A DNA stretch of 62,733 bases from a bacterium (GTDB lineage Bacteria; Bacillota; Clostridia; Lachnospirales; Lachnospiraceae): the NCBI GenBank assembly GCA_030535455.1, contig JAUNJY010000022.1:1-62733 (forward strand). The letters run 5' to 3'. Positions 1-62,733 of the stretch are shown in pieces; position 1 is the first letter of the stretch; every line of letters begins with the position of its first letter. A model generated the notes under the pieces. It made no database searches. It saw only the letters and a program-made list of their open reading frames with translations, and had not been told where the DNA came from. The position numbers and the translations under genes are program-made.

Positions 1-417
1 GCACCAGTAGTGACCGAAGCACCAGTAGTAACCGAAACTCCTGCTCCAACACAAACTCCAGTTCAAACAGAGACTCCTAGTGAAATGACTCATAATTTTA
101 CAACTGACAAGAAAGTAAGCGAAGATTTCACAATTACAGGGAACCTTTCTACAAGCAAAGGTACTGTAAGCTATGATGGTTTAAGCTTAACGACTAGCTT
201 AAAGATGGAATCAGCAACGGCTATTTCATTTACAGCTAAAGAAGATTGTAAACTTACCCTTGTATTTAACTCAAATTGCAATAAGTACATTGTGATTGAC
301 GGCGAAGAATACAAAGTAAATAACGGTATTCTTGAAGTGCCTTTAACTAAGGGTAGTCATGTAATTAAGAAACAGGATAGCAATGTTAATCTATACTATA
401 TCAAAGTAACATATTAA
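1..417 (+). CDS. C-terminal part of a secreted, linker-bearing carbohydrate-active enzyme (5' end outside window)
   Basis: The reading frame is open from base 1, so this is the last 138 codons of a longer gene. The visible part starts with a Pro/Thr/Glu-rich linker with repeats such as APVVTE and TPVQTETP (about 28 residues). A compact beta-rich module of about 105 residues follows, containing NLSTSKGTVSYDG, KYIVIDGEEYKV and a C-terminal NLYYIKVTY. From memory, this kind of module ends large secreted pectate-lyase-like enzymes of Lachnospiraceae, where it would assist binding or folding outside the cell; that assignment is inference. The catalytic part is not visible. The GTG at 10 lies inside the linker and is not a true start. 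A strong terminator follows six bases after the stop. Confidence 0.6.
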   Translation, partial: APVVTEAPVVTETPAPTQTPVQTETPSEMTHNFTTDKKVSEDFTITGNLSTSKGTVSYDGLSLTTSLKMESATAISFTAKEDCKLTLVFNSNCNKYIVIDGEEYKVNNGILEVPLTKGSHVIKKQDSNVNLYYIKVTY

Positions 418-422
418 TTATT

Positions 423-464
423 ACACGGGGTGCCGAACAAACGTTCGGTACCCCGTGTTTTTTT
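423..464 (+). terminator. Intrinsic terminator of the secreted enzyme gene
   Basis: A 16-bp stem (423-438 with 443-458, one G-U pair), loop AAAC and seven T residues at 458-464. The U-tract runs directly into the hairpin repeat starting at 465. Confidence 0.93.
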
Positions 465-533
465 AATGCATAGGAAACTTCTCTTCGAGCAGCCTCCTAT
501 GCATTAAAAAGGCTTTCTAAAAAACGGAAAGCC
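465..533 (+). repeat. Post-terminator hairpin repeat, copy 1 (best conserved)
   Basis: An 11-bp perfect stem (465-475 AATGCATAGGA with 495-505) encloses a 19-nt loop AACTTCTCTTCGAGCAGCC. It starts at the first base after the terminator U-tract. The following A-run (506-510) can extend the stem by pairing with that U-tract. A second hairpin, GGCTTTC (511-517) with GAAAGCC (527-533), follows. The same two-hairpin arrangement recurs at 53509-53577 on the minus strand with a different but still complementary stem. Further single-hairpin relatives lie at 658-683, 10682-10716 and 54646-54687. Confidence 0.8.
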
Positions 534-590
534 AAGATGCACACTCACCTGAAAGGAGAATGTCGCTTGCGCGACCAGGTTCGGCGCGGG

Positions 591-649
591 CAAAGTGTGT
601 GTTCCTTGCAGAGAGTTTATGTGCGAGAGTGTGTGGAACACACACTTTG
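591..649. repeat. 15-bp inverted repeat in the asnB upstream region
   Basis: CAAAGTGTGTGTTCC (591-605) is exactly complementary to GGAACACACACTTTG (635-649), with a 29-nt spacer. The surrounding DNA (about 560-600) is more GC-rich than its neighbourhood. A 16-base half site, GTGGAACACACACTTT, recurs at 13483-13498 downstream of the antiporter terminator, so it belongs to an intergenic repeat. The 418-849 gap as a whole holds a terminator, two copies of the hairpin repeat and this inverted repeat; I see no gene in it. Confidence 0.65.
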
Positions 650-657
650 TTCTCACC

Positions 658-683
658 AGGAAACTTCTCTTCGAGCAGCCTCC
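658..683 (+). repeat. Post-terminator hairpin repeat, copy 2 (stem eroded)
   Basis: The 19-nt loop at 662-680 is identical to copy 1, but only GGA/TCC of the stem is left. It follows the inverted repeat at 591-649 instead of a recognised terminator. Confidence 0.65.
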
Positions 684-849
684 CATTTACTCTGCAACTC
701 CTTATAAAATCTAACGTAAAATACTTAAATTGCTTGTTCAACTCCTGTCCATTTCTTATTATTTAAGACATTTCAAAGAAATGGTAGCAATCATTTTCCC
801 TTATCATACAATAATTCATAAGTTTTTTATGGGAAAGGAAGACCAATTA

Positions 850-2703
850 ATGTGTGGGATTGCAGGATTTTGTGACCTAAATGACAATTATACCAAGCAA
901 GAAGAATATTGGAAGACTCGCCTTATCGATATGGCTCAAAGTATTAAGCATAGGGGACCGGACGACCAGGGAATTTATCTCGATACACATATAGGACTTG
1001 CTCACCGAAGACTATCCATAATAGATTTACTCTCCGGTGGTCAGCCTATGATCAAATATCAGAATGAACGAAAGTATGTAATCGTCTACAACGGCGAATG
1101 TTATAACATGAAAGAACTAAAGGATGATCTGCTACGCTTAGGATATACCTTTTCTACAACGTCGGATACGGAAATCTTACTCGTTGGATATATTGCCTAT
1201 GGTGCAGAATTTGTAAAACGGGTTAACGGTATCTTTGCCTATGCCATTTGGGATGATCAGAAACAAGAACTCTATCTGTTTCGTGACGCCTGTGGAGTAA
1301 AGCCTTTATTTTACGCTATAGTAAATGATACCATCGTATTTGGGTCTGAACTTAAAGTATTATTTACAAGTAAATTAATCACACCAAAACTAAATAAAGA
1401 CGGGTTAAATCAGATCTTTAGCATTGGTCCTGCAAAGACCTACGGACATGGCGTATTCGAAGGAATAAAAGAAATTTTACCCGGTCAGTACTTAAAGTAT
1501 GCCAAAAATAGCAGTGAAGAACATATGTTCTATTCTTTGGTAAGTAAGCCTCATACTGACAGTTACAAAGAGACAATTGCAAAGACAAGATTTCTAGTTC
1601 GAGATGCCATACGCCGTCAAATGGTGTCTGATGTGCCAATCTGTACTTTCCTCTCTGGTGGGATTGACTCTAGCATAGTAACTGCGGTCTGTGCACACAA
1701 ATTAAAGGAAGAAGGAAAGCAGCTAACCACGTTCTCTTTTGACTTTATCAATAATGACAAATACTTTAAGTCGAATTCCTTCCAGCCGGCAAGAGACCGT
1801 CCTTTCGTGGATATCTGTGTCAATTACATGGGAACGAAGCATTACTATCTGGAATGTGAAAATAGTATCCTAGCAGATTATCTCTTTGATGCTGTAGATG
1901 CCAGAGACTTGCCTTGCATGGTAGATGTAGAAAGCTCCTTACTGTATTTTTGCCGGGAAGTTAGCAAATCCTATAAAGTTACCTTGACCGGTGAATGTGC
2001 AGATGAAATCTTTGGAGGCTATCCATGGTTTCACGATCCTAAAGTATTCGAAACACATCATTTTCCATGGTCTAGCGATATGGAGGCCAGAAAAGTTGTC
2101 TTAAACGATGACTTTATTGAAATCCTGGGAATGGATGAATATGCCCTTGCCACTTATGAAAAGTCAGTAAATGAGACTCCAAGACTGGATGGAGAGTCCA
2201 AAGAAGAGGCTAGAAGACGTGAAATCAGCTATCTGAATATTAAATGGTTTATGCAGACCTTGCTTGACCGTATGGACCGAACCAGCAGTTTCTCAGGATT
2301 AGAAGCCAGGGTACCTTTGGCTGATACCAAGTTGTTAGACTACGTTTGGAATGTTCCATGGGAGATGAAATGCAATCATGGCCTGGTAAAGAGCCTGCTT
2401 AGAGAAGCCGGCCGTGACTTTGTTCCAGAAGAAGTCCTATTCCGTAAGAAGAGTCCTTATCCAAAGACTTATGATCCAACCTTTGAGATGCAGATATCCA
2501 AACGGCTGCTAGATGAAATAGCTCTTCCAGATGCTCCAATCAATGACTTTATTGATAAAAAGAAACTATCTAAGTTCATAGAAAGTCCAAAAGACTATGG
2601 AAAGCCATGGTATGGACAGTTAATGGCAGGTCCACAGATGATTGCCTATCTGCTGCAGATCAATTATTGGATGAAGAAATACAAGATTGATGTTAACCTA
2701 TAG
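850..2703 (+). CDS. asnB: Asparagine synthase (glutamine-hydrolysing)
   Basis: Converts aspartate, glutamine and ATP to asparagine in the cytoplasm. The frame is open further upstream, but the start is set at 850 because processed AsnB must begin Met-Cys: the protein reads MCGIAGF, with Cys2 as the glutaminase nucleophile, and AAGGAAG lies just upstream. The N-terminal glutaminase domain (about 1-200, with HRGPDDQG and HRRLSIID) is followed by the synthetase domain with the PP-loop SGGIDSS and the TGECADEIFGGY motif. The 617-residue length fits the family. It stands alone with a terminator behind it. I see no T-box-like leader in the repeat-filled upstream region. Confidence 0.95.
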   Translation: MCGIAGFCDLNDNYTKQEEYWKTRLIDMAQSIKHRGPDDQGIYLDTHIGLAHRRLSIIDLLSGGQPMIKYQNERKYVIVYNGECYNMKELKDDLLRLGYTFSTTSDTEILLVGYIAYGAEFVKRVNGIFAYAIWDDQKQELYLFRDACGVKPLFYAIVNDTIVFGSELKVLFTSKLITPKLNKDGLNQIFSIGPAKTYGHGVFEGIKEILPGQYLKYAKNSSEEHMFYSLVSKPHTDSYKETIAKTRFLVRDAIRRQMVSDVPICTFLSGGIDSSIVTAVCAHKLKEEGKQLTTFSFDFINNDKYFKSNSFQPARDRPFVDICVNYMGTKHYYLECENSILADYLFDAVDARDLPCMVDVESSLLYFCREVSKSYKVTLTGECADEIFGGYPWFHDPKVFETHHFPWSSDMEARKVVLNDDFIEILGMDEYALATYEKSVNETPRLDGESKEEARRREISYLNIKWFMQTLLDRMDRTSSFSGLEARVPLADTKLLDYVWNVPWEMKCNHGLVKSLLREAGRDFVPEEVLFRKKSPYPKTYDPTFEMQISKRLLDEIALPDAPINDFIDKKKLSKFIESPKDYGKPWYGQLMAGPQMIAYLLQINYWMKKYKIDVNL

Positions 2704-2757
2704 ATAACGATAAATAAGTATGCTAGTATGTCATTAAAGGAAATAAATATAAAAGTG

Positions 2758-2786
2758 AGGGAAATACTCTTTATTTCCCTTCCTTT
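2758..2786 (+). terminator. Probable terminator after asnB
   Basis: Nine-bp stem AGGGAAATA (2758-2766) with 2772-2780 and a 5-nt loop, followed by a short, imperfect T-rich stretch. It lies only 20 bp before the next gene, so some readthrough is likely. Confidence 0.5.
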
Positions 2787-2804
2787 TAATTAAGAGGTGA
2801 CAAA

Positions 2805-3482
2805 ATGATTTTAGTCATAGAAGACAGTGAAGATCTTAATAAGATGGTACGGGAAGCTTTAGAAGATGCATCTTATAAAGTAGATTCCTCCTTTACTGGC
2901 ATGGATGGACTTGCAAAACTAAGGCAGAATACCTATGAACTGGTACTACTTGACTTAATGCTTCCCTTTACAAGCGGCGATCGTATTTTAAAGGAATTTA
3001 GAGAATTTAGTGATACGCCCGTCATTATTATCTCAGCCAAGGATATGGTAACTACAAAGATTGACTTATTACGACTAGGTGCGGATGACTATCTTACTAA
3101 GCCCTTTGATCTTGGCGAGTTATTGGCAAGAGTCGAATCAATACAACGACGAGTACATAAAAAAGAACACGCACTAGAAAAAGTAACCTATGAAGAACTG
3201 ACACTGGTTCCTACAAGTAAACGTGCCTATGTTGGGAAACAGGAAGTTATCCTTACCCCAAAAGAATACCTGCTTCTAGAACTGCTATTAGTAAATAAAG
3301 GACAAGTCTTTACCAAATCCAGCATATATGAAAAGATCTGGGGAGAAGAGTTCTTAGGTGATGATAATGCGATCAAGACCCATATCAGTAACCTTAGAAG
3401 CAAATTAAAGAAAGCAGGGGCAAAGCAAGAATACATTGAAACCGTCTGGGGACTTGGATATCGCCTGAATACCAAACAATAA
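2805..3482 (+). CDS. OmpR/PhoB-family response regulator
   Basis: A 225-residue two-component regulator. The receiver domain (1-115) has the acidic pair E5-D6/D8, phosphoacceptor D50 in LLDLMLP and the switch lysine in YLTKPF. The winged-helix DNA-binding domain follows (about 125-223) with LTPKEYLLLELL and the C-terminal WGLGYRL. AAGAGGTGAC provides the ribosome binding site. Three genes follow (ATPase, permease, kinase), as in BceRSAB/BcrAB-type modules that sense and resist cell-wall-active peptides. It probably controls the promoter at 3492-3545. Confidence 0.92.
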   Translation: MILVIEDSEDLNKMVREALEDASYKVDSSFTGMDGLAKLRQNTYELVLLDLMLPFTSGDRILKEFREFSDTPVIIISAKDMVTTKIDLLRLGADDYLTKPFDLGELLARVESIQRRVHKKEHALEKVTYEELTLVPTSKRAYVGKQEVILTPKEYLLLELLLVNKGQVFTKSSIYEKIWGEEFLGDDNAIKTHISNLRSKLKKAGAKQEYIETVWGLGYRLNTKQ

Positions 3483-3491
3483 TTACAGTTT

Positions 3492-3545
3492 CTTAATCCT
3501 TTTACATTCTTCCTTAACCTTTTCTAAACCTTTACTACGTATAGT
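3492..3545 (+). promoter_or_regulatory. Promoter with triple direct repeat, likely response-regulator binding site
   Basis: Three near-copies of TTAAYCCTTT-like sequence begin at about 3492, 3513 and 3524, spaced 21 and 11 bp (two and one helical turns), as OmpR-family sites are. A -10 like TATAGT lies at 3540-3545 and no good -35 exists, which fits an activated promoter for the ABC genes. Binding by the adjacent regulator is inferred. Confidence 0.6.
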
Positions 3546-3569
3546 ATAAACAAAAGGAGGAAGATAAAA

Positions 3570-4487
3570 ATGAATGAGACAATCGTAGAAGTAAAAAATA
3601 TTACAAAATCTTTTAAATCATTTACCGCTCTGCATGATGTATCCTTAACGTTAGAAAATGGAAAGATTTATGGACTGATCGGACAGAATGGTGCCGGCAA
3701 GACAACCCTGATGCGTCTGCTTTGCGGCTTTAGCTACCCTACAAGCGGAACCATCGAACTATTTGGCAAGATAAAGGAAAAAGAATTAGTAGAAGAAAGA
3801 GAACGCATTGGCTGTATTATTGAAAATCCAGGACTTATTCCAAATATGAGTGCCATAGAAAACTTAGAATATCATAGAATTCTTCGAGGCATCCCCGATG
3901 AAGATTGTACCTTAGAGCTATTAGAAACCGTTGGGCTTCCAGATACCAAGAAGAAAACAAAGGACTTCTCCCTTGGCATGAAACAGCGGTTAGGTATTGC
4001 CATCGCTCTTTTAGGAAACCCTGAGTTACTAATCCTAGATGAGCCAATCAATGGGCTTGATCCTGTAGGTGTCGTAGAAATTCGTGAATTAATAAAGCGC
4101 TTATGTAAGGAACGTCATATTACCATCTTGATTTCAAGCCATAATCTCCCTGAGCTTTATCAGACAGCTACTGATTATATCATTCTTCATCAGGGAGAAG
4201 TAAAACAGATCCTGACCCTTGAAGAATTAGAGGACAAATGCAGGCATCACCTTAAAATATCGTGTGACAATACACAAAAGCTGCTGTTAATTCTGGAACA
4301 ACAACTTAAAACAGATAATTTCATAGTCATGCCGGATCAAACGGTTAAGCTGTATGACTACGTGAATGAAAAGGAAAAGGTCGCAAAAGCAATCTTTGAT
4401 AATGACATGTACCCATTAAACTTTTCCTTAGAAGGGGACACCTTGGAAAACTACTTTATCTCTGTTGTTGGGAGGAATGAAGAATGA
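3570..4487 (+). CDS. ABC transporter ATPase, BcrA/lantibiotic-immunity type
   Basis: A 305-residue nucleotide-binding subunit. Walker A is GQNGAGKTT (38-46), the signature is FSLGMKQR, Walker B is LLILDEPINGLD and the switch histidine is in SSHNLPE. The C-terminal extension of about 90 residues is typical of the bacitracin/lantibiotic self-protection group (DrrA-like). The stop overlaps the permease start by 4 bp (ATGA), so the two are translationally coupled. AAAGGAGGAAG precedes the start. The substrate cannot be told from sequence. Confidence 0.9.
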   Translation: MNETIVEVKNITKSFKSFTALHDVSLTLENGKIYGLIGQNGAGKTTLMRLLCGFSYPTSGTIELFGKIKEKELVEERERIGCIIENPGLIPNMSAIENLEYHRILRGIPDEDCTLELLETVGLPDTKKKTKDFSLGMKQRLGIAIALLGNPELLILDEPINGLDPVGVVEIRELIKRLCKERHITILISSHNLPELYQTATDYIILHQGEVKQILTLEELEDKCRHHLKISCDNTQKLLLILEQQLKTDNFIVMPDQTVKLYDYVNEKEKVAKAIFDNDMYPLNFSLEGDTLENYFISVVGRNEE

Positions 4488-5287
4488 ATATCATAAAATC
4501 AGATTGTTATCAGTTAGTACGTAGTAAAATGTTTTGGATAATCTTTGTGTTTAGCTGTTTATGTGGAATAAGCATTACTCTTATTTCTCATGGCCTGGCA
4601 GCAGGAACACTGGGCGCAGAGTTTATAGGAACTGCCTCCGGCCTTATGGATAATATGGTCATTTCCATTATAGGACCAATTCTAATCGCCACTTACCTAT
4701 GTAATGACTTTTCTAATAAGACGATCCACTCCGCTATTTTATATGGACATGGAAGAAGAGTTATCGTATGGGCAAAAGTTGTTCCTTGCACGATCATGAT
4801 GTTTCTTTTATTGCTTCCTTATGTAATCAGTACTTTGATTGGATTTCTTTCCGGAAATAGTTTTAGCCTGGAATTTGCCAATGCCATAGACTCATCCTAT
4901 ATGATGATCCTGGCAAAACAAGGATCGTATGCCAGAGACTTTAATACCATTGCCAAACTAGTCTTAATCTTATTTGTACTGGCACTAATGTACCTGTCAA
5001 GAATAAGCCTGATTTTCCTTTTAAGCTATCTGATTCGTAAACCAATTGCAGTTATCGGCATCGGTGTAATCTTAGAAATGGGCTTAAGCATATTAGCAGG
5101 TGTAACCGCCAAATCAGAAGTGATTAATTCCATCGTTTCTTCGACACCATTTATCGGAATGAGAGATAACATTACTTTATCAGCCAGCGTCCCTGATTTA
5201 CTAAAGACTGCGGCAACAAGCATAGTATTCCTAATAATAATCATCAATATTTCAACCGCGCTTTTTAATAAAGCAGAAGTAAAATAA
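4484..5287 (+). CDS. ABC transporter permease, ABC-2/BcrB type
   Basis: A 267-residue integral membrane protein with about six hydrophobic segments, including 16-38, 61-81, 103-127, 162-184, 192-212 and 237-260. It overlaps the ATPase gene by 4 bp and is its membrane partner. The N-terminal amphipathic stretch before the first segment and the N-D-F-S-N-K-T-I motif after segment 2 are typical of ABC-2 permeases. It probably exports or expels a membrane-active peptide; the substrate is unknown. Confidence 0.85.
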   Translation: MNIIKSDCYQLVRSKMFWIIFVFSCLCGISITLISHGLAAGTLGAEFIGTASGLMDNMVISIIGPILIATYLCNDFSNKTIHSAILYGHGRRVIVWAKVVPCTIMMFLLLLPYVISTLIGFLSGNSFSLEFANAIDSSYMMILAKQGSYARDFNTIAKLVLILFVLALMYLSRISLIFLLSYLIRKPIAVIGIGVILEMGLSILAGVTAKSEVINSIVSSTPFIGMRDNITLSASVPDLLKTAATSIVFLIIIINISTALFNKAEVK

Positions 5288-5310
5288 CTGTTCAAATAGG
5301 AGGAGTAACC

Positions 5311-6192
5311 ATGACCGTGATCCTAATCCTTTTGGGAGTAATCATCCTATGCTTACTGGCGTACCTCCTTCTAATGAGACGTGAATTAAGACGTATGAAG
5401 GAGCGCTTACAAAAACGCCAGCTAGAAGGTTCCCATCAATTCATAAATATTAATCTGATCAATAAGGACTTAGAACAATTAGCTTCCGAAATCAATAAGT
5501 GTCTTCAGGCAGAGGAAACCCTCTGTCTAAAGGCCGTTCGTGAAGAACAGGAGTTTAAAGACTTAATTGCAAATATCTCTCACGACCTTCGTACCCCGCT
5601 TACTGCAGTCAAAGGCTATTTGCAGTTACTTAATAGGACACCGCTAACAAATAACCAGCAAGAAAAGTTGGAAATTGCAAGTAAACATGTAGATGAGCTT
5701 GGTGTATTGATTGAACACTTCTTTGAATATTCCTATTATTTAACGGCACCACTTAAAGTAGAAATGAAAGAATTTAATCTGACCAATCTTGTACTCGACT
5801 GTCTGGCAAGTTCGGTACCAATGTTTGAAGAAAAGAAGCTTAGCTTAACTTTATTAAAGGAAGATCAGGCCATTGTGGCAGCAGATAAAGAACTTACGAT
5901 ACGTATTATACAAAACCTGATACGTAACTGTCTGATGCATGCAGAGGCTGAAATAAAAGTAGCTATTCTTTCCATGGATACCTCTTCACAAGTACACTTT
6001 ATTAACCAGGTATCGCCTGAAAATGCTCCTGACTGCAATCGAATTTTTGAGAGATTTTATTCTAGTAATAAGGCAAGGAGCAGTTCTACCGGTCTAGGTC
6101 TGGCAATTGTAAAAGTTCTTACGGAAAAGATGGGTGGTAGTGTGGGAGCAATCTTAGAAGAAAATATGCTAGATATTTGGTTTGAATTGTAA
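5311..6192 (+). CDS. Sensor histidine kinase of the ABC-linked two-component system
   Basis: A 293-residue kinase with one clear N-terminal membrane segment (about 2-22) and no sizeable extracellular domain. The dimerisation/phosphoacceptor helix has FKDLIANISHDLRTPL with H91. The ATPase domain has an N-box (QNLIRNC) and a GLGLAIVK G-box near the C-terminus. The sensor-poor layout suggests it reads the state of the neighbouring ABC transporter, as described for BceS-type kinases; this is inferred. It is unusual that the kinase follows the transporter while the regulator leads the locus. Confidence 0.9.
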   Translation: MTVILILLGVIILCLLAYLLLMRRELRRMKERLQKRQLEGSHQFININLINKDLEQLASEINKCLQAEETLCLKAVREEQEFKDLIANISHDLRTPLTAVKGYLQLLNRTPLTNNQQEKLEIASKHVDELGVLIEHFFEYSYYLTAPLKVEMKEFNLTNLVLDCLASSVPMFEEKKLSLTLLKEDQAIVAADKELTIRIIQNLIRNCLMHAEAEIKVAILSMDTSSQVHFINQVSPENAPDCNRIFERFYSSNKARSSSTGLGLAIVKVLTEKMGGSVGAILEENMLDIWFEL

Positions 6193-6268
6193 TTTTAGAA
6201 AGAATACAGGAACATTTTATCGTAATTAGCATATAATGAATTATAAAAACATATAGGTTGATGCAGAT

Positions 6269-6463
6269 ATGTGTTGTAACAATTCTTGGTATTCTTGGTC
6301 CGGTTGTGGAAACAACTGGGGTTTCTATAATAATAGCTGTAGCTGGAACAACGGCTGCAATAGCTGCTGGGGAAGCGGCTGGGGCTGGAATAATGGCTGT
6401 GGCTGGAACAATGGCTGTAATAACTGGGGTTGCGGCTGGAATAATGGCTGTGGCTGGTTCTAA
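6269..6463 (+). CDS. Cys/Trp/Gly/Asn-rich 64-residue peptide of unknown function
   Basis: The peptide contains 10 Cys, 11 Trp, 14 Gly and 17 Asn among 64 residues, with three copies of GWNNGC in the second half. This frame is preferred to the overlapping frames because the repeats differ at third positions (AAT/AAC) while the residues stay the same, and Trp codons rarely recur by chance. It starts MCC with no signal peptide or membrane segment. The ribosome binding site is weak. A terminator lies 50 bp downstream, so it looks monocistronic. It could be a spore-coat-like structural peptide, a metal-binding peptide or a modified-peptide precursor, but no modifying enzyme lies nearby. I do not recognise the family. 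Confidence 0.6.
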   Translation: MCCNNSWYSWSGCGNNWGFYNNSCSWNNGCNSCWGSGWGWNNGCGWNNGCNNWGCGWNNGCGWF

Positions 6464-6513
6464 ATTTCTCAAATTCCACATTATGAAAACAAAATATTGA
6501 TTGCTTTACTAAC

Positions 6514-6549
6514 AAAAGGTCATTCATATGGTATGTGGATGGCCTTTTT
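6514..6549 (+). terminator. Terminator after the Cys/Trp-rich peptide gene
   Basis: AAAAGGTCAT (514-523 of this kilobase) pairs with ATGGCCTTTTT (6539-6549) around a 15-nt loop, ending in five T residues. Confidence 0.75.
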
Positions 6550-6630
6550 CGTTATTTTAACACGATACATAAATTTATAAAAAGTCAGCATACTAATCAG
6601 GTACGAAAAAATAAGAAAGTGTGGTAATAT

Positions 6631-7065
6631 ATGGTTAATGATGATACGATTAAACTATTAAAAGAATGCAATGCAGGCGTAAAAATGGCTGTGTCATCTA
6701 TTGATGAGTTGCTTGATAAAGTACAGGATGAAGCTTTGAAAAATCGATTAATAGAAAATAAGAATGATCATTCCAAATTAGGCGATGAGACACATCAATT
6801 GTTATTAGAATATCATGATCAAGATAAAGAACCCAATGCTATTGCCAAAGCAATGTCTTGGATGAAGACAAACTATAGCATGATGAAAAATAATAGCGAT
6901 AGTGAGGTTGCCAAGCTGATTATTGATGGTTCCACAATGGGAATTCAGTCTCTAAGAAACTATCTAGACCAATATCAAGCCGCAGACGAACAGTCCAAAG
7001 GAATAGCTAAAAAATTAATTCATATCGAAGAAACTTTAAGTACAGACCTACAAAAATATCTATAG
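6631..7065 (+). CDS. Ferritin-like four-helix protein of the DUF2383 type
   Basis: A 144-residue, all-helical, soluble and highly charged protein. Heptad-like helices span about 3-30, 34-62, 72-110 and 118-143. The spacing and motifs such as NDHSKLGDETHQLLLEY resemble the DUF2383/PA2169 four-helix bundle family, which is common in Clostridia and linked loosely to stress or sporulation; the function is unknown. It is monocistronic, with terminators on both sides. The family call is from recalled similarity. Confidence 0.6.
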   Translation: MVNDDTIKLLKECNAGVKMAVSSIDELLDKVQDEALKNRLIENKNDHSKLGDETHQLLLEYHDQDKEPNAIAKAMSWMKTNYSMMKNNSDSEVAKLIIDGSTMGIQSLRNYLDQYQAADEQSKGIAKKLIHIEETLSTDLQKYL

Positions 7066-7069
7066 AAAC

Positions 7070-7106
7070 AAGGCAGAAAGTTACCATACTGGTAATTTTT
7101 TGCCTT
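7070..7106 (+). terminator. Terminator after the ferritin-like gene
   Basis: AAGGCAGAAAGTTACC (7070-7085) pairs with 7091-7106 around a 5-nt loop with small mismatches; the T-run is part of the 3' arm. Confidence 0.75.
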
Positions 7107-7131
7107 ATCTAATTTATCACAGGGGGAGATT

Positions 7132-8157
7132 ATGAAAACAAAAAAACCTTATATCCAATACATAATATTTTTAATCATCTGTATGATCTTTTATATCATC
7201 TTTCGAAATTCACTTTCTGAAATCTGGAAACAAGTCTGCACTACCAACATAACCGTCTTAGTTTCCATCTCCATTGCAGCCATCCTGTATCATTTTATGG
7301 AAGGCCATATTACCTTTTTGCTTGCAAGTCAACACAGAGAGGACTACACCTTTCTTAAAGGGCTAAAAAACTCCTTTTATGCAAGCTTTTATCGTGTGGT
7401 TACCCTAGGCAGTGCAGGCGGCGTCTCTGCAATCTATAACCTTCATTTAGATCACATTTCGGTAAGCAGCGGCATTGGACTATATTTTGTAGGATATGTC
7501 ATCCATAAAGTGACCATATTACTCTATGGAATTTTCATACTGGCTGCTCGCTCCCAATGGGTCCATACTAATTTTTCGGAATACCGCTGGTATTTTGTAT
7601 ACGGATACTTATTAGGAATCGCAGTACTTACCATATTAGTCCTTTTATGTGTTTCACCCTATGCCTATCGTCTAGCAAACATTATTCTAACTAAATTAGG
7701 ACATAAATTCCCCACCTATTCGGTTCAGCTCAAGGAATTGGATGACAAACTGATTGCCTTGCAAAAGGAAACAAGCACCTTGCTTAAGAATAAGTGGCTG
7801 ATCCTGCGCCTGCTCTTCGATAATATGCTAAAGCTCACCACTTACTACATCATTCCCTACTTAATCTTTATGCAGACAGGCACGTTAAGTGCCGCAGACT
7901 CGATCTCGCTAGTAGCCATTATCTATATCCTTGCAGCCGCTATACCAACCCCATCAGGTGTAGGCTCAATTGAAGCTGTCTACGTACTTTTAGGAGTTAA
8001 GTTTATGACCAGTATCGAAGCTGCTGCATCCATGTTGTTATTCCGTTTTGCTACAATGATTGTTCCATGTGTAATCGGTGGAATTTATATTGTTTGTCGT
8101 AGCCTTTTATTGTCTAAAAATCGAAAAAGCAGTAGTAAAGAGGGATTTCACGAATGA
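7132..8157 (+). CDS. Flippase-like integral membrane protein (YbhN/MprF-N family)
   Basis: A 341-residue membrane protein with about eight hydrophobic helices. The C-terminal motif PTPSGVGSIEAVYVLLG is the hallmark of the UPF0104/lysylphosphatidylglycerol synthase TM family. That family includes the flippase half of MprF; this protein lacks the soluble aminoacyl-transferase domain, so it may move or protect lipids but cannot aminoacylate them. GGGGGAG precedes the start. The gene stands alone. The lipid substrate is unknown. Confidence 0.85.
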   Translation: MKTKKPYIQYIIFLIICMIFYIIFRNSLSEIWKQVCTTNITVLVSISIAAILYHFMEGHITFLLASQHREDYTFLKGLKNSFYASFYRVVTLGSAGGVSAIYNLHLDHISVSSGIGLYFVGYVIHKVTILLYGIFILAARSQWVHTNFSEYRWYFVYGYLLGIAVLTILVLLCVSPYAYRLANIILTKLGHKFPTYSVQLKELDDKLIALQKETSTLLKNKWLILRLLFDNMLKLTTYYIIPYLIFMQTGTLSAADSISLVAIIYILAAAIPTPSGVGSIEAVYVLLGVKFMTSIEAAASMLLFRFATMIVPCVIGGIYIVCRSLLLSKNRKSSSKEGFHE

Positions 8158-8281
8158 TTCTTTATTTTTTCTCATATATTTACTATAAGACATTTTTTTA
8201 GCTAAGGAGAATTGTCGTTATCAATACTGTAAATGACATTTCAAAATTGTAACTATATTAAGAGAAAGGAACTGGTATAAG

Positions 8282-9187
8282 ATGAAGAAATATTATTATG
8301 GAACCAATAAAAAGAATAACTACTTTGAAGGCTGGTATTTCAAACATGTCTTTAATGGCCAGACCATCATATTTATTCCTGGTATTAGTTATACAAATAA
8401 TACGAAAGAAGCGTTTATACAAGTAATCGTTAACGATAAGTCTACCTTTATTCCTTTTTCACTGGATCAATTTCATGCTAAAAAGGAGGAGTTGTTCATT
8501 CAGATTGGCGGAAACCTCTTTACCAAAAGAGGCATTAAGATCTGTATTCATAAATGCGGCCTCGATATTGACGGGGTTATTCGATATGGCAAGTTAAACA
8601 CATTGAGATATAGTATAATGGGGCCGTTAGAACTGATTCCATTATTAGAATGTTCCCATCAGGTAATCAGTATGGATCATGCTATTTACGGTTCTCTGAC
8701 TGTTAATGGTGAGGAACTAGAGGTCAACCGTGGACGTGGCTATATTGAATCCGATCATGGAAATAGCTTTCCTGAAAATTATATATGGAGCCAGTGTAAT
8801 CATTTTAAACAGCCCTTTACCAGCGTAATGGTAGCAGTAGCAGATGTTCTTCTCCGTAAAATCCTATTCCAGGGTACCATTGCGGTAGTCCTTTATAAAG
8901 GAAAAGAGTATCGCTTTGCTACATATCTAAACGCGAAAGTGAGAGAATGTACAAAAAATAAGATTATCCTTACACAAAATACAATGATTTTAAAAGTACA
9001 CCTATGTAAAAATAAAGCTGTAAAGTTATCTGCACCTAAGAATGGCTCAATGATCAGAACCATTCATGAAAATGTAAACAGCAAGGTGCATTATTATTTT
9101 GAAGTCAATCATCATGTACTGCTTGACGAGGTCTGTGAACTGGCAAGCTACGAATCCATTATTCATAGCAAACATTATCTACCATAA
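8282..9187 (+). CDS. Tocopherol-cyclase-like protein
   Basis: A 301-residue soluble protein with NYFEGWYFKHV near the N-terminus and GRGYIESDHGNSFPENYIWSQ in the middle. Both are hallmarks of the tocopherol cyclase/lipocalin-like family that is widespread in Lachnospiraceae. These bacteria do not make tocopherol, so the true substrate is unknown; a hydrophobic ligand is likely. GAAAGGAAC precedes the start. It converges with the oxidoreductase gene, with 2 bp between the stops and no separate terminator visible. Confidence 0.85.
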   Translation: MKKYYYGTNKKNNYFEGWYFKHVFNGQTIIFIPGISYTNNTKEAFIQVIVNDKSTFIPFSLDQFHAKKEELFIQIGGNLFTKRGIKICIHKCGLDIDGVIRYGKLNTLRYSIMGPLELIPLLECSHQVISMDHAIYGSLTVNGEELEVNRGRGYIESDHGNSFPENYIWSQCNHFKQPFTSVMVAVADVLLRKILFQGTIAVVLYKGKEYRFATYLNAKVRECTKNKIILTQNTMILKVHLCKNKAVKLSAPKNGSMIRTIHENVNSKVHYYFEVNHHVLLDEVCELASYESIIHSKHYLP

Positions 9188-9189
9188 TG

Positions 9190-10584
9190 CTATTTCAAGA
9201 TTTGTCCCATCAAAACGCCCATGACAGACGACATCATTAATCCCCTAGTCCAGCCACTGGAATCTCCAAGACAGTATAATCCTTCAATGTTTGTCGTAAA
9301 GTTCTTATCCATCTTTACACGGTTGGAATAGAATTTAAGTTCTGGGGAATAAAGTAAAGTCTCTGTACTTGCAAAGCCTGGAACCACATGGTCGACTGCC
9401 TGAATAAAGTTAATGATATTAAGCATGGAACGGTAGGGGAGGGCTGCTGTAATGTCACCTGCCACCGCATCTGGCAGTGTTGGCTTTACATTAGAAAAAC
9501 TGAGTTCTTTCGGCCATGTACGCTTTCCATCCAGAATATCTCCGTATCTCTGACATAAAATGTGCCCATTTGCCAGCATATTAGTGAGTTCTCCTACTTT
9601 TTGAGCATACTCAATGGGCTGGTTAAATGGATGCGTAAAATTGTGAGAGCAAAGAATGGCAAGATTCGTGTTATTGCTCTTAAGATCCTTATATGAGTGG
9701 CCATTTACCACAGCCAGATCATTGTCGTAATTTTCTTGGCTGACGAATCCCCCTGGATTTTGACAGAAGGTACGGACTTTATTCTTAAAAGGCCCTGGAT
9801 ATCCTATTAATTTTGACTCATAGAGTACATCATTTACCTCTTCCATAATCTCATTTCTAACTTCCACACGAACGCCTATATCTACAGTACCCGGCTGATG
9901 TGCAATCTGATGTTCCACACACAGGTTTTCAAACCATGCAGCACCTCGGCGCCCTACGGCAACAACTACATCATCAGCAAAATAAGCAGTCTCTTTATTT
10001 GTATGTACATCACTGACGACAGCACCAATGCAAGCCTTATCCTTTAAAATAATGTTGTCACAAGAGTGAGAGAATAGGATTTCAACATTATGTGCCAACA
10101 GGTATTCTTGAATTTCATAATAAAGCTTTTGCGCCTTTTCTGTACCAAGATGTCTTATTGGACAGTCTACCAGTTTGAGACCCGCTTGAATTGCACGTCG
10201 TCTTATTTCCTTAATCTTATCCGTCTGAGTAATCCCTTCTACTTTGGAATCTGCACCAAACTCTAGATAAATCTGATCTGTATAATCTATCATTTCCTGA
10301 GCATATGCGGAACCGATCAGTTCAGGAAGCTGACCGCCAACTTCATTGCTTAAGCTTAATTTTCCATCGGAAAATGCCCCTGCACCTGAGAAACCAGTGG
10401 TTATATGGCAATATGGCTTACAATTCATACATTTTTTCGTTTTTTTCTTTGGACAGTGCCGTTCATTAACTCTGACTCCTTTTTCTACAATCAGTATCTT
10501 CTTTTCACTACCTTTACGAAGCATTTCCAAAGCAGTAAATATGCCTGCCGGACCAGCTCCGATTATAATTACGTCGTATTTCAT
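9190..10584 (-). CDS. FAD-dependent dehydrogenase (COG2509-type)
   Basis: A 464-residue flavoprotein. The start at 10584 is chosen because MKYDVIIIGAGPAGIF begins directly with the Rossmann beta strand and GAGPAG dinucleotide site and has a purine-rich RBS; the frame is open 13 codons further. A CPKKKTKKCMNC segment (four Cys, about 45-60) could bind a metal or cluster. YCLGDSSGWTRGLMMSSVMG at the C-terminus is the second FAD-binding motif. The family is common in Clostridia; the electron partner is unknown. Confidence 0.87.
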   Translation of the reverse strand: MKYDVIIIGAGPAGIFTALEMLRKGSEKKILIVEKGVRVNERHCPKKKTKKCMNCKPYCHITTGFSGAGAFSDGKLSLSNEVGGQLPELIGSAYAQEMIDYTDQIYLEFGADSKVEGITQTDKIKEIRRRAIQAGLKLVDCPIRHLGTEKAQKLYYEIQEYLLAHNVEILFSHSCDNIILKDKACIGAVVSDVHTNKETAYFADDVVVAVGRRGAAWFENLCVEHQIAHQPGTVDIGVRVEVRNEIMEEVNDVLYESKLIGYPGPFKNKVRTFCQNPGGFVSQENYDNDLAVVNGHSYKDLKSNNTNLAILCSHNFTHPFNQPIEYAQKVGELTNMLANGHILCQRYGDILDGKRTWPKELSFSNVKPTLPDAVAGDITAALPYRSMLNIINFIQAVDHVVPGFASTETLLYSPELKFYSNRVKMDKNFTTNIEGLYCLGDSSGWTRGLMMSSVMGVLMGQILK

Positions 10585-10681
10585 TATTCTACCTCCATTC
10601 GTACGATATGACGAATACCACATAAAATTCTACCATAAATTGTAAATAATTGAAAGATAGTGAGAGAAGAAAGAGCAAAAC

Positions 10682-10716
10682 GTCTAGAAGGTTGACCAAA
10701 GAGGAGTATCCTAGAC
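10682..10716 (-). repeat. Post-terminator hairpin repeat, copy 3 (divergent)
   Basis: Read on the minus strand, GTCTAGGA and TTCTAGAC (one mismatch) enclose a 19-nt loop, TACTCCTCTTTGGTCAACC, which matches copy 1 at 13 of 19 positions. It lies three bases behind the U-tract of the lexA terminator. The stem sequence is unrelated to copy 1 yet still pairs. Confidence 0.6.
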
Positions 10717-10719
10717 ATG

Positions 10720-10765
10720 AAAAAAGCCTTAATTATGTATCTTTTTACATAATTAAGGCTTTTTT
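10720..10765 (-). terminator. Terminator of lexA (also reads as a terminator on the plus strand)
   Basis: A 14-bp perfect stem, GCCTTAATTATGTA (10726-10739) with 10746-10759, with A/T runs on both sides extending it. It works in either direction; lexA ends 4 bp away. Confidence 0.92.
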
Positions 10766-10768
10766 ATA

Positions 10769-11386
10769 TTAGTGATATCTACGATATAATCCAATCACTT
10801 TACCGACGATGGAACAATCTTTTACAATGATTGGCTCCATCGTATCATTTTCTGGTTGTAAGCGAATGTGATCCTTTTCTTTATAAAACGTCTTTACAGT
10901 TGCGGAATCTTCAATTAATGCAACTACTTTATCGCCGTTATCCGCAGTTTGTTGTTTCTGAACTAGTATCTGATCTCCGTTAAAGATACCAGCATTAATC
11001 ATACTGTCTCCCTTTACATTTAACATAAAGATTTCTGAATTAGGGATGTCTTCTGCAGGAAGAGGGAAGTACCCTTCAATATTTTCAACAGCTAAGATTG
11101 GCTGTCCTGCTGTAACTGTTCCCACTAATGGGACATTGATGATCTCACGTCTTGTCAATCCAAAGCTGTCCTCTATAATTTCGATTGCTCTTGGCTTCGT
11201 AGGATCTCTTCGAATATAGCCATTACGTTCTAATGTTTCTAAATGGCTATGAACAGAAGAGGTACTTTTTAAATGCACGGCTTCACAAATTTCACGAACA
11301 GCTGGTGGATATCCACGGTTTATAATCTCAGACTTTATGTAATCTAAGATTTCTTTTTGTTTTGCACTGATTTTACCTTGGCTCAT
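10769..11386 (-). CDS. lexA: LexA repressor
   Basis: SOS-response repressor and self-cleaving protease of 205 residues. The winged-helix N-terminal domain (1-68) includes [18 protein letters not shown]. The cleavage bond is Ala93-Gly94 in VTAGQP. The catalytic dyad is S128 (GDSM) and K165 (SATVKTF). It is divergent from yneA, the classic Firmicute arrangement. Its promoter at 11456-11484 contains a LexA-like box in the spacer, so it represses itself. Confidence 0.97.
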
Positions 11387-11455
11387 ATAGTATTATCCTC
11401 CAATCAGACTGGTCTTTATCCTTCCAGTCATCTATATACGCTTGCTAATAAGGAA

Positions 11456-11496
11456 ATTATAACACATACGTTCGAACAATGCAAAACTTATGTTCG
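11456..11496 (-). promoter_or_regulatory. lexA promoter with two LexA-like boxes
   Basis: On the minus strand, TTGCAT (11484-11479) and TATAAT (11461-11456) are separated by exactly 17 bp. The spacer holds a box at 11461-11474 (12 of 14 matches to CGAACRNRYGTTYG). A second 12/14 box lies at 11483-11496. Weaker boxes at lexA than at its target are usual for autoregulation. Confidence 0.8.
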
Positions 11497-11514
11497 ATTT
11501 TCCAAAAATTTGTG

Positions 11515-11564
11515 TTGACACACGAACAAGCGTTCGTTATAATTTAAAACAGAACAGGCGTTCG
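11515..11564 (+). promoter_or_regulatory. yneA promoter with two strong LexA boxes
   Basis: A near-perfect sigma-A promoter: TTGACA (11515-11520), 17-bp spacer, TATAAT (11538-11543). A perfect LexA box, CGAACAAGCGTTCG (11523-11536), fills the spacer, and a 13/14 box, AGAACAGGCGTTCG (11551-11564), covers the expected transcription start. This predicts tight repression and strong induction after DNA damage. Confidence 0.93.
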
Positions 11565-11588
11565 GTATTTGAAAGAGAGGTTTTTATT

Positions 11589-11903
11589 ATGAGAAAAGAT
11601 ATGACTATTAGATATTTGGATATGGTGAAACTACCACTAATGATAGCAGTACTATTAACAATTGGAGCTTTTTTAATCACACCAATCGTTAAGGCAAGCG
11701 GAGTAAATACAGTAACAAGAGAACAACAGGTAAAGAGCATTCAGATACAAGAAGGCGATAGTCTTTGGAGTATTGCCAAAGAAAATTTCAGTAGTGAATA
11801 TGACTCCATTGATCAATACGTTAAAGATATTAAAGAGTGCAATAATATATCTTCCGACACTATTCATGCAGGTAAATACTTAATTATACCTTACTATAAT
11901 TAA
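11589..11903 (+). CDS. yneA: YneA-like SOS cell-division suppressor with LysM domain
   Basis: The start at 11589 (MRKDMTIR) is chosen because AGAGAGG lies upstream and the longer frame begins upstream of the promoter. The 104-residue protein has one membrane segment (about 14-34) and then an extracytoplasmic LysM domain (about 50-102) with GDSLWSIAKENF and AGKYLIIPYYN. In Bacillus, YneA delays division during SOS and is encoded opposite lexA; position, size, topology and the two LexA boxes all agree. Confidence 0.92.
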   Translation: MRKDMTIRYLDMVKLPLMIAVLLTIGAFLITPIVKASGVNTVTREQQVKSIQIQEGDSLWSIAKENFSSEYDSIDQYVKDIKECNNISSDTIHAGKYLIIPYYN

Positions 11904-12150
11904 GTATTTCTTACTTTTTTATATTTCTATTTTTATAATTATTATTAAATGCTATCCAATTTAGAAAGATAATAAAAAAGTTAAAATTATTTATCAATTT
12001 CTATTGATAATCTAAAATACTAGGATTATAATGTAGACGCTAACGAATTGACAGTATTTGATATTTAATGACTTTATATATCTATACTTGATGTTCTTTG
12101 TACATATATACTACCCAAGATCAAATAACAAATTGTTAGGAGGAACTATT

Positions 12151-13410
12151 ATGGACACATCGTATAATTTCTTGTTTGATTTAGCATTAATTTTGTTGTG
12201 TACCAAATTATTAGGACTTGCAACCAAAAAGGTAAACATGCCTCAGGTTGTTGGAGCACTTTTGGCAGGACTTCTGCTTGGACCGGCTTGCTTTAAGATC
12301 CTAAAGACCACTACATTCATAAGCAACTGTGCTGAAATCGGTGTTATCGTTCTTATGTTCTGTGCTGGTATGGAAACAGATATTGATGAATTAAAGAAAA
12401 GTGGTAAGGCGTCGTTCTTAATTGCACTGATTGGTGTAATTGTACCGCTGCTCGGTGGTCTTGGCATAGGCTTTATCTTTAACAAGCCAGGTCTTATTGA
12501 GTCTAATGCATCATGTAAGCCATTATTAGAAAATATATTTATTGGTATTATTTTAACTGCAACCTCTGTAAGTATTACCGTTGAGACCTTAAAAGAAATG
12601 GGAAAATTAAAGACTCAGGCAGGTAATGCAATTTTAGGAGCTGCAATCATCGATGATATTTTGGGTATTATAGCATTAACAGTAGTAACAAGCTTTGCAG
12701 ATCCAAACGTGAATATCATAATGGTATTACTTAAAATCGTTGGATTCTTTATCTTTATTGGAGTTATTGCAGTGGCATTCACCTTTATCTACAAAAAGAA
12801 ATATATCAATGTACGCAAAGGGCTTCACAGACATGCCATTTTAGCATTTGTATTCTGCTTATTATTATCTTACATAGGAGAGGTATTCTTCGGCGTTGCT
12901 GATATTACTGGTGCATTTTTTGCCGGTTTAATTATCTCTAGTACACAAAGAACTAAATTCTTAGCATCCAAATTCGACACATTATCATACTTATTCCTTT
13001 CACCAATCTTCTTTGCAAGCATTGGTATTAAGGTAGAATTAAAAAGCATGAGTGTTGCAGTTGTCGTTTTTGCAATAATCCTTACACTAATTGCAATCTT
13101 AACTAAAATTGTTGGTTGTGGAGTTGGGGCAAAGATTTGTGGCTATTCAACTAAAGAAGCTATCCAAATCGGAACAGGCATGATTTCCAGAGGCGAAGTT
13201 GCACTGATTGTTGCAAACAAAGGACAGAGTGCAGGCCTTTTGGGTGATAATTTCTTAGGCCCTATTGTCGTCGTTGTCGTAATCACTACAATTATTACAC
13301 CAATTTTACTTAAGCTTGTATTTAGAAATAGTACGGTTACAACAGTCACCTCATCCAACAGCCTTGGAAAAGGTTATGAGGAGCTTGACCATTACCGTAT
13401 TGGTAACTAA
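12151..13410 (+). CDS. Cation:proton antiporter, CPA2 family
   Basis: The start at 12151 (MDTSYNFLFDLAL) has TTAGGAGG 8 bp upstream; the upstream codons are not a plausible protein. The 419-residue membrane protein has about 12-13 helices and the CPA2 hallmarks ATSVSITVETLKEMG, AAIIDDILGI (the ion-binding Asp pair) and GTGMISRGEVALIVA. It exchanges sodium or potassium for protons. No TrkA-N domain is attached, unlike KefB/C. A divergent 13-residue tail follows the last helix. It is monocistronic with a terminator. Confidence 0.9.
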   Translation: MDTSYNFLFDLALILLCTKLLGLATKKVNMPQVVGALLAGLLLGPACFKILKTTTFISNCAEIGVIVLMFCAGMETDIDELKKSGKASFLIALIGVIVPLLGGLGIGFIFNKPGLIESNASCKPLLENIFIGIILTATSVSITVETLKEMGKLKTQAGNAILGAAIIDDILGIIALTVVTSFADPNVNIIMVLLKIVGFFIFIGVIAVAFTFIYKKKYINVRKGLHRHAILAFVFCLLLSYIGEVFFGVADITGAFFAGLIISSTQRTKFLASKFDTLSYLFLSPIFFASIGIKVELKSMSVAVVVFAIILTLIAILTKIVGCGVGAKICGYSTKEAIQIGTGMISRGEVALIVANKGQSAGLLGDNFLGPIVVVVVITTIITPILLKLVFRNSTVTTVTSSNSLGKGYEELDHYRIGN

Positions 13411-13423
13411 TTTTTACAAAAGA

Positions 13424-13457
13424 AGCGTTTTGCCACTAGGCAATAACGCTTTTTTTA
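13424..13457 (+). terminator. Terminator after the antiporter gene
   Basis: AGCGTTTTGCC (13424-13434) pairs with 13439-13450 (one bulged T) around a 4-nt loop, followed by seven T residues. The repeat half-site GTGGAACACACACTTT follows at 13483. Confidence 0.9.
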
Positions 13458-13571
13458 ATAGGTTGATAAGGTACGAGTTTGGGTGGAACACACACTTTTT
13501 ATTTAGCATATAGTGGCTATTTATGTTATAATAACTTAGTTTTATAAATTAATATCGATAAGGAGAGAACT

Positions 13572-14207
13572 ATGAAGAAACTAATGACTATTCTCGCCAT
13601 TACTTGTCTCTCAATGGTTAGCTTACTTGGATGCAGCAATACATCTTCCAATGAAGAGACAAAGGCAACCACGGCTGCAACAGCAACACCTGCACCCGTT
13701 ATGCTGACAGGTAAACATCACGTTGAAATTGAAGTGGATACGTTAGGCACAATTAAAGTTGAATTGAATGCAGATATTGCACCAATTACCGTTACAAACT
13801 TTATTACACTTGCAAATAACAAGTTTTATGATGGATTAACATTTCATCGTGTCATTAATAAGTTTATGATCCAAGGCGGAGATCCTTTAGGAAATGGTAC
13901 TGGCGGATCTGAGAACACCATTAAAGGCGAGTTTAAATCCAATGGCATTGCAAATTCCATTTCCCATGTAAGAGGAACTATTTCTATGGCTCGCTCCGCA
14001 CAATCTTATGATAGTGCCAGCTCTCAATTCTTTATCTGCCAAGAAAATGCAGTATACTTAGATGGCGAATACGCTGCCTTTGGAACAGTAACCGAAGGAA
14101 TGGCAGTGGTAGATCAAATTGCAGCAAAGACAAAGGTACAGGACAAAAACGGTACTGTGGCAAAAGAAAATCAGCCTGTGATCGAAACAATAAAAGTCAT
14201 TGACTAG
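13572..14207 (+). CDS. Cyclophilin-type peptidyl-prolyl isomerase lipoprotein
   Basis: A 211-residue lipoprotein with a 20-residue signal peptide ending SLLGC (lipidated C21), a Thr/Ala-rich linker (24-43) and a cyclophilin domain (48-210). FHRVINKFMIQGGDPLGNGTGG and SSQFFICQ are the substrate-binding and catalytic motifs. It would fold exported proteins at the outer face of the membrane. AAGGAGAG precedes the start. Confidence 0.93.
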   Translation: MKKLMTILAITCLSMVSLLGCSNTSSNEETKATTAATATPAPVMLTGKHHVEIEVDTLGTIKVELNADIAPITVTNFITLANNKFYDGLTFHRVINKFMIQGGDPLGNGTGGSENTIKGEFKSNGIANSISHVRGTISMARSAQSYDSASSQFFICQENAVYLDGEYAAFGTVTEGMAVVDQIAAKTKVQDKNGTVAKENQPVIETIKVID

Positions 14208-14247
14208 TGTTTAATTTGAAGCTTTACTACGATAGGAGAAAACAATT

Positions 14248-14916
14248 ATGAATTCTATAGATACGGTTATTTTTGATTTAGATGGGACATTGTTATATAC
14301 ATTGGAAGATTTAAAAGATAGTGTAAATTTTGCTTTAGATAAGATGCATTATCCATTACGTTCCTTATGTGAAGTCCGTGAATTCGTGGGCAATGGGATT
14401 TACCGCCTTATTGAGCAATCTGTTCCTGCAAAAACTACAGTAGAGAAAATTAATGAAACATTTGAGATCTTTAAGTCTCATTATATAGTAAATTGTAATA
14501 ACAAAACCGAACCATATCTGAATATTATAGATTTACTAAAAAATTTAAAAGAAAATGGCTATAAATTAGCCATCGTTTCAAACAAAAATCAGGACGCAGT
14601 ACAAATACTAAGTAACATCTACTTTAAAGACCTCATTGAAGTTGCCATTGGTGCAACAGAGACAATTCAAAAGAAGCCTGCACCGGATACTGTATACAAG
14701 GCAATTGAAGAATTAGGAAGCAGTTGTAACCATTCCATTTACGTAGGAGATAGTGAGGTCGACATTGCAACGGCTAAAAATGCTAATATTCCATGCGTTT
14801 CTGTCAGCTGGGGCTTCCGTGCGAAAGAGTTTCTTATTGCTCAAGGTGCTAGTATCATTATAGACAAGCCTTTGGAGTTATTTACAATGCTTAATGAATT
14901 GAAAACAGGAGTATAA
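14248..14916 (+). CDS. HAD-family phosphatase (phosphoglycolate-phosphatase-like)
   Basis: A 222-residue hydrolase. The four HAD motifs are visible: FDLDGTLL (nucleophile D10), IVSNK, KKPAPD and YVGDSEVDIATAKNA. The alpha-helical cap at about 18-85 is the Gph/PgmB type. The real substrate cannot be told. Only 3 bp separate it from the following MATE gene, so the two are probably cotranscribed. Confidence 0.88.
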   Translation: MNSIDTVIFDLDGTLLYTLEDLKDSVNFALDKMHYPLRSLCEVREFVGNGIYRLIEQSVPAKTTVEKINETFEIFKSHYIVNCNNKTEPYLNIIDLLKNLKENGYKLAIVSNKNQDAVQILSNIYFKDLIEVAIGATETIQKKPAPDTVYKAIEELGSSCNHSIYVGDSEVDIATAKNANIPCVSVSWGFRAKEFLIAQGASIIIDKPLELFTMLNELKTGV

Positions 14917-14919
14917 CAA

Positions 14920-16287
14920 ATGCAATCAAGAGAAGAACTACTTGGAAATGAAAAAATTACAAAACTAATGATGCAAATGGCAATCCCATCCGTGATTGCA
15001 CAAATAATTAATATTCTTTACAGTATTATTGACCGTATGTATATTGGACATATCCCCCATGTAGGCACCGATTCCTTAACTGGGATTGGGCTTACTTTTC
15101 CAATTATCACATTTATTTCGGCTTTTTCAGCCTTTGTTGGAACAGGCGGTGCACCTTTAAGTGCGATTGCACTAGGAAAAGGGGACAGAGATCATGCAGA
15201 AAAAATATTAGGAAATGGTGTGTTTTTATTAACTGCATTTACAGCTCTATTAATGGGGTTCTTTTATGCCTTCCAGAAACCATTACTTTATATGTTTGGT
15301 GCCAGTGATGCTACATATCCATATGCCTCTACTTACATTTCAATTTATTTGATTGGAACCTTGTTTGTACTGGTTTCCCTTGGCCTTAATCCTTATATTA
15401 TTTCACAAGGACAGCCAAAGATTGCAATGTTTTCCGTATTGATAGGTGCCATTGTAAATATTGTATTAGATCCTATCTTTATCTTCGTATTTGGATGGGG
15501 AGTACGTGGGGCTGCATTGGCTACCATTATAAGTCAGGCCTTAAGTGCATTGTGGGTAGTTGCGTTCCTTGTAGGTAAGAAATCAACACTAAAGATTAAG
15601 CTTTCTCAGTGCAGACCTCATGCAAGAACCTTAATGAGCATATGTGCGTTAGGCGTTTCTCCGTTTGTCATGCGGTCCACAGAGAGTCTGATCAGTATAG
15701 TTTTAAATCGCGGCCTGCAAATATATGGTGGTGACCTTTATGTGGGTTCCCTTACAGTTCTGCAAAGCGTCATGCAGCTGATCAGCGCACCAATCAGTGG
15801 TTTTACACAAGGGGTCCAACCTATAATCAGCTACAATTATGGTGCAATGAAGTTTGATCGTGTAAAAGAGACTTACCGTAAAATGATTTCAATCTGCTTT
15901 GTGTTCTCGTTTGTAGCAACCCTGTCAACCATTCTATTTCCAAATATGTTTGCAGCAATGTTTACCAATGATGAGGCACTGATTTCACTGGTAAATCAAA
16001 AAATGCCTATTTTTATGTGTGGTATGCTGCTATTTGGATTACAGATGGGAGTACAGCCAACCTTTATCAGCCTTGGTCAGGCAAAGGTATCTTTATTTAT
16101 CGCGTTACTTCGTAAGGTAATCTTACTGGTACCACTTGCACTGGTACTGCCATGTTTCTATGGAGTACAAGGTGTCTATATTGCAGAGCCTATCTCCGAC
16201 ATTACATCAGCAGTAGTAGCAACAAGCTTATTTGCCTTCCAGATTAAGAAAGTCTTAAACGAAGAGAGCCTTAACAAGGTTTCCTAA
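14920..16287 (+). CDS. MATE-family multidrug efflux transporter
   Basis: A 455-residue membrane protein with 12 predicted helices in two similar halves. Conserved features are the N-terminal PSVIAQIINILYSIIDRMYIG (MepA-like) and GFTQGVQPIISYNYG in helix 7-8. It would expel cationic drugs using a sodium or proton gradient. It lies 3 bp behind the HAD gene. Confidence 0.92.
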   Translation: MQSREELLGNEKITKLMMQMAIPSVIAQIINILYSIIDRMYIGHIPHVGTDSLTGIGLTFPIITFISAFSAFVGTGGAPLSAIALGKGDRDHAEKILGNGVFLLTAFTALLMGFFYAFQKPLLYMFGASDATYPYASTYISIYLIGTLFVLVSLGLNPYIISQGQPKIAMFSVLIGAIVNIVLDPIFIFVFGWGVRGAALATIISQALSALWVVAFLVGKKSTLKIKLSQCRPHARTLMSICALGVSPFVMRSTESLISIVLNRGLQIYGGDLYVGSLTVLQSVMQLISAPISGFTQGVQPIISYNYGAMKFDRVKETYRKMISICFVFSFVATLSTILFPNMFAAMFTNDEALISLVNQKMPIFMCGMLLFGLQMGVQPTFISLGQAKVSLFIALLRKVILLVPLALVLPCFYGVQGVYIAEPISDITSAVVATSLFAFQIKKVLNEESLNKVS

Positions 16288-16409
16288 GAATTACTGTTAT
16301 AAGAAAATGGATTAAAACGCTTTCATTTTCAAAGTATTTTTAGTGACGAATTATGTCAAAAATGGTATAGTTGTTTTGAAACAATGAAAATAACAGGAGA
16401 GACATATTT

Positions 16410-16817
16410 ATGATAAAAGTAGCATTTGTATGTGTTCATAATTCTTGCCGATCACAAATGGCAGAAGCACTTGGAAAACTTCTGGCTTCTGACGTATTTG
16501 AAAGCTATTCTGCTGGAACTGAAGTGAAGCCTCAAATTAATCAAGATGCTGTAAAAGTAATAAAAGGCCTCTATGGTGTTGACATGAATGCAACACAAAA
16601 GAGTAAGCTATTATCCGATATTCCAGAAGTGGACGTGGTCATTACCATGGGATGCAATGTAAGCTGTCCTTCCCTTCCTTGCAAGCACAGGGAGGATTGG
16701 GGGCTTGAAGATCCTTCTGGTAAGGAAGACGAAGCATTTCTCTTTACTGCACGTAAAATTGAAGAGAACATATTAGATTTAAAGCAAAGAATCCAAACTG
16801 GGTTGCTTTCAAAATAG
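16410..16817 (+). CDS. arsC: Arsenate reductase, thioredoxin-coupled type
   Basis: A 135-residue low-molecular-weight phosphatase-fold protein with C8-V-H-N-S-C-R14, the CX5R anion-binding loop. Additional Cys residues in GCNVSCPSLPCKHREDWGLEDPSG supply the redox relay typical of pI258-type ArsC; the final DPSG is the catalytic Asp loop. There is no arsR or arsB beside it, which is unusual for resistance but common for stand-alone housekeeping copies. Confidence 0.93.
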   Translation: MIKVAFVCVHNSCRSQMAEALGKLLASDVFESYSAGTEVKPQINQDAVKVIKGLYGVDMNATQKSKLLSDIPEVDVVITMGCNVSCPSLPCKHREDWGLEDPSGKEDEAFLFTARKIEENILDLKQRIQTGLLSK

Positions 16818-16828
16818 TAAACTAATGA

Positions 16829-16866
16829 AACCGATATGAAGGGGAATACCTTTCTTATCGGTTTTT
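16829..16866 (+). terminator. Terminator after arsC
   Basis: AACCGATA (16829-16836) pairs with 16856-16863, with an inner GAAGG/CCTTTC helix and T5 at the end. Confidence 0.87.
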
Positions 16867-16954
16867 GTCGTTAAACTTGCATTGTATCGTGCCAGGATAG
16901 AGTGTTAGAATAGTGTATATCTGGGATTAATCATGTAGATGAGAGGAGAAATAA

Positions 16955-17542
16955 ATGAATGTTTTTGTTGTTTACTGTCATCCAAGCAAGACTAGTTTTA
17001 CTTATCTGGTAAAAGAGGCCTTTCTTCAAGGATTAATAGCTTCAGGCCATAACTATATAATATCTGACTTATATGAAATGGACTTTAATGATACGATTAC
17101 TGAGGACGAGTATCTTAGAGAAACTTTTTATCGTTCGGATCTTCCTGTGGCTGATGATGTTATGCTAGAACAAGACAAGATACAAAACTCCGATGCAATT
17201 GTATTTATCTACCCAGTATTCTGGACAGAAGCTCCTGCAAAATTAGTTGGCTGGTTTGACCGTGTATGGTCCACTGGATTTGCTTACGCACCAGAGCCTA
17301 TAATGAAGGTACTAGACAAAGTACTTTGCATCGCAGCTGCCGGAAAATTGAAAATAGATTTGGAAGAAACAAAAGAAGCAGAAGCGATGAAGACCGTAAT
17401 GCTTGGCGACCGTATTCGTAACCGTGCCAAACAAAAGGATTTTATTATTTTAGATGGCATTACTCATTGGGACGAAGAGACAAGAAATTTAAAGCAAAAA
17501 GAACATTTGACAACGGCCTATGAGTTAGGTCTTACCTTTTAA
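16955..17542 (+). CDS. NAD(P)H-dependent quinone/flavin oxidoreductase (flavodoxin-like fold)
   Basis: A 195-residue protein. MNVFVVYCHPSKTSF is the FMN-phosphate-binding N-terminus and IVFIYPVFWTEAPAKLVGWFDRVWSTGFAY is the hallmark of the NQO1/MdaB/KefF family. It probably carries out two-electron reduction of quinones. The next gene starts 20 bp downstream, possibly as an operon. Confidence 0.9.
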   Translation: MNVFVVYCHPSKTSFTYLVKEAFLQGLIASGHNYIISDLYEMDFNDTITEDEYLRETFYRSDLPVADDVMLEQDKIQNSDAIVFIYPVFWTEAPAKLVGWFDRVWSTGFAYAPEPIMKVLDKVLCIAAAGKLKIDLEETKEAEAMKTVMLGDRIRNRAKQKDFIILDGITHWDEETRNLKQKEHLTTAYELGLTF

Positions 17543-17562
17543 TTCGATACGGAGGTTTTTAG

Positions 17563-18393
17563 ATGAACAGACTATTTATGGCGGAAGGAATTCCTGGTTC
17601 AGGAAAGACTACATTTGCAAGAAAGCTGACTGAGCAGATTAAAAATAGCAATTCTGAAGTAACCTTATATACGGAAGGAGATTTACATCCTACGGATATG
17701 GCATGGTGTGCCTTTTTAACAAAAGAAGAGTTTCAGACACTTTGTATTCTGCATCCGGACTTAACAGGTCAATTAGAAGAGAATAAAAAAGAATGGAATG
17801 ATCATATCATTCTCGCCTATACAAAGATACCTAACCTTGACAGCCAACTATTTTCCTACTTGGAATCAAAAGAAATCTATGATGGGCGTGTAGATACGGA
17901 AACTTTTTGTGAGCTTAACAAAGACCGCTTTAAACAGTTTGGCACGACCGCCACAGGTATAACCATTTTTGAATGTGCATTACTTCAAAATTCTATCAAT
18001 GAGTTGCTATTATTTCACAATATGAAAGAAGAGGAATTAACTGTTTATATACAAAGCCTTCTTAAAGGAGTAGCGATGCAAAATCCGATTATCATTTACC
18101 TAGATGTCGATGTTAAGTCTGCAATTGAACGGGCTGCAAGAGAACGCATAGATGAAAATGGCAATTTCGCCTGGGAAAATCGTATTATAGAGTACATATC
18201 CTCCTCTCCTTATGGAGTAAAAAACGGCCTGCATGGCATTAAAGGCTTATATGAATATTTCGAAACACGAAAGCAGCTTGAATTAAGCATATTAGAACAT
18301 CTTCCTGTAAAACAATACCGCATCCAATTCGACTTAAATAATCAGGAAGAAGCAGTAAGAGACGCTATTGTAAAACTTTGCAATACCTATTGA
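17563..18393 (+). CDS. P-loop ATPase/kinase-like protein of unknown substrate
   Basis: A 276-residue soluble protein with Walker A GIPGSGKTT (9-17) at the N-terminus. A YLDVDVKSAIERAARER segment resembles the Walker-B/lid region of nucleoside and nucleotide kinases. The central TATGITIFECALLQNSINELLLFHNM is conserved in this Firmicute family as I recall it. It is probably a small-molecule kinase; the target is unknown. GGAGGTTTTT precedes the start. Confidence 0.7.
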   Translation: MNRLFMAEGIPGSGKTTFARKLTEQIKNSNSEVTLYTEGDLHPTDMAWCAFLTKEEFQTLCILHPDLTGQLEENKKEWNDHIILAYTKIPNLDSQLFSYLESKEIYDGRVDTETFCELNKDRFKQFGTTATGITIFECALLQNSINELLLFHNMKEEELTVYIQSLLKGVAMQNPIIIYLDVDVKSAIERAARERIDENGNFAWENRIIEYISSSPYGVKNGLHGIKGLYEYFETRKQLELSILEHLPVKQYRIQFDLNNQEEAVRDAIVKLCNTY

Positions 18394-18422
18394 AACAAAA
18401 TAGAGTGGGGAGGGATGTTTTG

Positions 18423-18893
18423 ATGAGGAAAAAATGGATTACGGGAAGTAGTTTGCTTATCCTAATTGTAATACTAGGAGTATTTCTCTACTATACGCCT
18501 GCACAAGGAAAATCGGTCAAAAAAACTCTGGCATTTAACAAACAGGAGATTGATTTATCCAGTTCCAAGATCACGATTACCAAGATAAGTTCTGAGACTG
18601 CTGAAACAATGAAAGTTATTGAGGTTACTGACTCAAAGAGTATTCAAAAGCTTCTTGATGCCTGTGTCGATCATAGGGAGGAGTTTACATCAATGCCTAG
18701 CGCCACAAACACATGGAATAACCTTATTATTAAATTTAATGACAACTATACATTTGGCATTATTACATCAAACTCACAATGCATGATATACCATACCCCT
18801 TCTGATCCTGCAGGAGAGAAGGAATTGATAGGCATCTATAAAGCACCCTTTGCCTTAATGGAGGCAATCCGTGATTTAGAAGGTCTTTATTGA
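18423..18893 (+). CDS. Membrane-anchored small extracytoplasmic protein (paralogue of 44109-44567)
   Basis: The start at 18423 (MRKKWITG) follows GGGGAGGG; the longer frame overlaps the kinase-like gene. The 156-residue protein has one N-terminal anchor (about 7-24) and a small domain (35-155). The domain contains SSKITITKISSET, a DSKSIQKLLDACVDHREEF helix, NTWNNLIIKF and GIITSNSQC. The same ordered motifs appear in the protein at 44109-44567. Function unknown. Confidence 0.75.
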   Translation: MRKKWITGSSLLILIVILGVFLYYTPAQGKSVKKTLAFNKQEIDLSSSKITITKISSETAETMKVIEVTDSKSIQKLLDACVDHREEFTSMPSATNTWNNLIIKFNDNYTFGIITSNSQCMIYHTPSDPAGEKELIGIYKAPFALMEAIRDLEGLY

Positions 18894-18963
18894 ATTACAC
18901 ATGAGTATCAGGTATAATGAACTACTATATATTACGATAAAGATTTAGAAAGGACACGTTCAA

Positions 18964-19443
18964 ATGACTAAAAGAAATTATATATTTGGAGTACTGGCCA
19001 TTGTATGGATGATCATTATTTTTTCCTTTTCCGCTCGAACAAGTGATGTTTCCACAAATGACAGTAATCGAATTGGACTTTTCATTGGAAAGACGTTTAT
19101 TTCCGGATTTAATGAATGGAATGAAGAGAAGCAAATGGACTTTGCCAAAAAAGTTGACCATCCGATCCGTAAGACTGCTCATGCACTTGAATATACTATT
19201 CTTGGGGCTCTAGTTACTGGTGCCTATATTACAGATAAACGAAAGCTAAGGACTCGCATCTTAATTCCATGGATCATCGCTACCCTCTATGCAGCCTCGG
19301 ATGAGTTTCATCAATTATTTGTTCCAGGAAGAAGCGGACAGGTTACAGATGTAATGATTGACAGTTCCGGGGTTATATGCGGGGTGCTACTAATGGTTTG
19401 TATTCTACATGGCATCCAGAAAAAAAGAAAAAGACTATCTTAA
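18964..19443 (+). CDS. VanZ-like family membrane protein
   Basis: A 159-residue protein with four hydrophobic segments. HPIRKTAHALEYTILGAL and SDEFHQLFVPGRSGQVTDVMIDSSG are the defining motifs of the VanZ-like family. Apart from VanZ itself (low-level teicoplanin resistance), family members have no settled function. AGAAAGGAC precedes the start. Confidence 0.93.
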   Translation: MTKRNYIFGVLAIVWMIIIFSFSARTSDVSTNDSNRIGLFIGKTFISGFNEWNEEKQMDFAKKVDHPIRKTAHALEYTILGALVTGAYITDKRKLRTRILIPWIIATLYAASDEFHQLFVPGRSGQVTDVMIDSSGVICGVLLMVCILHGIQKKRKRLS

Positions 19444-19981
19444 ACTTGCATACCAATTGGATAACTATCAGAACCAAGTATATTGCGGGAATTCATTTGA
19501 TTTTAAACTTGAGACTTCAATACTATACTCTAAATTAGTGAATGGAAAATGGAAGGCATATACTAATAAATCAAATACTACTAAAACATACAAGTCTAGA
19601 TACTATGGTGGAATTTCTCTTAGTACAACACCAGGTACCAAATCCGGTTACAATTTAATATTTACTAACAATGAGTGCCTTTCCAGTATTAATTTGAATT
19701 CATAAACAATGATGTAAATATAACATTATTCGACCGCAAAGATTTGAGTCGTGAAGTCATAGAAGATTATGATACGAATGGTTTTCTTTCTTATGCATAT
19801 AGCAAAAAAGTCGAGGATCGCTATAAGTTGTTCAGTGGAACTATGAACGTAACAGTGGCTGATTCTGAATTTTCAGAATTCGTCATTACATATTTTGACA
19901 AGGAAAGTACAAAAGATAGTTTCTTTCAGTGACAATTCACAGATTGTCCAAGGTGAGTCTCTACAAAGCAGTTATAAATAA
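19444..19981 (+). pseudogene. Decayed coding fragment with two frameshifts
   Basis: Three consecutive frame segments join into one plausible protein end. Segment 1 runs to 19705 (ending LSSINLNS). Segment 2 is open from about 19693 to 19932 (FINNDVNITLFDRKDLSREV through ITYFDKESTKDSF). Segment 3 runs to a TAA at 19979-19981 (SDNSQIVQGESLQSSYK). Each junction needs only a one- or two-base slip. No start codon with an RBS exists; the frame enters from inside the vanZ-like gene. The parent family is not recognised; the sequence looks like a beta-rich extracytoplasmic domain. Confidence 0.55.
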
Positions 19982-20015
19982 AAACCTTCCATTATCCCAT
20001 GTTTGGGTTAAAGCG

Positions 20016-20067
20016 GAACCCCTATGGTAGACAATAATAAAAAGTCTACCATAGGGGTTCTTTTTTG
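20016..20067 (+). terminator. Strong terminator
   Basis: A 17-bp perfect stem (20016-20032 with 20044-20060), an 11-nt A-rich loop and seven T residues. It ends whatever is transcribed through the vanZ-like gene and pseudogene. Confidence 0.93.
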
Positions 20068-20194
20068 TACAATTCTTTATGAAAAGCCTCGTTTTTGAAA
20101 AGAAAAGGATCTTATGATAGTAGCCCTCAATATGAACAGATAGAGCAAATTCTATTAAAAGACAAAAGACCCGATTTGAGACAAATTTATAATT

Positions 20195-21271
20195 TTACTG
20201 ATCAGCTTCACTAACAGTAGGCGCCTTTTCCCTTAAGGTAACCTTTGAAGCAGCACTTCGTCTGCGGCTGTCTTCCATAGCAGCATAGTGCTTTCTGGTT
20301 GTATTAACGTCCTTATGACCGAGTACATCGGCAACCAGATAGATATCTCCAGTTTCACGGTACAAGTTGGTACCATACGTACTTCGAAGTTTATGGGGCG
20401 TAATTCGCTTCAGTTTCGTCACCAATTTAGAATATTTCTTGACTAAATTCTCTACACTTCGAACATTTAGTCGTTTCTTCTGCATTGACAAAAAGAGTGC
20501 ATTTGTACTGCCTTCGCAAGGTATGATACGATCACGTTCGTCCAAATAGTCTAAAAGGGCTTCCCGAACTTCCTCTCCAAAGTAGATCACAACTTCATTT
20601 CCACCTTTTCGTAAGATCTTAATACCATCATTTTCAAAGTCCACATCGTTAATATCAAGGCCTACACATTCTGAAACACGAATGCCGGTACCAAGAAGCA
20701 GTGTCATGATTGCAAGGTCACGCTTGGCTGTCTTACCATGATAACGCTTTTGATTTTCTGTAAGATTTTCACCGGTTTCAACCTCATCTAACAATTTTGC
20801 AATCTCGTCCACATCTAGTCGAATGATTTCCTTTTCGTGAAGTTTTGGAATGTCCACTAAGACCGCTGGATTAGTCTCGATCATTTCTTTCTTAAAATAG
20901 TAGTTATAGAAGGAGCGAAGAGTAATTAACTTACGCTTCTTTCCCGTCTCCTTATTTACAAACTCTTTATCATCTTTTTTATAGTAGTTAAGATATTCTA
21001 GATATTCTTCAATATCCACCACTTTAATGGAGTCTAACACGGTAATTGGAAAATCACGGATGGCAGTCTCCTTAAAGCTTGGATTGTTATCCTTTAGGAA
21101 ATGGAAGAACACGCTAAGGTCATAAGCATAAGCAATCCGAGTCCTCGAAGAAGTGGTGGGCTCAATTCCCCTAAAATAGAGTCCGCAGAACTTTGGCAGC
21201 TCATGAAGCAAGCTTCTTAACTTTGTGTTATTATCTATATTCACCTGATCGTGATATGTGTTTTCTATCAT
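20195..21271 (-). CDS. Tyrosine recombinase, XerS-like
   Basis: A 358-residue recombinase, the length of XerS (single-subunit dif recombinases) rather than of 300-residue XerC/D. The SAM-like N-terminal domain covers 1-150. Catalytic residues are R198 (GTGIRVSE), K222, H293 and R296 (HKLR), H319 (LGHKD) and Y329 (KHYA). It is flanked by ordinary genes with no excisionase, phage genes or att-like repeats that I can see, so chromosome-dimer resolution or a similar housekeeping role is more likely than prophage integration. No dif site was recognised nearby. Confidence 0.85.
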   Translation of the reverse strand: MIENTYHDQVNIDNNTKLRSLLHELPKFCGLYFRGIEPTTSSRTRIAYAYDLSVFFHFLKDNNPSFKETAIRDFPITVLDSIKVVDIEEYLEYLNYYKKDDKEFVNKETGKKRKLITLRSFYNYYFKKEMIETNPAVLVDIPKLHEKEIIRLDVDEIAKLLDEVETGENLTENQKRYHGKTAKRDLAIMTLLLGTGIRVSECVGLDINDVDFENDGIKILRKGGNEVVIYFGEEVREALLDYLDERDRIIPCEGSTNALFLSMQKKRLNVRSVENLVKKYSKLVTKLKRITPHKLRSTYGTNLYRETGDIYLVADVLGHKDVNTTRKHYAAMEDSRRRSAASKVTLREKAPTVSEADQ

Positions 21272-21546
21272 CTGATTACTTCCTTTAATTTATTCATTCT
21301 GTCCAGTTCAAATTATTCTGTAAATACTATGTAAAAAAGCATTTTCTCATACATAAATCTTACTGAAACCTGAATTAAGTATACCATAATAATGCTAGTT
21401 TTTAAACGAAATTTGGCATTCTAGGATGTCATAAATTATTTTAAAATCATATTTTTTGCACTATTCCATATAAGTGTAGTTTATCTATTGAAAAGACAGA
21501 TGAAACTCCCTAAAATACGTGTGAAGAGTTTAAAGGAGGTAGTCAA

Positions 21547-23316
21547 ATGAAACAGCCGCAAGGGAATCCATTTATCCATAGCTTTACATCACATAAGGAT
21601 AGCAGCATCTTAACACTGATCAGTCTGTACAAAGGTAAATATCATGACTTAATCGGGTCTGCCATATTTTTTGTAATCAAGCATTCTCCAACTTGGGTTT
21701 TGCCTATTGCAACTGCAAATATCATCAATGCAGCAACCACACCAGGGCCGGACAGCGTACATTCCATTTTGTTGAATACAGGAATTATGATTTTACTAAT
21801 TCTGCAAAATGTGCCAACAAATTTCATTCATACCAAGCTATATAGCAAATCCATCCGCTATGTGGAAGCAGGCTTAAGAGAGACCCTGATCCGTAAGTTA
21901 CAGATGTTGTCGATTACATATCATAGAGAAATGCAGTCTGGACGGCTACAGTCTAAGATTATGCGTGATGTGGAGGCGGTGGAGACCTTGTCGAACCAGC
22001 TTTTCTTAAATATGCTTACCATCCTTTTAAATATTACGGTTGCCTTAACCATCACCATCAGCAAAAGCATGGTTGTATTTATCTTCTTTCTTTGCACCAT
22101 TCCGGTTGCAGCCATTATTATTGCCTCGTTTCGTCGTAGAGTAAGGTCTAGAAACAACGAATTTCGTAAAGAAATGGAGGATACCAGTGCAAAGGTTATG
22201 GAGATGGTAGAATTAATTCCAGTGACTAAAGCACATGGGCTAGAAGAGTTCGAGATTTCTAGAATTACCGGACAATTAACCAAGGTAGCAACTCGTGGAT
22301 ACCATCTTGATATCATTCAGTCATTCTTTGGTTCCATTAGCTGGTCAACCTTTCAGATTTTTCAAATTGTATGCCTTGCATTTACCGGTTACCTTGCATA
22401 TAAAGGGCGTATTTTAGTTGGAGATGTGGTAATGTACCAAAGCTATTTTACGTCGATTGTTGCACAAGTTTCTGGAATTATAGGGCTTTTGCCAATCATT
22501 GCAAAAGGGCTAGAATCGATTACAAGCATAGGTGATGTTATTTTAAAGGATGATGTGGAGGGTTACAGTGGAAAAGAGAGGCTTAATACACTGCTTGGAA
22601 CCTATCAGTTTTCCCATGTCAGTTTCCACTATAAGGATAGTAATATACAGGTGCTAAGTGACTTTAACCTTACTGTATCCGCTGGTGAGACCATTGCCTT
22701 AGTAGGGGAGTCCGGTGCCGGAAAAACAACCATCCTAAACTTGGTAATTGGATTTATAAAGCCAACGTCGGGGCAGATTACGCTGGATGGTAAAGACTTG
22801 AATTCCATTGATTTACGCCATTTACGACAGCAAATCGCAGTAGTACCTCAGACCTCCATACTTTTTACCGGGACAATTCGCGAAAATATTACATATGGAT
22901 TAGAGAATGTGACAGAAGAAGCAATGAAAGAAGCAGTAGTAGCAGCGAATTTATCAGATTTAATCGATAGCTTGCCCGATGGTCTGAATACTAAGATTAC
23001 AGAACATGGGAATAACTTGTCCGGCGGGCAGCGTCAGCGAATTAGCATTGCAAGAGCAATTATACGTAATCCTAAAATCATCATTTTAGACGAAGCAACC
23101 TCAGCTCTAGACAGTTTCTCAGAAAAGAAAATTCAGGCGGCATTAAATAACTTAATCAAGGACAGGACGACATTTATTGTGGCCCATCGGCTTTCAACAA
23201 TAAAAGATGCTGATCGAATTGCCGTAATTGATCAGGGACACTGTGTAGAATTGGGTTCCTATGATGAGTTAATGGCAGTAAAAGGAGAGTTTTATCGAAT
23301 GAGGAAACTACAGTAA
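21547..23316 (+). CDS. ABC exporter, fused permease and ATPase (MsbA/LmrA-like half transporter)
   Basis: A 589-residue protein with six membrane helices in the first 340 residues (type IV exporter fold), then an ATPase domain. It has Walker A GESGAGKTT, signature LSGGQRQR, Walker B IIILDEATSALD and the switch His in IVAHRLST. It would act as a homodimer because no partner half is adjacent. AAAGGAGG precedes the start. The substrate is unknown (drug, lipid or peptide). Confidence 0.92.
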   Translation: MKQPQGNPFIHSFTSHKDSSILTLISLYKGKYHDLIGSAIFFVIKHSPTWVLPIATANIINAATTPGPDSVHSILLNTGIMILLILQNVPTNFIHTKLYSKSIRYVEAGLRETLIRKLQMLSITYHREMQSGRLQSKIMRDVEAVETLSNQLFLNMLTILLNITVALTITISKSMVVFIFFLCTIPVAAIIIASFRRRVRSRNNEFRKEMEDTSAKVMEMVELIPVTKAHGLEEFEISRITGQLTKVATRGYHLDIIQSFFGSISWSTFQIFQIVCLAFTGYLAYKGRILVGDVVMYQSYFTSIVAQVSGIIGLLPIIAKGLESITSIGDVILKDDVEGYSGKERLNTLLGTYQFSHVSFHYKDSNIQVLSDFNLTVSAGETIALVGESGAGKTTILNLVIGFIKPTSGQITLDGKDLNSIDLRHLRQQIAVVPQTSILFTGTIRENITYGLENVTEEAMKEAVVAANLSDLIDSLPDGLNTKITEHGNNLSGGQRQRISIARAIIRNPKIIILDEATSALDSFSEKKIQAALNNLIKDRTTFIVAHRLSTIKDADRIAVIDQGHCVELGSYDELMAVKGEFYRMRKLQ

Positions 23317-23405
23317 ATCCTTTTTCTCTATAATTGTGAACATTTGATGTAGAAATAGCGCATTTCATGTCGATTTGAATATAATAAAGGGAAGGGAGTG
23401 AGTAT

Positions 23406-24410
23406 ATGGCATTTAAAGTAGCAATTGATGCTGGTCATGGCTCAAATACTGCCGGAAAAAGAACTTGCAAGTTCACCAAAGATGTCAAACTCTCTAACGG
23501 TACTGTAATCAAGAAAGGGCAACAATATCGGGAACATTATGCAAATGTAATGGTTTCCGACTTTTTAGCAACAGAGTTAATACGTTGCGGAATTTCTGTA
23601 TATAAGTCTGCCTGGAACGACAAGGATGCAAGCAACGACTCTGATATTCCATTAAGCACCCGTCAGAAGAATATTAAAGCAGCTAAATGTGATATTTCCG
23701 TTTCTAATCACTTCAATGCATACGGAACTAGCTGGAACAGTGCCCAGGGAATTGGAACTTTCTATCATTCTTCCTCTTATGGGGACTCAAAAAAATTAGC
23801 TACAAGCGTATATAATCAGATTGTAAAAGGTACTTCACAGAAAAAACGTGGCATTAAACAACAGGCATTTGCCATGGTAAATACCTCTAATTTAGGAGTT
23901 AAGGCTGCCATCCTTAATGAGTATGCATTTATGACCAATGAACATGAAGCTCAGGACTTAATGGCAAATGTGGAGTACTGCAAAGAATGTGCAGTAGAAG
24001 TAGCAAAAGGGATTTGTGATTATGCAGGAATAAAATATGTTCCTGAAGGAAGTACTCCAGCACCAGCTACCAAAGTTTCCGAATCTACTATGGTAAAAGG
24101 CCTTCAATCTGCCTTAAACAAGGATTATTCCACCGGACTGGCTGTTGATGGAGACTATGGCCCAAAGACAAAGGCTGCATTGGCTAGTCATAACATTAAG
24201 ACAGGAAGCAAGTCAAACAGCGTAAAATGGCTGCAGACCAGGCTAAATGAACTAGGATATACGGACGGCAATAACAAGAAGCTGGATGTTGATGGGGACT
24301 TTGGTTCAAAGACAAAAGCTGCTCTGATCAAACTCCAGGCTAAACTTGGCGTAAGTAAAGATGGCGAATTTGGAACAGGAACCATGGGGAAAATGATTAA
24401 TCTTTACTAA
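23406..24410 (+). CDS. N-acetylmuramoyl-L-alanine amidase with peptidoglycan-binding repeats
   Basis: A 334-residue cell-wall hydrolase. The Amidase_3 domain (1-210) starts immediately: zinc ligand His in DAGHG, Glu in EHYANV, second His in SNHFNA and catalytic Glu in LNEYAFMTN. Two peptidoglycan-binding repeats follow (about 225-262 and 268-333), each with VDGDYG/FGxKTKAAL. There is no signal peptide, as in CwlC-type sporulation lysins and phage endolysins, so release by cell lysis is likely. Confidence 0.92.
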   Translation: MAFKVAIDAGHGSNTAGKRTCKFTKDVKLSNGTVIKKGQQYREHYANVMVSDFLATELIRCGISVYKSAWNDKDASNDSDIPLSTRQKNIKAAKCDISVSNHFNAYGTSWNSAQGIGTFYHSSSYGDSKKLATSVYNQIVKGTSQKKRGIKQQAFAMVNTSNLGVKAAILNEYAFMTNEHEAQDLMANVEYCKECAVEVAKGICDYAGIKYVPEGSTPAPATKVSESTMVKGLQSALNKDYSTGLAVDGDYGPKTKAALASHNIKTGSKSNSVKWLQTRLNELGYTDGNNKKLDVDGDFGSKTKAALIKLQAKLGVSKDGEFGTGTMGKMINLY

Positions 24411-24433
24411 TTTTTTCTACCCAATGTGAAGAA

Positions 24434-24476
24434 AGACCGCCTGCTTGGGCTATAGGCTCAAATAGGCGGTCTTTTC
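24434..24476. terminator. Convergent terminator between the amidase gene and ttcA
   Basis: AGACCGCCT (24434-24442) pairs with 24464-24472; TTTT follows on the plus strand and CTTTC on the minus strand. An inner GGGC/GGCTC helix stabilises it. Confidence 0.85.
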
Positions 24477-24480
24477 GTCA

Positions 24481-25206
24481 TTATCTAACTAATTTTGGCC
24501 AGTCTTCAAAGTTACCAGTAATGATTGCATGGAACATGCGCTCTTTTACACCTGGGTTTTCTTTGTTTAACTGTTTGATTAAATCTTTGGCATATTGTCT
24601 CTTTGTATAGCCGTCAGCAGGGCAAGGGCTCTTGATTACTGGCAGATTATACGCATTTTTAAATCCAATAACATCTTTTTCATTCACATACATAAGAGGA
24701 CGGATTACAGTAAGTTCGGTACGGTCTAAGTACGTGATTGGTGAGAAGCTTCCTAAACGGCCTTCAAATAGCAAGGACATCAACAATGTTTCAATCAAAT
24801 CGTCTTTATGATGAGCATAAGCGACTTTATTACAGTTTAATTCTTTACATACATCGTTAAATGCACCTTTACGCATCTTTGCGCATAAAGAACATGGATT
24901 AGACTCCTTACGTTCTTCAAAGACAATAGGGAAGATTTGTGTCGGAACTACGGTAAATCGCACATCTAATTCCTTACATAGCGCTTCCACTTTACTAAAG
25001 TCCATATCTCCAAAGCCTAAATCTATTGAGATTGCTTCGATTTCAAATGATTTTGGGTAGAAACGACGTAGTGTTGCCATTGCGTAAAGCATGGTAAGGC
25101 TGTCTTTTCCGCCACTAATTCCCACTGCAATACGGTCTCCTTCTTCAATCATTCCATAATCATCGATTGCACGTCTTGTATAACTTAATAATTGTTGTAA
25201 TTTCAT
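24481..25206 (-). CDS. ttcA: tRNA 2-thiocytidine(32) synthetase TtcA-like ATPase
   Basis: A 241-residue PP-loop enzyme with SGGKDSL (31-37). PCSLCAKMRKGAFND supplies the CxxC that, with the Cys in IKSPCPADGYTKRQ, marks the TtcA/TtuA subgroup holding a 4Fe-4S cluster. It would thiolate cytidine 32 of certain tRNAs. It is monocistronic on the minus strand. Confidence 0.88.
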   Translation of the reverse strand: MKLQQLLSYTRRAIDDYGMIEEGDRIAVGISGGKDSLTMLYAMATLRRFYPKSFEIEAISIDLGFGDMDFSKVEALCKELDVRFTVVPTQIFPIVFEERKESNPCSLCAKMRKGAFNDVCKELNCNKVAYAHHKDDLIETLLMSLLFEGRLGSFSPITYLDRTELTVIRPLMYVNEKDVIGFKNAYNLPVIKSPCPADGYTKRQYAKDLIKQLNKENPGVKERMFHAIITGNFEDWPKLVR

Positions 25207-25375
25207 TATGGATACCTTTCTAGTACTTAAAATGTATTTGTAAAATCACATAGTTATTTATTATAGCATAGGTTGGAATTGCTTTGCAATCCGGGTTAAA
25301 ATCAGAAGAAAAAATTATTTTGTAAATTTATTATAAAAATTCTTTACAAATCCCATTTTTAATGATACAATGTCG

Positions 25376-25407
25376 TTCCCCCTTAAAAGTTGTAACTTTC
25401 GTGGGAA
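25376..25407 (+). promoter_or_regulatory. Hairpin in the cdd leader
   Basis: TTCCC (25376-25380) pairs with GGGAA (25403-25407) outside an AAAGTT/AACTTT helix (25386-25399). It lies 25 bp before cdd with no T-run, so it is not a terminator; a role in mRNA stability or translation is only possible. Confidence 0.35.
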
Positions 25408-25432
25408 ATATTGAATGAATCGGGGATAAGTC

Positions 25433-25855
25433 ATGATCAATCAAAAAGAATTAATTGAGAAAGCATTTGATGCACAAAAATACTGTTATACACCATATTC
25501 TAACTTTAATGTAGGAGCTGCCTTACTTTGCGCCGATGGAACAGTCTATCAAGGATGTAATATTGAAAATGCAGCCTATTCTCCAACAAACTGCGCTGAA
25601 AGAACAGCCATTTTTAAAGCAGTTTCAGAAGGCCGTAGGGATTTTGTTGCAATCGCGATTGTAGGAAACAAGGCTGGGTTACAACCAGGAGAAGGCGATT
25701 ATTGTGCACCATGTGCAGTTTGCCGTCAGGTTATGGCTGAATTCTGTGAATTAGATAGTTTTAAAGTAATCATTGCAAAAAGCACTGAAGATTATTTAGA
25801 GCATACACTAGGAGAATTACTTCCGTTAGCATTCACAGGAAAAGACTTAGAATAA
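25433..25855 (+). CDS. cdd: Cytidine deaminase
   Basis: A 140-residue tetrameric-type cytidine deaminase of pyrimidine salvage. NCAERTAIF gives zinc ligand C54 and catalytic E56; CAPCAVCRQ gives zinc ligands C94 and C97. The PYSNFNVGAAL and GCNIENAAYSP stretches are the substrate-binding motifs. GGGGAT precedes the start. It is followed by a long hairpin. Confidence 0.97.
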   Translation: MINQKELIEKAFDAQKYCYTPYSNFNVGAALLCADGTVYQGCNIENAAYSPTNCAERTAIFKAVSEGRRDFVAIAIVGNKAGLQPGEGDYCAPCAVCRQVMAEFCELDSFKVIIAKSTEDYLEHTLGELLPLAFTGKDLE

Positions 25856-25873
25856 AAATAATTATAACAAATC

Positions 25874-25941
25874 GTTTATCATAAAACAGTGGAAACAATA
25901 GAGCACATTCTATTGTTTTTACTGCTTTATGATAAACTTTT
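25874..25941 (+). terminator. Long hairpin after cdd, probable terminator
   Basis: GTTTATCATAAA (25874-25885) pairs with 25926-25937, and an inner AACAATAGA/TCTATTGTT helix continues it. The T-run is short, so termination strength is uncertain. Confidence 0.65.
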
Positions 25942-26005
25942 ACACTCCCCGATTGATTGACTCCCTTTTTATATACTGGTATAATTTTTTTGTAGCTAAA
26001 GGGAG

Positions 26006-26992
26006 GTGATTTACATAAAAGAACGAATTAAAAACCACATACATACCTTTGGAAGCATCACATTATCTTGTGTATTCTGTATTCTTTTGGGATATATCAT
26101 TTGTGACATAGCGCGTCAGGATACTACACTTTTTACAAGTCTGATTTTAATTGCAGCCATACTGATCCTTTCCATCTTTATCATGTTCTATTACCATTAT
26201 GAATATAACCGTATTGGGATTGAGAGAAGAAAAAGTCTCAAATATTTAAAACATTTTTATTGGGGTATCAGCTTTTTATGCTTTGTTCTATATATGAAGG
26301 TTGTATATGCACGATTTTTAAAGACCTACGATAAGAATATATTTGGTATCGACCAGGGGCAATATATCCTGCTTATTAATTTTATCCTTTTCTTCTGTTT
26401 TGCTTACTTGCTTCTTCAAATAATTACAGGCGGTTTCCGCATTAAAAACATTGGAAAAAACGGAATTGAGCTGGAACGTGTCATCGAGGATAACAGTATT
26501 GAAAAGATACAGAACAATGCGGAAGTCGTTTCTGACATCTATTGTGAGCTTGGTGAACTAGACAAGGTGGTAGATTATTTATTCTCCATTAACAAACTGC
26601 ATCAGGAAATCAGCGAGCCTGACTACCTTTCTGTCTTGCAGCTTCTCTTAAGCTCACTTGTAGAGGGAAAGAAGGATATTAAAATCACTCTGTATGATGA
26701 TGGTTCTTATAAAGAGTATCTAAGCAAAGAGGTTGGATTGTCGAATCGAGAGATAAAAGTTTTAGACTATAAGTATACAAAATATGGTATAATCAAAGTT
26801 GAAAATGGACTACATATACGATATGACTATGCACCATTTCACGGGTTTGCAACAGATCAAACCAAGTATTGTTATATTGTAATTGCATTTAGAGAAATTT
26901 ATGATATTGAGATTGGCAAGCTAATCTATGCGTATATCAAGGTGTTTGAAGCATTATACTCTAAGTATATCTTGATCAGTGACTTGAGTTAA
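26006..26992 (+). CDS. Four-helix membrane protein of unknown function, unusual start codon
   Basis: About 328 residues: four membrane segments (about 17-39, 43-65, 83-103, 118-142) and a cytoplasmic domain (150-328). The end of that domain, RYDYAPFHGFATDQTKYCYIVIAF, vaguely resembles a GAF-type sensor fold. No in-frame ATG is near the strong Shine-Dalgarno GGGAGG (26001-26006). The GTG at 26006 lies inside it; an ATA at 26015 is at the ideal distance. Either the start is non-canonical or a substitution has hit it. Two tiny genes follow. Confidence 0.65.
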   Translation: MIYIKERIKNHIHTFGSITLSCVFCILLGYIICDIARQDTTLFTSLILIAAILILSIFIMFYYHYEYNRIGIERRKSLKYLKHFYWGISFLCFVLYMKVVYARFLKTYDKNIFGIDQGQYILLINFILFFCFAYLLLQIITGGFRIKNIGKNGIELERVIEDNSIEKIQNNAEVVSDIYCELGELDKVVDYLFSINKLHQEISEPDYLSVLQLLLSSLVEGKKDIKITLYDDGSYKEYLSKEVGLSNREIKVLDYKYTKYGIIKVENGLHIRYDYAPFHGFATDQTKYCYIVIAFREIYDIEIGKLIYAYIKVFEALYSKYILISDLS

Positions 26993-27015
26993 TCGCATTA
27001 TGAGGAGGTGATCCT

Positions 27016-27195
27016 ATGAGAGTGACTACGTTTGATCGTCTTTCACAAGCCTATAGCAAGGCAAATAAAGAAGAAGTCTCTATAAAACGAGAGTACATAG
27101 TATCCGGAAAGGTTCCAAAAGCGCTGGGTAACAGCCTTGCGGAGCAAATCAGGAGCAGCAATAACGATATTCGGACAAAAGCATATTTCAAATAA
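27016..27195 (+). CDS. Small 59-residue protein of unknown function
   Basis: Begins with ATG 8 bp behind GAGGAGGTG, 23 bp after the membrane-protein gene. The peptide starts MRVTTFDRLSQAYSKANK and has a basic, hydrophilic sequence predicted as helix-turn-helix; it has no Cys and no membrane segment. It is too short for routine gene callers but the RBS is excellent. It resembles small FlgM-like regulators only superficially. Probably in one operon with 26006-26992 and 27276-27452. Confidence 0.6.
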   Translation: MRVTTFDRLSQAYSKANKEEVSIKREYIVSGKVPKALGNSLAEQIRSSNNDIRTKAYFK

Positions 27196-27275
27196 TTCTA
27201 TTTGCTATGAATAGTATCCTTTTTCCATGATTAGAATAAGATGTAGAGATAGAAATAAACATTAGGAAAACGAAT

Positions 27276-27452
27276 ATGCTAGATAATGTTCAAAGACAAT
27301 GCAAAACGATTACTACAAAAGTGGAAGGTATGCAAAAGAATTGCAAAATTCCACGAGACTATGTGATACCAAACAATAAGATTGAAATTGATGGGAAAGG
27401 AACGTTACAACGTTTATTTGAATCCTATCAAGAGAACAAAGAAAACAAATAG
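27276..27452 (+). CDS. Small 58-residue protein of unknown function
   Basis: Starts MLDNVQRQCKTITTKVEG behind a modest TAGGAAAA site and ends at a TAG that touches a terminator stem. Hydrophilic, with two Cys 14 residues apart (C9 and C23). It has no recognised family. Position between a sibling small gene and a terminator supports it being translated. Confidence 0.5.
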   Translation: MLDNVQRQCKTITTKVEGMQKNCKIPRDYVIPNNKIEIDGKGTLQRLFESYQENKENK

Positions 27453-27491
27453 CCCTAAGCAAGAGTCATGGCTCCTGTCTAGGGCTTTTTT
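27451..27491 (+). terminator. Terminator closing the small-gene operon
   Basis: AGCCCTA (27451-27457) pairs with 27480-27486, with an inner GAG/CTC helix, then six T residues. Confidence 0.88.
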
Positions 27492-27568
27492 GTCGCTTTT
27501 CAATTGGTAAAATATGTAGATTGTTATTTATTAAAACGATATAATGGAAGTATAAAGGAGAGTAAGTA

Positions 27569-28594
27569 ATGAAACAGAACCATAAAAAACATCCCCTGGA
27601 GACTACACTCGTTATCCTGCTGTTTGTATTCGTTGCCATAACCTTATCTTGTATGCTGTTATTTCGTAAGGCCCTTACCAATTCTATTGTCACCAATTCA
27701 TACCAGTCAAACCGTGTAAAAAGCCATTACGTATTCATCGGAAATGACTATACCAACCCATTTATGGAGCAGTTGTATCAGGGAATTCGGGCTTCGGCAG
27801 AAAAAAAAGAAGTATCCGTTGAATACTTTGGAAGAACTCTATCGCAAAGCTATACGGTTGCACAACTGATTGATACTGCAAGCAAGGCCAAAGTAGATGG
27901 TATCTTTGTAGTAGGTGACGAGTCTGGCGAAGTAAAAGAGGCCATCAATCGAGCCGTAGAAGCAAATATTCCTGTCATTACTGTATTTCAGGATTGTGGT
28001 ATGAGTAAACGGCAATGTTTTGTAGGGGTTAACAGCTATGACCTGGGAAGACAATATGCCAAGAAATTATGTTCCTTAGGTGAAAAATCCAATAAGAATG
28101 TATATCTTCTTATCAATGCTGCACAAGAAAACTCAGGAAAGAACTCAGTCTACCTGGGTATGAAAGAATATCTTGAAAAAGAAGGCATAACCGGCCGCAT
28201 CCAACTACACGATCTTGCTATTCAAAGCAAGACAGAATTCACTTCCGACGAATTAATTCGTGAGCTTATTCTAGATAAGTCCAAAAATCCAGATATTATC
28301 ATCTGTCTAAACAGCATAGATACGACTTGTGCCTATCAGGCGATTGTGGATTATAACAAAGTAGGACAAATTCAGATCTTAGGATGGGGAAATACAGATT
28401 CAATCCTGACTGCTTTAGATAAGGAGTTAATCTCTGCTACTATCTTTACCGATGCAGCTCTGATCGGAAGCCAATGCATTCAGTCCATGCTGGAATATAA
28501 GAGAGAAGGATATGTAAGCCAGTATATTCCCATTACGACTACAACCATTGACAGCACCAATATCAAGGAATACCTAGGAGACGAAAGGAGATAG
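27569..28594 (+). CDS. Membrane-anchored sugar-binding protein (sensor accessory)
   Basis: A 341-residue protein of the LacI/RbsB-like periplasmic-binding fold, with an uncleaved N-terminal anchor (about 10-33) and no lipobox Cys. Motifs include KSHYVFIGNDYTNPFMEQLYQGI and GVNSYDLGRQYAKKL. It is the first gene of the locus and ends 4 bp before the kinase gene, so it probably presents bound sugar to the kinase rather than to a transporter. That role is inferred from order and anchoring. Confidence 0.85.
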   Translation: MKQNHKKHPLETTLVILLFVFVAITLSCMLLFRKALTNSIVTNSYQSNRVKSHYVFIGNDYTNPFMEQLYQGIRASAEKKEVSVEYFGRTLSQSYTVAQLIDTASKAKVDGIFVVGDESGEVKEAINRAVEANIPVITVFQDCGMSKRQCFVGVNSYDLGRQYAKKLCSLGEKSNKNVYLLINAAQENSGKNSVYLGMKEYLEKEGITGRIQLHDLAIQSKTEFTSDELIRELILDKSKNPDIIICLNSIDTTCAYQAIVDYNKVGQIQILGWGNTDSILTALDKELISATIFTDAALIGSQCIQSMLEYKREGYVSQYIPITTTTIDSTNIKEYLGDERR

Positions 28595-28598
28595 CAGT

Positions 28599-30059
28599 AT
28601 GAGTCATATATCGATTCAGCTCAAACTAATTATGGCATTTTTGCTGACCTCCACAATTATAGGGATCGTAAATGGAGTCATATTCTATAACATTAACTTA
28701 AGTGTTTCCAAAGTAGATGAAGTGTACAAAAGCAACGTCAGTATGAATCAGTTTACCGATGCACTCAGTAACGTTGACTTAACGTTTCGCGAGTATTTAG
28801 AGACAAAGAGCTCCGCCTCTATGGACTCATATTACCGTAATGTCCAGGAAGTAGAGCAATATCTTAATACTATGGATACCACCTCTTTGGAAACGGACAG
28901 TCTGATGATGCTTCAGGATATCTCCAATCTGACCCACCATTATATTGATGTAACGGCAGAGGGAATCACTGCCAAACGAGGTCGAAATGCTGAAAAATAT
29001 CGTAATAAATACAATGAATCCAAACAGGAATTAAAGACAATCAATACCTTTATCTATAGCTTGAATAATCAGCAATTCCAGGTAAATTCTAAAAATTATG
29101 ATGCATTAGTAAAGACACTTCGTTATCTGGAACTTATCTGCATCTTTTTAATCATATGCGTAACGATCATTAACCTGATTTTAATTTCCATCCTAACAAG
29201 AAAGATAACCAAACCATTAATTCTTTTAGCCAAAACCGCTGATGAAGTGGGAAAAGGAAACTTGTTGGTGCCATTTATAGAAACTACAACAAAGGATGAA
29301 GTGGGAATTGTTGCAAATGCTTTTAATCAAATGACATTACAGCTTCAAAACTACATAGCCCAAATCCGGGAAGGTATTCAAAAGGAAAATGCATATAAAG
29401 AAAAGGAACTGCTGATGGAAAACCATTTAAAAGACGTACAGTTAAAGTATCTGCAGGCTCAGATCAATCCTCATTTTTTGTTTAATACCCTAAATGCAGG
29501 TGTACAGCTTGCAATGATGGAAGATGCTGAACAGACCAGTACTTATATTCAAAATATGGCGGATTTTTTTCGTTATAACCTTAAGAAAATTGATACGGAT
29601 ACTACGCTACAGCAGGAATTGCTGCTGGTGGATCACTATCTTTATATCTTAAATGTTCGATTTTCCGGTGAAATTCACTATGAAAAACAGATTGATGAAC
29701 AATACACAATGATACGAGTACCAAGCATGATCTTACAGCCTCTTATTGAGAATTCAGTAAACCACGGTATCCGAAATATGGAAGGAAAAGGCCTTATCAA
29801 ACTTACTATATATGCAGATAACATGTATGTCTGCATCAGTGTCAAAGACAATGGCGAAGGGATGGATAAGAGAAAAATTGAGGAATTGCTGGAGATGAAA
29901 GAAGTCACAGCAAAAAAAGATGATTCCAATGGAATTGGTCTGATAAATGTGATGAAGCGGCTGAGTTTATATTACCATGGGCAAAATATTGTCGAAATCA
30001 AGAGTGATGGAAAGAATACAGGGACAGAAATCATTTTATATATTCCAATACTAATGTAA
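28599..30059 (+). CDS. YesM-type sensor histidine kinase
   Basis: A 486-residue kinase. Two membrane segments (about 8-32 and 178-202) flank a helical extracellular sensor of about 145 residues. A HAMP domain (200-252) and coiled coil follow. The His_kinase motif is QAQINPHFLFNTLN; the ATPase domain has PLIENSVNHGI and KDNGEGM, ending GIGLINVMKRL. It pairs with the AraC-type regulator 14 bp downstream. Confidence 0.95.
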   Translation: MSHISIQLKLIMAFLLTSTIIGIVNGVIFYNINLSVSKVDEVYKSNVSMNQFTDALSNVDLTFREYLETKSSASMDSYYRNVQEVEQYLNTMDTTSLETDSLMMLQDISNLTHHYIDVTAEGITAKRGRNAEKYRNKYNESKQELKTINTFIYSLNNQQFQVNSKNYDALVKTLRYLELICIFLIICVTIINLILISILTRKITKPLILLAKTADEVGKGNLLVPFIETTTKDEVGIVANAFNQMTLQLQNYIAQIREGIQKENAYKEKELLMENHLKDVQLKYLQAQINPHFLFNTLNAGVQLAMMEDAEQTSTYIQNMADFFRYNLKKIDTDTTLQQELLLVDHYLYILNVRFSGEIHYEKQIDEQYTMIRVPSMILQPLIENSVNHGIRNMEGKGLIKLTIYADNMYVCISVKDNGEGMDKRKIEELLEMKEVTAKKDDSNGIGLINVMKRLSLYYHGQNIVEIKSDGKNTGTEIILYIPILM

Positions 30060-30073
30060 ATGGAGGGGGAGCT

Positions 30074-31669
30074 ATGTATAAGATCATGTTAGCAGATGAT
30101 GAGGGAATTGTGATCGACTCGCTTAAATTTATCATCGACAAGAACTTTAAGGGAAAGTGTGAGGTACAGTCCGCTAAGACAGGACGAGCCGTCATTGAGC
30201 TGGCCGAAGCCTTTCGACCTGATATTACCTTTATGGACATTCAAATGCCTGGAATTAATGGTATAGAAGCGATGAAGGAAATCCGTAAAACCTGTCCTGG
30301 AACCATCTTTATCATTTTATCGGCATATGACAAGTTCGACTATGCCAAGGATGCCATCAATCTAGGCGTTATGGAGTATCTGCATAAGCCTGTCAGTAAA
30401 AAGGTTATCCTATCCACCATAGAAAAGGCAATGGCGCAAATCGACGAGGCAAGGATACGTAGAAGTGACTCCCTAAAGATCAAGGAAAAATTAGAGATCG
30501 TAGTGCCAATGATGGAAAGTGGATTTGTATCTGAAATCCTGTTACAAGGGGAAATGACCGGCCATACAAGTCAATATAAAGAGTTATTAGGAATACATGA
30601 GGATTTCGGTATCATAATGGTTTTAGAATATGGGGCTGAGATGCAACAAGGGAAGCTTACCAACCCTATTGGGACAAGCTTTCAGGTACAGCCTGCCTAT
30701 GCATCCATAAGGGAACTGATTAAGGAATTCTTTCCCTGTATTGTTGGGCCAATGCTAACGAATAAAATTACCTGTTTCTATCCACAAAAAGATGAAGAGG
30801 AGAACTATGAAAGCCGAAATCATTTCATTGTGGCAGCCAGAGAATTGATGCATAAGCTAAATCATCTGTTTGATCTTAAATTCAGGATTGGAATTGGAAG
30901 CGTACGTCCTATACAAAAAATCTATGAGTCCTATGAAGATGCAGTCAATGCGTTAAATAATTCGGATCGAACGGTTGCTCATTGCAGAGATCTGCCGATT
31001 TTCTGTGGATATGATCAGGATTATCCATCTGAAAAGGAGAAAGAACTGTTTGAGGCTGTTAAAGCAGGAAGTGAAGCCGGTGCTGAAGCTGCGGCACGTT
31101 CCTTCTTTCATTGGATGGAGACCAAATTTGGCGAATATACCATGGATATTAAGCTTAAAGTCCTTGAATTTGTATTATGGGCAGAACGGATTGCCTATGA
31201 AAGTGGCGGCATGGTCTATCATTTCAGGGATCGGAAGGATTACCTGCCAGAGCTTCTCAATATGAATGACCTCTCTGAACTTCAAAAATGGTTTCTTACG
31301 AAGATTATATTGTCCGCACGAAACGTACATAGCAAAAAGCACGAATACACCAACAATATCGTGGAACAGGCGAAAGACTACATCAATGCCAATTATAATC
31401 ATGACCTGTCCCTAGAAGGGGTTTCAAGACAAGTGGATGTCAGCTCATATTATTTCAGCAAGCTATTTAAAGATGTGGTGGGCATGAACTTTATTGAATA
31501 TGTTACGAAAGTACGCATCCAGGTGGCAAAGTCTCTGCTTAAAGAGGCCAACCTAACAATTAAGGAAGTCTGTGCAGACTGTGGATATAGCGATCCAAAC
31601 TATTTCAGCCGAATATTTAAAAAGTATGAAGGAATTACGCCTTCAGAATATAGGGAGGGGAATATGTAA
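30074..31669 (+). CDS. YesN-type response regulator with AraC DNA-binding domain
   Basis: A 531-residue regulator: receiver (1-120) with D8-D9, phosphoacceptor D55 (FMDIQMPG) and K in YLHKPVSKK; a long linker domain; and an AraC double helix-turn-helix (about 430-530) with SYYFSKLFKDVVGMNFIEYVTKVR and GYSDPNYFSRIFKKYEGITPSEYR. The next gene begins directly after its stop. It likely activates the transport genes, perhaps via the repeats at 32761-32795. Confidence 0.95.
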   Translation: MYKIMLADDEGIVIDSLKFIIDKNFKGKCEVQSAKTGRAVIELAEAFRPDITFMDIQMPGINGIEAMKEIRKTCPGTIFIILSAYDKFDYAKDAINLGVMEYLHKPVSKKVILSTIEKAMAQIDEARIRRSDSLKIKEKLEIVVPMMESGFVSEILLQGEMTGHTSQYKELLGIHEDFGIIMVLEYGAEMQQGKLTNPIGTSFQVQPAYASIRELIKEFFPCIVGPMLTNKITCFYPQKDEEENYESRNHFIVAARELMHKLNHLFDLKFRIGIGSVRPIQKIYESYEDAVNALNNSDRTVAHCRDLPIFCGYDQDYPSEKEKELFEAVKAGSEAGAEAAARSFFHWMETKFGEYTMDIKLKVLEFVLWAERIAYESGGMVYHFRDRKDYLPELLNMNDLSELQKWFLTKIILSARNVHSKKHEYTNNIVEQAKDYINANYNHDLSLEGVSRQVDVSSYYFSKLFKDVVGMNFIEYVTKVRIQVAKSLLKEANLTIKEVCADCGYSDPNYFSRIFKKYEGITPSEYREGNM

Positions 31670-32707
31670 ATGAACACTAAGGGAATTGCATTATTTGTTC
31701 TGCTAAGCTTTACACTTGTATCCCTTGCCTCCTGCAATCAAACAAAATCAGAGGAAGATCGTAACGCAAAGCCTCAGGAAAATAAAATTGAAATTGGCGT
31801 TATTTTTGATTCCTTTCTTATCGAACGCTGGCAACGAGACCGGGATGCCTTTGTAACAAAAGCTCAAAATGAACTGGGAGCCAATGTCAACATTCAAAAT
31901 GCCAATGGCGATGTGAAAGAGCAAGAACAGTTAATCAACTATTTTATTGGTAAGAAAGTCGATGTATTGGTCATTGTACCCATTGATTGTGAAGCCATTA
32001 CAAAAGCAGTAAAACGAGCCAAAGAAGCGGGGATCAAAGTAATCGCCTATGACCGTCTAATCAAAGAGGCCAATGTGGATTTATATATTACCTTTGATAA
32101 TATCAAGGTTGGCCAGCTGATGGGAAAGACAATGAGCGAGCATTTAAATACCAATGAAACCGTATTTATGATGTGCGGTCCTACCACAGATAACAATGTC
32201 AGCTTAGTAGGTAAAGGCTTCCTACAGGAAATAGAGAAAAACAAGTTACAGGTGGTGGAGACGAAGAATGCCAGCGGATGGCTGGCTGAATCCGGCTATG
32301 AGGATATCAATGAATATCTAAATGCCAATAAGAGTGTAAATGGCATTATGTGCGGAAATGACGGGCTGGCCGGACAGGTAATTACAGCCCTTTCGGAGCA
32401 TCAACTGGCCGGCAAAGTCTGTGTCGTTGGGCAGGATGCTGATTTAGATGCCTGTCAGAGAATTGTGGAAGGGACACAGACAATGACAGTCTATAAACCA
32501 TTTTCAAAACTTGCTGACCTTGCTGCCTCCTATGCGATCAAACTGGCCAAAGGAGAAGAGCTTCCTGTTAACAAAACCTTTTCCGATGGCAAGTATTCAG
32601 TGCCATATGTTGGACTAGAGCCAATTGCCATCACAAAAGAGAATATGAATATGGTAATTGACGATGGATTTCATTTAAAAGAAGATATTTATATGAATGT
32701 CAAGTAA
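31670..32707 (+). CDS. Sugar-binding lipoprotein (XylF/RbsB-like), sensing-operon copy
   Basis: A 345-residue lipoprotein: signal peptide ending LASC (lipidated C23), then a periplasmic-binding domain with GVIFDSFLIERWQRDRDAF, VIVPIDCEAITKAV, GIKVIAYDRLI and VGQDADLDACQRI. Xylose/glucose-type binders share these motifs. It directly abuts the regulator gene and is separated from the transporter by a 180-bp promoter region, so it may be a second sensing or high-affinity receptor. About a third identical to the protein at 32889-33974 by eye. Confidence 0.9.
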   Translation: MNTKGIALFVLLSFTLVSLASCNQTKSEEDRNAKPQENKIEIGVIFDSFLIERWQRDRDAFVTKAQNELGANVNIQNANGDVKEQEQLINYFIGKKVDVLVIVPIDCEAITKAVKRAKEAGIKVIAYDRLIKEANVDLYITFDNIKVGQLMGKTMSEHLNTNETVFMMCGPTTDNNVSLVGKGFLQEIEKNKLQVVETKNASGWLAESGYEDINEYLNANKSVNGIMCGNDGLAGQVITALSEHQLAGKVCVVGQDADLDACQRIVEGTQTMTVYKPFSKLADLAASYAIKLAKGEELPVNKTFSDGKYSVPYVGLEPIAITKENMNMVIDDGFHLKEDIYMNVK

Positions 32708-32760
32708 ATGACGGTTACAGAACAGCGAGGATAAAATTGTACTAGCACAGTGCCAAAATA

Positions 32761-32795
32761 ATGCTACTAGGTCCATTTATGCTACTAAAAGTAGC
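32761..32795. promoter_or_regulatory. Direct repeat and dyad upstream of the sugar transporter, candidate operator
   Basis: ATGCTACTA occurs at 32761-32769 and 32779-32787 (18-bp period). The second copy also forms a dyad, GCTACT-AAA-AGTAGC (32781-32795). It lies about 95 bp before the binding-protein start, the place where AraC-type regulators bind direct repeats. Recognition by the regulator at 30074-31669 is inferred. Confidence 0.5.
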
Positions 32796-32888
32796 AAATA
32801 TTCCTTGGTAACTGAGCAACTAATTGCTATTTCCCCTATGCTATAGTAAGTATAGTAATTAAATAATATATCTAGGGGGAAACAAGAT

Positions 32889-33974
32889 ATGATGAAAAAA
32901 CTAGGAACTCTGTTGTTGTGCGGTGCTCTTGCAGCAAGCATGCTTGCTGGATGTGGCAAGAAGTCAGAGGAAAGCAGCAACAACTCTTCCGGAGACGGAA
33001 CACTGATCGGTGTTGCAATGCCAACCAAGGATTTACAGCGTTGGAACCAAGATGGAGAAAATATGAAGAGCGAACTTGAAAAGGCCGGCTACAAAGTAGA
33101 GCTTCAATATGCCTCTAATGATATCTCTACACAAGTTTCACAGATTGAAACCATGATCAGTAATGGATGTAAAGTTTTAGTCATTGCTTCCATTGATGGT
33201 GACTCACTTGGAACAGTATTGCAACAAGCGAAAGACAGCAAAATTCCTGTCGTGGCATATGACCGTCTGATTATGAATTCAGATGCTGTATCCTATTATG
33301 CAACCTTTGATAACTATATGGTTGGTACAAAACAAGGCCAGTATATCGAAGACAAATTAGGCTTAAAAGAAGGAAAAGGCCCTTTCAATTTGGAAATCTT
33401 TACTGGTGACCCTGGTGATAACAATGCAAAATTCTTCTACAATGGTGCAATGGATGTATTAAAACCATACATTGAAAGTGGAAAATTAGTTGTCAAATCA
33501 AAATCCGTGGAATTCGCCGATGTTGCAACTGCTGACTGGTCTACTGAAAAAGCTCAAAATAGAATGGATGCCATTATCTCTTCTAACTACAATGATGGAA
33601 CCAAATTAGATGCAGTTCTTTGCTCCAATGACTCTACTGCAAATGGTGTAACAAACGCTATAGATTCTGCAGGTTGGAAAGAGTTTCCGATTATCACTGG
33701 TCAAGACTGCGATATTACTTCTGTAAAGAATATGATTGCCGGAAAACAGTCCATGTCAATCTTTAAAGATACTCGTAAATTAGCATCAAAGACTGTTGAA
33801 ATGGTTCAGGCAATTGTAAAAGGAACAGAAGCTCCTGTAAATGATACAAAGACCTATGACAATGGTAAAGGTGTTGTTCCTTCCTACCTTTGTGAGCCTG
33901 TATTTGCAGACAAAGATAACTATAAATCATTATTAATTGATTCCGGATATTATAAAGAATCTGATTTGCAATAA
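32889..33974 (+). CDS. Sugar ABC transporter substrate-binding lipoprotein (ChvE/XylF-like)
   Basis: A 361-residue lipoprotein, signal peptide ending LAGC (lipidated C21). Motifs include [42 protein letters not shown] and [14 protein letters not shown], as in ChvE/multiple-sugar binding proteins that feed GguAB. TAGGGGGA gives the RBS. A hairpin separates it from the ATPase gene, which would allow higher expression of the binding protein. Confidence 0.93.
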
Positions 33975-33986
33975 GGAAACTAGCAG

Positions 33987-34009
33987 AGGGCTGTTCTTGT
34001 AACAGCCCT
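33987..34009 (+). promoter_or_regulatory. Intercistronic stem-loop between binding protein and ATPase genes
   Basis: AGGGCTGTT (33987-33995) pairs with AACAGCCCT (34001-34009). The T-run is weak (TTTCAC). Such hairpins usually protect the upstream mRNA or partly attenuate readthrough. Confidence 0.65.
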
Positions 34010-34045
34010 TTCACAAATATGTACCATAAAACAGGAGGGACGGCT

Positions 34046-35584
34046 GTGTCTAAAATTCTATTGGAAATGAAGAATATCACGAAAAGGTTCCCGGGAGTGA
34101 AGGCGCTTGACAATGTAAATCTGCAAGTAGAAGAAGGAGAAATCCATGCACTTGTTGGCGAAAACGGTGCAGGAAAGTCTACCTTGATGAACGTATTAAG
34201 CGGAATATATCCATATGGCACCTATGAGGGTGATATCTTCTATAATTCAGAGTTATGTAAGTTTAATACCATTCGAGACAGTGAAGAAAAAGGAATTGTA
34301 ATCATTCATCAGGAACTGGCCCTTGTTCCTTACCTCACAATTGGTGAGAATATGTTTCTTGGCCATGAAAAGGGCTCAAAATGGTCAATCAATTGGAATG
34401 AAACCTATGGCGTTGCAAATCAATATCTTAAGAAGGTTGGGTTAAAAGAATCCTCTCAGACACTGATTAAGGATATTGGGGTCGGGAAGCAACAGCTTGT
34501 GGAAATTGCCAAGGCACTTGCTAAAAATGCAAAGCTGCTGATCCTTGACGAGCCTACGGCTTCCTTAAATGAGTCAGATTCGCAAGCACTTCTTGATTTG
34601 CTGCTTGCGTTTAAAAAGCAAGGAATGACAAGCATTATCATTTCTCATAAATTAAATGAAATTTCCTATGTGGCAGATAAAATTACAATAGTTCGTGATG
34701 GTTCCACCATTGAGACACTAGATAAAGCAACTGATACTATTACTGAGGACCGTATCATAAAAGGCATGGTTGGCCGCGATCTGACGGACCGTTTTCCAAA
34801 ACGTTCAAAGAAGAAACTTGGCCCTGTCTGTCTTGAGGTAAAGGATTGGACTGTATATCATCCTCTGTATGAGGAAAGGAAAGTAGTCGATCATGCCTCA
34901 TTCAACGTAAAAAAAGGAGAAGTAGTAGGTATTTCCGGATTAATGGGTGCAGGAAGAACCGAATTGGCAATGAGTCTGTTTGGAAAGAGCTATGGAAGCA
35001 AGATCTCCGGAACCGTACTGCTAAATGGTAAAGAAGTTCACTTAAATAAAGTTAGGGATGCCATCCATCATAAGATTGCCTATGTAACCGAAGACCGTAA
35101 AGGGAACGGGCTTATTCTGAGTAATCCAATCAAGACCAACATCACCCTGGCAAACCTTGGTGCTGTCAGTGACCATACGGTGATTGATAAAGATAGGGAG
35201 TATCAGGAAGCCCTGGAGTTTAGTAAGAAACTCAATGTAAAATGCGCGTCCATTGAGCAAAATGTTGGAAATCTAAGTGGAGGAAACCAGCAAAAAGCAC
35301 TCCTTGCAAAATGGATGTTTACCAATCCTGAAATTCTAATCCTGGATGAACCAACAAGAGGAATTGACGTTGGTGCCAAATATGAAATCTATTGCATCAT
35401 CAATCAGCTTGTAGAAACCGGAAAGTCTGTGATCATGATTTCCTCCGAATTACCCGAAATCCTAGGTATGAGTGACCGGATTTACATTATGAATGAAGGA
35501 AGGATGGTTGGTGAACTGAACGCTAAAGACGCGACTCAGGAAAAAATCATGTCATTAATATTGAAAGAAAGTAAAGGAGAATAG
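34046..35584 (+). CDS. Sugar ABC transporter ATPase, tandem-domain (GguA/XylG/MglA type)
   Basis: The start is the GTG at 34046, 6 bp behind GGAGGGACG; the ATG at 34019 has no RBS. The 512-residue protein has two ATPase domains: GENGAGKST, a degenerate IGVGKQQ signature and LLILDEPTA in the first; GLMGAGRTE (altered Walker A), LSGGNQQK and [10 protein letters not shown] in the second. This is the standard layout of CUT2 sugar importers. It ends 4 bp before the permease gene. Confidence 0.95.
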
Positions 35585-35588
35585 CCGT

Positions 35589-36752
35589 ATGGAAAAAGCA
35601 AAAGGTATTATGAAAAAATATACAATGGTGCTAGTTTTAATCCTAGTTGCCTTATTGTTCACCTGGCAGACAGACGGTAAATTGCTGCTACCAGCAAACG
35701 TTAATAACTTAATCGCACAAAACGCATATGTATTTGTTTTAGCAACTGGTATGTTGCTCTGTATCCTAACTGGTGGTAATATTGATCTTTCCGTTGGATC
35801 CGTGGTATGTTTCGTTGGTGCTGTTGGGGGTACCTTGATGGTTACTTATAAAGTCAATATCTTTGTTGCTATCATCGCCATGATTGCCGTTGGCCTGATC
35901 ATTGGAGCATGGCAAGGCTTTTGGATTGCTTATATGAGAATCCCACCATTTATCGTAACCCTTGCAGGCATGCTGATTTTCCGTGGACTAAGCAATGTTA
36001 TCCTGAATGGTCTGACCCTTTCTCCTATGCCTCAAAACTATCTTAATCTGTTCAATACATATATCCCAGACTTTATTGCCCACAATGATGACTTTAATGT
36101 TACCTGTATGGTAATCGGCGTATTGGCATGTATCATCTTTATCGTAATCGCACTTAGAAATCGTAAAATCAAGCAATCTAAGAATTATGAAGTAGAACCA
36201 GTCACCAGCATGATCATTCGCTCTGTAATTATCTGCGCTGCCGTACTCTATTTTGCATTTAAGCTTGCACAGCACAAAGGCATTCCAACCGTATTTATCT
36301 GGGTACTTGCCATTATCGTAATCTATGCCTATATCACATCTAAGACGACTAATGGACGTTATTACTACGCAGTCGGTGGAAATGAGAAAGCAACCAAGTT
36401 ATCTGGTATCAATACCAATAAGGTATATTTTAAAGCCTATATGAATATGGCTTTCTTAGCAGCAATTGCCGGCATGATTACCATTGCCAGACTTAATTCT
36501 GCTAATCCAACTGCCGGTACTAACTACGAAATGGATGCAATCGGATCTTGCTTTATCGGTGGTGCCTCTGCTTATGGCGGTACTGGTACGGTAACAGGCG
36601 TTATCGTAGGTGCTTTATTAATGGGCGTGATCAACCTCGGTATGAATATCATGGGTGTTGATGCCAACTATCAGAAAGTTGTAAAAGGCTCTGTATTATT
36701 AGCAGCCGTTATCTTTGATGTAGTTTCCAAAAAAGAAAGTAAAGAGAATTAG
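35589..36752 (+). CDS. Sugar ABC transporter permease (GguB/XylH type)
   Basis: A 387-residue permease with about ten membrane helices. LTGGNIDLSVGSVVCFVGAVGG and RIPPFIVTLAGMLIFRGL are typical BPD_transp_2 motifs, and GGASAYGGTGTVTGVIVGALLMGVINLGM is the C-terminal hallmark. With 32889 and 34046 it forms a complete CUT2 importer for xylose, glucose, galactose or arabinose; sequence alone does not settle which. Confidence 0.95.
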   Translation: MEKAKGIMKKYTMVLVLILVALLFTWQTDGKLLLPANVNNLIAQNAYVFVLATGMLLCILTGGNIDLSVGSVVCFVGAVGGTLMVTYKVNIFVAIIAMIAVGLIIGAWQGFWIAYMRIPPFIVTLAGMLIFRGLSNVILNGLTLSPMPQNYLNLFNTYIPDFIAHNDDFNVTCMVIGVLACIIFIVIALRNRKIKQSKNYEVEPVTSMIIRSVIICAAVLYFAFKLAQHKGIPTVFIWVLAIIVIYAYITSKTTNGRYYYAVGGNEKATKLSGINTNKVYFKAYMNMAFLAAIAGMITIARLNSANPTAGTNYEMDAIGSCFIGGASAYGGTGTVTGVIVGALLMGVINLGMNIMGVDANYQKVVKGSVLLAAVIFDVVSKKESKEN

Positions 36753-36766
36753 TATTTGTAGTTATG

Positions 36767-36800
36767 AAGCCTCTGGATCATTTAATCCAGAGGCTTTCGC
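36767..36800 (+). terminator. Terminator of the sugar locus
   Basis: A 12-bp perfect stem, AAGCCTCTGGAT (36767-36778) with 36785-36796, loop CATTTA, then a poor T-run (TTCGCTT). Confidence 0.75.
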
Positions 36801-36922
36801 TTGTCCAAAAAGTTCTCAAGCTGTCTATAAATCTAATATTAAAAAAATAATATAGGTTCACTGCAACCTTTTTTAAACATGAGAAGTATTACTATTAGAA
36901 AAACAAAAAAGGGGTAATGAAT

Positions 36923-39415
36923 ATGAGAATGAATAAGGGAATAAGAAACTATGCAAAAACAGGTATATGCCTTGCTGTTACCAGTGCCATGTTATTTACC
37001 GGATGTTCCACAAATAAAACATTGGCAAACAAGACTGGTCCATCTACCACAGAGAGTACTGCAATTGCTCTAAGAAGCAGTAATAGTAATACCTTGACAT
37101 TAAGCTCTTTACGTGAAAAATATGGCCAAACCACAATGGATTATGCTGATACTGCAATTACCGTTGGCCGTGGTGACAATGTGGAGTTAACATTGGATTA
37201 TAATCCAAACAAACTGAATCAGGATATGAGGGAATGCTTTGCAATCTATCAAGATGAAAGTCTAAAATACAAGGTAGACGGCTGCAGCTACGAGTATGAT
37301 GATGCATCAGGAAAGATGCAGATCCAGCCACCAACCTTTGGAGTAGCGGAGATGATGGTCGCTGACGGCTCTGATATCAGCCTAAGTGATTTAAGCGGAA
37401 CCTATTTACACGATGATACACTGCAAGATAACTGGGGCAATTTGGACCAATTATATCTGGTTCAAACCTGCGACCTAAAAACTGGAGAAAACCTAAAAAA
37501 GCCAATGATACATATTATTAAAATCAAGTCAGAACTGAAAAAAGCTCCCGTTGTAAAATACTCCTCCAATAAAGAGGGTGAAGCACAAATCAGCTGGAAT
37601 GCAGTTCCCGGTGCAAAAGAATACCTGTTATTTACGGTGGTAAAAACAGATAAAGGGATTGATAATTATACCTACGTATTTGCCAGAACCAAAGATACCA
37701 CATGGACCGCTCCAAACATGAATGGCCTAGACGGAAATGCAACGCTTATGAACGAAATGTTTTGTAATTTCATTTCTTCAGAAGATGATGCTGATGCTGG
37801 AAAAGAGGATATGAATGGAGACTTTTTTAAAACAATGCAAAAGCAGATTGGTGTCATTGCAGTAAATGAAACCGGTGCCTCCCCAATCAGTGATTTATAT
37901 CCACTAAAACAATATGCAAAACGTCTGCCAAACTCTTTAGCATATTATGCAAACCAAGCCGATACAGATAATCTGTTCCGTAAGTCAATTGGCAGCCTTC
38001 CAGCACAGGCATCCATTACCATGTGCGATGGATCTACCTCGTCTAGAATTCTAAACTATGACTTCGATCATGTTACAATCAATGACCAAGATATTGCGCC
38101 AACCATAACGATTACTGCGACAATCGATGGAACTAAGTTTTCCAGAGAGTATACGGTAGCAATCGATGACGTAACTACTGTAAAGTCTGAACTTGAAGCA
38201 ATTAAGAAGCGCCAGGAAGATCTAAAGAATAAAGGTGGCTCTCTTGACGATGATGTAACAATTGATGATGACGACAGTGATACTTCACAATCACCATCTG
38301 TAAGCGAGCAGCCAGAAGAGACCACTAACGCACCTGCTGAAACTGAACATCCTGCAACAACTGAGGCTTTGACGCCAACTTCAGAACCGGAAACCACCAA
38401 GGCGCCAATTCCAACCCAAAGTGGGGATACTTCTCTTGATGGAAATACAGATCTTAAGGTAACTGCAAACAGTGCATTAAGCGAGTTTATCGCAAGAAGT
38501 TTCCTGATTTCAGCAAAAACCATTGATATTAGTGCATTTACCGAGAGCCAGAATAAAAATATCGTAGTAGATGCAGTACAAGAAGCCAACTATCAAAATC
38601 CGTTAGCTATGGGTATCAATACCATTGCCTATGACGAGATAAACCATATTCTTAAAATTGAATATTACGATGAGCCTGATGATTTAGAAGCAAAGCGCCA
38701 GGAAGTGATAAAAAAATCCAAAGAGATTATTAGTCAGATCATAAAAGACGGCATGAGTGATTTAGAGAAAGAAATCGCAATTAATACGTATCTTTGTGAA
38801 AATGCTACGTATGACCAGGCTGCATTAGAAAATGCCCAAAAGAACGATTTTAAAGATGTGGACGACGAATTTCGCGACTCCTTTACTCCTTACGGTATTT
38901 TGATAAAGAAAACAGGAGTATGTGCAAGTTATGCCGCTTCCTTTAAGGTACTTGCGGATGAATGTGGGCTTGAGAGCATCGTAGTAACCGGTAATTTAAA
39001 TGGCAATTTATCACATGCTTGGAACCGTGTAAAAATTGACAATGAGTGGAAGACCGTAGACTCCACCAATAATGATAACGAAGAAATCAGCAATTCCTTA
39101 TTTAATGTTCCAGATAGCGCAATAAACGGCGTATTAACTGCCGATGACCGTTATGTTATGGATGAGTATTTAAATGATTATACATGTAAGACAGATCAGG
39201 ATGAATACTATCACTATACTTCCAAATTCTTTGCGAAAGATGCTATTGCAGACAAATTCGAAGAAGCATTAGGGAAAGAGGACCACTCCATTCTTCGAAC
39301 AGACTATACGATTTCAGAAGAAGATTTTTCAAATATCGCCCAATCAGTTGCAGAAGGTATGAAAACCAAATTAAAAGGATACTTCTGGCTAGGAGTAATC
39401 CACCTTCAGAAGTAA
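36923..39415 (+). CDS. Transglutaminase-domain lipoprotein with fibronectin-like and linker regions
   Basis: The start at 36923 is 8 bp behind GGGG; an ATG two codons earlier is too close. The signal peptide ends MLFTGC (lipidated Cys about 28). An N-terminal domain is followed by a fibronectin-III-like domain (about 210-260, AQISWNAVPGAKEYLLF), an acidic Thr/Pro linker (about 450-510) and a transglutaminase-like domain (about 570-760). The papain-like triad is Cys in TGVCASYAASF, His in SHAWNRV and Asp in TVDSTN (near 667, 698, 713). It probably cross-links or cleaves surface proteins. It precedes the ECF sigma factor. Confidence 0.88.
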   Translation: MRMNKGIRNYAKTGICLAVTSAMLFTGCSTNKTLANKTGPSTTESTAIALRSSNSNTLTLSSLREKYGQTTMDYADTAITVGRGDNVELTLDYNPNKLNQDMRECFAIYQDESLKYKVDGCSYEYDDASGKMQIQPPTFGVAEMMVADGSDISLSDLSGTYLHDDTLQDNWGNLDQLYLVQTCDLKTGENLKKPMIHIIKIKSELKKAPVVKYSSNKEGEAQISWNAVPGAKEYLLFTVVKTDKGIDNYTYVFARTKDTTWTAPNMNGLDGNATLMNEMFCNFISSEDDADAGKEDMNGDFFKTMQKQIGVIAVNETGASPISDLYPLKQYAKRLPNSLAYYANQADTDNLFRKSIGSLPAQASITMCDGSTSSRILNYDFDHVTINDQDIAPTITITATIDGTKFSREYTVAIDDVTTVKSELEAIKKRQEDLKNKGGSLDDDVTIDDDDSDTSQSPSVSEQPEETTNAPAETEHPATTEALTPTSEPETTKAPIPTQSGDTSLDGNTDLKVTANSALSEFIARSFLISAKTIDISAFTESQNKNIVVDAVQEANYQNPLAMGINTIAYDEINHILKIEYYDEPDDLEAKRQEVIKKSKEIISQIIKDGMSDLEKEIAINTYLCENATYDQAALENAQKNDFKDVDDEFRDSFTPYGILIKKTGVCASYAASFKVLADECGLESIVVTGNLNGNLSHAWNRVKIDNEWKTVDSTNNDNEEISNSLFNVPDSAINGVLTADDRYVMDEYLNDYTCKTDQDEYYHYTSKFFAKDAIADKFEEALGKEDHSILRTDYTISEEDFSNIAQSVAEGMKTKLKGYFWLGVIHLQK

Positions 39416-39541
39416 ATTCTTGAATTTTCCTCCTGATTATGATAATTTTGATACATATAAAGTGTCTTCGACATTTACTATCGTAATCTAAAAATGAAAA
39501 ACGAAGTCGCTCTTATGGATGAACAAATTAGGAGGATTCCC

Positions 39542-40033
39542 ATGAGTGAACAAGAATTACCGGATATTAACGCCGTCATAGACGAATATGCCGATATGGT
39601 ATACCGAATTGCACTGACACAGATGAAAAATGTATCCGACGCCCAGGATGTGTTTCAAGAAGTATTTTTACGTCTAGTAAAACACCTTCCTACCTTACAT
39701 AGTGAAGAACATATAAAAGCATGGTTGATCCGCGTCACTATCAATTGTAGCAAAAGCAGCCTTACCAGTGCCTGGAGAAGGCATACGGAGCCTTTAGTAG
39801 CGGAAGAAATGCTAACATTTGAAACAAGCGAGCAATTGGACCTGTATGAACATCTAAGCCGTCTGCCGAAGAAATACCGTATCGTATTATATTTATTCTA
39901 TTATGAAGAGCTATCCATAAAAGAGATTGCTGACTATACCGCACAAAAGGAAACGACGGTAAAATCCCAGCTATCCCGAGCACGAGCACTGTTAAAAAAA
40001 GAAATAGGCAGTATTGGAGGCGTATACGAATGA
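39542..40033 (+). CDS. ECF-type RNA polymerase sigma factor
   Basis: The start at 39542 (MSEQELPDIN) has a perfect AGGAGG upstream; the longer frame has none. The 163-residue protein has sigma region 2 (ADMVYRIALTQMKNVSDAQDVFQEVFLRL) and region 4 (LPKKYRIVLYLFYYEELSIKEIADYTAQKETTVKSQLSRAR). The stop overlaps the next gene by 4 bp. It would answer an extracytoplasmic signal relayed by the downstream membrane protein. Confidence 0.93.
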   Translation: MSEQELPDINAVIDEYADMVYRIALTQMKNVSDAQDVFQEVFLRLVKHLPTLHSEEHIKAWLIRVTINCSKSSLTSAWRRHTEPLVAEEMLTFETSEQLDLYEHLSRLPKKYRIVLYLFYYEELSIKEIADYTAQKETTVKSQLSRARALLKKEIGSIGGVYE

Positions 40034-40737
40034 AACGACAAATAAAAGAATCCTATGATCAGATCCATGCTCCAATCACATTGATTAATGAGACGAAACA
40101 GTTGGTACATACAACAGACACGAAAGAACCTGCCCCAAAGAAGCGGCATACAAGGGTACCGATGTATCTGACTGCATCTATTGCAGCTTGCCTTTGCATT
40201 CTGCTTGCCGCCACCGGCATACAACATTTAAACACTTCCTCTAGCTCAGGATCATCGTTAAATGATAATCCTGTAAATGTAGGCGGTCCCGCAAGTACTT
40301 ATGCACCAAAAGAATTCAACAGCATTAAATCTGCCGATGACTGGAACCACTACCTAAGCGAAGTGAAAAATAGCGGGAAGACAGATATTACGCTGGATAA
40401 TGATTATATTTTATATGAGACTCCAGTATCCTGCCAAGGAAAAGACTGCAGTCTTCAAATTCAAATTAAGCAGGGGAAACTGACCAAGCAGCAAGAGGAC
40501 TACACGCTTGAAGGAAACTACCTATGTGTGATTATGGAAGGTAATGCCATCCTAGGAAGCACAACACTAGAAACTAAAAGCTCCAGCCAGTTCACAGGAG
40601 AGCCTGTTACGGTAAAGCAAGAAGATCTTGATCATGACGGTAACATGGAATTTGCCATGGAAGGTTGTTCAGAACAAGACGGTGTAACATGGTATCATAT
40701 TACAAACGAGTTTACTGCTGAAAAGTTTGAGAACTAG
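40030..40737 (+). CDS. Probable membrane-bound anti-sigma factor
   Basis: A 235-residue protein with a short cytoplasmic N-terminus (1-43, basic and helical), one membrane segment (about 44-64) and an extracytoplasmic domain (about 65-235). It is translationally coupled to the sigma gene (ATGA overlap), the usual place for the cognate anti-sigma factor. The N-terminal helix motif SYDQIHAPITLINETKQLV resembles the sigma-binding helix of RsgI/DUF3600-like anti-sigma proteins. The role is inferred from context. Confidence 0.7.
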   Translation: MKRQIKESYDQIHAPITLINETKQLVHTTDTKEPAPKKRHTRVPMYLTASIAACLCILLAATGIQHLNTSSSSGSSLNDNPVNVGGPASTYAPKEFNSIKSADDWNHYLSEVKNSGKTDITLDNDYILYETPVSCQGKDCSLQIQIKQGKLTKQQEDYTLEGNYLCVIMEGNAILGSTTLETKSSSQFTGEPVTVKQEDLDHDGNMEFAMEGCSEQDGVTWYHITNEFTAEKFEN

Positions 40738-40774
40738 GAAAATAACGTAATAAAGAAAAACGGAGGTGCCGTTT

Positions 40775-41227
40775 ATGCACAGAAATAAAAAGCTCTATAT
40801 CGCAATTAGTTTAGTAATTATAGCAGTTATCGTTGCATACTTAACCTACCTATACTGGTCCAGAGAACAAACAATTACCAGGTTTTATTCCAATGATCCT
40901 AGTAAGATTGACAAAATCGAGTATGTAAGCGGTTCTGATGGACGGTTGCGAACAATTACTGCTTCCGCCGATCTAAACAAAATAACGGCTGTTCTTTCCA
41001 CAGCAACATTTAAACGAACTCCCAAAGGGCCGGACTCCACAGGCTGGAGTTACCACATCAAAGTCTATGAGGGAAACGAGATAGTCTTTGACCTGCTTCA
41101 AGGAAATGGAGAATTTATAGATGATGTGCATTATACGATGAGTACTTCTGAACGAGATACCTTATATGATGTACTAGCTGAAATCACTGCAAAGCTTCCT
41201 GCAAAAGAGGAAGTAGGAGTACAATAG
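40775..41227 (+). CDS. Small membrane-anchored protein of the sigma operon
   Basis: The start at 40775 has CGGAGGTG upstream. The 150-residue protein has an N-terminal anchor (about 7-27) and an extracytoplasmic domain with DKIEYVSGSDGRLRTIT, a helix, and GWSYHIKVYEGNEIVFDLLQGNGEFI. The plan (anchor, I-x-I strand, helix, two strands) is like those of 18423, 44109 and 51854. Function unknown. A strong two-way terminator follows. Confidence 0.7.
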   Translation: MHRNKKLYIAISLVIIAVIVAYLTYLYWSREQTITRFYSNDPSKIDKIEYVSGSDGRLRTITASADLNKITAVLSTATFKRTPKGPDSTGWSYHIKVYEGNEIVFDLLQGNGEFIDDVHYTMSTSERDTLYDVLAEITAKLPAKEEVGVQ

Positions 41228-41242
41228 CAGTACCAAAGAAAG

Positions 41243-41287
41243 AAAAAAGCGATAAGGACAGAATGATCATGTCCTTATCGCTTTTTT
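41243..41287. terminator. Bidirectional terminator
   Basis: AAAAAAGCGATAAGGACA (41243-41260) pairs perfectly over 18 bp with 41270-41287. It ends the sigma operon on the plus strand and the 32-residue peptide gene on the minus strand. Confidence 0.95.
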
Positions 41288-41321
41288 CTTCACTCTTAGA
41301 ATACGCATACAAATTGATTTG

Positions 41322-41420
41322 TTATTTGTTCATAATTTTGGAAAGTATGTATTTCACCGAAGTAATGACTCCGATAAATGCAAATAAAAATAGGAAAAAC
41401 AATATTAATACATTAGTCAT
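41322..41420 (-). CDS. 32-residue hydrophobic peptide, toxin-like or small membrane protein
   Basis: Too short for standard callers. The peptide starts MTNVLILFFLFLFAFIGV, then continues ITSVKYILSKIMNK: one membrane helix (about 3-24) and a basic tail. AAGGAGAT lies 6 bp before the ATG. A perfect sigma-A promoter lies 80 bp upstream and a strong terminator 35 bp downstream. The layout (short membrane peptide, long leader, own promoter and terminator) is that of type I toxins such as the TxpA/BsrG class, though no antisense RNA could be located; an ordinary small membrane subunit is the alternative. Confidence 0.7.
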   Translation of the reverse strand: MTNVLILFFLFLFAFIGVITSVKYILSKIMNK

Positions 41421-41499
41421 AATAATCTCCTTACTTAGAATATGATCTTGTTTCTATACAGAACGCTGTTATGTAGTATTGATTAGTCGTATGTTTGAC

Positions 41500-41528
41500 A
41501 TTATATCGTATTAAACTTTGTTTTTCAA
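41500..41528 (-). promoter_or_regulatory. Sigma-A promoter of the 32-residue peptide gene
   Basis: Minus strand: TTGAAA (41528-41523), 17-bp spacer, TATAAT (41505-41500). The start point would be near 41493, giving a leader of about 70 nt. The rest of 41421-41797 holds no recognisable gene. Confidence 0.85.
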
Positions 41529-41797
41529 CTTTGCAGATGTTTTTATTGAAGTCGTTATATGTAATAGACGCAGTAGGAATAAATAGCAGTAGAAGTAAGA
41601 ATAGTAGGTATGGTGCATAATATTGTAAATAAGGAATTTTTTATCATAGTCCAAGTGTAGTTGGATTGTTAGTTTTAAAGTCTAATTTATGGATATATGG
41701 GCGTTATATGACAATACGCTTTCTATCTATGAAGCTTACTGTTATAATAGTGTTGATTATTGATGAAACTAATAAAATACATAACGGAGGATACAAC

Positions 41798-41884
41798 ATG
41801 AAAAAGTTTAGTAAAACCTTTAAATTTGCTATTGATTTTATCTTAGTAAAATATGCATATGAAATTACAATATCCCGTGACTAA
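41798..41884 (+). pseudogene. 28-codon open frame cut short next to the IS200-like element
   Basis: CGGAGGA precedes an ATG at 41798 and a frame beginning MKKFSKTFKFAIDFILVKYA that stops 23 bp before the left hairpin of the insertion element. The good RBS and sudden end suggest the 5' remnant of a gene damaged by the insertion or by a later deletion; a genuine short peptide is possible. No continuation is seen on the far side of the element. Confidence 0.4.
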
Positions 41885-41902
41885 TAAAATTATATAACAA
41901 TA

Positions 41903-42510
41903 AAAACACCTGCTATGCGGGTGATGGGAATTGCTTTAGCCTTCAGTAAAAAAACCTCCCGTGTTACAATAATGATGGTTCGCCAACCACATTAAAAACA
42001 AGGAGGTTGTCTCAATGGACATAAATAGTCTATCACACACTAAATGGAATTGTAAGTATTATATAGTTTTTGCACCTAAATTTAGAAGAAAAGTAATATA
42101 TGGAGAACTGTATAAAGATATAGCTAATATATTAAGTACCTTATGTAAACGAAAAGGAGTTCATATAGTAGAAGCAGAGATGTGCCCTGATTATGTTCAT
42201 ATGGTAGTGGAAATACCACCAAGCCTAAGTGTATCAAACTTTGTTGGATATTTAAAAGAGAAAAGTACACTGATGATATTTGAAAGACATGCCAGTTTGA
42301 AATATAAATATGGAAATAGACATTTTTGGTGTAGAGGATTTTATGTAGATACTGTAGGAAAGAATGCAAAAAAGATAAGCCCTTAGGGCTTAGTAGGAAA
42401 TGATGTTGCGGCTGGCGAACTGTTCGATGAGTCTTTAGACTCCAGTGCCGGTAAAAGGCCCTTATAGGGCTAGAACAAGCCACCGGCTAAGCCGGTGGTT
42501 CTGACTATGG
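41903..42510 (+). mobile_element. IS200/IS605-family insertion sequence, inactive
   Basis: The left end carries hairpin CACCTGC-TAT-GCGGGTG (41907-41923); the right end carries CCACCGGCT-A-AGCCGGTGG (42481-42499) followed by TTCTGAC. These subterminal palindromes are the transposase recognition hairpins of the family, which has no inverted terminal repeats and makes no target duplication. AACCTCC (41953-41959) can pair with the Shine-Dalgarno GGAGGTT (42002-42008), the known translation block of IS200. Outer limits are approximate. Confidence 0.88.
42015..42386 (+). pseudogene. tnpA: IS200-type Y1 transposase, catalytically broken and truncated
   Basis: A 123-residue HUH-type single-strand transposase starting MDINSLSHTKWNCKYYIVF. 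The metal-binding HUH motif reads YVH in CPDYVHMVVEI instead of H-V-H (a TAT where CAT is expected). The catalytic Tyr is present in FYVDTVGKN, but the protein then stops at KKISP, about 25-30 residues short of normal (about 150). Both defects should abolish activity; mobilisation in trans by another copy would still be possible. Confidence 0.88.
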
Positions 42511-42560
42511 ATCGGAAAGTTAACTAGGTGTAGAGCAATGAAGTTGGGGAGGATAACAAT

Positions 42561-43076
42561 ATGGAAGGAATAAATGATTCAATATGCATAAAGTTAGCGG
42601 AAACAGATGAAGAACTATGTGGAAAGGGCTATGTACATTGTACTTCATGGCAAGAAGCATACCGTGATATTGTATGTGATCGGTATCTTGATTCGATGAC
42701 TGTAGAGGCTACAATCGCACGTGCACGTAAGTTCCCGGAAAACACACTGATCGCCAAAGATGGAGAGAAAGTTGTTGGATTTGCAGTATATGGCCCATCG
42801 AGGGATGAGGATCTGACCAAAGCTGGCGAGGTCGTAGCAATTTATGTTCTTTCCGAGTATTACAATCAAAAAATTGGGTATCGGTTGATGAACGAGGTAT
42901 TTTCTATACTTAAAGAGTATGATGCTATCTGTGTTTGGGTACTAGAAAAGAATAAAAGAGCAATTAATTTCTATCACAAATATGGTTTTCAATTTGATGG
43001 ATGCAAAAAAGAATGGACTCTTGGTACACCTGTTTCTATTGTTCGAATGGTAAAGAAAAATGCGTGTAAATCGTAA
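42561..43076 (+). CDS. GNAT-family N-acetyltransferase
   Basis: A 171-residue enzyme. EVVAIYVLSEYYNQKIGYRLMNEVFSIL is the acetyl-CoA-binding motif A (Q/R-x-x-G-x-G/A variant QKIGYR) and FYHKYGFQFDG is motif B. The acceptor is unknown; it is similar in layout to RimI-like and aminoglycoside-type acetyltransferases. GGGGAGG lies 8 bp upstream. It stands alone beside the insertion element. Confidence 0.9.
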   Translation: MEGINDSICIKLAETDEELCGKGYVHCTSWQEAYRDIVCDRYLDSMTVEATIARARKFPENTLIAKDGEKVVGFAVYGPSRDEDLTKAGEVVAIYVLSEYYNQKIGYRLMNEVFSILKEYDAICVWVLEKNKRAINFYHKYGFQFDGCKKEWTLGTPVSIVRMVKKNACKS

Positions 43077-44108
43077 TGCGGTATAATGAAAATTAATTGT
43101 TACCTAAAGTAAGAAAGAATTGATTGATAGCAGGAGATCAGTAGAACAGTGGATTTTATGTTATATTGAACTATATATATGTAAGGGCTATTATTTGGTA
43201 AAAGCGTTTCTTTAAGATAATTTCATTTTACATATCAAATAATCAATTATAATGGCTTAAATTTGAAAATATGACTTTATAACAACTATGCAGATCATTG
43301 ATTAATTATCTTCATTAATTTTGATTACATAATTGATGATTACTATCTAATTTAATTATAGCAAAGTGTCGAATTTATTCGACGAATGTATTTTTAAGTG
43401 CTTTGAAATATTACAAAGTATAAATAATAAAATAATCTTAAAGGATATTCATAGAAGTAATTATAATTTATATGTGGAAATTTGCAGTCAATAGATGCTA
43501 TGAAAAGCTGGAGTGAAAATTAAGAGTCTTAATTATAAAACATACATAATTTTATGGTAATATAAAACGCTTGGTAAACCAAATCTATGAAGGGATCTAA
43601 AGAGAGGGGCCCGTAAAGGTCTACTTCCAACTATTCGCGAAACGCAAGTTTAACGAATAGTTGGGATACATTTCAGCTGGATCAGGATTTTAAAGCCTTT
43701 GGGGATCCGTTTGGTTCTCTAGACCCTGTAATTTGTTATTTGCATGTTATTATGTAAAACTCTTAATTTGCACTCTTATTTTATCACATGTTTTATTGTT
43801 TGCCTGCAGCTACTTTCTCGCATCTAGACTTCTCCATGATCTGCTCTGTTCTCTCTTTCGATAATCCTTTTGCCAGTTGACTTTTAAATTTTATTTTGGA
43901 GTTTGTTCTTCATTATCCCGTTCATTAACAAATCTACAACGTCAACTGTAATTTGTATAGAATATTCAAATCAGCTTCAAAACTAAATCCTTAGATTTTC
44001 CTTTAAATATTTTATGTAGTTTAATTCGACATTTTTTTTCATATCTATATGTTTTTAGTTCCAATATGTACTATCTTATTCAATAACTATGTAATTATTT
44101 ACAATGAT
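43077..44108. other. 1-kb stretch without a supported gene
   Basis: Very AT-rich. It contains the structured RNA candidate at 43517-43769. On the minus strand, about 43800-44000, short frames such as QITVDVVDLLMNGIMKNKLQ and SQLAKGLSKERTEQIMEKSR look like eroded protein sequence but have stops between them and no start. Nothing else is recognised. Confidence 0.5.
43517..43769 (+). ncRNA. Candidate structured RNA with pseudoknot, unassigned
   Basis: An 11-bp inverted repeat (43517-43527 with 43759-43769) encloses a nested fold: AACCAAA (43577-43583) with TTTGGTT (43710-43716); GGATC (43593-43597) with GATCC (43704-43708); CCC-gt-AAAGG (43610-43619) with CCTTTGGG (43696-43703); and hairpin CCAACTATTCG (43627-43637) with 43654-43664, capped by AAAC-GCAA-GTTT, a GNRA tetraloop. 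AGAGA (43601-43605) with TCTCT (43716-43720), or GGTCTA (43618-43623) with TAGACC (43720-43725), would form a pseudoknot. The core is more GC-rich than its surroundings. I cannot match it to a riboswitch, 6S, tmRNA, SRP or RNase P. The strand is inferred from the GNRA loop. Confidence 0.5.
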
Positions 44109-44567
44109 TTAATATAAACTTTTAACAGTATCCACTAATTCATTGGGAACCTTTAAACTATGCATTGATAACATTCCTTGTGATGAATCATAATTATCCG
44201 TAATTTCTCCTTCCAAATTGGAAGTTACAATTCCCATCGCCGTTCCATTATGAAAATCAATAGTCACAGTATTCCATGTGTTCACTAAATCCTCCTCTTT
44301 AAATGCATCTTCATGTTCTATGCATGCATTTACGATCTTATTTATGGAGTTAACGTCTGTAATCTCTTTTACACCAATTACATCGCCTGTTGAAGCACTT
44401 GCCCTAATTATTGTAATTCTTGACGTCGTTAAATTATATGTTTTTCCATCTATGGTAAGTTTAATAGCCATTTTATTTTGATTGTAAAACGTATACAGTT
44501 TGAAACTTCCAATACCTAAAAGACATAAAAGTATAACACTCCCTAATATAGTTATTACTTTTTTCAT
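44109..44567 (-). CDS. Membrane-anchored small extracytoplasmic protein (paralogue of 18423-18893)
   Basis: A 152-residue protein: N-terminal anchor (about 5-26), then TSRITIIRASASTGDVIGVKEITD, a VNSINKIVNACIEHEDAF helix, VNTWNTVTIDF and GIVTSNLEG. The motif order and the NTWN and GI-x-TSN signatures match the gene at 18423-18893 (roughly 35-40% identity by eye). GGGGGAGC precedes the start. Function unknown. Confidence 0.75.
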   Translation of the reverse strand: MKKVITILGSVILLCLLGIGSFKLYTFYNQNKMAIKLTIDGKTYNLTTSRITIIRASASTGDVIGVKEITDVNSINKIVNACIEHEDAFKEEDLVNTWNTVTIDFHNGTAMGIVTSNLEGEITDNYDSSQGMLSMHSLKVPNELVDTVKSLY

Positions 44568-44619
44568 TACAGCTCCCCCTTATATCATTATAAATCCTGC
44601 TGCCTGTATGCCTCTCCTC

Positions 44620-44847
44620 TTACCTATTCTTCTTTAAAAGTTCCTTAACTTCTTTCATACAAATGTCTGGATAATTGTCACTTCCCGTGCAATGCGTTTC
44701 ATCATCAAAAACTCTCTTTTTCTTAGCTGCTTTGGTATTGGCTTCATAAAGGTCTTTTGAAACATCAAATGGAGCACGTGGATCTTCACTCATCAAATTC
44801 CTTATTATCTCCTTGGCTTGTCTAAAAAACTTATAGCTATTTCTCAA
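44620..44847 (-). CDS. Short hydrophilic protein or gene remnant
   Basis: A 75-codon frame beginning at a TTG inside the end of the preceding frame (11-bp overlap). The sequence is Lys/Asp/Glu-rich (KAAKKKRVFDDETHC) with no known motif. The preceding frame could be joined to it by a -1 shift, so both may be pieces of one protein. Confidence 0.3.
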   Translation of the reverse strand: MRNSYKFFRQAKEIIRNLMSEDPRAPFDVSKDLYEANTKAAKKKRVFDDETHCTGSDNYPDICMKEVKELLKKNR

Positions 44848-45019
44848 TGCTGTCTAACGGACTATCTAAAATTGCTTCATCAATTTTTTCATTTGTCTTT
44901 GTCGTTTGAAGGAATACATTCGTTACCGATCCGCCATACGAATTACTCCAGACGATTATCGTATTGTTCTCTTCTGAAGCCAGAGTAAAACGCTCTGCTG
45001 CCTTATGCTTTGGATGAAT
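44837..45019 (-). CDS. 60-codon frame with no AUG start, fragment or non-canonical start
   Basis: An open frame reading IHPKHKAAERFTLASEENNT and onward to a TAG at 44839-44837. AAAGGAG sits 8 bp before an ATT codon (45019-45017), so an ATT start or loss of the original ATG are both possible. A perfect 10-bp palindrome (45056-45065 with 45083-45092) lies just upstream. The protein resembles no family I know. Confidence 0.35.
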   Translation of the reverse strand: MHPKHKAAERFTLASEENNTIIVWSNSYGGSVTNVFLQTTKTNEKIDEAILDSPLDSIEK

Positions 45020-45134
45020 GTTTTATTCTCCTTTCCCTATTTCCCTGTTTTATATGTACATGATATTCTTCTATCTCTATTTTATCATGTACTCTAGTGA
45101 GGTGTTATATAAATATTGAGTAAATTAGCGCATT

Positions 45135-45172
45135 AAAAAAGACGCCATTTTCTATTTGGAATGACGTCTTTC
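45135..45172 (-). terminator. Terminator, minus strand
   Basis: AAAGACG/CGTCTTT and CATT/AATG helices separated by one mismatch; six T residues on the minus strand after the stem. It separates 45223-45408 from the frames below 45019. Confidence 0.7.
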
Positions 45173-45203
45173 TAATATCTATGAATAAGTAAATCGATTT
45201 TGT

Positions 45204-45217
45204 CGAACATATGTTCT
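45204..45217. promoter_or_regulatory. LexA-like box
   Basis: CGAACATATGTTCT matches the Gram-positive LexA consensus at 13 of 14 positions. It lies downstream of the frame 45223-45408, and no convincing SOS gene starts next to it. Confidence 0.55.
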
Positions 45218-45222
45218 TTACA

Positions 45223-45408
45223 TTAAAATATGTCACTTGGTGTATGAATTGAGGCTCTGAATTGCTTCCATTCGTTCAACAAAACTGTGATACTTGGCTT
45301 AAAATAAGGGTTTCTTTGATTTATGGTAAAATTCTTACTGTAGTTCCATTTGCTTTTAAATGTGTCTGTTTTGGGTATAAAAGTATCATTTTCACCCATG
45401 TTGAACAT
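45223..45408 (-). CDS. Possible small hydrophilic protein flanked by LexA-like boxes
   Basis: A 61-codon frame, MFNMGENDTFIPKTDTFK and onward to HTPSDIF. Its first ATG lies inside a LexA-like box and no Shine-Dalgarno is visible for it or for the second ATG (45399). It has no recognised motif. It could be a small SOS-controlled gene or chance coding. Confidence 0.25.
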   Translation of the reverse strand: MFNMGENDTFIPKTDTFKSKWNYSKNFTINQRNPYFKPSITVLLNEWKQFRASIHTPSDIF

Positions 45409-45415
45409 ACGTTCG
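45402..45415. promoter_or_regulatory. LexA-like box
   Basis: TGAACATACGTTCG, 13 of 14 matches. With six more matching bases (TACATT), it forms an imperfect 22-bp direct repeat with the box at 45204, 198 bp away. Confidence 0.55.
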
Positions 45416-45463
45416 ATACATTGACTTCTTTTAACTCCTAATTTTTATTAGTCAACTGTATTC

Positions 45464-45682
45464 TTAATTCGTCTCATATTCGTCCATATTAGAATAATCC
45501 TCTTCTGAAATTAAAGGCTCTGATGGCGTCATATCGGCGTTATGCTCATGATAGTATGAAATAAACTCAGGCGTAATAGTTAGGCGATGATATAAGCGTT
45601 GTAACGACTGTATCGCGTTATCTTCACTTACTGAAGCAGCAAGCGCCTTTCCAATCTCCTCACGAACGGTAATATCGTCCAA
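45464..45682 (-). CDS. Small acidic protein or fragment
   Basis: A 72-codon frame from a TTG at 45682; the frame is open about 16 codons further upstream (KQVSRDQFNEQHEL) without ATG or RBS. The peptide has EEIGKALAASVSEDNAIQSL, then an acidic tail. It follows the DUF4177-like gene closely and could be translationally coupled to it or be a broken gene. Family not recognised. Confidence 0.35.
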   Translation of the reverse strand: MDDITVREEIGKALAASVSEDNAIQSLQRLYHRLTITPEFISYYHEHNADMTPSEPLISEEDYSNMDEYETN

Positions 45683-45719
45683 TTCATGTTGCTCATTAAA
45701 CTGATCCCGACTTACTTGT

Positions 45720-45926
45720 TTATACTTCCTTTTGAAATACCAATGACATTGATTCTATATCACCTGTCCCTCTTGTTTCTACCGGAACATATCCACAAAA
45801 CTCCCAACCATCCTGTACACGTCTTCTGATTATGGTTTCCACATCACTGAACTTGTATTTGGTTCCCTTACCGAGCCCAAATCCACTCAGCTGTGATCTT
45901 ACTCTTTCAAATTCTACTTTTTTCAT
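45720..45926 (-). CDS. DUF4177-like small protein
   Basis: 68 residues with DVETIIRRRVQDGWEFCGYVPVE followed by a MSLVFQKEV strand, the pattern of the short DUF4177 family (alpha-beta, GWE core). Function unknown. GGAGGAGAC lies 4-5 bp before the ATG. It stands first in a small minus-strand group. Confidence 0.65.
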   Translation of the reverse strand: MKKVEFERVRSQLSGFGLGKGTKYKFSDVETIIRRRVQDGWEFCGYVPVETRGTGDIESMSLVFQKEV

Positions 45927-46140
45927 AAAGTCTCCTCCATATGTATTCTTATTCTTTTATCTGCTACATGTTATTAGTATAGCTGACCGATTGTATATTT
46001 ACAAGCATCTTAAAGGCCTTCTCATTATTAAGGCTTTAGCATAAAGGTCTGTGTCTTAAATAACGTTTCTCATGGAGCGATTGACATCTCCATGGTTCTC
46101 CTTTATTCTATTTATAAACTTACATAAAGGAGAAAAACTT

Positions 46141-46854
46141 ATGCAGATTAATAAGTTATATGTACAAGCGATTTACCGATCTATCTTTTGTGCTATATCA
46201 TTTTTAGGATGTCTTTTAAGTTTAGAGTTCTTACAAATTGGATATAATGGCACAGTTTCATTTAATGATGATTTTTATGTCTTCTATACCAATCTTTCTA
46301 ACTATCTGGTATTTGTAGTAAATGCAATCGTGCTATGGGGGACAATTAAGAAACTACGCGCAGGAGAAACCAGAGGTTATAATACCGTCATTCCAAAATT
46401 AAAGTATTGTACGACGATTGTAATCTTTGTAACATTTTTAGTATTTGCCTTTGTTCTTCCAGATGAAAAATATGGTCTTACGGCGCCATTAATTCTAACT
46501 TCACGCTATTGGTTAGATTTAGCCAATTTATGTTTACATATGCTTAGCCCTTTACTGTTTGTCCTCGACTGGTTCTTATTTGACAAACATCATCAGATTA
46601 AAGTATGGCATCCTTTTCTTACTCCAATTTTACCAATTGGTTATGGCGCCTATATTAAGATCAGAGGAGTAATCTTAACTGCTGCCAATGATGGTGCACT
46701 TCCTACGCATACTACTGTATATCCTTACTTCTTCCTAGACTCTTATGAAAAGGGGTATGGTTATGTATTTTGTTGGTGGGGCATTTTAGCTCTTCTCTTC
46801 TTGATCCTTGGATATTTGTTTTGGTGGGTCGATAAAAAAGGGGCTGTAAAGTAG
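46141..46854 (+). CDS. Pr6Pr-family membrane protein
   Basis: The start at 46141 has AAAGGAG upstream; the longer frame has none. A 237-residue protein with six hydrophobic helices. FYTNLSNYLVFVVNAIVLWG and LTSRYWLDLANLCLHMLSPLLFVLDWFLF are typical of the Pr6Pr/FAR-17a-AIG1-like family of Firmicutes. Function not established; the eukaryotic relatives are lipid hydrolases. A weak terminator overlaps the stop. Confidence 0.8.
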   Translation: MQINKLYVQAIYRSIFCAISFLGCLLSLEFLQIGYNGTVSFNDDFYVFYTNLSNYLVFVVNAIVLWGTIKKLRAGETRGYNTVIPKLKYCTTIVIFVTFLVFAFVLPDEKYGLTAPLILTSRYWLDLANLCLHMLSPLLFVLDWFLFDKHHQIKVWHPFLTPILPIGYGAYIKIRGVILTAANDGALPTHTTVYPYFFLDSYEKGYGYVFCWWGILALLFLILGYLFWWVDKKGAVK

Positions 46855-46877
46855 CTACAGTCCATTCTTTTTTCTCA
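46842..46877 (+). terminator. Terminator overlapping the end of the Pr6Pr gene
   Basis: GGGCTGTA (46842-46849) pairs with TACAGTCC (46857-46864, one G-U) and is followed by TTCTTTTTT. Confidence 0.65.
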
Positions 46878-47236
46878 GCTCATCTAGACATTCAGCTCAA
46901 TATGTCATAATAGTTGTCAAAAACCCTGTAATTTTTTTCTTTAAGTCTAATCTAGCAGGCTACAAGTACCTCTTCTTTAAATTTTTGCTCATTATTACTC
47001 ATACATTTTGTCTCCTCAGCTTTTATATTCGGCTATTGCAACCAATGCGAAACAGGTTAAAGCCTATAATAAAAAGGACTGAAGCTCAATTTTGCTCAGT
47101 CCTTTTTATTAAATTTATGTTTAACATTAAGTCTTATAGGTGAAGCATTTTCTAACTTAACATGATATCTTCTATTGATTTCGTCTTTAAATCAATAGAA
47201 AAGATTGAACTATAGTGCCTTTTTGTTTATTTGACG
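46878..47236. other. Gene-poor stretch with one tiny frame
   Basis: Besides the two-way terminator at 47071-47107, the minus strand has GAGGAG 9 bp before an ATG at 47002 and a 16-codon frame, MSNNEQKFKEEVLVAC, ending at 46952. It may be the stub of a lost gene or a very short peptide. Nothing else is seen. Confidence 0.3.
47071..47107. terminator. Bidirectional terminator
   Basis: AAAAAGGACTGA (47071-47082) pairs with 47096-47107 over 12 bp, with A and T runs at the two ends. Confidence 0.85.
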
Positions 47237-47494
47237 TTAAAACATAAAAGAAACAATAACTCCAATCAATATAACCACTTCAAATATAATATAGGTTAAT
47301 TTCACTTTTTTATCACTTTGATTATGTAAAATCGGAATTATAAATAGGGCTATCATTATAAGTAGATATATTCGCAAAGAATATAATGCATAATCTATAG
47401 GTTCTCTATCAAGTGAATAAAATATACAATATTCTATTACTACAAAAATCAAACCTATAATATCAATTCGTTGATTAAATTTACTTTGTTTCAT
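47237..47494 (-). CDS. Small three-helix membrane protein, unknown
   Basis: 85 residues: hydrophobic segments about 10-28, 38-55 and 66-84 with short polar loops (LDREPIDYAL, HNQSDKKVK). ATGGAGAAC precedes the ATG. No motif recognised; the layout is that of small immunity or membrane-accessory proteins, which is only a guess. Confidence 0.5.
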   Translation of the reverse strand: MKQSKFNQRIDIIGLIFVVIEYCIFYSLDREPIDYALYSLRIYLLIMIALFIIPILHNQSDKKVKLTYIIFEVVILIGVIVSFMF

Positions 47495-47718
47495 GACTTG
47501 TTCTCCATCTTATAAAAAATATTTAACTTCAATATGTATTTTTCATTAGCAGCATTAAAGAATTCTATCCATATTCTGTTTACCTACAAAGTAAATTTTA
47601 TCACATAAATATTATAAAATGTGATTTTTTTTTACATTACACGCTTATTTAGTCAGTTTTTATATTAAGATTGATGCAAATGATCCTTTTAGCTGCCTTG
47701 TTATCCTTGCGTATGTTT

Positions 47719-47905
47719 TTAGCCACCACCTGCCTTATCCATTCTCTCATCCTGGTATTCATTCCCCAACTCTTTTAACACAACGGCTATCTTATCAAAC
47801 CCTCCGCCAAATTGTAATTCGTCTTCTTCATGAATTACTTGTAGAGCATTTGGTCTAGACCTCAATGACCTAGAAATCCAACTGGGGCATTGAGAAACAA
47901 GTCAC
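47719..47905 (-). pseudogene. Fragment of an unrecognised cytoplasmic protein
   Basis: A frame on the minus strand reads CPSWISRSLRSRPNALQVIH and GGGFDKIAVVLKELGNEYQD, then ends DKAGGG and TAA at 47721-47719. There is no start codon; an overlapping frame upstream (NTANVLLFKIAQEVLAMK) ends in a stop. This looks like one gene broken by a frameshift. The parent family is not known to me. Confidence 0.45.
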
Positions 47906-47974
47906 ATTTCATTGCTAGCACTTCCTGTGCAATCTTAAAAAGAAGAACATTGGCGGTATTTTTCATTCATCCTT

Positions 47975-48118
47975 TCATTTTTCTTTCTTACCCCAGCTTT
48001 GTAATTCGATTATGTTTCCTTCCGGATACTGTGCGTAAACAAAGATTGCTTCCATATCATTTGGATAATCTGCCTTTACCAGTTCCCCATATGCTTTTCC
48101 ACCATTTTCAGTTGACAT
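47975..48118 (-). pseudogene. C-terminal fragment of a glyoxalase-like (VOC) protein
   Basis: 47 codons ending VYAQYPEGNIIELQSWGKKE, the final beta-strand motif of VOC/glyoxalase-fold proteins (about 120-140 residues when whole). The N-terminal two thirds are missing and the ATG at 48118 is an internal Met without an RBS. Confidence 0.6.
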
Positions 48119-48232
48119 CCCACCCCACATCTATTTATACTAGCAAAGTAACTAACAACAATCGTTACATACCAAAACGATTTAAAAGAATTAAATAAAA
48201 AATAATTCGTATCGAACGAAAGGAGGACAATC

Positions 48233-48307
48233 ATGACATATACAATTACTAATCAAATGAATCCAAATAATCAAAGAAGAGGTCTAGTTGTCCTGGCACA
48301 TATGTAG
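48233..48307 (+). CDS. 24-codon leader-like frame before rtcB
   Basis: GAAAGGAGG lies 6 bp before an ATG opening the peptide MTYTITNQMNPNNQRRGLVV, which ends LAHM. It stops 74 bp before rtcB. The Shine-Dalgarno is far better than that of rtcB itself, so it may be a translated leader peptide or the stub of a deleted gene. Confidence 0.35.
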   Translation: MTYTITNQMNPNNQRRGLVVLAHM

Positions 48308-48381
48308 GATAACTGAAATATCTGTTCCGTAATTGATTTTATCAAGCTATGACAGCTAGTACCTTACGAAAGGACTACACT

Positions 48382-49506
48382 ATGCAAGTAATAAACGGAA
48401 CCTACGCATCCGCAAAAGTATTTACAACTAATAGCGAAACAACAGCAATCGATCCTTATGCCGTAAAGCAGCTTCAGATGCTTTGTGACAATCCAGCTTC
48501 CGAGGGCTCAATTATTCGCATCATGCCTGATGTACATCCAGGGAAAGTCGGCACAATTGGGCTTACCATGACTATCGGCGAACGTGTATTACCTAACCTG
48601 GTAGGTATTGATATGGGCTGTGGAATGACCTTGGCAAAGCTGAAACAAAAAAAGGTAGAATTTCAAAAGCTGGATACGGTCATCCGTGACTCTGTTCCTT
48701 CAGGCTTTTCTGTTCGTCAAAAGCCTCATCGCTTCAGTAACGAATTTGATTTTACCAAGCTAGATTGCTATAAGCATATTCATGAGAAGAAAGCCGTCTT
48801 AAGCCTTGGCAGTCTTGGTAGCGGTAATCATTTTATTGAAGTCGATCGGGATGAGGAAGGCAGCCTGTATGTGGTAATCCACTCCGGAAGCCGTCATCTT
48901 GGGAAGGAAGTTACTGAATACTATCTAAACCAGGGTCAGCGTTATTTAAAAGCAAAGAATATCGAGCTTCCTTATGAATTGACTTATCTGGAAGGCAAGT
49001 TAAAAGAGCAGTATCTTCATGACCTGTATGTAGTGCAGCAGTTTGCAGCGCTTAATCGAGAAGTCATCTTGGATGAGCTGGTAAAGGGGATGAAATGGAA
49101 GGTGCTTGATACGTATTCCTGCATTCATAATTATGTAGATCCATCCGGAGAACTCCCTATGCTTAGAAAGGGCGCAATTTCTGCGAAAAAAGGGGAACCT
49201 GTGATTATCCCAATTAATATGAGGGATGGTATCCTGATTGGTACCGGTCTAGGAAATCGTGACTGGAACTGTTCTGCGCCTCATGGCTCCGGAAGAATTC
49301 TGAAACGCGAAGAGGTGAAGGCAAACTACACTGTCTCTTCTTTCAAATCAGAAATGAAAGGCATTTACAGCTCCTGTATCTCAAAAGATACGCTGGATGA
49401 AGCGCCCTTTGCCTATCGAAGCATGGAGGAAATAAAAGAGGTAATTAGGGATACTGTTAAGATCACAACTATCCTGCGCCCGATTTATAATTATAAATCC
49501 AGCTAA
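48382..49506 (+). CDS. rtcB: RtcB-family RNA ligase
   Basis: The start at 48382 (MQVINGTYASAKVF) has GAAAGGA upstream; the earlier ATG at 48349 has none. The 374-residue protein is of the short bacterial RtcB type. MPDVHPGKVGTIGLTMTI, NLVGIDMGCGMTLAKL, LGSLGSGNHFIEVDR and VIHSGSRHLGKEV carry the metal- and GTP-binding residues. The C-terminal SAPHGSGRILKREE contains the His-Gly-Ser-Gly segment around the guanylylation site. It joins 2',3'-cyclic-phosphate and 5'-OH RNA ends. No archease, rtcA or prfH is adjacent. Confidence 0.92.
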   Translation: MQVINGTYASAKVFTTNSETTAIDPYAVKQLQMLCDNPASEGSIIRIMPDVHPGKVGTIGLTMTIGERVLPNLVGIDMGCGMTLAKLKQKKVEFQKLDTVIRDSVPSGFSVRQKPHRFSNEFDFTKLDCYKHIHEKKAVLSLGSLGSGNHFIEVDRDEEGSLYVVIHSGSRHLGKEVTEYYLNQGQRYLKAKNIELPYELTYLEGKLKEQYLHDLYVVQQFAALNREVILDELVKGMKWKVLDTYSCIHNYVDPSGELPMLRKGAISAKKGEPVIIPINMRDGILIGTGLGNRDWNCSAPHGSGRILKREEVKANYTVSSFKSEMKGIYSSCISKDTLDEAPFAYRSMEEIKEVIRDTVKITTILRPIYNYKSS

Positions 49507-49589
49507 TCTAATATTCGTTCCAGTGCACTGCACTGCTTGAAGAAAAGTTTGAAACTCTGAGCTCAGCTTTCGCTTGGCGACTCTATATA

Positions 49590-49632
49590 CATCAAAAAAG
49601 GAACACTTATTAATAGTGTTCCTTTTTTGATG
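49590..49632. terminator. Bidirectional terminator between rtcB and the MBL hydrolase gene
   Basis: An 18-bp perfect palindrome (49590-49607 with 49615-49632) including A6 and T6 runs. The stop of the convergent gene touches it. Confidence 0.95.
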
Positions 49633-50721
49633 CTAGTCTTTCCACCAGCGGTGCATATGAGAAGAGTAATCTGCTAACTCAACAGTTTCTCCAATCATAG
49701 GTGTTATCACGTGGTTTTCATTTTCCCCTGCTGCTAACAATATGCGTTCTGCCGGGTCATCCCACGGATGCTTTGCAAGCTTATATGCCCCCCAATGAAT
49801 TGGTACTATCACATCTGCTTCTAAATCGCATGCTGCCTGATAAGTTTCCTCGGGAGTCATATGCACCTGAGGCCACGCCACATCATACTGGCCACATTCC
49901 ATAATTGCCAAATCAAATGCTCCATAACGGTTATTGATTTCTTTAAAATGTGTACCATATCCTCCATCTCCACTGGCAAAGAGCTTTGATGATGCATTCT
50001 TAATTACCCAAGAACACCATAAGGATTTGGACTGATCGGTAATGCTTCTGCCAGAAAAATGTCTTGTTGGTGTGCAGGCAATTATAAATCCCTCTATGCT
50101 TATCTCTTCCCACCATGCAAGATTTATAAGTTTTGACTTGTCCACCTTCCATCGCTCCAAATGCTTGTCTACCCCTAAAGGAACAATATACTGCGCTACT
50201 TTATGGTCGATTGCCTGTATGGTTGCATAATCAAGATGATCGTAATGGTCATGGGAAATCAAGACAAGATCAATTCTTGGAAGCTGATCAACAGTCATTG
50301 CAAAATCACTAAATCTCTTAGGGCCTGCAAAAGATACCGGCGAAGCAAACTTGCTAAAGACCGGATCAAGTAAAAGATTTTTTCCATCCATCTGTAACAA
50401 TACCGTAGAATGTCCAAGCCATGTCACTGTAACGTCAGATGTGTCTCCTAAATCATCAAGCTTTGGTTTGCAAACTGGTAATCCGCCTTTTGGGACCGTA
50501 GCACTTTGGGATACTACGTTATTTCTTGCTTTATTGGAGTCACGCTTCATAAGACTAAACTCGCCGTCATTTACAAACTTGCCATCTATATAATTGGCTG
50601 CACGCCTCTTATAGTCCTTCTGTTCCTCTTTACTGGCCGTTTTCCCAAAACTGGGCCAAAAACGTAAAAACGCGCCAATTCCTGCTGCCAATAGTAACAG
50701 GATTATAACTGTATTCATCAT
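49633..50721 (-). CDS. Metallo-beta-lactamase-fold hydrolase (UlaG/NAPE-PLD-like)
   Basis: A 362-residue protein with an N-terminal membrane anchor (about 3-20). TWLGHSTVLLQMDGKNLLLDP opens the MBL domain; SHDHYDHLD is the HxHxDH metal site, and later metal ligands are in TPTRHFSGR and PIHWGAYKLA. Relatives act on lactone, phospholipid or N-acylethanolamine substrates; the role here is unknown, probably at the membrane. Confidence 0.88.
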   Translation of the reverse strand: MMNTVIILLLLAAGIGAFLRFWPSFGKTASKEEQKDYKRRAANYIDGKFVNDGEFSLMKRDSNKARNNVVSQSATVPKGGLPVCKPKLDDLGDTSDVTVTWLGHSTVLLQMDGKNLLLDPVFSKFASPVSFAGPKRFSDFAMTVDQLPRIDLVLISHDHYDHLDYATIQAIDHKVAQYIVPLGVDKHLERWKVDKSKLINLAWWEEISIEGFIIACTPTRHFSGRSITDQSKSLWCSWVIKNASSKLFASGDGGYGTHFKEINNRYGAFDLAIMECGQYDVAWPQVHMTPEETYQAACDLEADVIVPIHWGAYKLAKHPWDDPAERILLAAGENENHVITPMIGETVELADYSSHMHRWWKD

Positions 50722-50759
50722 TTCTCTTTCGTTCCTCCACTTTTTAACGCCTTAGCTAC

Positions 50760-51833
50760 TTAATTCAGTAAGCTGCTTATATAGGCTCTTATCGGGCTTA
50801 TCTGTTTCTCTACTTCCAGTACAAATAACATTTCCCGTCTGGCATTTACCCGGTTCTCACCATTCTTATTTTTTGCAAAATAAACATCGCCCTGTAAATA
50901 GTCGGTTAGATATCTCATTCCACACTCTAGCGACATAACAAGAATGCCATCAGCTAAAGAGTCAAGTTCATCACCCGTTAGGAATTCTTTTGCCTTTAGC
51001 ACATATCCCCTGGTAAATGCTTCCGCAATTTCTCTGTTAAATGTGACGCTTGTTATCACGCCATCATTCCAATACACCTGTTTTGCAGCAGAGCGTATGC
51101 CATCTCCATAATCATAAGCCGCCAACCCTGGCATAACGGTATCAAGATCCACTAATGCCACAGCTTCCCCGGTTTCACTATCAAGCATAAAATTGCTGAC
51201 CCGCATATCATTATGAGTTGCCCGATAGGAAATCTTATTTGCATCAACTTGTGTAAGAAGAAGCTCCATCTCAGTTTCCCGCTGCATATAAAATGCAATC
51301 TCGTCCTTTACAAACTCTGCACGGCTGCAAGGATCCAGTTTTACTGACTCTTTAAAACGTTCAAACTGAATCCTTGTATTATGAAAGCATTTGGTCATTT
51401 CACAGTACTCCTTACGGAATACAAATGTTTCAAGGAGCTGGCCAAAGGTTGCAGCCATCTTTCCACATTCAAAGGCATGCTTTACCGTCTGTACTGTTTC
51501 ATAGCTTATGGCGTGTTCCACCAGACTATACGCACGATAACAATCACCGTCTTTATCTGTATAATACCGTTTGTCTGCTTTAGTCCTGATTAAGCGAAAC
51601 CCATATCCCTGTTTATCTAAGCATTCAAGCACATGTTCAATGTTCTCCATCATTAAATCTAAATCAGGAAAGATACTCTTACTCATTTTCTGAATTAGAT
51701 ACTGTTTCTTCTTATGGTTCTCCATATAGGTTACTAAATAAGTTTCATTTATATGTCCAGCTCCATAAGGCACTGCCTCTATAAACTGCCCATCTATTTT
51801 AAACTGCTGTGCAATATGTTCTTTTCTTTCCAT
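50760..51833 (-). CDS. Aminoglycoside-phosphotransferase-fold kinase, N-acetylhexosamine 1-kinase-like
   Basis: 357 residues. The kinase-like motifs are THNDMRVSNFMLD (catalytic Asp and Asn) and ALVDLDTVMPG (metal-binding Asp). The N-terminal PYGAGHINETYLV and QKMSKSIFPDLDLMMENIEHV match the NahK/LnpB-type N-acetylhexosamine 1-kinases that work in the lacto-N-biose/galacto-N-biose pathway. No phosphorylase or transporter for that pathway is adjacent, so the substrate is an inference. It lies between the MBL hydrolase and a small anchored protein in the same direction. Confidence 0.8.
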   Translation of the reverse strand: MERKEHIAQQFKIDGQFIEAVPYGAGHINETYLVTYMENHKKKQYLIQKMSKSIFPDLDLMMENIEHVLECLDKQGYGFRLIRTKADKRYYTDKDGDCYRAYSLVEHAISYETVQTVKHAFECGKMAATFGQLLETFVFRKEYCEMTKCFHNTRIQFERFKESVKLDPCSRAEFVKDEIAFYMQRETEMELLLTQVDANKISYRATHNDMRVSNFMLDSETGEAVALVDLDTVMPGLAAYDYGDGIRSAAKQVYWNDGVITSVTFNREIAEAFTRGYVLKAKEFLTGDELDSLADGILVMSLECGMRYLTDYLQGDVYFAKNKNGENRVNARREMLFVLEVEKQISPIRAYISSLLN

Positions 51834-51853
51834 TAACTGCTCCTGTATAGCTC

Positions 51854-52255
51854 TTACTTATTTTTTAACTCGTCCAAAAACTCCTCAATTGAACGGTCAT
51901 TCAAATTACTCATAGTATAACTTCCGTTATCAATCTGTACGGAGTCCTCACGAAATGTAAATCGTATCTCAATATTCATACCATAATATAAATCCATACG
52001 GTATAGATACTCTCCACTAGAAAAGCCAATCTTTCTTCGAAACTTAAGGTTGTCCATGTACTCTTTCACTTTTGCAAGCGACTGCTCATCTTTGATGGTT
52101 ATTACTTCATCATTGGCTCCATTTGTAATCACGATCTTATCAATCACCATATAATCGACAAAATCATCAATTCCTTTACTACGAAATGCAATCCCTAGTA
52201 AAATCACCAAACTAATCACTGCTAATGCTGCTGAAACTAGATATCTCCTCTTCAT
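51854..52255 (-). CDS. Small membrane-anchored protein
   Basis: 133 residues with an N-terminal anchor (about 5-25). The outside domain has VIDKIVITNGANDEVITIKD, a helix EQSLAKVKEYMDNL and a beta region YLYRMDLYYGMNIEIRFTF. The plan resembles those of 40775, 18423 and 44109 (anchor, strand pair, helix, strands), with little direct identity. It starts 20 bp upstream of the kinase-like gene. Function unknown. Confidence 0.65.
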   Translation of the reverse strand: MKRRYLVSAALAVISLVILLGIAFRSKGIDDFVDYMVIDKIVITNGANDEVITIKDEQSLAKVKEYMDNLKFRRKIGFSSGEYLYRMDLYYGMNIEIRFTFREDSVQIDNGSYTMSNLNDRSIEEFLDELKNK

Positions 52256-52354
52256 CTAATCCCTCCTATTTGGCTTTTACTTTCCTATAGATTAATTTTA
52301 CAGTGTTATTAAATCAGTGTAAACCACATCTTAAAATTATTCCAGAAAGAGCGA

Positions 52355-52398
52355 GTGCCCATATCCAGTGCTTCTTACGAAGTCTTAGATATAGGCAC
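52355..52398. repeat. Nested inverted repeat in a gene-free stretch
   Basis: GTGCC-c-ATATC (52355-52365) pairs with GATAT-a-GGCAC (52388-52398), with an inner hairpin CTTC-TTAC-GAAG (52371-52382). No T-run follows, so it is not a plain terminator. The remainder of 52256-52562 shows nothing recognisable. Confidence 0.45.
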
Positions 52399-52562
52399 AT
52401 TTGAAGGTTTTATTCAAAATTGAGATATCGGCTAATTTAATAAATCATTTTATAATTGGTAAATGAAATTCTTACCATATGTACGATGTACGTTCTACAG
52501 TATAGAACTCCTATAGGAAAAAGTCAACGTATTTTTTATATTTTCTTATTTTATGCTGAATT

Positions 52563-53504
52563 TTAATGTAAAAAGTCTAAAATACCAGACACGATTCCAC
52601 CATAATACCTAGGTACCACACTTTTCTCTGCCATAATAACCCCCACCAGTTTTTCTTGTGGAAATACGATTATCTGGCTTCCATTACGATTACACACTCC
52701 ATATCCGTATGGATACAGACGTGTCTGATAACCAAAATCCCGATTAGGCTTACTTGGCGTTATCATATCCCTTATAAAGCCTACATTTATAATCTTACGG
52801 TTCTCCCACATTCCATTCTGTAAGACCAGCTGCCCCAACTTTGCGATGTCACGCACATTCAGTAGCATCTCTTGATCATCTTTTGAACAAGAAGCATCTA
52901 TATTTAACGGTGCTAATAACACATCATTACAAAACTCCCTCAACGAATAGCCTAAGACGTTCTCTAACAGACAGCATAGTATTATGATATCAACTTTCTT
53001 ATATTTATAATGAAGGCCCGGTACCTCTGCCAATGGCAGCTTTATAATCTGTGAAATTGCTTCGTCACTTAAATTACAGATTGGATCCTTTGATATAATC
53101 TTTGTCATATCATCCCCATACTCAATTCCCGAACTCATTGTTAACAAATGTTTTACCTTAATGCGATGGTACAACGTAAAGTGCTGGCGACGAAACTCCG
53201 GTAAATGATCGCTAATAGATACTTCCACGCTCCTAAGCACACGTCTGTCAATTGCTGCCCCCACCAATAAAGCTACAATAAAATAAGAAATTTCTTCGAG
53301 AGGGTATCGACTAGAAGCATTTCCCCCATTATAGTAACGTTCCGCCAGCCTCTCTCCATCTCTTAAAATCAGTACCCCTTTGATTTTATCATAATCAGAC
53401 TGCTTCACCTGCTGATCAATCCATCGATTTAATTTAAGTTCATCCAGAATATAATCAATCAATTTTTCTTTCACTTCCCTCCCTGAATAAAGTGTCTTCG
53501 ACAC
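52563..53504 (-). CDS. Beta-lactamase/PBP-fold protein with lost catalytic residues
   Basis: 313 residues of the class-C beta-lactamase-like (serine hydrolase) fold: HRIKVKHLLTMSSGIEYGDD, LGYSLREFCNDVLLAPLNI and YPYGYGVCNRNG are in the right order and spacing. The position where relatives have S-x-x-K before SALVGIAID reads EEISYFIVALLVGAAID, with no Ser-x-x-Lys, and the Y-x-N motif reads YKYKKVD. It is therefore probably a non-catalytic binding or sensing protein. No signal peptide is seen, so it may be cytoplasmic. Confidence 0.8.
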   Translation of the reverse strand: MSKTLYSGREVKEKLIDYILDELKLNRWIDQQVKQSDYDKIKGVLILRDGERLAERYYNGGNASSRYPLEEISYFIVALLVGAAIDRRVLRSVEVSISDHLPEFRRQHFTLYHRIKVKHLLTMSSGIEYGDDMTKIISKDPICNLSDEAISQIIKLPLAEVPGLHYKYKKVDIIILCCLLENVLGYSLREFCNDVLLAPLNIDASCSKDDQEMLLNVRDIAKLGQLVLQNGMWENRKIINVGFIRDMITPSKPNRDFGYQTRLYPYGYGVCNRNGSQIIVFPQEKLVGVIMAEKSVVPRYYGGIVSGILDFLH

Positions 53505-53508
53505 TCAT

Positions 53509-53577
53509 GGCTTTCTGGTTTTTAGAAAGCCTTTTTAATAGATAGGAGGTTTCTCGAAGAGAAGTTTCCTATCTATT
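53509..53577 (-). repeat. Post-terminator hairpin repeat, copy 4 (full length)
   Basis: On the minus strand an 11-bp perfect stem (AATAGATAGGA, 53577-53567, with 53547-53537) encloses the 19-nt loop AACTTCTCTTCGAGAAACC. It begins at the base after the HIT-gene terminator U-tract. The second hairpin GGCTTTC/GAAAGCC (53509-53531) is present, as in copy 1. Stem positions 4-5 differ from copy 1 on both arms, keeping the pairing. Confidence 0.8.
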
Positions 53578-53624
53578 AAAAAAAGCTAACGAAATACATC
53601 TTATTATGTATCTCATTAGCTTTT
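53578..53624 (-). terminator. Terminator of the HIT-family gene
   Basis: AAAAGCTAA (53581-53589) pairs with 53616-53624, with an inner ATACAT/ATGTAT helix; seven T residues on the minus strand (53584-53578). Confidence 0.9.
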
Positions 53625-53627
53625 GTA

Positions 53628-54047
53628 CTATAAATTCGCTTTGATTTTCTGAATCATTTCATCGTATTCATCATCTGTTAAGAACTGCTTTTGTGGGTTC
53701 ATTTCAAAAGTGGAACCCCATTCATCTTGGCCTTCATATTTTGGACATAAATGCATATGTAAATGACATCCTGTATCACCGTAAGCACCGTAGTTAATCT
53801 TATCTGGATTGAATGCTTTATGAATTGCAACTGCCGCACGATTTACATCTTCAATAAATGCAGTACGTTCCGCTGCTGTAATATCTGTAATTTCACTTAC
53901 ATGGTCATTGTATGCAACGATACAGCGTCCTGGTTTGCTTTGTTCCTTAAATAAAATTAATTGACTTACTTCTAAGTCACAGATGAAGATTCCGAATTTA
54001 TCAAGAACTTCTCCACCCATACAATATCCACATGTTTGATCTTTCAT
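53628..54047 (-). CDS. HIT-family protein
   Basis: 139 residues with HLHMHLCPK, the HxHxH nucleotide-phosphate site near residues 94-102. CGYC at residues 6-9 could add a zinc site, as in several bacterial HIT hydrolases. It would cleave nucleoside phosphoramidates or dinucleotides such as AMP conjugates. AAGGAGAC precedes the ATG. Confidence 0.92.
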   Translation of the reverse strand: MKDQTCGYCMGGEVLDKFGIFICDLEVSQLILFKEQSKPGRCIVAYNDHVSEITDITAAERTAFIEDVNRAAVAIHKAFNPDKINYGAYGDTGCHLHMHLCPKYEGQDEWGSTFEMNPQKQFLTDDEYDEMIQKIKANL

Positions 54048-54127
54048 TGTATGTCTCCTTTTGTCTAGTTGTATTCATTGGTACACCAGATTTTATTATA
54101 TAGTGAAACCATTACGAATTCAATAGG

Positions 54128-54493
54128 CTAAAGTCTTTGTTCGCTAATTATTCTTTGCAATTCGAGTAATTCTGGGTTACTAAGTTCTTGTTCCTTTAAA
54201 TAATCTGTAAAAAAACTACTCAAAGACCCATTATATAATTTATTTAGTAAGTATTTGGTTTCTATGGTCTGAACTGCACGTTTCGAAATTGCAGCCTTGC
54301 AAATAAAACCAGGATCCTCTCGCACAATTGCACCCTTATCAATTAAGCGTTTGATCACCGTATACGTGGTATTTTTCTCCCATCCGATATACTCTTTGAT
54401 GATCTTAGAAATATCCTTTGCTGCCAAAGATTTATTCGACCATAACAGCTCCATTACGTTTAATTCCCCTTCATGTAGCCTTATTTCCTTCAT
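54128..54493 (-). CDS. BlaI/MecI-family transcriptional repressor, orphan
   Basis: 121 residues: a winged helix (1-75) with LHEGELNVMELLWSNKSLAAKDI and WEKNTTYTVIKRLIDKGAI, and a helical dimerisation tail with SSFFTDYLKEQELS. Family members are normally followed by a BlaR1-type protease sensor; here an HIT gene follows and no sensor is in the window. A signal-independent role or a sensor elsewhere is possible. Two dyads lie upstream. Confidence 0.9.
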   Translation of the reverse strand: MKEIRLHEGELNVMELLWSNKSLAAKDISKIIKEYIGWEKNTTYTVIKRLIDKGAIVREDPGFICKAAISKRAVQTIETKYLLNKLYNGSLSSFFTDYLKEQELSNPELLELQRIISEQRL

Positions 54494-54515
54494 TCTTTCG
54501 TCACCTCAAATTTAT

Positions 54516-54572
54516 TCTACATAAGTAGACCCATTATTTATCTATGGTTTCTTCTAATACTACAAAAGTAGT
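54516..54572 (-). promoter_or_regulatory. Two operator-like dyads upstream of the blaI-type gene
   Basis: TCTACATAAGTAGA (54516-54529) and ACTACAAAAGTAGT (54559-54572), both CTAC-N4-GTAG, are 43 bp apart centre to centre (about four helical turns). BlaI-type repressors bind TACA/TGTA-like dyads, so these are likely autoregulatory sites; a variant half-site would be specific to this protein. Confidence 0.7.
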
Positions 54573-54645
54573 CTTTCCACAACATGGTAATTCTACACCT
54601 ATTGATTTTGAATGTCAATGCAGAAGAAAGTGTCTCCTAAGATGT

Positions 54646-54687
54646 AATTTATAGGAGGCTACTCAAAGAGGAGATTTTTTATGTATT
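54646..54687 (-). repeat. Post-terminator hairpin repeat, copy 5 (stem eroded)
   Basis: On the minus strand the loop ATCTCCTCTTTGAGTAGCC (54675-54657) matches copy 1 at 15 of 19 positions. The 3' arm TCCTATAAATT remains but the 5' arm has decayed to AATACATAAAA. It begins directly after the rluD terminator U-tract. Confidence 0.6.
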
Positions 54688-54717
54688 AAAAAAGGCCACT
54701 GTAAATTCAGTGACCTT
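54688..54717 (-). terminator. Terminator of the rluD-led operon
   Basis: AAGG-c-CACTG (54692-54701 region) pairs with CAGTG-a-CCTT (to 54717), one internal mismatch; six T residues on the minus strand. Confidence 0.78.
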
Positions 54718-54747
54718 CTACATGTGTAGTCCCTTGCTAATTAAGCA

Positions 54748-55692
54748 CTAAGGACGTAGTTTTCTTAATAAGTCTTCAAAATAATCTGGCAATGGAGCTT
54801 CAAATTCCATATATTCTCCCGTTGTAGGATGAATAAATCCAAGCGTCTTAGCATGTAGTGTCTGTCCTTGAAGCTTAAATGGAGACTTGCTAGGGCCATA
54901 TACATGATCCCCTAACAATGGGTGTCCGATACTTGCCATATGAACACGAATCTGATGTGTTCTTCCTGTCTCCAGCTGACATTCTACAAGTGTAAAATTA
55001 TTTTTCAGGTTCTCTAAAACCTTAAAATGTGTCACCGCATGCTTGCCATTCTTATGATTGATAGCCATCTTCTTACGGTCTACCGGATGTCTGCCGATCG
55101 GTCCCTCAATCGTTCCTTCACTATCTTTGAAATTACCGTGAACGATTGCTACATACTTTCTTGTAATGGAATGCTCTTTTAACTGCTCTGCCACAAGATT
55201 ATGAGCCTTGTCATTCTTGCAGATTACAATGACACCAGTTGTATCCATATCAATACGATGAACAATTCCTGGACGCATCACGCCGTTAATTCCAGAAAGC
55301 TCATCCTTACAATGATATAGCAATCCGTTTACAAGGGTACCAGAGTAATGGCCGGCAGCAGGGTGAACAACCACGCCTTTTGCCTTGTTAATCAGAATAA
55401 CATCACTATCTTCATAAATGATATCCATTGGAATATCCTCTGGAAGTACATCTAGTTCTTTTAACTCGGGAATAGTAAGTTCGATTTCGTCGTTTTCAGC
55501 CACTTTATAGTTGGCCTTGACCACTTTACCATTTACGGACACTAAACCGTCCTTAATAAGCTTCTGAAGATATGATCTCGTAAGCTCTGATTGTTTGATC
55601 GATAAATACTTATCGATACGATTATTGTCTTCCTCTTTCGTTACTGTAAAAGCAACAATATTATCGATAGTATCATCTGTTTGTAAATTCAT
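54748..55692 (-). CDS. rluD: RluD-family 23S rRNA pseudouridine synthase
   Basis: 314 residues: an S4 RNA-binding domain (15-75, TRSYLQKLIKDGLVSVNGK) and the RluA-type catalytic domain (85-300). The catalytic Asp is in HRIDMDTTGVIVI, and GRTHQIRVHMASIGHPLLGDHVYG is the second motif. It would modify helix 69 uridines of 23S rRNA. The 4-bp gap to lspA indicates one operon, as in many Firmicutes. Confidence 0.92.
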   Translation of the reverse strand: MNLQTDDTIDNIVAFTVTKEEDNNRIDKYLSIKQSELTRSYLQKLIKDGLVSVNGKVVKANYKVAENDEIELTIPELKELDVLPEDIPMDIIYEDSDVILINKAKGVVVHPAAGHYSGTLVNGLLYHCKDELSGINGVMRPGIVHRIDMDTTGVIVICKNDKAHNLVAEQLKEHSITRKYVAIVHGNFKDSEGTIEGPIGRHPVDRKKMAINHKNGKHAVTHFKVLENLKNNFTLVECQLETGRTHQIRVHMASIGHPLLGDHVYGPSKSPFKLQGQTLHAKTLGFIHPTTGEYMEFEAPLPDYFEDLLRKLRP

Positions 55693-55696
55693 AGTA

Positions 55697-56197
55697 TTAC
55701 CTTTCCTTTTTGTTTCCTTTTTGAATAAATGTCAATTCTTCATCCTTGTAAACAAATAGTAAAAGGACAAATAAAACAGCAACTGCACAAGTTACATAGC
55801 AGTCTGCAACATTAAATATTGGGAAATCGATTAATTTGAAATATAAGAAGTCGATTACGTAGTTATTTACCACACGATCGATCATATTACCTACTGCACC
55901 TGCCGCAATAAAGATCATGCAGAATTGTAGTGGGCGATATCTCTTTGTATCTGGCATTTTATAATAAATATAGCCAATTACCGCTAAAATTATAATTGTT
56001 GTTACAACAAAAAATGCAAATTTTTCTTTGAATAATCCAAATGCAATTCCTGTGTTCTCTAAATAATGGAACTGGAATACATCTTTGATTACATCCACTG
56101 GACCATTGGCCACTAAATAGGATTGGGCAACATATTTCGTAATTTGATCTAAAAGGACCAATAGGATTACCCAAATCACTCCGAACTTCTTTTTCAT
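55697..56197 (-). CDS. lspA: Lipoprotein signal peptidase (signal peptidase II)
   Basis: 166 residues with four membrane helices. The catalytic Asp residues are in GNMIDRV and FNVADCYV, and NTGIAF is the conserved third motif. It cuts prolipoproteins after lipidation, serving the lipoproteins in this window. The last helix is followed by a basic tail. Confidence 0.96.
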   Translation of the reverse strand: MKKKFGVIWVILLVLLDQITKYVAQSYLVANGPVDVIKDVFQFHYLENTGIAFGLFKEKFAFFVVTTIIILAVIGYIYYKMPDTKRYRPLQFCMIFIAAGAVGNMIDRVVNNYVIDFLYFKLIDFPIFNVADCYVTCAVAVLFVLLLFVYKDEELTFIQKGNKKER

Positions 56198-56217
56198 AGT
56201 TAAACCTTTCTATCTTG

Positions 56218-57315
56218 CTATTTCTTAATAATATATTGGATCGCCTGTTCCATCTCTTCATCTGAAACAGAATCGTCAATAACGGATTGTCCTACTTTTT
56301 CAAGCAGGATAAACTTAATCTTTCCTGATTGCATTTTCTTATCATTCTTAGTAGCTGCCAGTACTTCTTTTACCTTCAGATCAGATACGGAGATTGGAAG
56401 CGTAAAGCTAGCAAGCATCTCTTCGATCTCATTACGTTCCTTAGCCGTAATATTACCGCGATTTTCCGATAGTCTGGCTGCAGCTACCATACCGATGGAA
56501 ACACATTCTCCATGATAAAGGGAGAAGTTCTTTAGCTTCTCTACTGCATGGCCTATGGTATGTCCAAGGTTTAGAAGCGCTCTCATTCCCTTTTCTGTCG
56601 GATCATTTTCCACTACGTACTGTTTATCCTTACAGCAACGGTAAATCATCTGTTTTAATGCATCAGGCTTATAAGACAGAATATCCTCTCTGTTCTCTTT
56701 TAACCACTCATAGAATTCTAAATCATTAATCAAGCCATACTTGATCACTTCGCCAATGCCTGATACAAAGATGCGTTTATCAAGACTCTTTAAGCATGAG
56801 GTGTTGATATAGACACTCTTTGGCTGATGGAATGCACCTACCATATTCTTATAGGAATCAAAATCGACTCCGGTCTTGCCTCCAATACTAGAGTCTACCA
56901 TTGCCAAAAGGGTGGTAGGGATTTGCATAAAGCTAATTCCACGTAAATAAGTTGCTGCCGTATATCCTGTCAAATCACCAACAACACCGCCGCCTAATGC
57001 AATTAGCAGATCCGAGCGGTCAAATCTGGACTCAATCAATTGAGTATACAGCTGTTTTACTACATCAAGGTTTTTCGACTCTTCTCCTGCTGGAAAAGAA
57101 AAGCTTTCGACTTCCATTGCATAATCCTTAACAATGTCGATTACTTCATTTAGATATAATTCTTTTGTATTCGAGTCGCAGACAATACAAACCTTCTTAT
57201 TCTTGGTACCGATTTTTTCTAACTCCTTATAAAGAAGAGCAAAATCATTTTCAATACATATATCATAAATTGGAGCTTCATCATAGTGTACGGTAATATT
57301 CTTTATTTCTGTCAT
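56218..57315 (-). CDS. aroB: 3-dehydroquinate synthase
   Basis: 365 residues of the shikimate pathway enzyme: NAD-binding GGGVVGDLTGYTAATYLRG, PTTLLAMVDSSIGGKTGVD and zinc ligands in GHTIGHAVEK and LYHGECVSIGM. It lies between lspA and divIVA, separated from divIVA by a terminator and from lspA by 20 bp, so it probably drives transcription of lspA and rluD. Confidence 0.96.
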   Translation of the reverse strand: MTEIKNITVHYDEAPIYDICIENDFALLYKELEKIGTKNKKVCIVCDSNTKELYLNEVIDIVKDYAMEVESFSFPAGEESKNLDVVKQLYTQLIESRFDRSDLLIALGGGVVGDLTGYTAATYLRGISFMQIPTTLLAMVDSSIGGKTGVDFDSYKNMVGAFHQPKSVYINTSCLKSLDKRIFVSGIGEVIKYGLINDLEFYEWLKENREDILSYKPDALKQMIYRCCKDKQYVVENDPTEKGMRALLNLGHTIGHAVEKLKNFSLYHGECVSIGMVAAARLSENRGNITAKERNEIEEMLASFTLPISVSDLKVKEVLAATKNDKKMQSGKIKFILLEKVGQSVIDDSVSDEEMEQAIQYIIKK

Positions 57316-57355
57316 AGCGTAACTTCCTTTCTGCTGTAGTGAATGATAAAAATAA

Positions 57356-57389
57356 CGGGGCTATACACATAAAACGTGCGATAGCCCCG
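57356..57389 (-). terminator. Terminator of the sepF-divIVA operon
   Basis: CGGGGCTAT (57356-57364) pairs with 57381-57389 around a 16-nt loop; the minus strand continues TTATTTTTATC. Confidence 0.8.
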
Positions 57390-57405
57390 AATCAGTTCTA
57401 TTGTT

Positions 57406-58416
57406 CTATAAATCTAAAAATTCGAAATCATCTTTTTTATCAGCTTTTTTCGTCTTTAACTCAGATTCGTTTGCGCTTGCAAAAAGTTTCATAAGCAATT
57501 CTTTTTCAGATAATTGATTTAAGGTATCTTCTAAAGATGCCTCCTTCTTTTCGGAAGTATTTGCAGAATTCGCAGTTAGTTCTTTCATAGTATGATCACC
57601 AATTGCTTCTTCTTCAGTATCAACATCTACGTCATCTAAGATACCATCTAAATTAATTTCAGGCATAAAGTCAATTTCATTTACTGGTTCCATCGGAGCT
57701 GCAGCTTCCACTGAATCAACAGGTTCTTTCACAGGTTCGCTAGCTACTGTCTCTTCTGCTTTCACAGGCTCTGACTTTTCTTCGACAATGTCCTCTACCA
57801 TCTCTTCTGCTACTTCTTTAACTTCCTCTGTACACTCTTTTTCTACCTTAGGCATCTCTACTTTAGAAGAAATGAATGAGTGGAAAGTTAAGAAATTACT
57901 GTAGTCAACATTATAAGCTGGACTCTCTAAGATTTCTTTTTGCGTGTTGATTAACTGATTATATTGGATCTTATATTTATCATATTGTTGAAGAAGATTT
58001 GCAACGTCAATTTGAATACGTTCTAATTCTTCTCTCGCTCTTGTAAGTAATGTATCTGCATGTTCTTGTGCAGTAGATTTGATCTTCGCTGCTTTTTGAT
58101 GAGCATCATCTTCAATTGTTGCTGCTCTATTTGTTGCAGTCGCTACAATGTTCTCTGCCTTAGCAGTTGCATTTGCTTCTGTTTCCTGTGCAGCTTTTTG
58201 TGCCAATACTAATGCTTTCTGAAGTGTCTTTTCAATAGATTTGTAGTATTGAACGCCTTCACTTAAAACGTTGATCTTATCATTTAATTCAATATTATCT
58301 TTATATAATACTTCATAATCCTTTACTACGTCCTTAATAAATGCTTCAACTTCCTTTTTATCATATCCAAAACCTGTTTTAAACGTTTTGCTTTGTATTT
58401 CGATTGGTGTTAACAT
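57406..58416 (-). CDS. divIVA: DivIVA-domain cell-division/polarity protein
   Basis: 336 residues. The N-terminal DivIVA membrane-binding turn is MLTPIEIQSKTFKTGFGYDKKEVEAFI, followed by a long coiled coil (about 30-165) rich in Ala/Gln/Glu. The second half (about 190-336) is an acidic, low-complexity tail unusual for Bacillus DivIVA (164 residues) but common in Lachnospiraceae. It would mark the cell poles and septum. It is the last gene of the sepF cluster. Confidence 0.92.
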   Translation of the reverse strand: MLTPIEIQSKTFKTGFGYDKKEVEAFIKDVVKDYEVLYKDNIELNDKINVLSEGVQYYKSIEKTLQKALVLAQKAAQETEANATAKAENIVATATNRAATIEDDAHQKAAKIKSTAQEHADTLLTRAREELERIQIDVANLLQQYDKYKIQYNQLINTQKEILESPAYNVDYSNFLTFHSFISSKVEMPKVEKECTEEVKEVAEEMVEDIVEEKSEPVKAEETVASEPVKEPVDSVEAAAPMEPVNEIDFMPEINLDGILDDVDVDTEEEAIGDHTMKELTANSANTSEKKEASLEDTLNQLSEKELLMKLFASANESELKTKKADKKDDFEFLDL

Positions 58417-58426
58417 ATAAATCCTC

Positions 58427-59182
58427 CTAAATGTATTTTAGAAATGTAGCGCTAAGTCGCCCTTTTTTCGTTTGATTGTTGATACCCTTAAATATAAATT
58501 TACCATAGCCTCTAACTGATACCACATCATTTTCCCTAAGTGTATAGCTGTTAGATTCTATTAACTTGCTATTTACAAAAACCTTACCACCAGATATCAA
58601 GCCTGTAATGCTGCTTCTTGAAGCTTTAAAGACCGTTGCAATAATTGCATCCAGTCTAGCACTGGCAATCGTCCCATGGATTTCCTGAAACTCCGGTGTT
58701 ACATCAATTTCTTCGATTTCCTTTAAACTGCAGGATACCGTAGTATGCTTTATTTTGGTTAAACTAGAAGCAATATATTCACCGATGACTCCATCTGTAA
58801 ACACATAGCCACAGTTATTCTTTATTAGAATATCACCTAACCGGCATCTCTCAATACCTAGATTCATCAGTGCCCCAAGATAATCTCTATGAGATAACTG
58901 ATCTGCGAATTTGGCATTTACCGGCTTCATCTCCAACATCTTTATATCATATTCTTCTGTCAAAATTGTATCATTTATAGAAAATGCAATAATTTTTCGC
59001 TCAGCCTCTTCATAACCGCCCCACATCTCATATCGGACCGGTGGCAGTTCTTTAAGATTGGATAAGAAAATACTTTGCTCATTGATATTTAGAAAATCGG
59101 TATATGTGGTGTACCCTCTTCGGTCTGACTGATATGCCAAATCCATTATCCGTTTTAACACTAACTGTTCTTCTTTATTCAT
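58427..59182 (-). CDS. ylmH: YlmH-like RNA-binding protein
   Basis: 251 residues: an N-terminal helical part, a central domain with HRDYLGALMNLGIERCRLGDILI, and a C-terminal S4 domain (180-240) with SRSSITGLISGGKVFVNSKLIES. YlmH binds stalled 50S subunits in a ribosome-rescue pathway in Bacillus. It sits at the usual place between yggT and divIVA. Confidence 0.9.
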   Translation of the reverse strand: MNKEEQLVLKRIMDLAYQSDRRGYTTYTDFLNINEQSIFLSNLKELPPVRYEMWGGYEEAERKIIAFSINDTILTEEYDIKMLEMKPVNAKFADQLSHRDYLGALMNLGIERCRLGDILIKNNCGYVFTDGVIGEYIASSLTKIKHTTVSCSLKEIEEIDVTPEFQEIHGTIASARLDAIIATVFKASRSSITGLISGGKVFVNSKLIESNSYTLRENDVVSVRGYGKFIFKGINNQTKKGRLSATFLKYI

Positions 59183-59203
59183 TGTCCACTCCCATTAAAT
59201 TAA

Positions 59204-59455
59204 TTACATAACTATTGTCTGTATAAATGTAACAATTATTAATGCAACCAGTGGGGTCAAATCCAGCTGATTGGTGCGAAATACGGAGTGTTTCATTAAT
59301 ACACGGATAATGCTAAATAAAGGATCTAAGATATGGGCAACCACAAGCTTAAATCCTTTCAATTTTGGCAACCAGGACAAAATCACATACGCAAAGATCA
59401 GAAATTCCAATCCTTTGCAAAAAATGAAGATTGCTTGTCCAAGTAGTTGTAACAT
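59204..59455 (-). CDS. YggT-family membrane protein
   Basis: 83 residues with two membrane helices (about 8-28, 62-82) and the family motif VILSWLPKLKGFKLVVAHILDPLFSIIRVL between them. The stop and sepF start are near each other (sepF ends 1 bp away), so cotranslation is likely. Role in envelope integrity is suggested in other species only. Confidence 0.85.
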   Translation of the reverse strand: MLQLLGQAIFIFCKGLEFLIFAYVILSWLPKLKGFKLVVAHILDPLFSIIRVLMKHSVFRTNQLDLTPLVALIIVTFIQTIVM

Positions 59456-59456
59456 A

Positions 59457-60044
59457 TTAGAAATCCTTATTTAATGTAGGAACTTCAAATCCCTCATCTG
59501 GCATGAATTCTAAGTAATCACCAGAAATATCAATAGAATCTGGTGAGAAAATAAAGATATATTTTGAAATTTGATGTAATTTACCATTGATTGCATATAC
59601 ACAACCGGAAATGAAATCCATAATTCTTTGTGCGTCTAAAGGATCAAATCCTTCAAGATTAACTACGGATGCGCGTCCGCTAAGTAACATATCACAAATA
59701 TCCTGGGAATCTTCAAATGAAGATGGCTTCATAATACATACTTCAAGCCCTTTTGATGTTGTACGAATAGGTACGATTTTATTTGGTGCCTTATTATCCA
59801 CTTTTGTTCCCCCTCTATTACTACGTGCCTCAGCAAATGAAACCTCTTCTGCTTTTGCAGAAGAACTCTTGCTTGCTCCACGTTCTCTTACCTGTTGTTC
59901 TCTATTTGCTTTTTCTTTTTCTTTTTCTGCCTTTACAGCACGTTCTCTTTCTTGCTCTTCGAATTGTTCATCAAAACCATCATCATAGTCTTCATCTTCG
60001 TTCAGTTTTAAATACCCTATTAAATTCTTTATCATATTAGCCAT
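59457..60044 (-). CDS. sepF: SepF cell-division protein
   Basis: 195 residues: N-terminal amphipathic membrane-binding helix (MANMIKNLIGYLKL), a charged Glu/Lys linker (25-90) and the SepF beta-sheet domain (95-185) with CIMKPSSFEDSQDICDMLLSGRASVVNLEGFD. It anchors FtsZ filaments to the membrane. The linker is a long Lys/Glu-rich repeat, which makes spurious frames on the other strand. Confidence 0.94.
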   Translation of the reverse strand: MANMIKNLIGYLKLNEDEDYDDGFDEQFEEQERERAVKAEKEKEKANREQQVRERGASKSSSAKAEEVSFAEARSNRGGTKVDNKAPNKIVPIRTTSKGLEVCIMKPSSFEDSQDICDMLLSGRASVVNLEGFDPLDAQRIMDFISGCVYAINGKLHQISKYIFIFSPDSIDISGDYLEFMPDEGFEVPTLNKDF

Positions 60045-60100
60045 CCTTAACTCCTATCTTGAATACTTCCCAAGTATCCATTATAAGCAATTTTAGTTAA

Positions 60101-60793
60101 TTAAATATTATAATTACGCTCTCCAAAAATTCCCGTTCCAACGCGAACCATGGTTGCGCCTTCTTCAATGGCAACTTCATAGTCACCAGTCATACCCATA
60201 GACAGAATATTCATATTAATATTATCAATGTTTTTGGATTTTATGTCAATCATTAATTTATTCATATTTCTAAAGTGTACGCGATTTTCCTCTGGATTCT
60301 CTACAAATGGAGCAATTGTCATTAATCCTTGTACTTTTACGTTGGATAATTTACTGATCTCCATTAGTAATGGAAGTACTTCCTCTTCTTTTACACCAAA
60401 TTTTGACTCTTCCCCAGCGATATTCACTTCGATTAAGATATTTACTACTACATCATGCTTTTTCGCTTCTTCATCAATCTGTTCAGCTAATCTAAGGGAG
60501 TCTACCGAATGGATTAAGCTCACCTTGTCCACAATGTATTTCACCTTATTACGTTGTAAATGTCCAATTAAGTGCCAGTTCAAAGGGGTATCAAGTTCTT
60601 CGTATTTTCTTGTCAACTCTTGAACTTTATTTTCACCAAAATCAATGATGCCAGTCTCCATTGCTTCTCTCATCATGGAAACCGGTTTTGTCTTGCTGAC
60701 TGCAATTAACGTTACTTCGTTACGATCTCGGTTCGCCTTTTTACAAGCATCTTCAATTTTCTTCTCAACTATTTGTAAATTTTCTTTTACCAT
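60101..60793 (-). CDS. YggS-family PLP-binding homeostasis protein
   Basis: 230 residues; a TIM-barrel fold. VTLIAVSKTKPVSMMREAME carries the PLP lysine (K34-K36 region). HLIGHLQRNKVKYIV, HSVDSLRLAEQI and LSMGMTGDYEVAIEEGATMVRVGTGIFGERNY are family signatures. It buffers pyridoxal phosphate and lies in its usual place before sepF. Confidence 0.93.
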   Translation of the reverse strand: MVKENLQIVEKKIEDACKKANRDRNEVTLIAVSKTKPVSMMREAMETGIIDFGENKVQELTRKYEELDTPLNWHLIGHLQRNKVKYIVDKVSLIHSVDSLRLAEQIDEEAKKHDVVVNILIEVNIAGEESKFGVKEEEVLPLLMEISKLSNVKVQGLMTIAPFVENPEENRVHFRNMNKLMIDIKSKNIDNINMNILSMGMTGDYEVAIEEGATMVRVGTGIFGERNYNI

Positions 60794-60830
60794 TGTATTT
60801 CGTCACCTTTCCGTAATAATACTTTACAAA

Positions 60831-62219
60831 TTAATCTACATAATGTTGTTCTTTTGCAAGTTCCACATTCAGAATAATATGGTCGTAATTATTAAGGCCA
60901 TTTGTTGTCTTCATATCGATAATGTAGTAATCACTATTTTCAGTAAGCACATCAACTACTTTAAAAACAGGATACCCTTTATTTACGTTATATACACCGG
61001 TAATATTACCAGTCTCTTTAATTGTAAATTGTTTTTTATTATCTGCTTCATTACAAATGATATGCCCCTCTTTAAATGCTGAGGTATTAACATATGAATA
61101 CTCATCATCGCTACGGATTACAGATGTCTCTACGAATTTATATTTCTTAGTTCCATCTTTATCAGTTGTAACCTGAATTAAGCCAGTACTGTCATCATCT
61201 CCACCCTTTGTAAAATAAGAGGTTGGAATTTTATAAAATGCTTTCTCTGTAACTGCAGATTTTGGCACTTTATATCCAGTCTGTACATTAGTGCTGATTG
61301 ATATATCAATATATCGATCTGTCAGATACTGTTGGATATAGTTTCTTAAAGAAATAATGCCATACTTTTTATTATCTCTTTGTATAATCTTAAATGTTGC
61401 ATTAGTGTATAGCTTGTCCTGCATAAAAGTAACCTTTACAACGGTACGCTCTGCCAACACCTTTGCTTGTGCTTCTGATAATGGAATGACAATATTCCAG
61501 TTTTCATTTGTAATCAGTTTATAAACATCGCTCTTAGCAGCTTTCTTCTCCGTTGATCGAAGTTCTGTTTTTTTATAATTACTAGAATCAAACATATCTG
61601 CAGTAAAATTATCTACCGTTACACTTTCAAATCCGTCTGTATAGTAGGCAACTGACCCACTGGTCTTAGTCTTAACTACTTCAAACGTACCGCTAGTGTC
61701 CTTCGATTTTAGAATTTCTGCAAGAGAAGATAATAAATTGATATTTGTCAGCTCCATTGCAGTATTCTCAAGACTATATTTATAATCATATACAGCATTA
61801 TAATTACTTCCATTATAAGTTCTACGATAAGAATTAATACAATCTCTAATCTCTAAAATATCTTTGTCTGTTAAATCTTCTTGCTTTTCGTTTTCAGACA
61901 GCAAATCATAAACGTTTCCTGTTTGATCGATTGAATAAATCGTAGAATTTTTCCCTATTTTCTTACCTTCAGATACATAATAACTTAAGTATCCTTCCTT
62001 ATCTAATGTCACTACTTTTTCGTCTCTAATTATCAAACCTTGATATGTATTATCGCTGGCGATTTGACTTTCTGTAACTTCATAGACAGATAACTGTTCC
62101 CCTGAGAAATATTTTACCAATTCAATCACTAAGTAAACAAACATGATTACAAAAATGATCACTCCCAAATTAAGATTAATTGGGCGTCTGAACTTTACTA
62201 CCTTCTTTTGATTAGCCAA
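60831..62219 (-). CDS. HlyD-like membrane protein at the head of the division cluster
   Basis: 462 residues: a short basic cytoplasmic start (1-15), one membrane helix (about 16-37), then a large extracytoplasmic domain. The first part (50-95, YQGLIIRDEKVVTLDKEGYLSYYVSEGKKIGKNSTIYS) resembles a biotinyl-lipoyl-like/HlyD adaptor hairpin. In many Lachnospiraceae, this kind of gene precedes yggS-sepF. The exact role is unknown; no efflux pump lies next to it. Confidence 0.75.
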   Translation of the reverse strand: MANQKKVVKFRRPINLNLGVIIFVIMFVYLVIELVKYFSGEQLSVYEVTESQIASDNTYQGLIIRDEKVVTLDKEGYLSYYVSEGKKIGKNSTIYSIDQTGNVYDLLSENEKQEDLTDKDILEIRDCINSYRRTYNGSNYNAVYDYKYSLENTAMELTNINLLSSLAEILKSKDTSGTFEVVKTKTSGSVAYYTDGFESVTVDNFTADMFDSSNYKKTELRSTEKKAAKSDVYKLITNENWNIVIPLSEAQAKVLAERTVVKVTFMQDKLYTNATFKIIQRDNKKYGIISLRNYIQQYLTDRYIDISISTNVQTGYKVPKSAVTEKAFYKIPTSYFTKGGDDDSTGLIQVTTDKDGTKKYKFVETSVIRSDDEYSYVNTSAFKEGHIICNEADNKKQFTIKETGNITGVYNVNKGYPVFKVVDVLTENSDYYIIDMKTTNGLNNYDHIILNVELAKEQHYVD

Positions 62220-62379
62220 GGTAAGTAACCTCCTGATAAAATCTTTTGTTCTACGATTATTATACTGTCAATTACTACATATGTCAAAGATGAATATTCA
62301 ACTTTAACTGATTAATTAAATTGAATAAATATATATATTATGGAAACAATACACATAGAAAGAAAAAGGAGGTAATTGA

Positions 62380-62580
62380 ATGAAGGCCTTAGATTATATT
62401 GTTTTGATTTTAGTAATAATTGGTGCTGTTAACTGGGGCTTAGTTGGATTCTTTGAATTTGACTTAGTTCGTGTAATTTTCGGTAATATGTCAATCATAT
62501 CTCGTATTATATATGCAGTTATTGGCTTATGCGGATTATACGCTATCAGTTACTGTGGACGTATCGGAAATAACGATTAA
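62380..62580 (+). CDS. DUF378-family small membrane protein
   Basis: 66 residues: two helices (about 4-24, 40-62). ALDYIVLILVIIGAVNWGLVGFF and the GLCGLYAI helix match the DUF378 (YuzA) family. AAGGAGGT precedes the ATG. Divergent from the adaptor-like gene; the 160-bp gap holds both promoters. Function unknown. Confidence 0.92.
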   Translation: MKALDYIVLILVIIGAVNWGLVGFFEFDLVRVIFGNMSIISRIIYAVIGLCGLYAISYCGRIGNND

Positions 62581-62658
62581 ACCACACCAGTTAACACAAG
62601 AAGAAACATAGTTATTTTAAAGACTAGGGCATTATAAAGCAATTCCCTAGACAAAAAA

Positions 62659-62683
62659 AGACATCGTAAAAATTACGATGTCT
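62659..62683 (-). terminator. Hairpin acting as terminator on the minus strand
   Basis: AGACATCGTAA (62659-62669) pairs with 62673-62683; only the minus strand has the following T-run (complement of A7 before 62660). It probably ends a gene that lies right of the window. Confidence 0.75.
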
Positions 62684-62695
62684 CAGACCGTAGAC

Positions 62696-62733
62696 AAAAT
62701 GGTTCTAGGATTAAAAAATCCTAGAACCATTTT
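62696..62733. terminator. Palindromic hairpin at the window edge, likely convergent terminator
   Basis: A 17-bp perfect stem AAAATGGTTCTAGGATT (62696-62712) with 62717-62733, loop AAAA. The 3' arm ends in T4 at the last base of the window, so any further T-run is not visible. Confidence 0.65.

Follow-up and report, generated by a model that had tools for sequence, protein, structure and literature searches.

A composite hairpin element situated behind intrinsic terminators in Lachnospiraceae, probably a non-autonomous mobile element

The window analyzed in this study is a whole contig of 62,733 nucleotides (JAUNJY010000022.1, assembly GCA_030535455.1) from a member of the Lachnospiraceae. It carries a hairpin repeat that starts at the T-tracts of intrinsic terminators, which raises the question of what this repeat is and how it came to lie there. 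In an earlier note on this DNA it had been described as a hairpin with a fixed 19-nt loop, present in five copies. All five were read at the places and on the strands reported, but the set was incomplete, as a sixth, internally deleted copy was found at 13450–13503. Moreover, the hairpin makes up just the 5′ third of a composite element of 100–195 bp. The features identified in the window are listed below (G000 denotes the window's genome; G001, G002 and G003 are congeners; R1 is a covariance model).

426–457, +: host terminator hairpin ahead of element 1 (13-bp hairpin fold; in G001 kept before T6, without the element)
458–652, +: element 1, full length, 195 bp, from T-tract to TTTGTTC (R1 match at 458–588, 150.1 bits)
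458–464, +: T-tract of element 1, common to the host terminator and the H1 stem
465–505, +: H1 palindrome of element 1, with 11-bp arms flanking AACTTCTCTTCGAGCAGCC (direct reading, fold and covariation)
506–510, +: A-run of element 1, which prolongs the H1 stem by pairing with the T-tract (fold)
511–533, +: H2 hairpin of element 1; together with the A-run, a terminator on the minus strand (fold and covariation)
539–587, +: H3 of element 1, a bulged stem with conserved loops ACTC, AGGA and TTCG (covariation)
589–652, +: 3′ module of element 1, with its own terminator-like hairpin and TTTGTTC at its end (fold; same position in relatives)
653–683, +: copy 2, an H1 remnant nested 3′ of element 1 (read directly)
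10682–10725, −: copy 3, decayed H1 and T-tract (in G001, another decayed element at the same U-tract)
13450–13503, +: copy 6, T-tract and AATAGG fused to the 3′ terminal hairpin, the middle being lost (found via the 3′ module)
53485–53584, −: copy 4, an element of 100 bp with H1, H2 and the terminal hairpin GTGTCGAAGACAC-TTTATTC, H3 being lost (empty in G001)
54645–54693, −: copy 5, decayed H1 and T-tract (absent in G001)

When up to 3 mismatches are allowed, the loop core CTTCTCTTCGAGCAGCC occurs 127 times in the 4.35-Mb genome, compared with 3 times for the reversed pattern, and the hairpin repeat is therefore not a product of chance. Several details noticed earlier were borne out: copies 1 and 4 have 11-bp arms (AATGCATAGGA/TCCTATGCATT and AATAGATAGGA/TCCTATCTATT, respectively) differing at positions 4–5 on both sides, the other stem of copy 3 still pairs over about 6 bp, the A-run of copy 1 prolongs the H1 stem through the T-tract when folded, and copies 1, 3, 4 and 5 start at, or three bases past, the T-runs of different hairpins. 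The start of copy 2 lies 6 bases past the 3′ end of element 1 (652). As regards the decayed copies, a DNA profile built from 58 seeds gave E = 0.017 for copy 3 and missed copy 6. The 19-nt loop is itself self-complementary for the most part (CTTCTC-TTC-GAGAAG), and other tips, e.g. GTTC-TCT-GAAC, mostly take its place in the congener G003. The tip is thus lineage-specific, and the view that a hairpin with a fixed loop is the conserved unit, or the whole element, was rejected.

The full unit consists, in order, of the T-tract of a host terminator, H1, H2, H3, and the element's own terminator hairpin with a TTTGTTC or TTTTTTA end. Since H2 and the A-run behind it have the form of a minus-strand terminator, H1 is placed between two facing terminators. 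The 3′ module (window 589–652) can fold in two ways, as a short, local terminator hairpin or as a long stem (AAAGTGTGTGTTC..GAACACACACTTT), the latter being the minimum-energy fold in copy 1. These alternative folds are attenuator-like, and both halves change together in relatives.

The limits of the element were defined using subfamily copies (12 from G003 and 17 from G000), in which most columns between the left T-tract and the right T6 (TTTTTTA or TTTKTTC) are at least 90% identical. Similarity ends sharply on both sides and the flanks are unrelated: estimated roughly and without gaps, mean pairwise identity is 0.77 (G003) and 0.85 (G000) inside the element versus 0.27–0.29 in the flanks. 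The subfamily consensus starts with TTTTTTTAATTGATAGG and finishes with GCCAAACTCTTTTTTA, and no terminal inverted repeats beyond T/A were found in it. The base after T6 is the same on both sides in one locus (L168) and differs in three (L166, L170, L174); with so inconsistent a repetition of this base, no target-site duplication beyond T could be shown, and the exact junction is undecidable because T-tracts are present at both element ends. Many copies are truncated, and others form tandem arrays in which a copy lies within the T-tract of the preceding one, with a period of approximately 150 bp in G003 and 183–188 bp in G000.

It is worth mentioning that contigs C61, C67, C96, C123, C190 and C208 of G001 start inside or at H1, i.e. 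the repeat breaks the draft assembly. A second dispersed repeat was also observed in G000, G001 and G003 (L018:1–120, L114:397–621, L071 near 4479–4612, and L132), matching dozens of times in G001 and G003. The terminator element apparently lies within the T-tract that ends this second repeat in L029 and L132.

The association with terminators was examined in the window and in stretches fetched around matches and orthologous sites (76 from G000, 40 from G001, 35 from G003 and 5 from G002), in which the DNA profile gave 198 non-redundant matches (117 in G000, 46 in G001, 34 in G003 and 1 in G002). After 15 matches with no 5′ end or no 50 nt upstream had been left out, 183 copies from the four congeneric genomes were scored, of which 166 have a run of at least 4 T at their start. 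A strong hairpin (one hairpin with a folding energy of −8 kcal/mol or lower, whose end is no more than 3 nt from the T-run) is situated directly upstream of 138 of these 166 copies, as against 38 of 500 control T-runs sampled from the 2346 runs of at least 5 T in the same stretches (Fisher p = 2e-77); the remaining 28 lack one. The model itself includes part of the T-run, but the upstream hairpin lies outside it, which makes the hairpin test independent. Among the 17 copies without a T4 run, 13 begin at a TTGTT-type tract, many of these tracts being the end of a neighbouring element. The same placement was seen beyond the genus: at 28 loci from 28 other genera, only L279 is without a T4 run, and the hairpin is present in 26 of the 27 that were scored, compared with 26 of 268 controls. 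Most of these loci also lead into their own terminator-like hairpin, the stems of which differ yet pair. The insertion site is thus directly behind an intrinsic terminator, in one orientation.

Comparison of orthologous loci, as proposed in the earlier note, was performed with G001, which is colinear with the window at 73–86% identity and lacks copies 1, 2, 4 and 5. Window positions 463–702 (copies 1 and 2) and 53484–53577 (copy 4) are missing from the G001 alignment, and in both cases the terminator and the T-run are kept. Copy 4 represents the sole clean empty site, at which G001 still has approximately 14–24 unaligned bases; a second-species check with L018 gave no further one. Copy 5 is absent (the corresponding G001 stretch gave no profile match) and its terminator has diverged. 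Because the intergenic DNA has diverged, a loss in G001 in place of a gain in G000 is conceivable at copies 1/2 and 5. In turn, G001 carries a copy that the window lacks (C17:19657–19849, at the site of window positions 6456–6589). At some orthologous sites two species carry different elements (L032/L127, L126/L173, and copy 3, where a different, decayed element occupies the same T-tract in G001), and such sites could be favoured as targets or could hold old insertions that were overwritten in situ.

The range of the element was analyzed with R1, which gave matches in 108 of 299 genomes (107 of 298 genera) of Lachnospiraceae when up to 11 candidates per genome were scored; the best E value exceeded 1e-6 in 19 of these 108, and the reading by eye covered the 28 best loci outside the genus. 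In a scan of 391 genomes of the class (up to 8 candidates each), 18 matched, i.e. 6 of the family, all but one of them with more than 66 bits in one or more places, and 12 of other families, with 33–40 bits; no R1 hit above 60 bits was obtained in other families among the genomes scanned. Rough whole-genome counts, for which 150 candidates were scored per genome and which may include antisense matches to the palindrome, were 149 for G000, 129 for G001, 16 for G002 and 61 for G003; the 10 matches of G239 possibly include antisense ones too. R1 also matches Anaerostipes hominis (48.0 bits) and a plasmid of Roseburia sp. 831b (50.4 bits; annotated Lachnospiraceae). The asparagine-synthase gene of the window likewise points to this family: its best hit is at 90%, and the named hits that follow include Anaerostipes, Mobilitalea and Hungatella. 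Phage records contain no match to the window copy. For a copy from a distant genus (L271), 13 metagenomic phage records were matched in part, each over less than 80%, and so was one plasmid, the Roseburia plasmid confirmed by R1. A viral origin suggested by the loop pattern was discarded, as the three IMG/VR hits and the G008 hit are without T-tract or H1 arms and are coding-like. A phylum-wide pattern (ATAGGAAA-N3..30-TTTCCTAT) proved too insensitive: it was found in 35 of 398 genomes, near the control, and misses the window genome's own elements.

Six loci (L355–L360) were viewed among the 12 genomes from other families of the class, and were not counted as element copies. They contain H1-like palindromes (TTTTT-NNNN-ATAGGAAA..TTTCCTAT-NNNN-AAAAA) between T- and A-runs, several with another GC-rich hairpin behind; L356 looks like a more complete relative, whereas in the others the palindrome is mostly followed by different sequence. 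Perhaps these palindromes represent sister element families.

We consider it quite probable that the repeat is a non-coding, non-autonomous mobile element of approximately 100–195 bp, which resembles MITEs without having classical inverted ends and uses terminators as its target. The basis for this reading is the composite anatomy, the covarying structure, the placement in one orientation, the multi-copy spread, the absence at orthologous sites in a relative, and the nesting. Both the spread and the terminator target, and with them the earlier suggestion of a mobile palindrome targeting terminators, are well supported by the absences in G001, the near-identical copies with unrelated flanks, the nesting and the terminator association; we infer that the spread occurred by transposition through a trans-acting enzyme, and the mechanism set out below is a proposal.

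A covariance-model scan, also put forward in the earlier note, gave hits that associate with terminators and stems that show compensatory changes, so that neither of the two outcomes named there as refuting was seen. In alignment A1 (67 sequences, mostly less than 93% identical to one another), both partners changed in 31 of 43 pairs, compared with a shuffled mean of 19.7 (0 of 500 shuffles as high), and 88.1% of cells pair, a value that falls to 36–49% for structures slid by 1–3 columns. Alignment A3 (28 genera), made with MAFFT and not fitted to the structure, gave 21 of 32 pairs changed on both sides versus 10.1 after shuffling (again 0 of 500 as high), with 90.3% of cells pairing versus 37–58% for slid structures. 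The signal is carried by H1 and by the middle and inner stems of H3. The inner stem pairs in just 68.6% of A3 cells, partly because of differing gap placement; the outer GCGC stem of H3 is nearly invariant among the genera and thus little informative, and H2, degenerate beyond the genus, was left out of the cross-genus count. G-U pairs are not more frequent than A-C mismatches (94 versus 126 cells in A1, and 15 versus 28 in the 28 genera), and there is therefore no sign of a selected plus-strand RNA in particular; the selected form may be DNA hairpins or minus-strand RNA. No Rfam 15 match at the gathering score was obtained in the window, nor over the element in 8 loci of relatives, in which only a cobalamin riboswitch and a tRNA, both outside the element, were matched. 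The riboswitch (L148:1177–1385) lies upstream of a G003 copy.

These data bear on two alternative readings. One is that the repeat is an RNA element maintained by the host (a backup or two-way terminator, a 3′-end stabilizer or an attenuator), selected at gene ends and dispersed only secondarily. The strong covariation over 28 genera, the conserved loops, the fold of the copy-1 stretch (z = −9.55, with the host terminator hairpin included), the terminal hairpins that pair despite their different sequences, and the choice of copy 1's 3′ module between long stem and local terminator hairpin are all in agreement with it; we nevertheless regard it as unlikely, given the G-U and A-C counts, which also disfavour the RNA element of the earlier note, the near-identical copies behind unrelated genes, the variation of sites between congeners and the many truncated copies. 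The other, which is compatible with a mobile element and to which we attach some, though clearly the lesser, weight, ascribes the covariation of H1 not to selection but to template switching in a long palindrome, one arm being copied from the other. Odd T-tract bases are indeed sometimes mirrored in the opposite arm (L052, L075, L012, L065, L061). Against this stand the three innermost tract positions, at which 8 left and 15 right one-sided differences were counted versus 8 mirrored ones (unpaired double differences not being split by position), and the short asymmetric H3 stems, which covary as well.

Two further alternatives concern the mover. Y1 transposases (PF01797), reverse transcriptases (RVT_1) and group II introns (RF00029) were sought in 11 element-bearing and 7 other genomes. 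None can be the universal mover, since each is missing somewhere: among element-bearing genomes, PF01797 had no match in G003, G239 and G142, RVT_1 had none in G000 and G239, and RF00029 had none in G000, G001, G239 and G249, so that all three went unmatched in G239. These absences are not proof, as most of the searched genomes are drafts, although G003 is complete. The element was found near only 1 of 53 Y1 or reverse transcriptase loci, and weakly (R1, 25.5 bits). According to PMC8919778, group IIC (bacterial-C) introns insert directly behind intrinsic terminators, and a repeat mobilized by, or derived from, such an intron or its reverse transcriptase would have the target and orientation observed here; its antisense RNA would end in an A-run able to pair with the target T-tract. 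Group IIC introns consist, however, of a catalytic intron RNA and a reverse transcriptase. The element has neither, Rfam gave no match to an intron or group II catalytic core over it, and several element-rich genomes are without any group II match, which makes this origin improbable. Similarly, it seems doubtful that the repeat is REP/RAYT-like or derived from IS200/IS605 and owes its movement to a Y1 (HUH) transposase that acts on hairpins in single-stranded form. The hairpins near both ends, the strict orientation, the lack of visible inverted terminal repeats, the T-tract target adjoining a hairpin, and the Y1_Tnp gene of the window would fit; the lack of PF01797 matches in the three element-bearing genomes and the single weak proximity tell against it, Y1 being the only HUH type tested. 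The Y1 gene in question (42015–42386, plus strand; IS200-like, PF01797, 113.6 bits) adjoins none of the six copies. In the fetched stretches no mobility gene or autonomous partner recurs beside copies; the genes recurring there, judged by Pfam analysis of six proteins, encode (i) ABC transporters and (ii) chemotaxis receptors (three proteins of each).

The element was also compared with known repeats. REP sequences are short intergenic palindromes amplified in trans by RAYT. The element is unlike this system in that no Y1 transposase was detected in three genomes bearing it, one of them complete (REP/RAYT are named in PMC8040213 and PMC10969869). It shares with MITEs its short length (195 bp in copy 1), its non-coding nature and its dispersed, multi-copy state (198 matches), but not terminal inverted repeats. 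As described in PMC3049150, SPRITE, a terminator-like hairpin repeat of Streptococcus pneumoniae and S. mitis, is also a short dispersed repeat with a terminator-like duplex, a T-rich tract and AAAA/TTTT ends, enriched behind genes and clustered with other repeats, and for it no empty site or duplication was resolved. By that description, however, SPRITE is itself the terminator, whereas the present element is a multi-helix unit behind the T-tract of another hairpin, found family-wide in another class. The BOX elements of S. pneumoniae are likewise modular, strongly folded, non-coding and multi-copy, with a similar size range, but according to the same source they are bounded by terminal inverted repeats, show target-site duplications and are not reported to target terminators only; neither such repeats nor a duplication were found for the element. 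No description of such an element was found in the literature searched, the coverage of which excluded subscription journals, and the family is real, widespread and apparently undescribed.

How, then, might a non-autonomous mobile element come to lie behind terminators? It is conceivable, though we hold it with less than even confidence, that the enzyme recognizes a hairpin followed by a T-tract, i.e. the element's own right end. A host terminator would mimic this end and serve as the target; as the right end is itself a terminator, every host terminator would be a landing site. Such recognition would explain the single orientation, the T-tract at both ends and the tandem arrays in the T-tract of the preceding copy. 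For the host, the result would be extra terminators on both strands, and insertions behind genes would be tolerated. In view of the terminator-like hairpin at the 3′ end, second-chance termination is a likely, putative by-product. More speculatively, these may be family-wide terminator parasites, with an undescribed machinery that reads structure (hairpin and T-tract) and not sequence, to which the pairing of T-tract and A-run in H1, on single-stranded DNA or antisense RNA, would contribute as a recognition feature.

Terminators are a harmless landing place that, to our knowledge, is well known to be exploited only by group IIC introns. A gene-free element exploiting them in more than 100 genera would account for the additional and the two-way terminators of these genomes and would point to a structure-specific mobilizing activity not yet described. 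It would also add a conserved structured family missing from Rfam, and would be a warning for assemblers and 3′-end mappers, as many G001 contigs break inside H1. Since element-rich gut anaerobes can be cultured, the element is directly testable.

Another multi-copy palindrome, ATAGGAAATTATCCACAACCCATAATTTCCTAT, was detected in other Bacillota families (G779, G810 and G815; e.g. L381, L382 and L386); its core presumably resembles a DnaA box.
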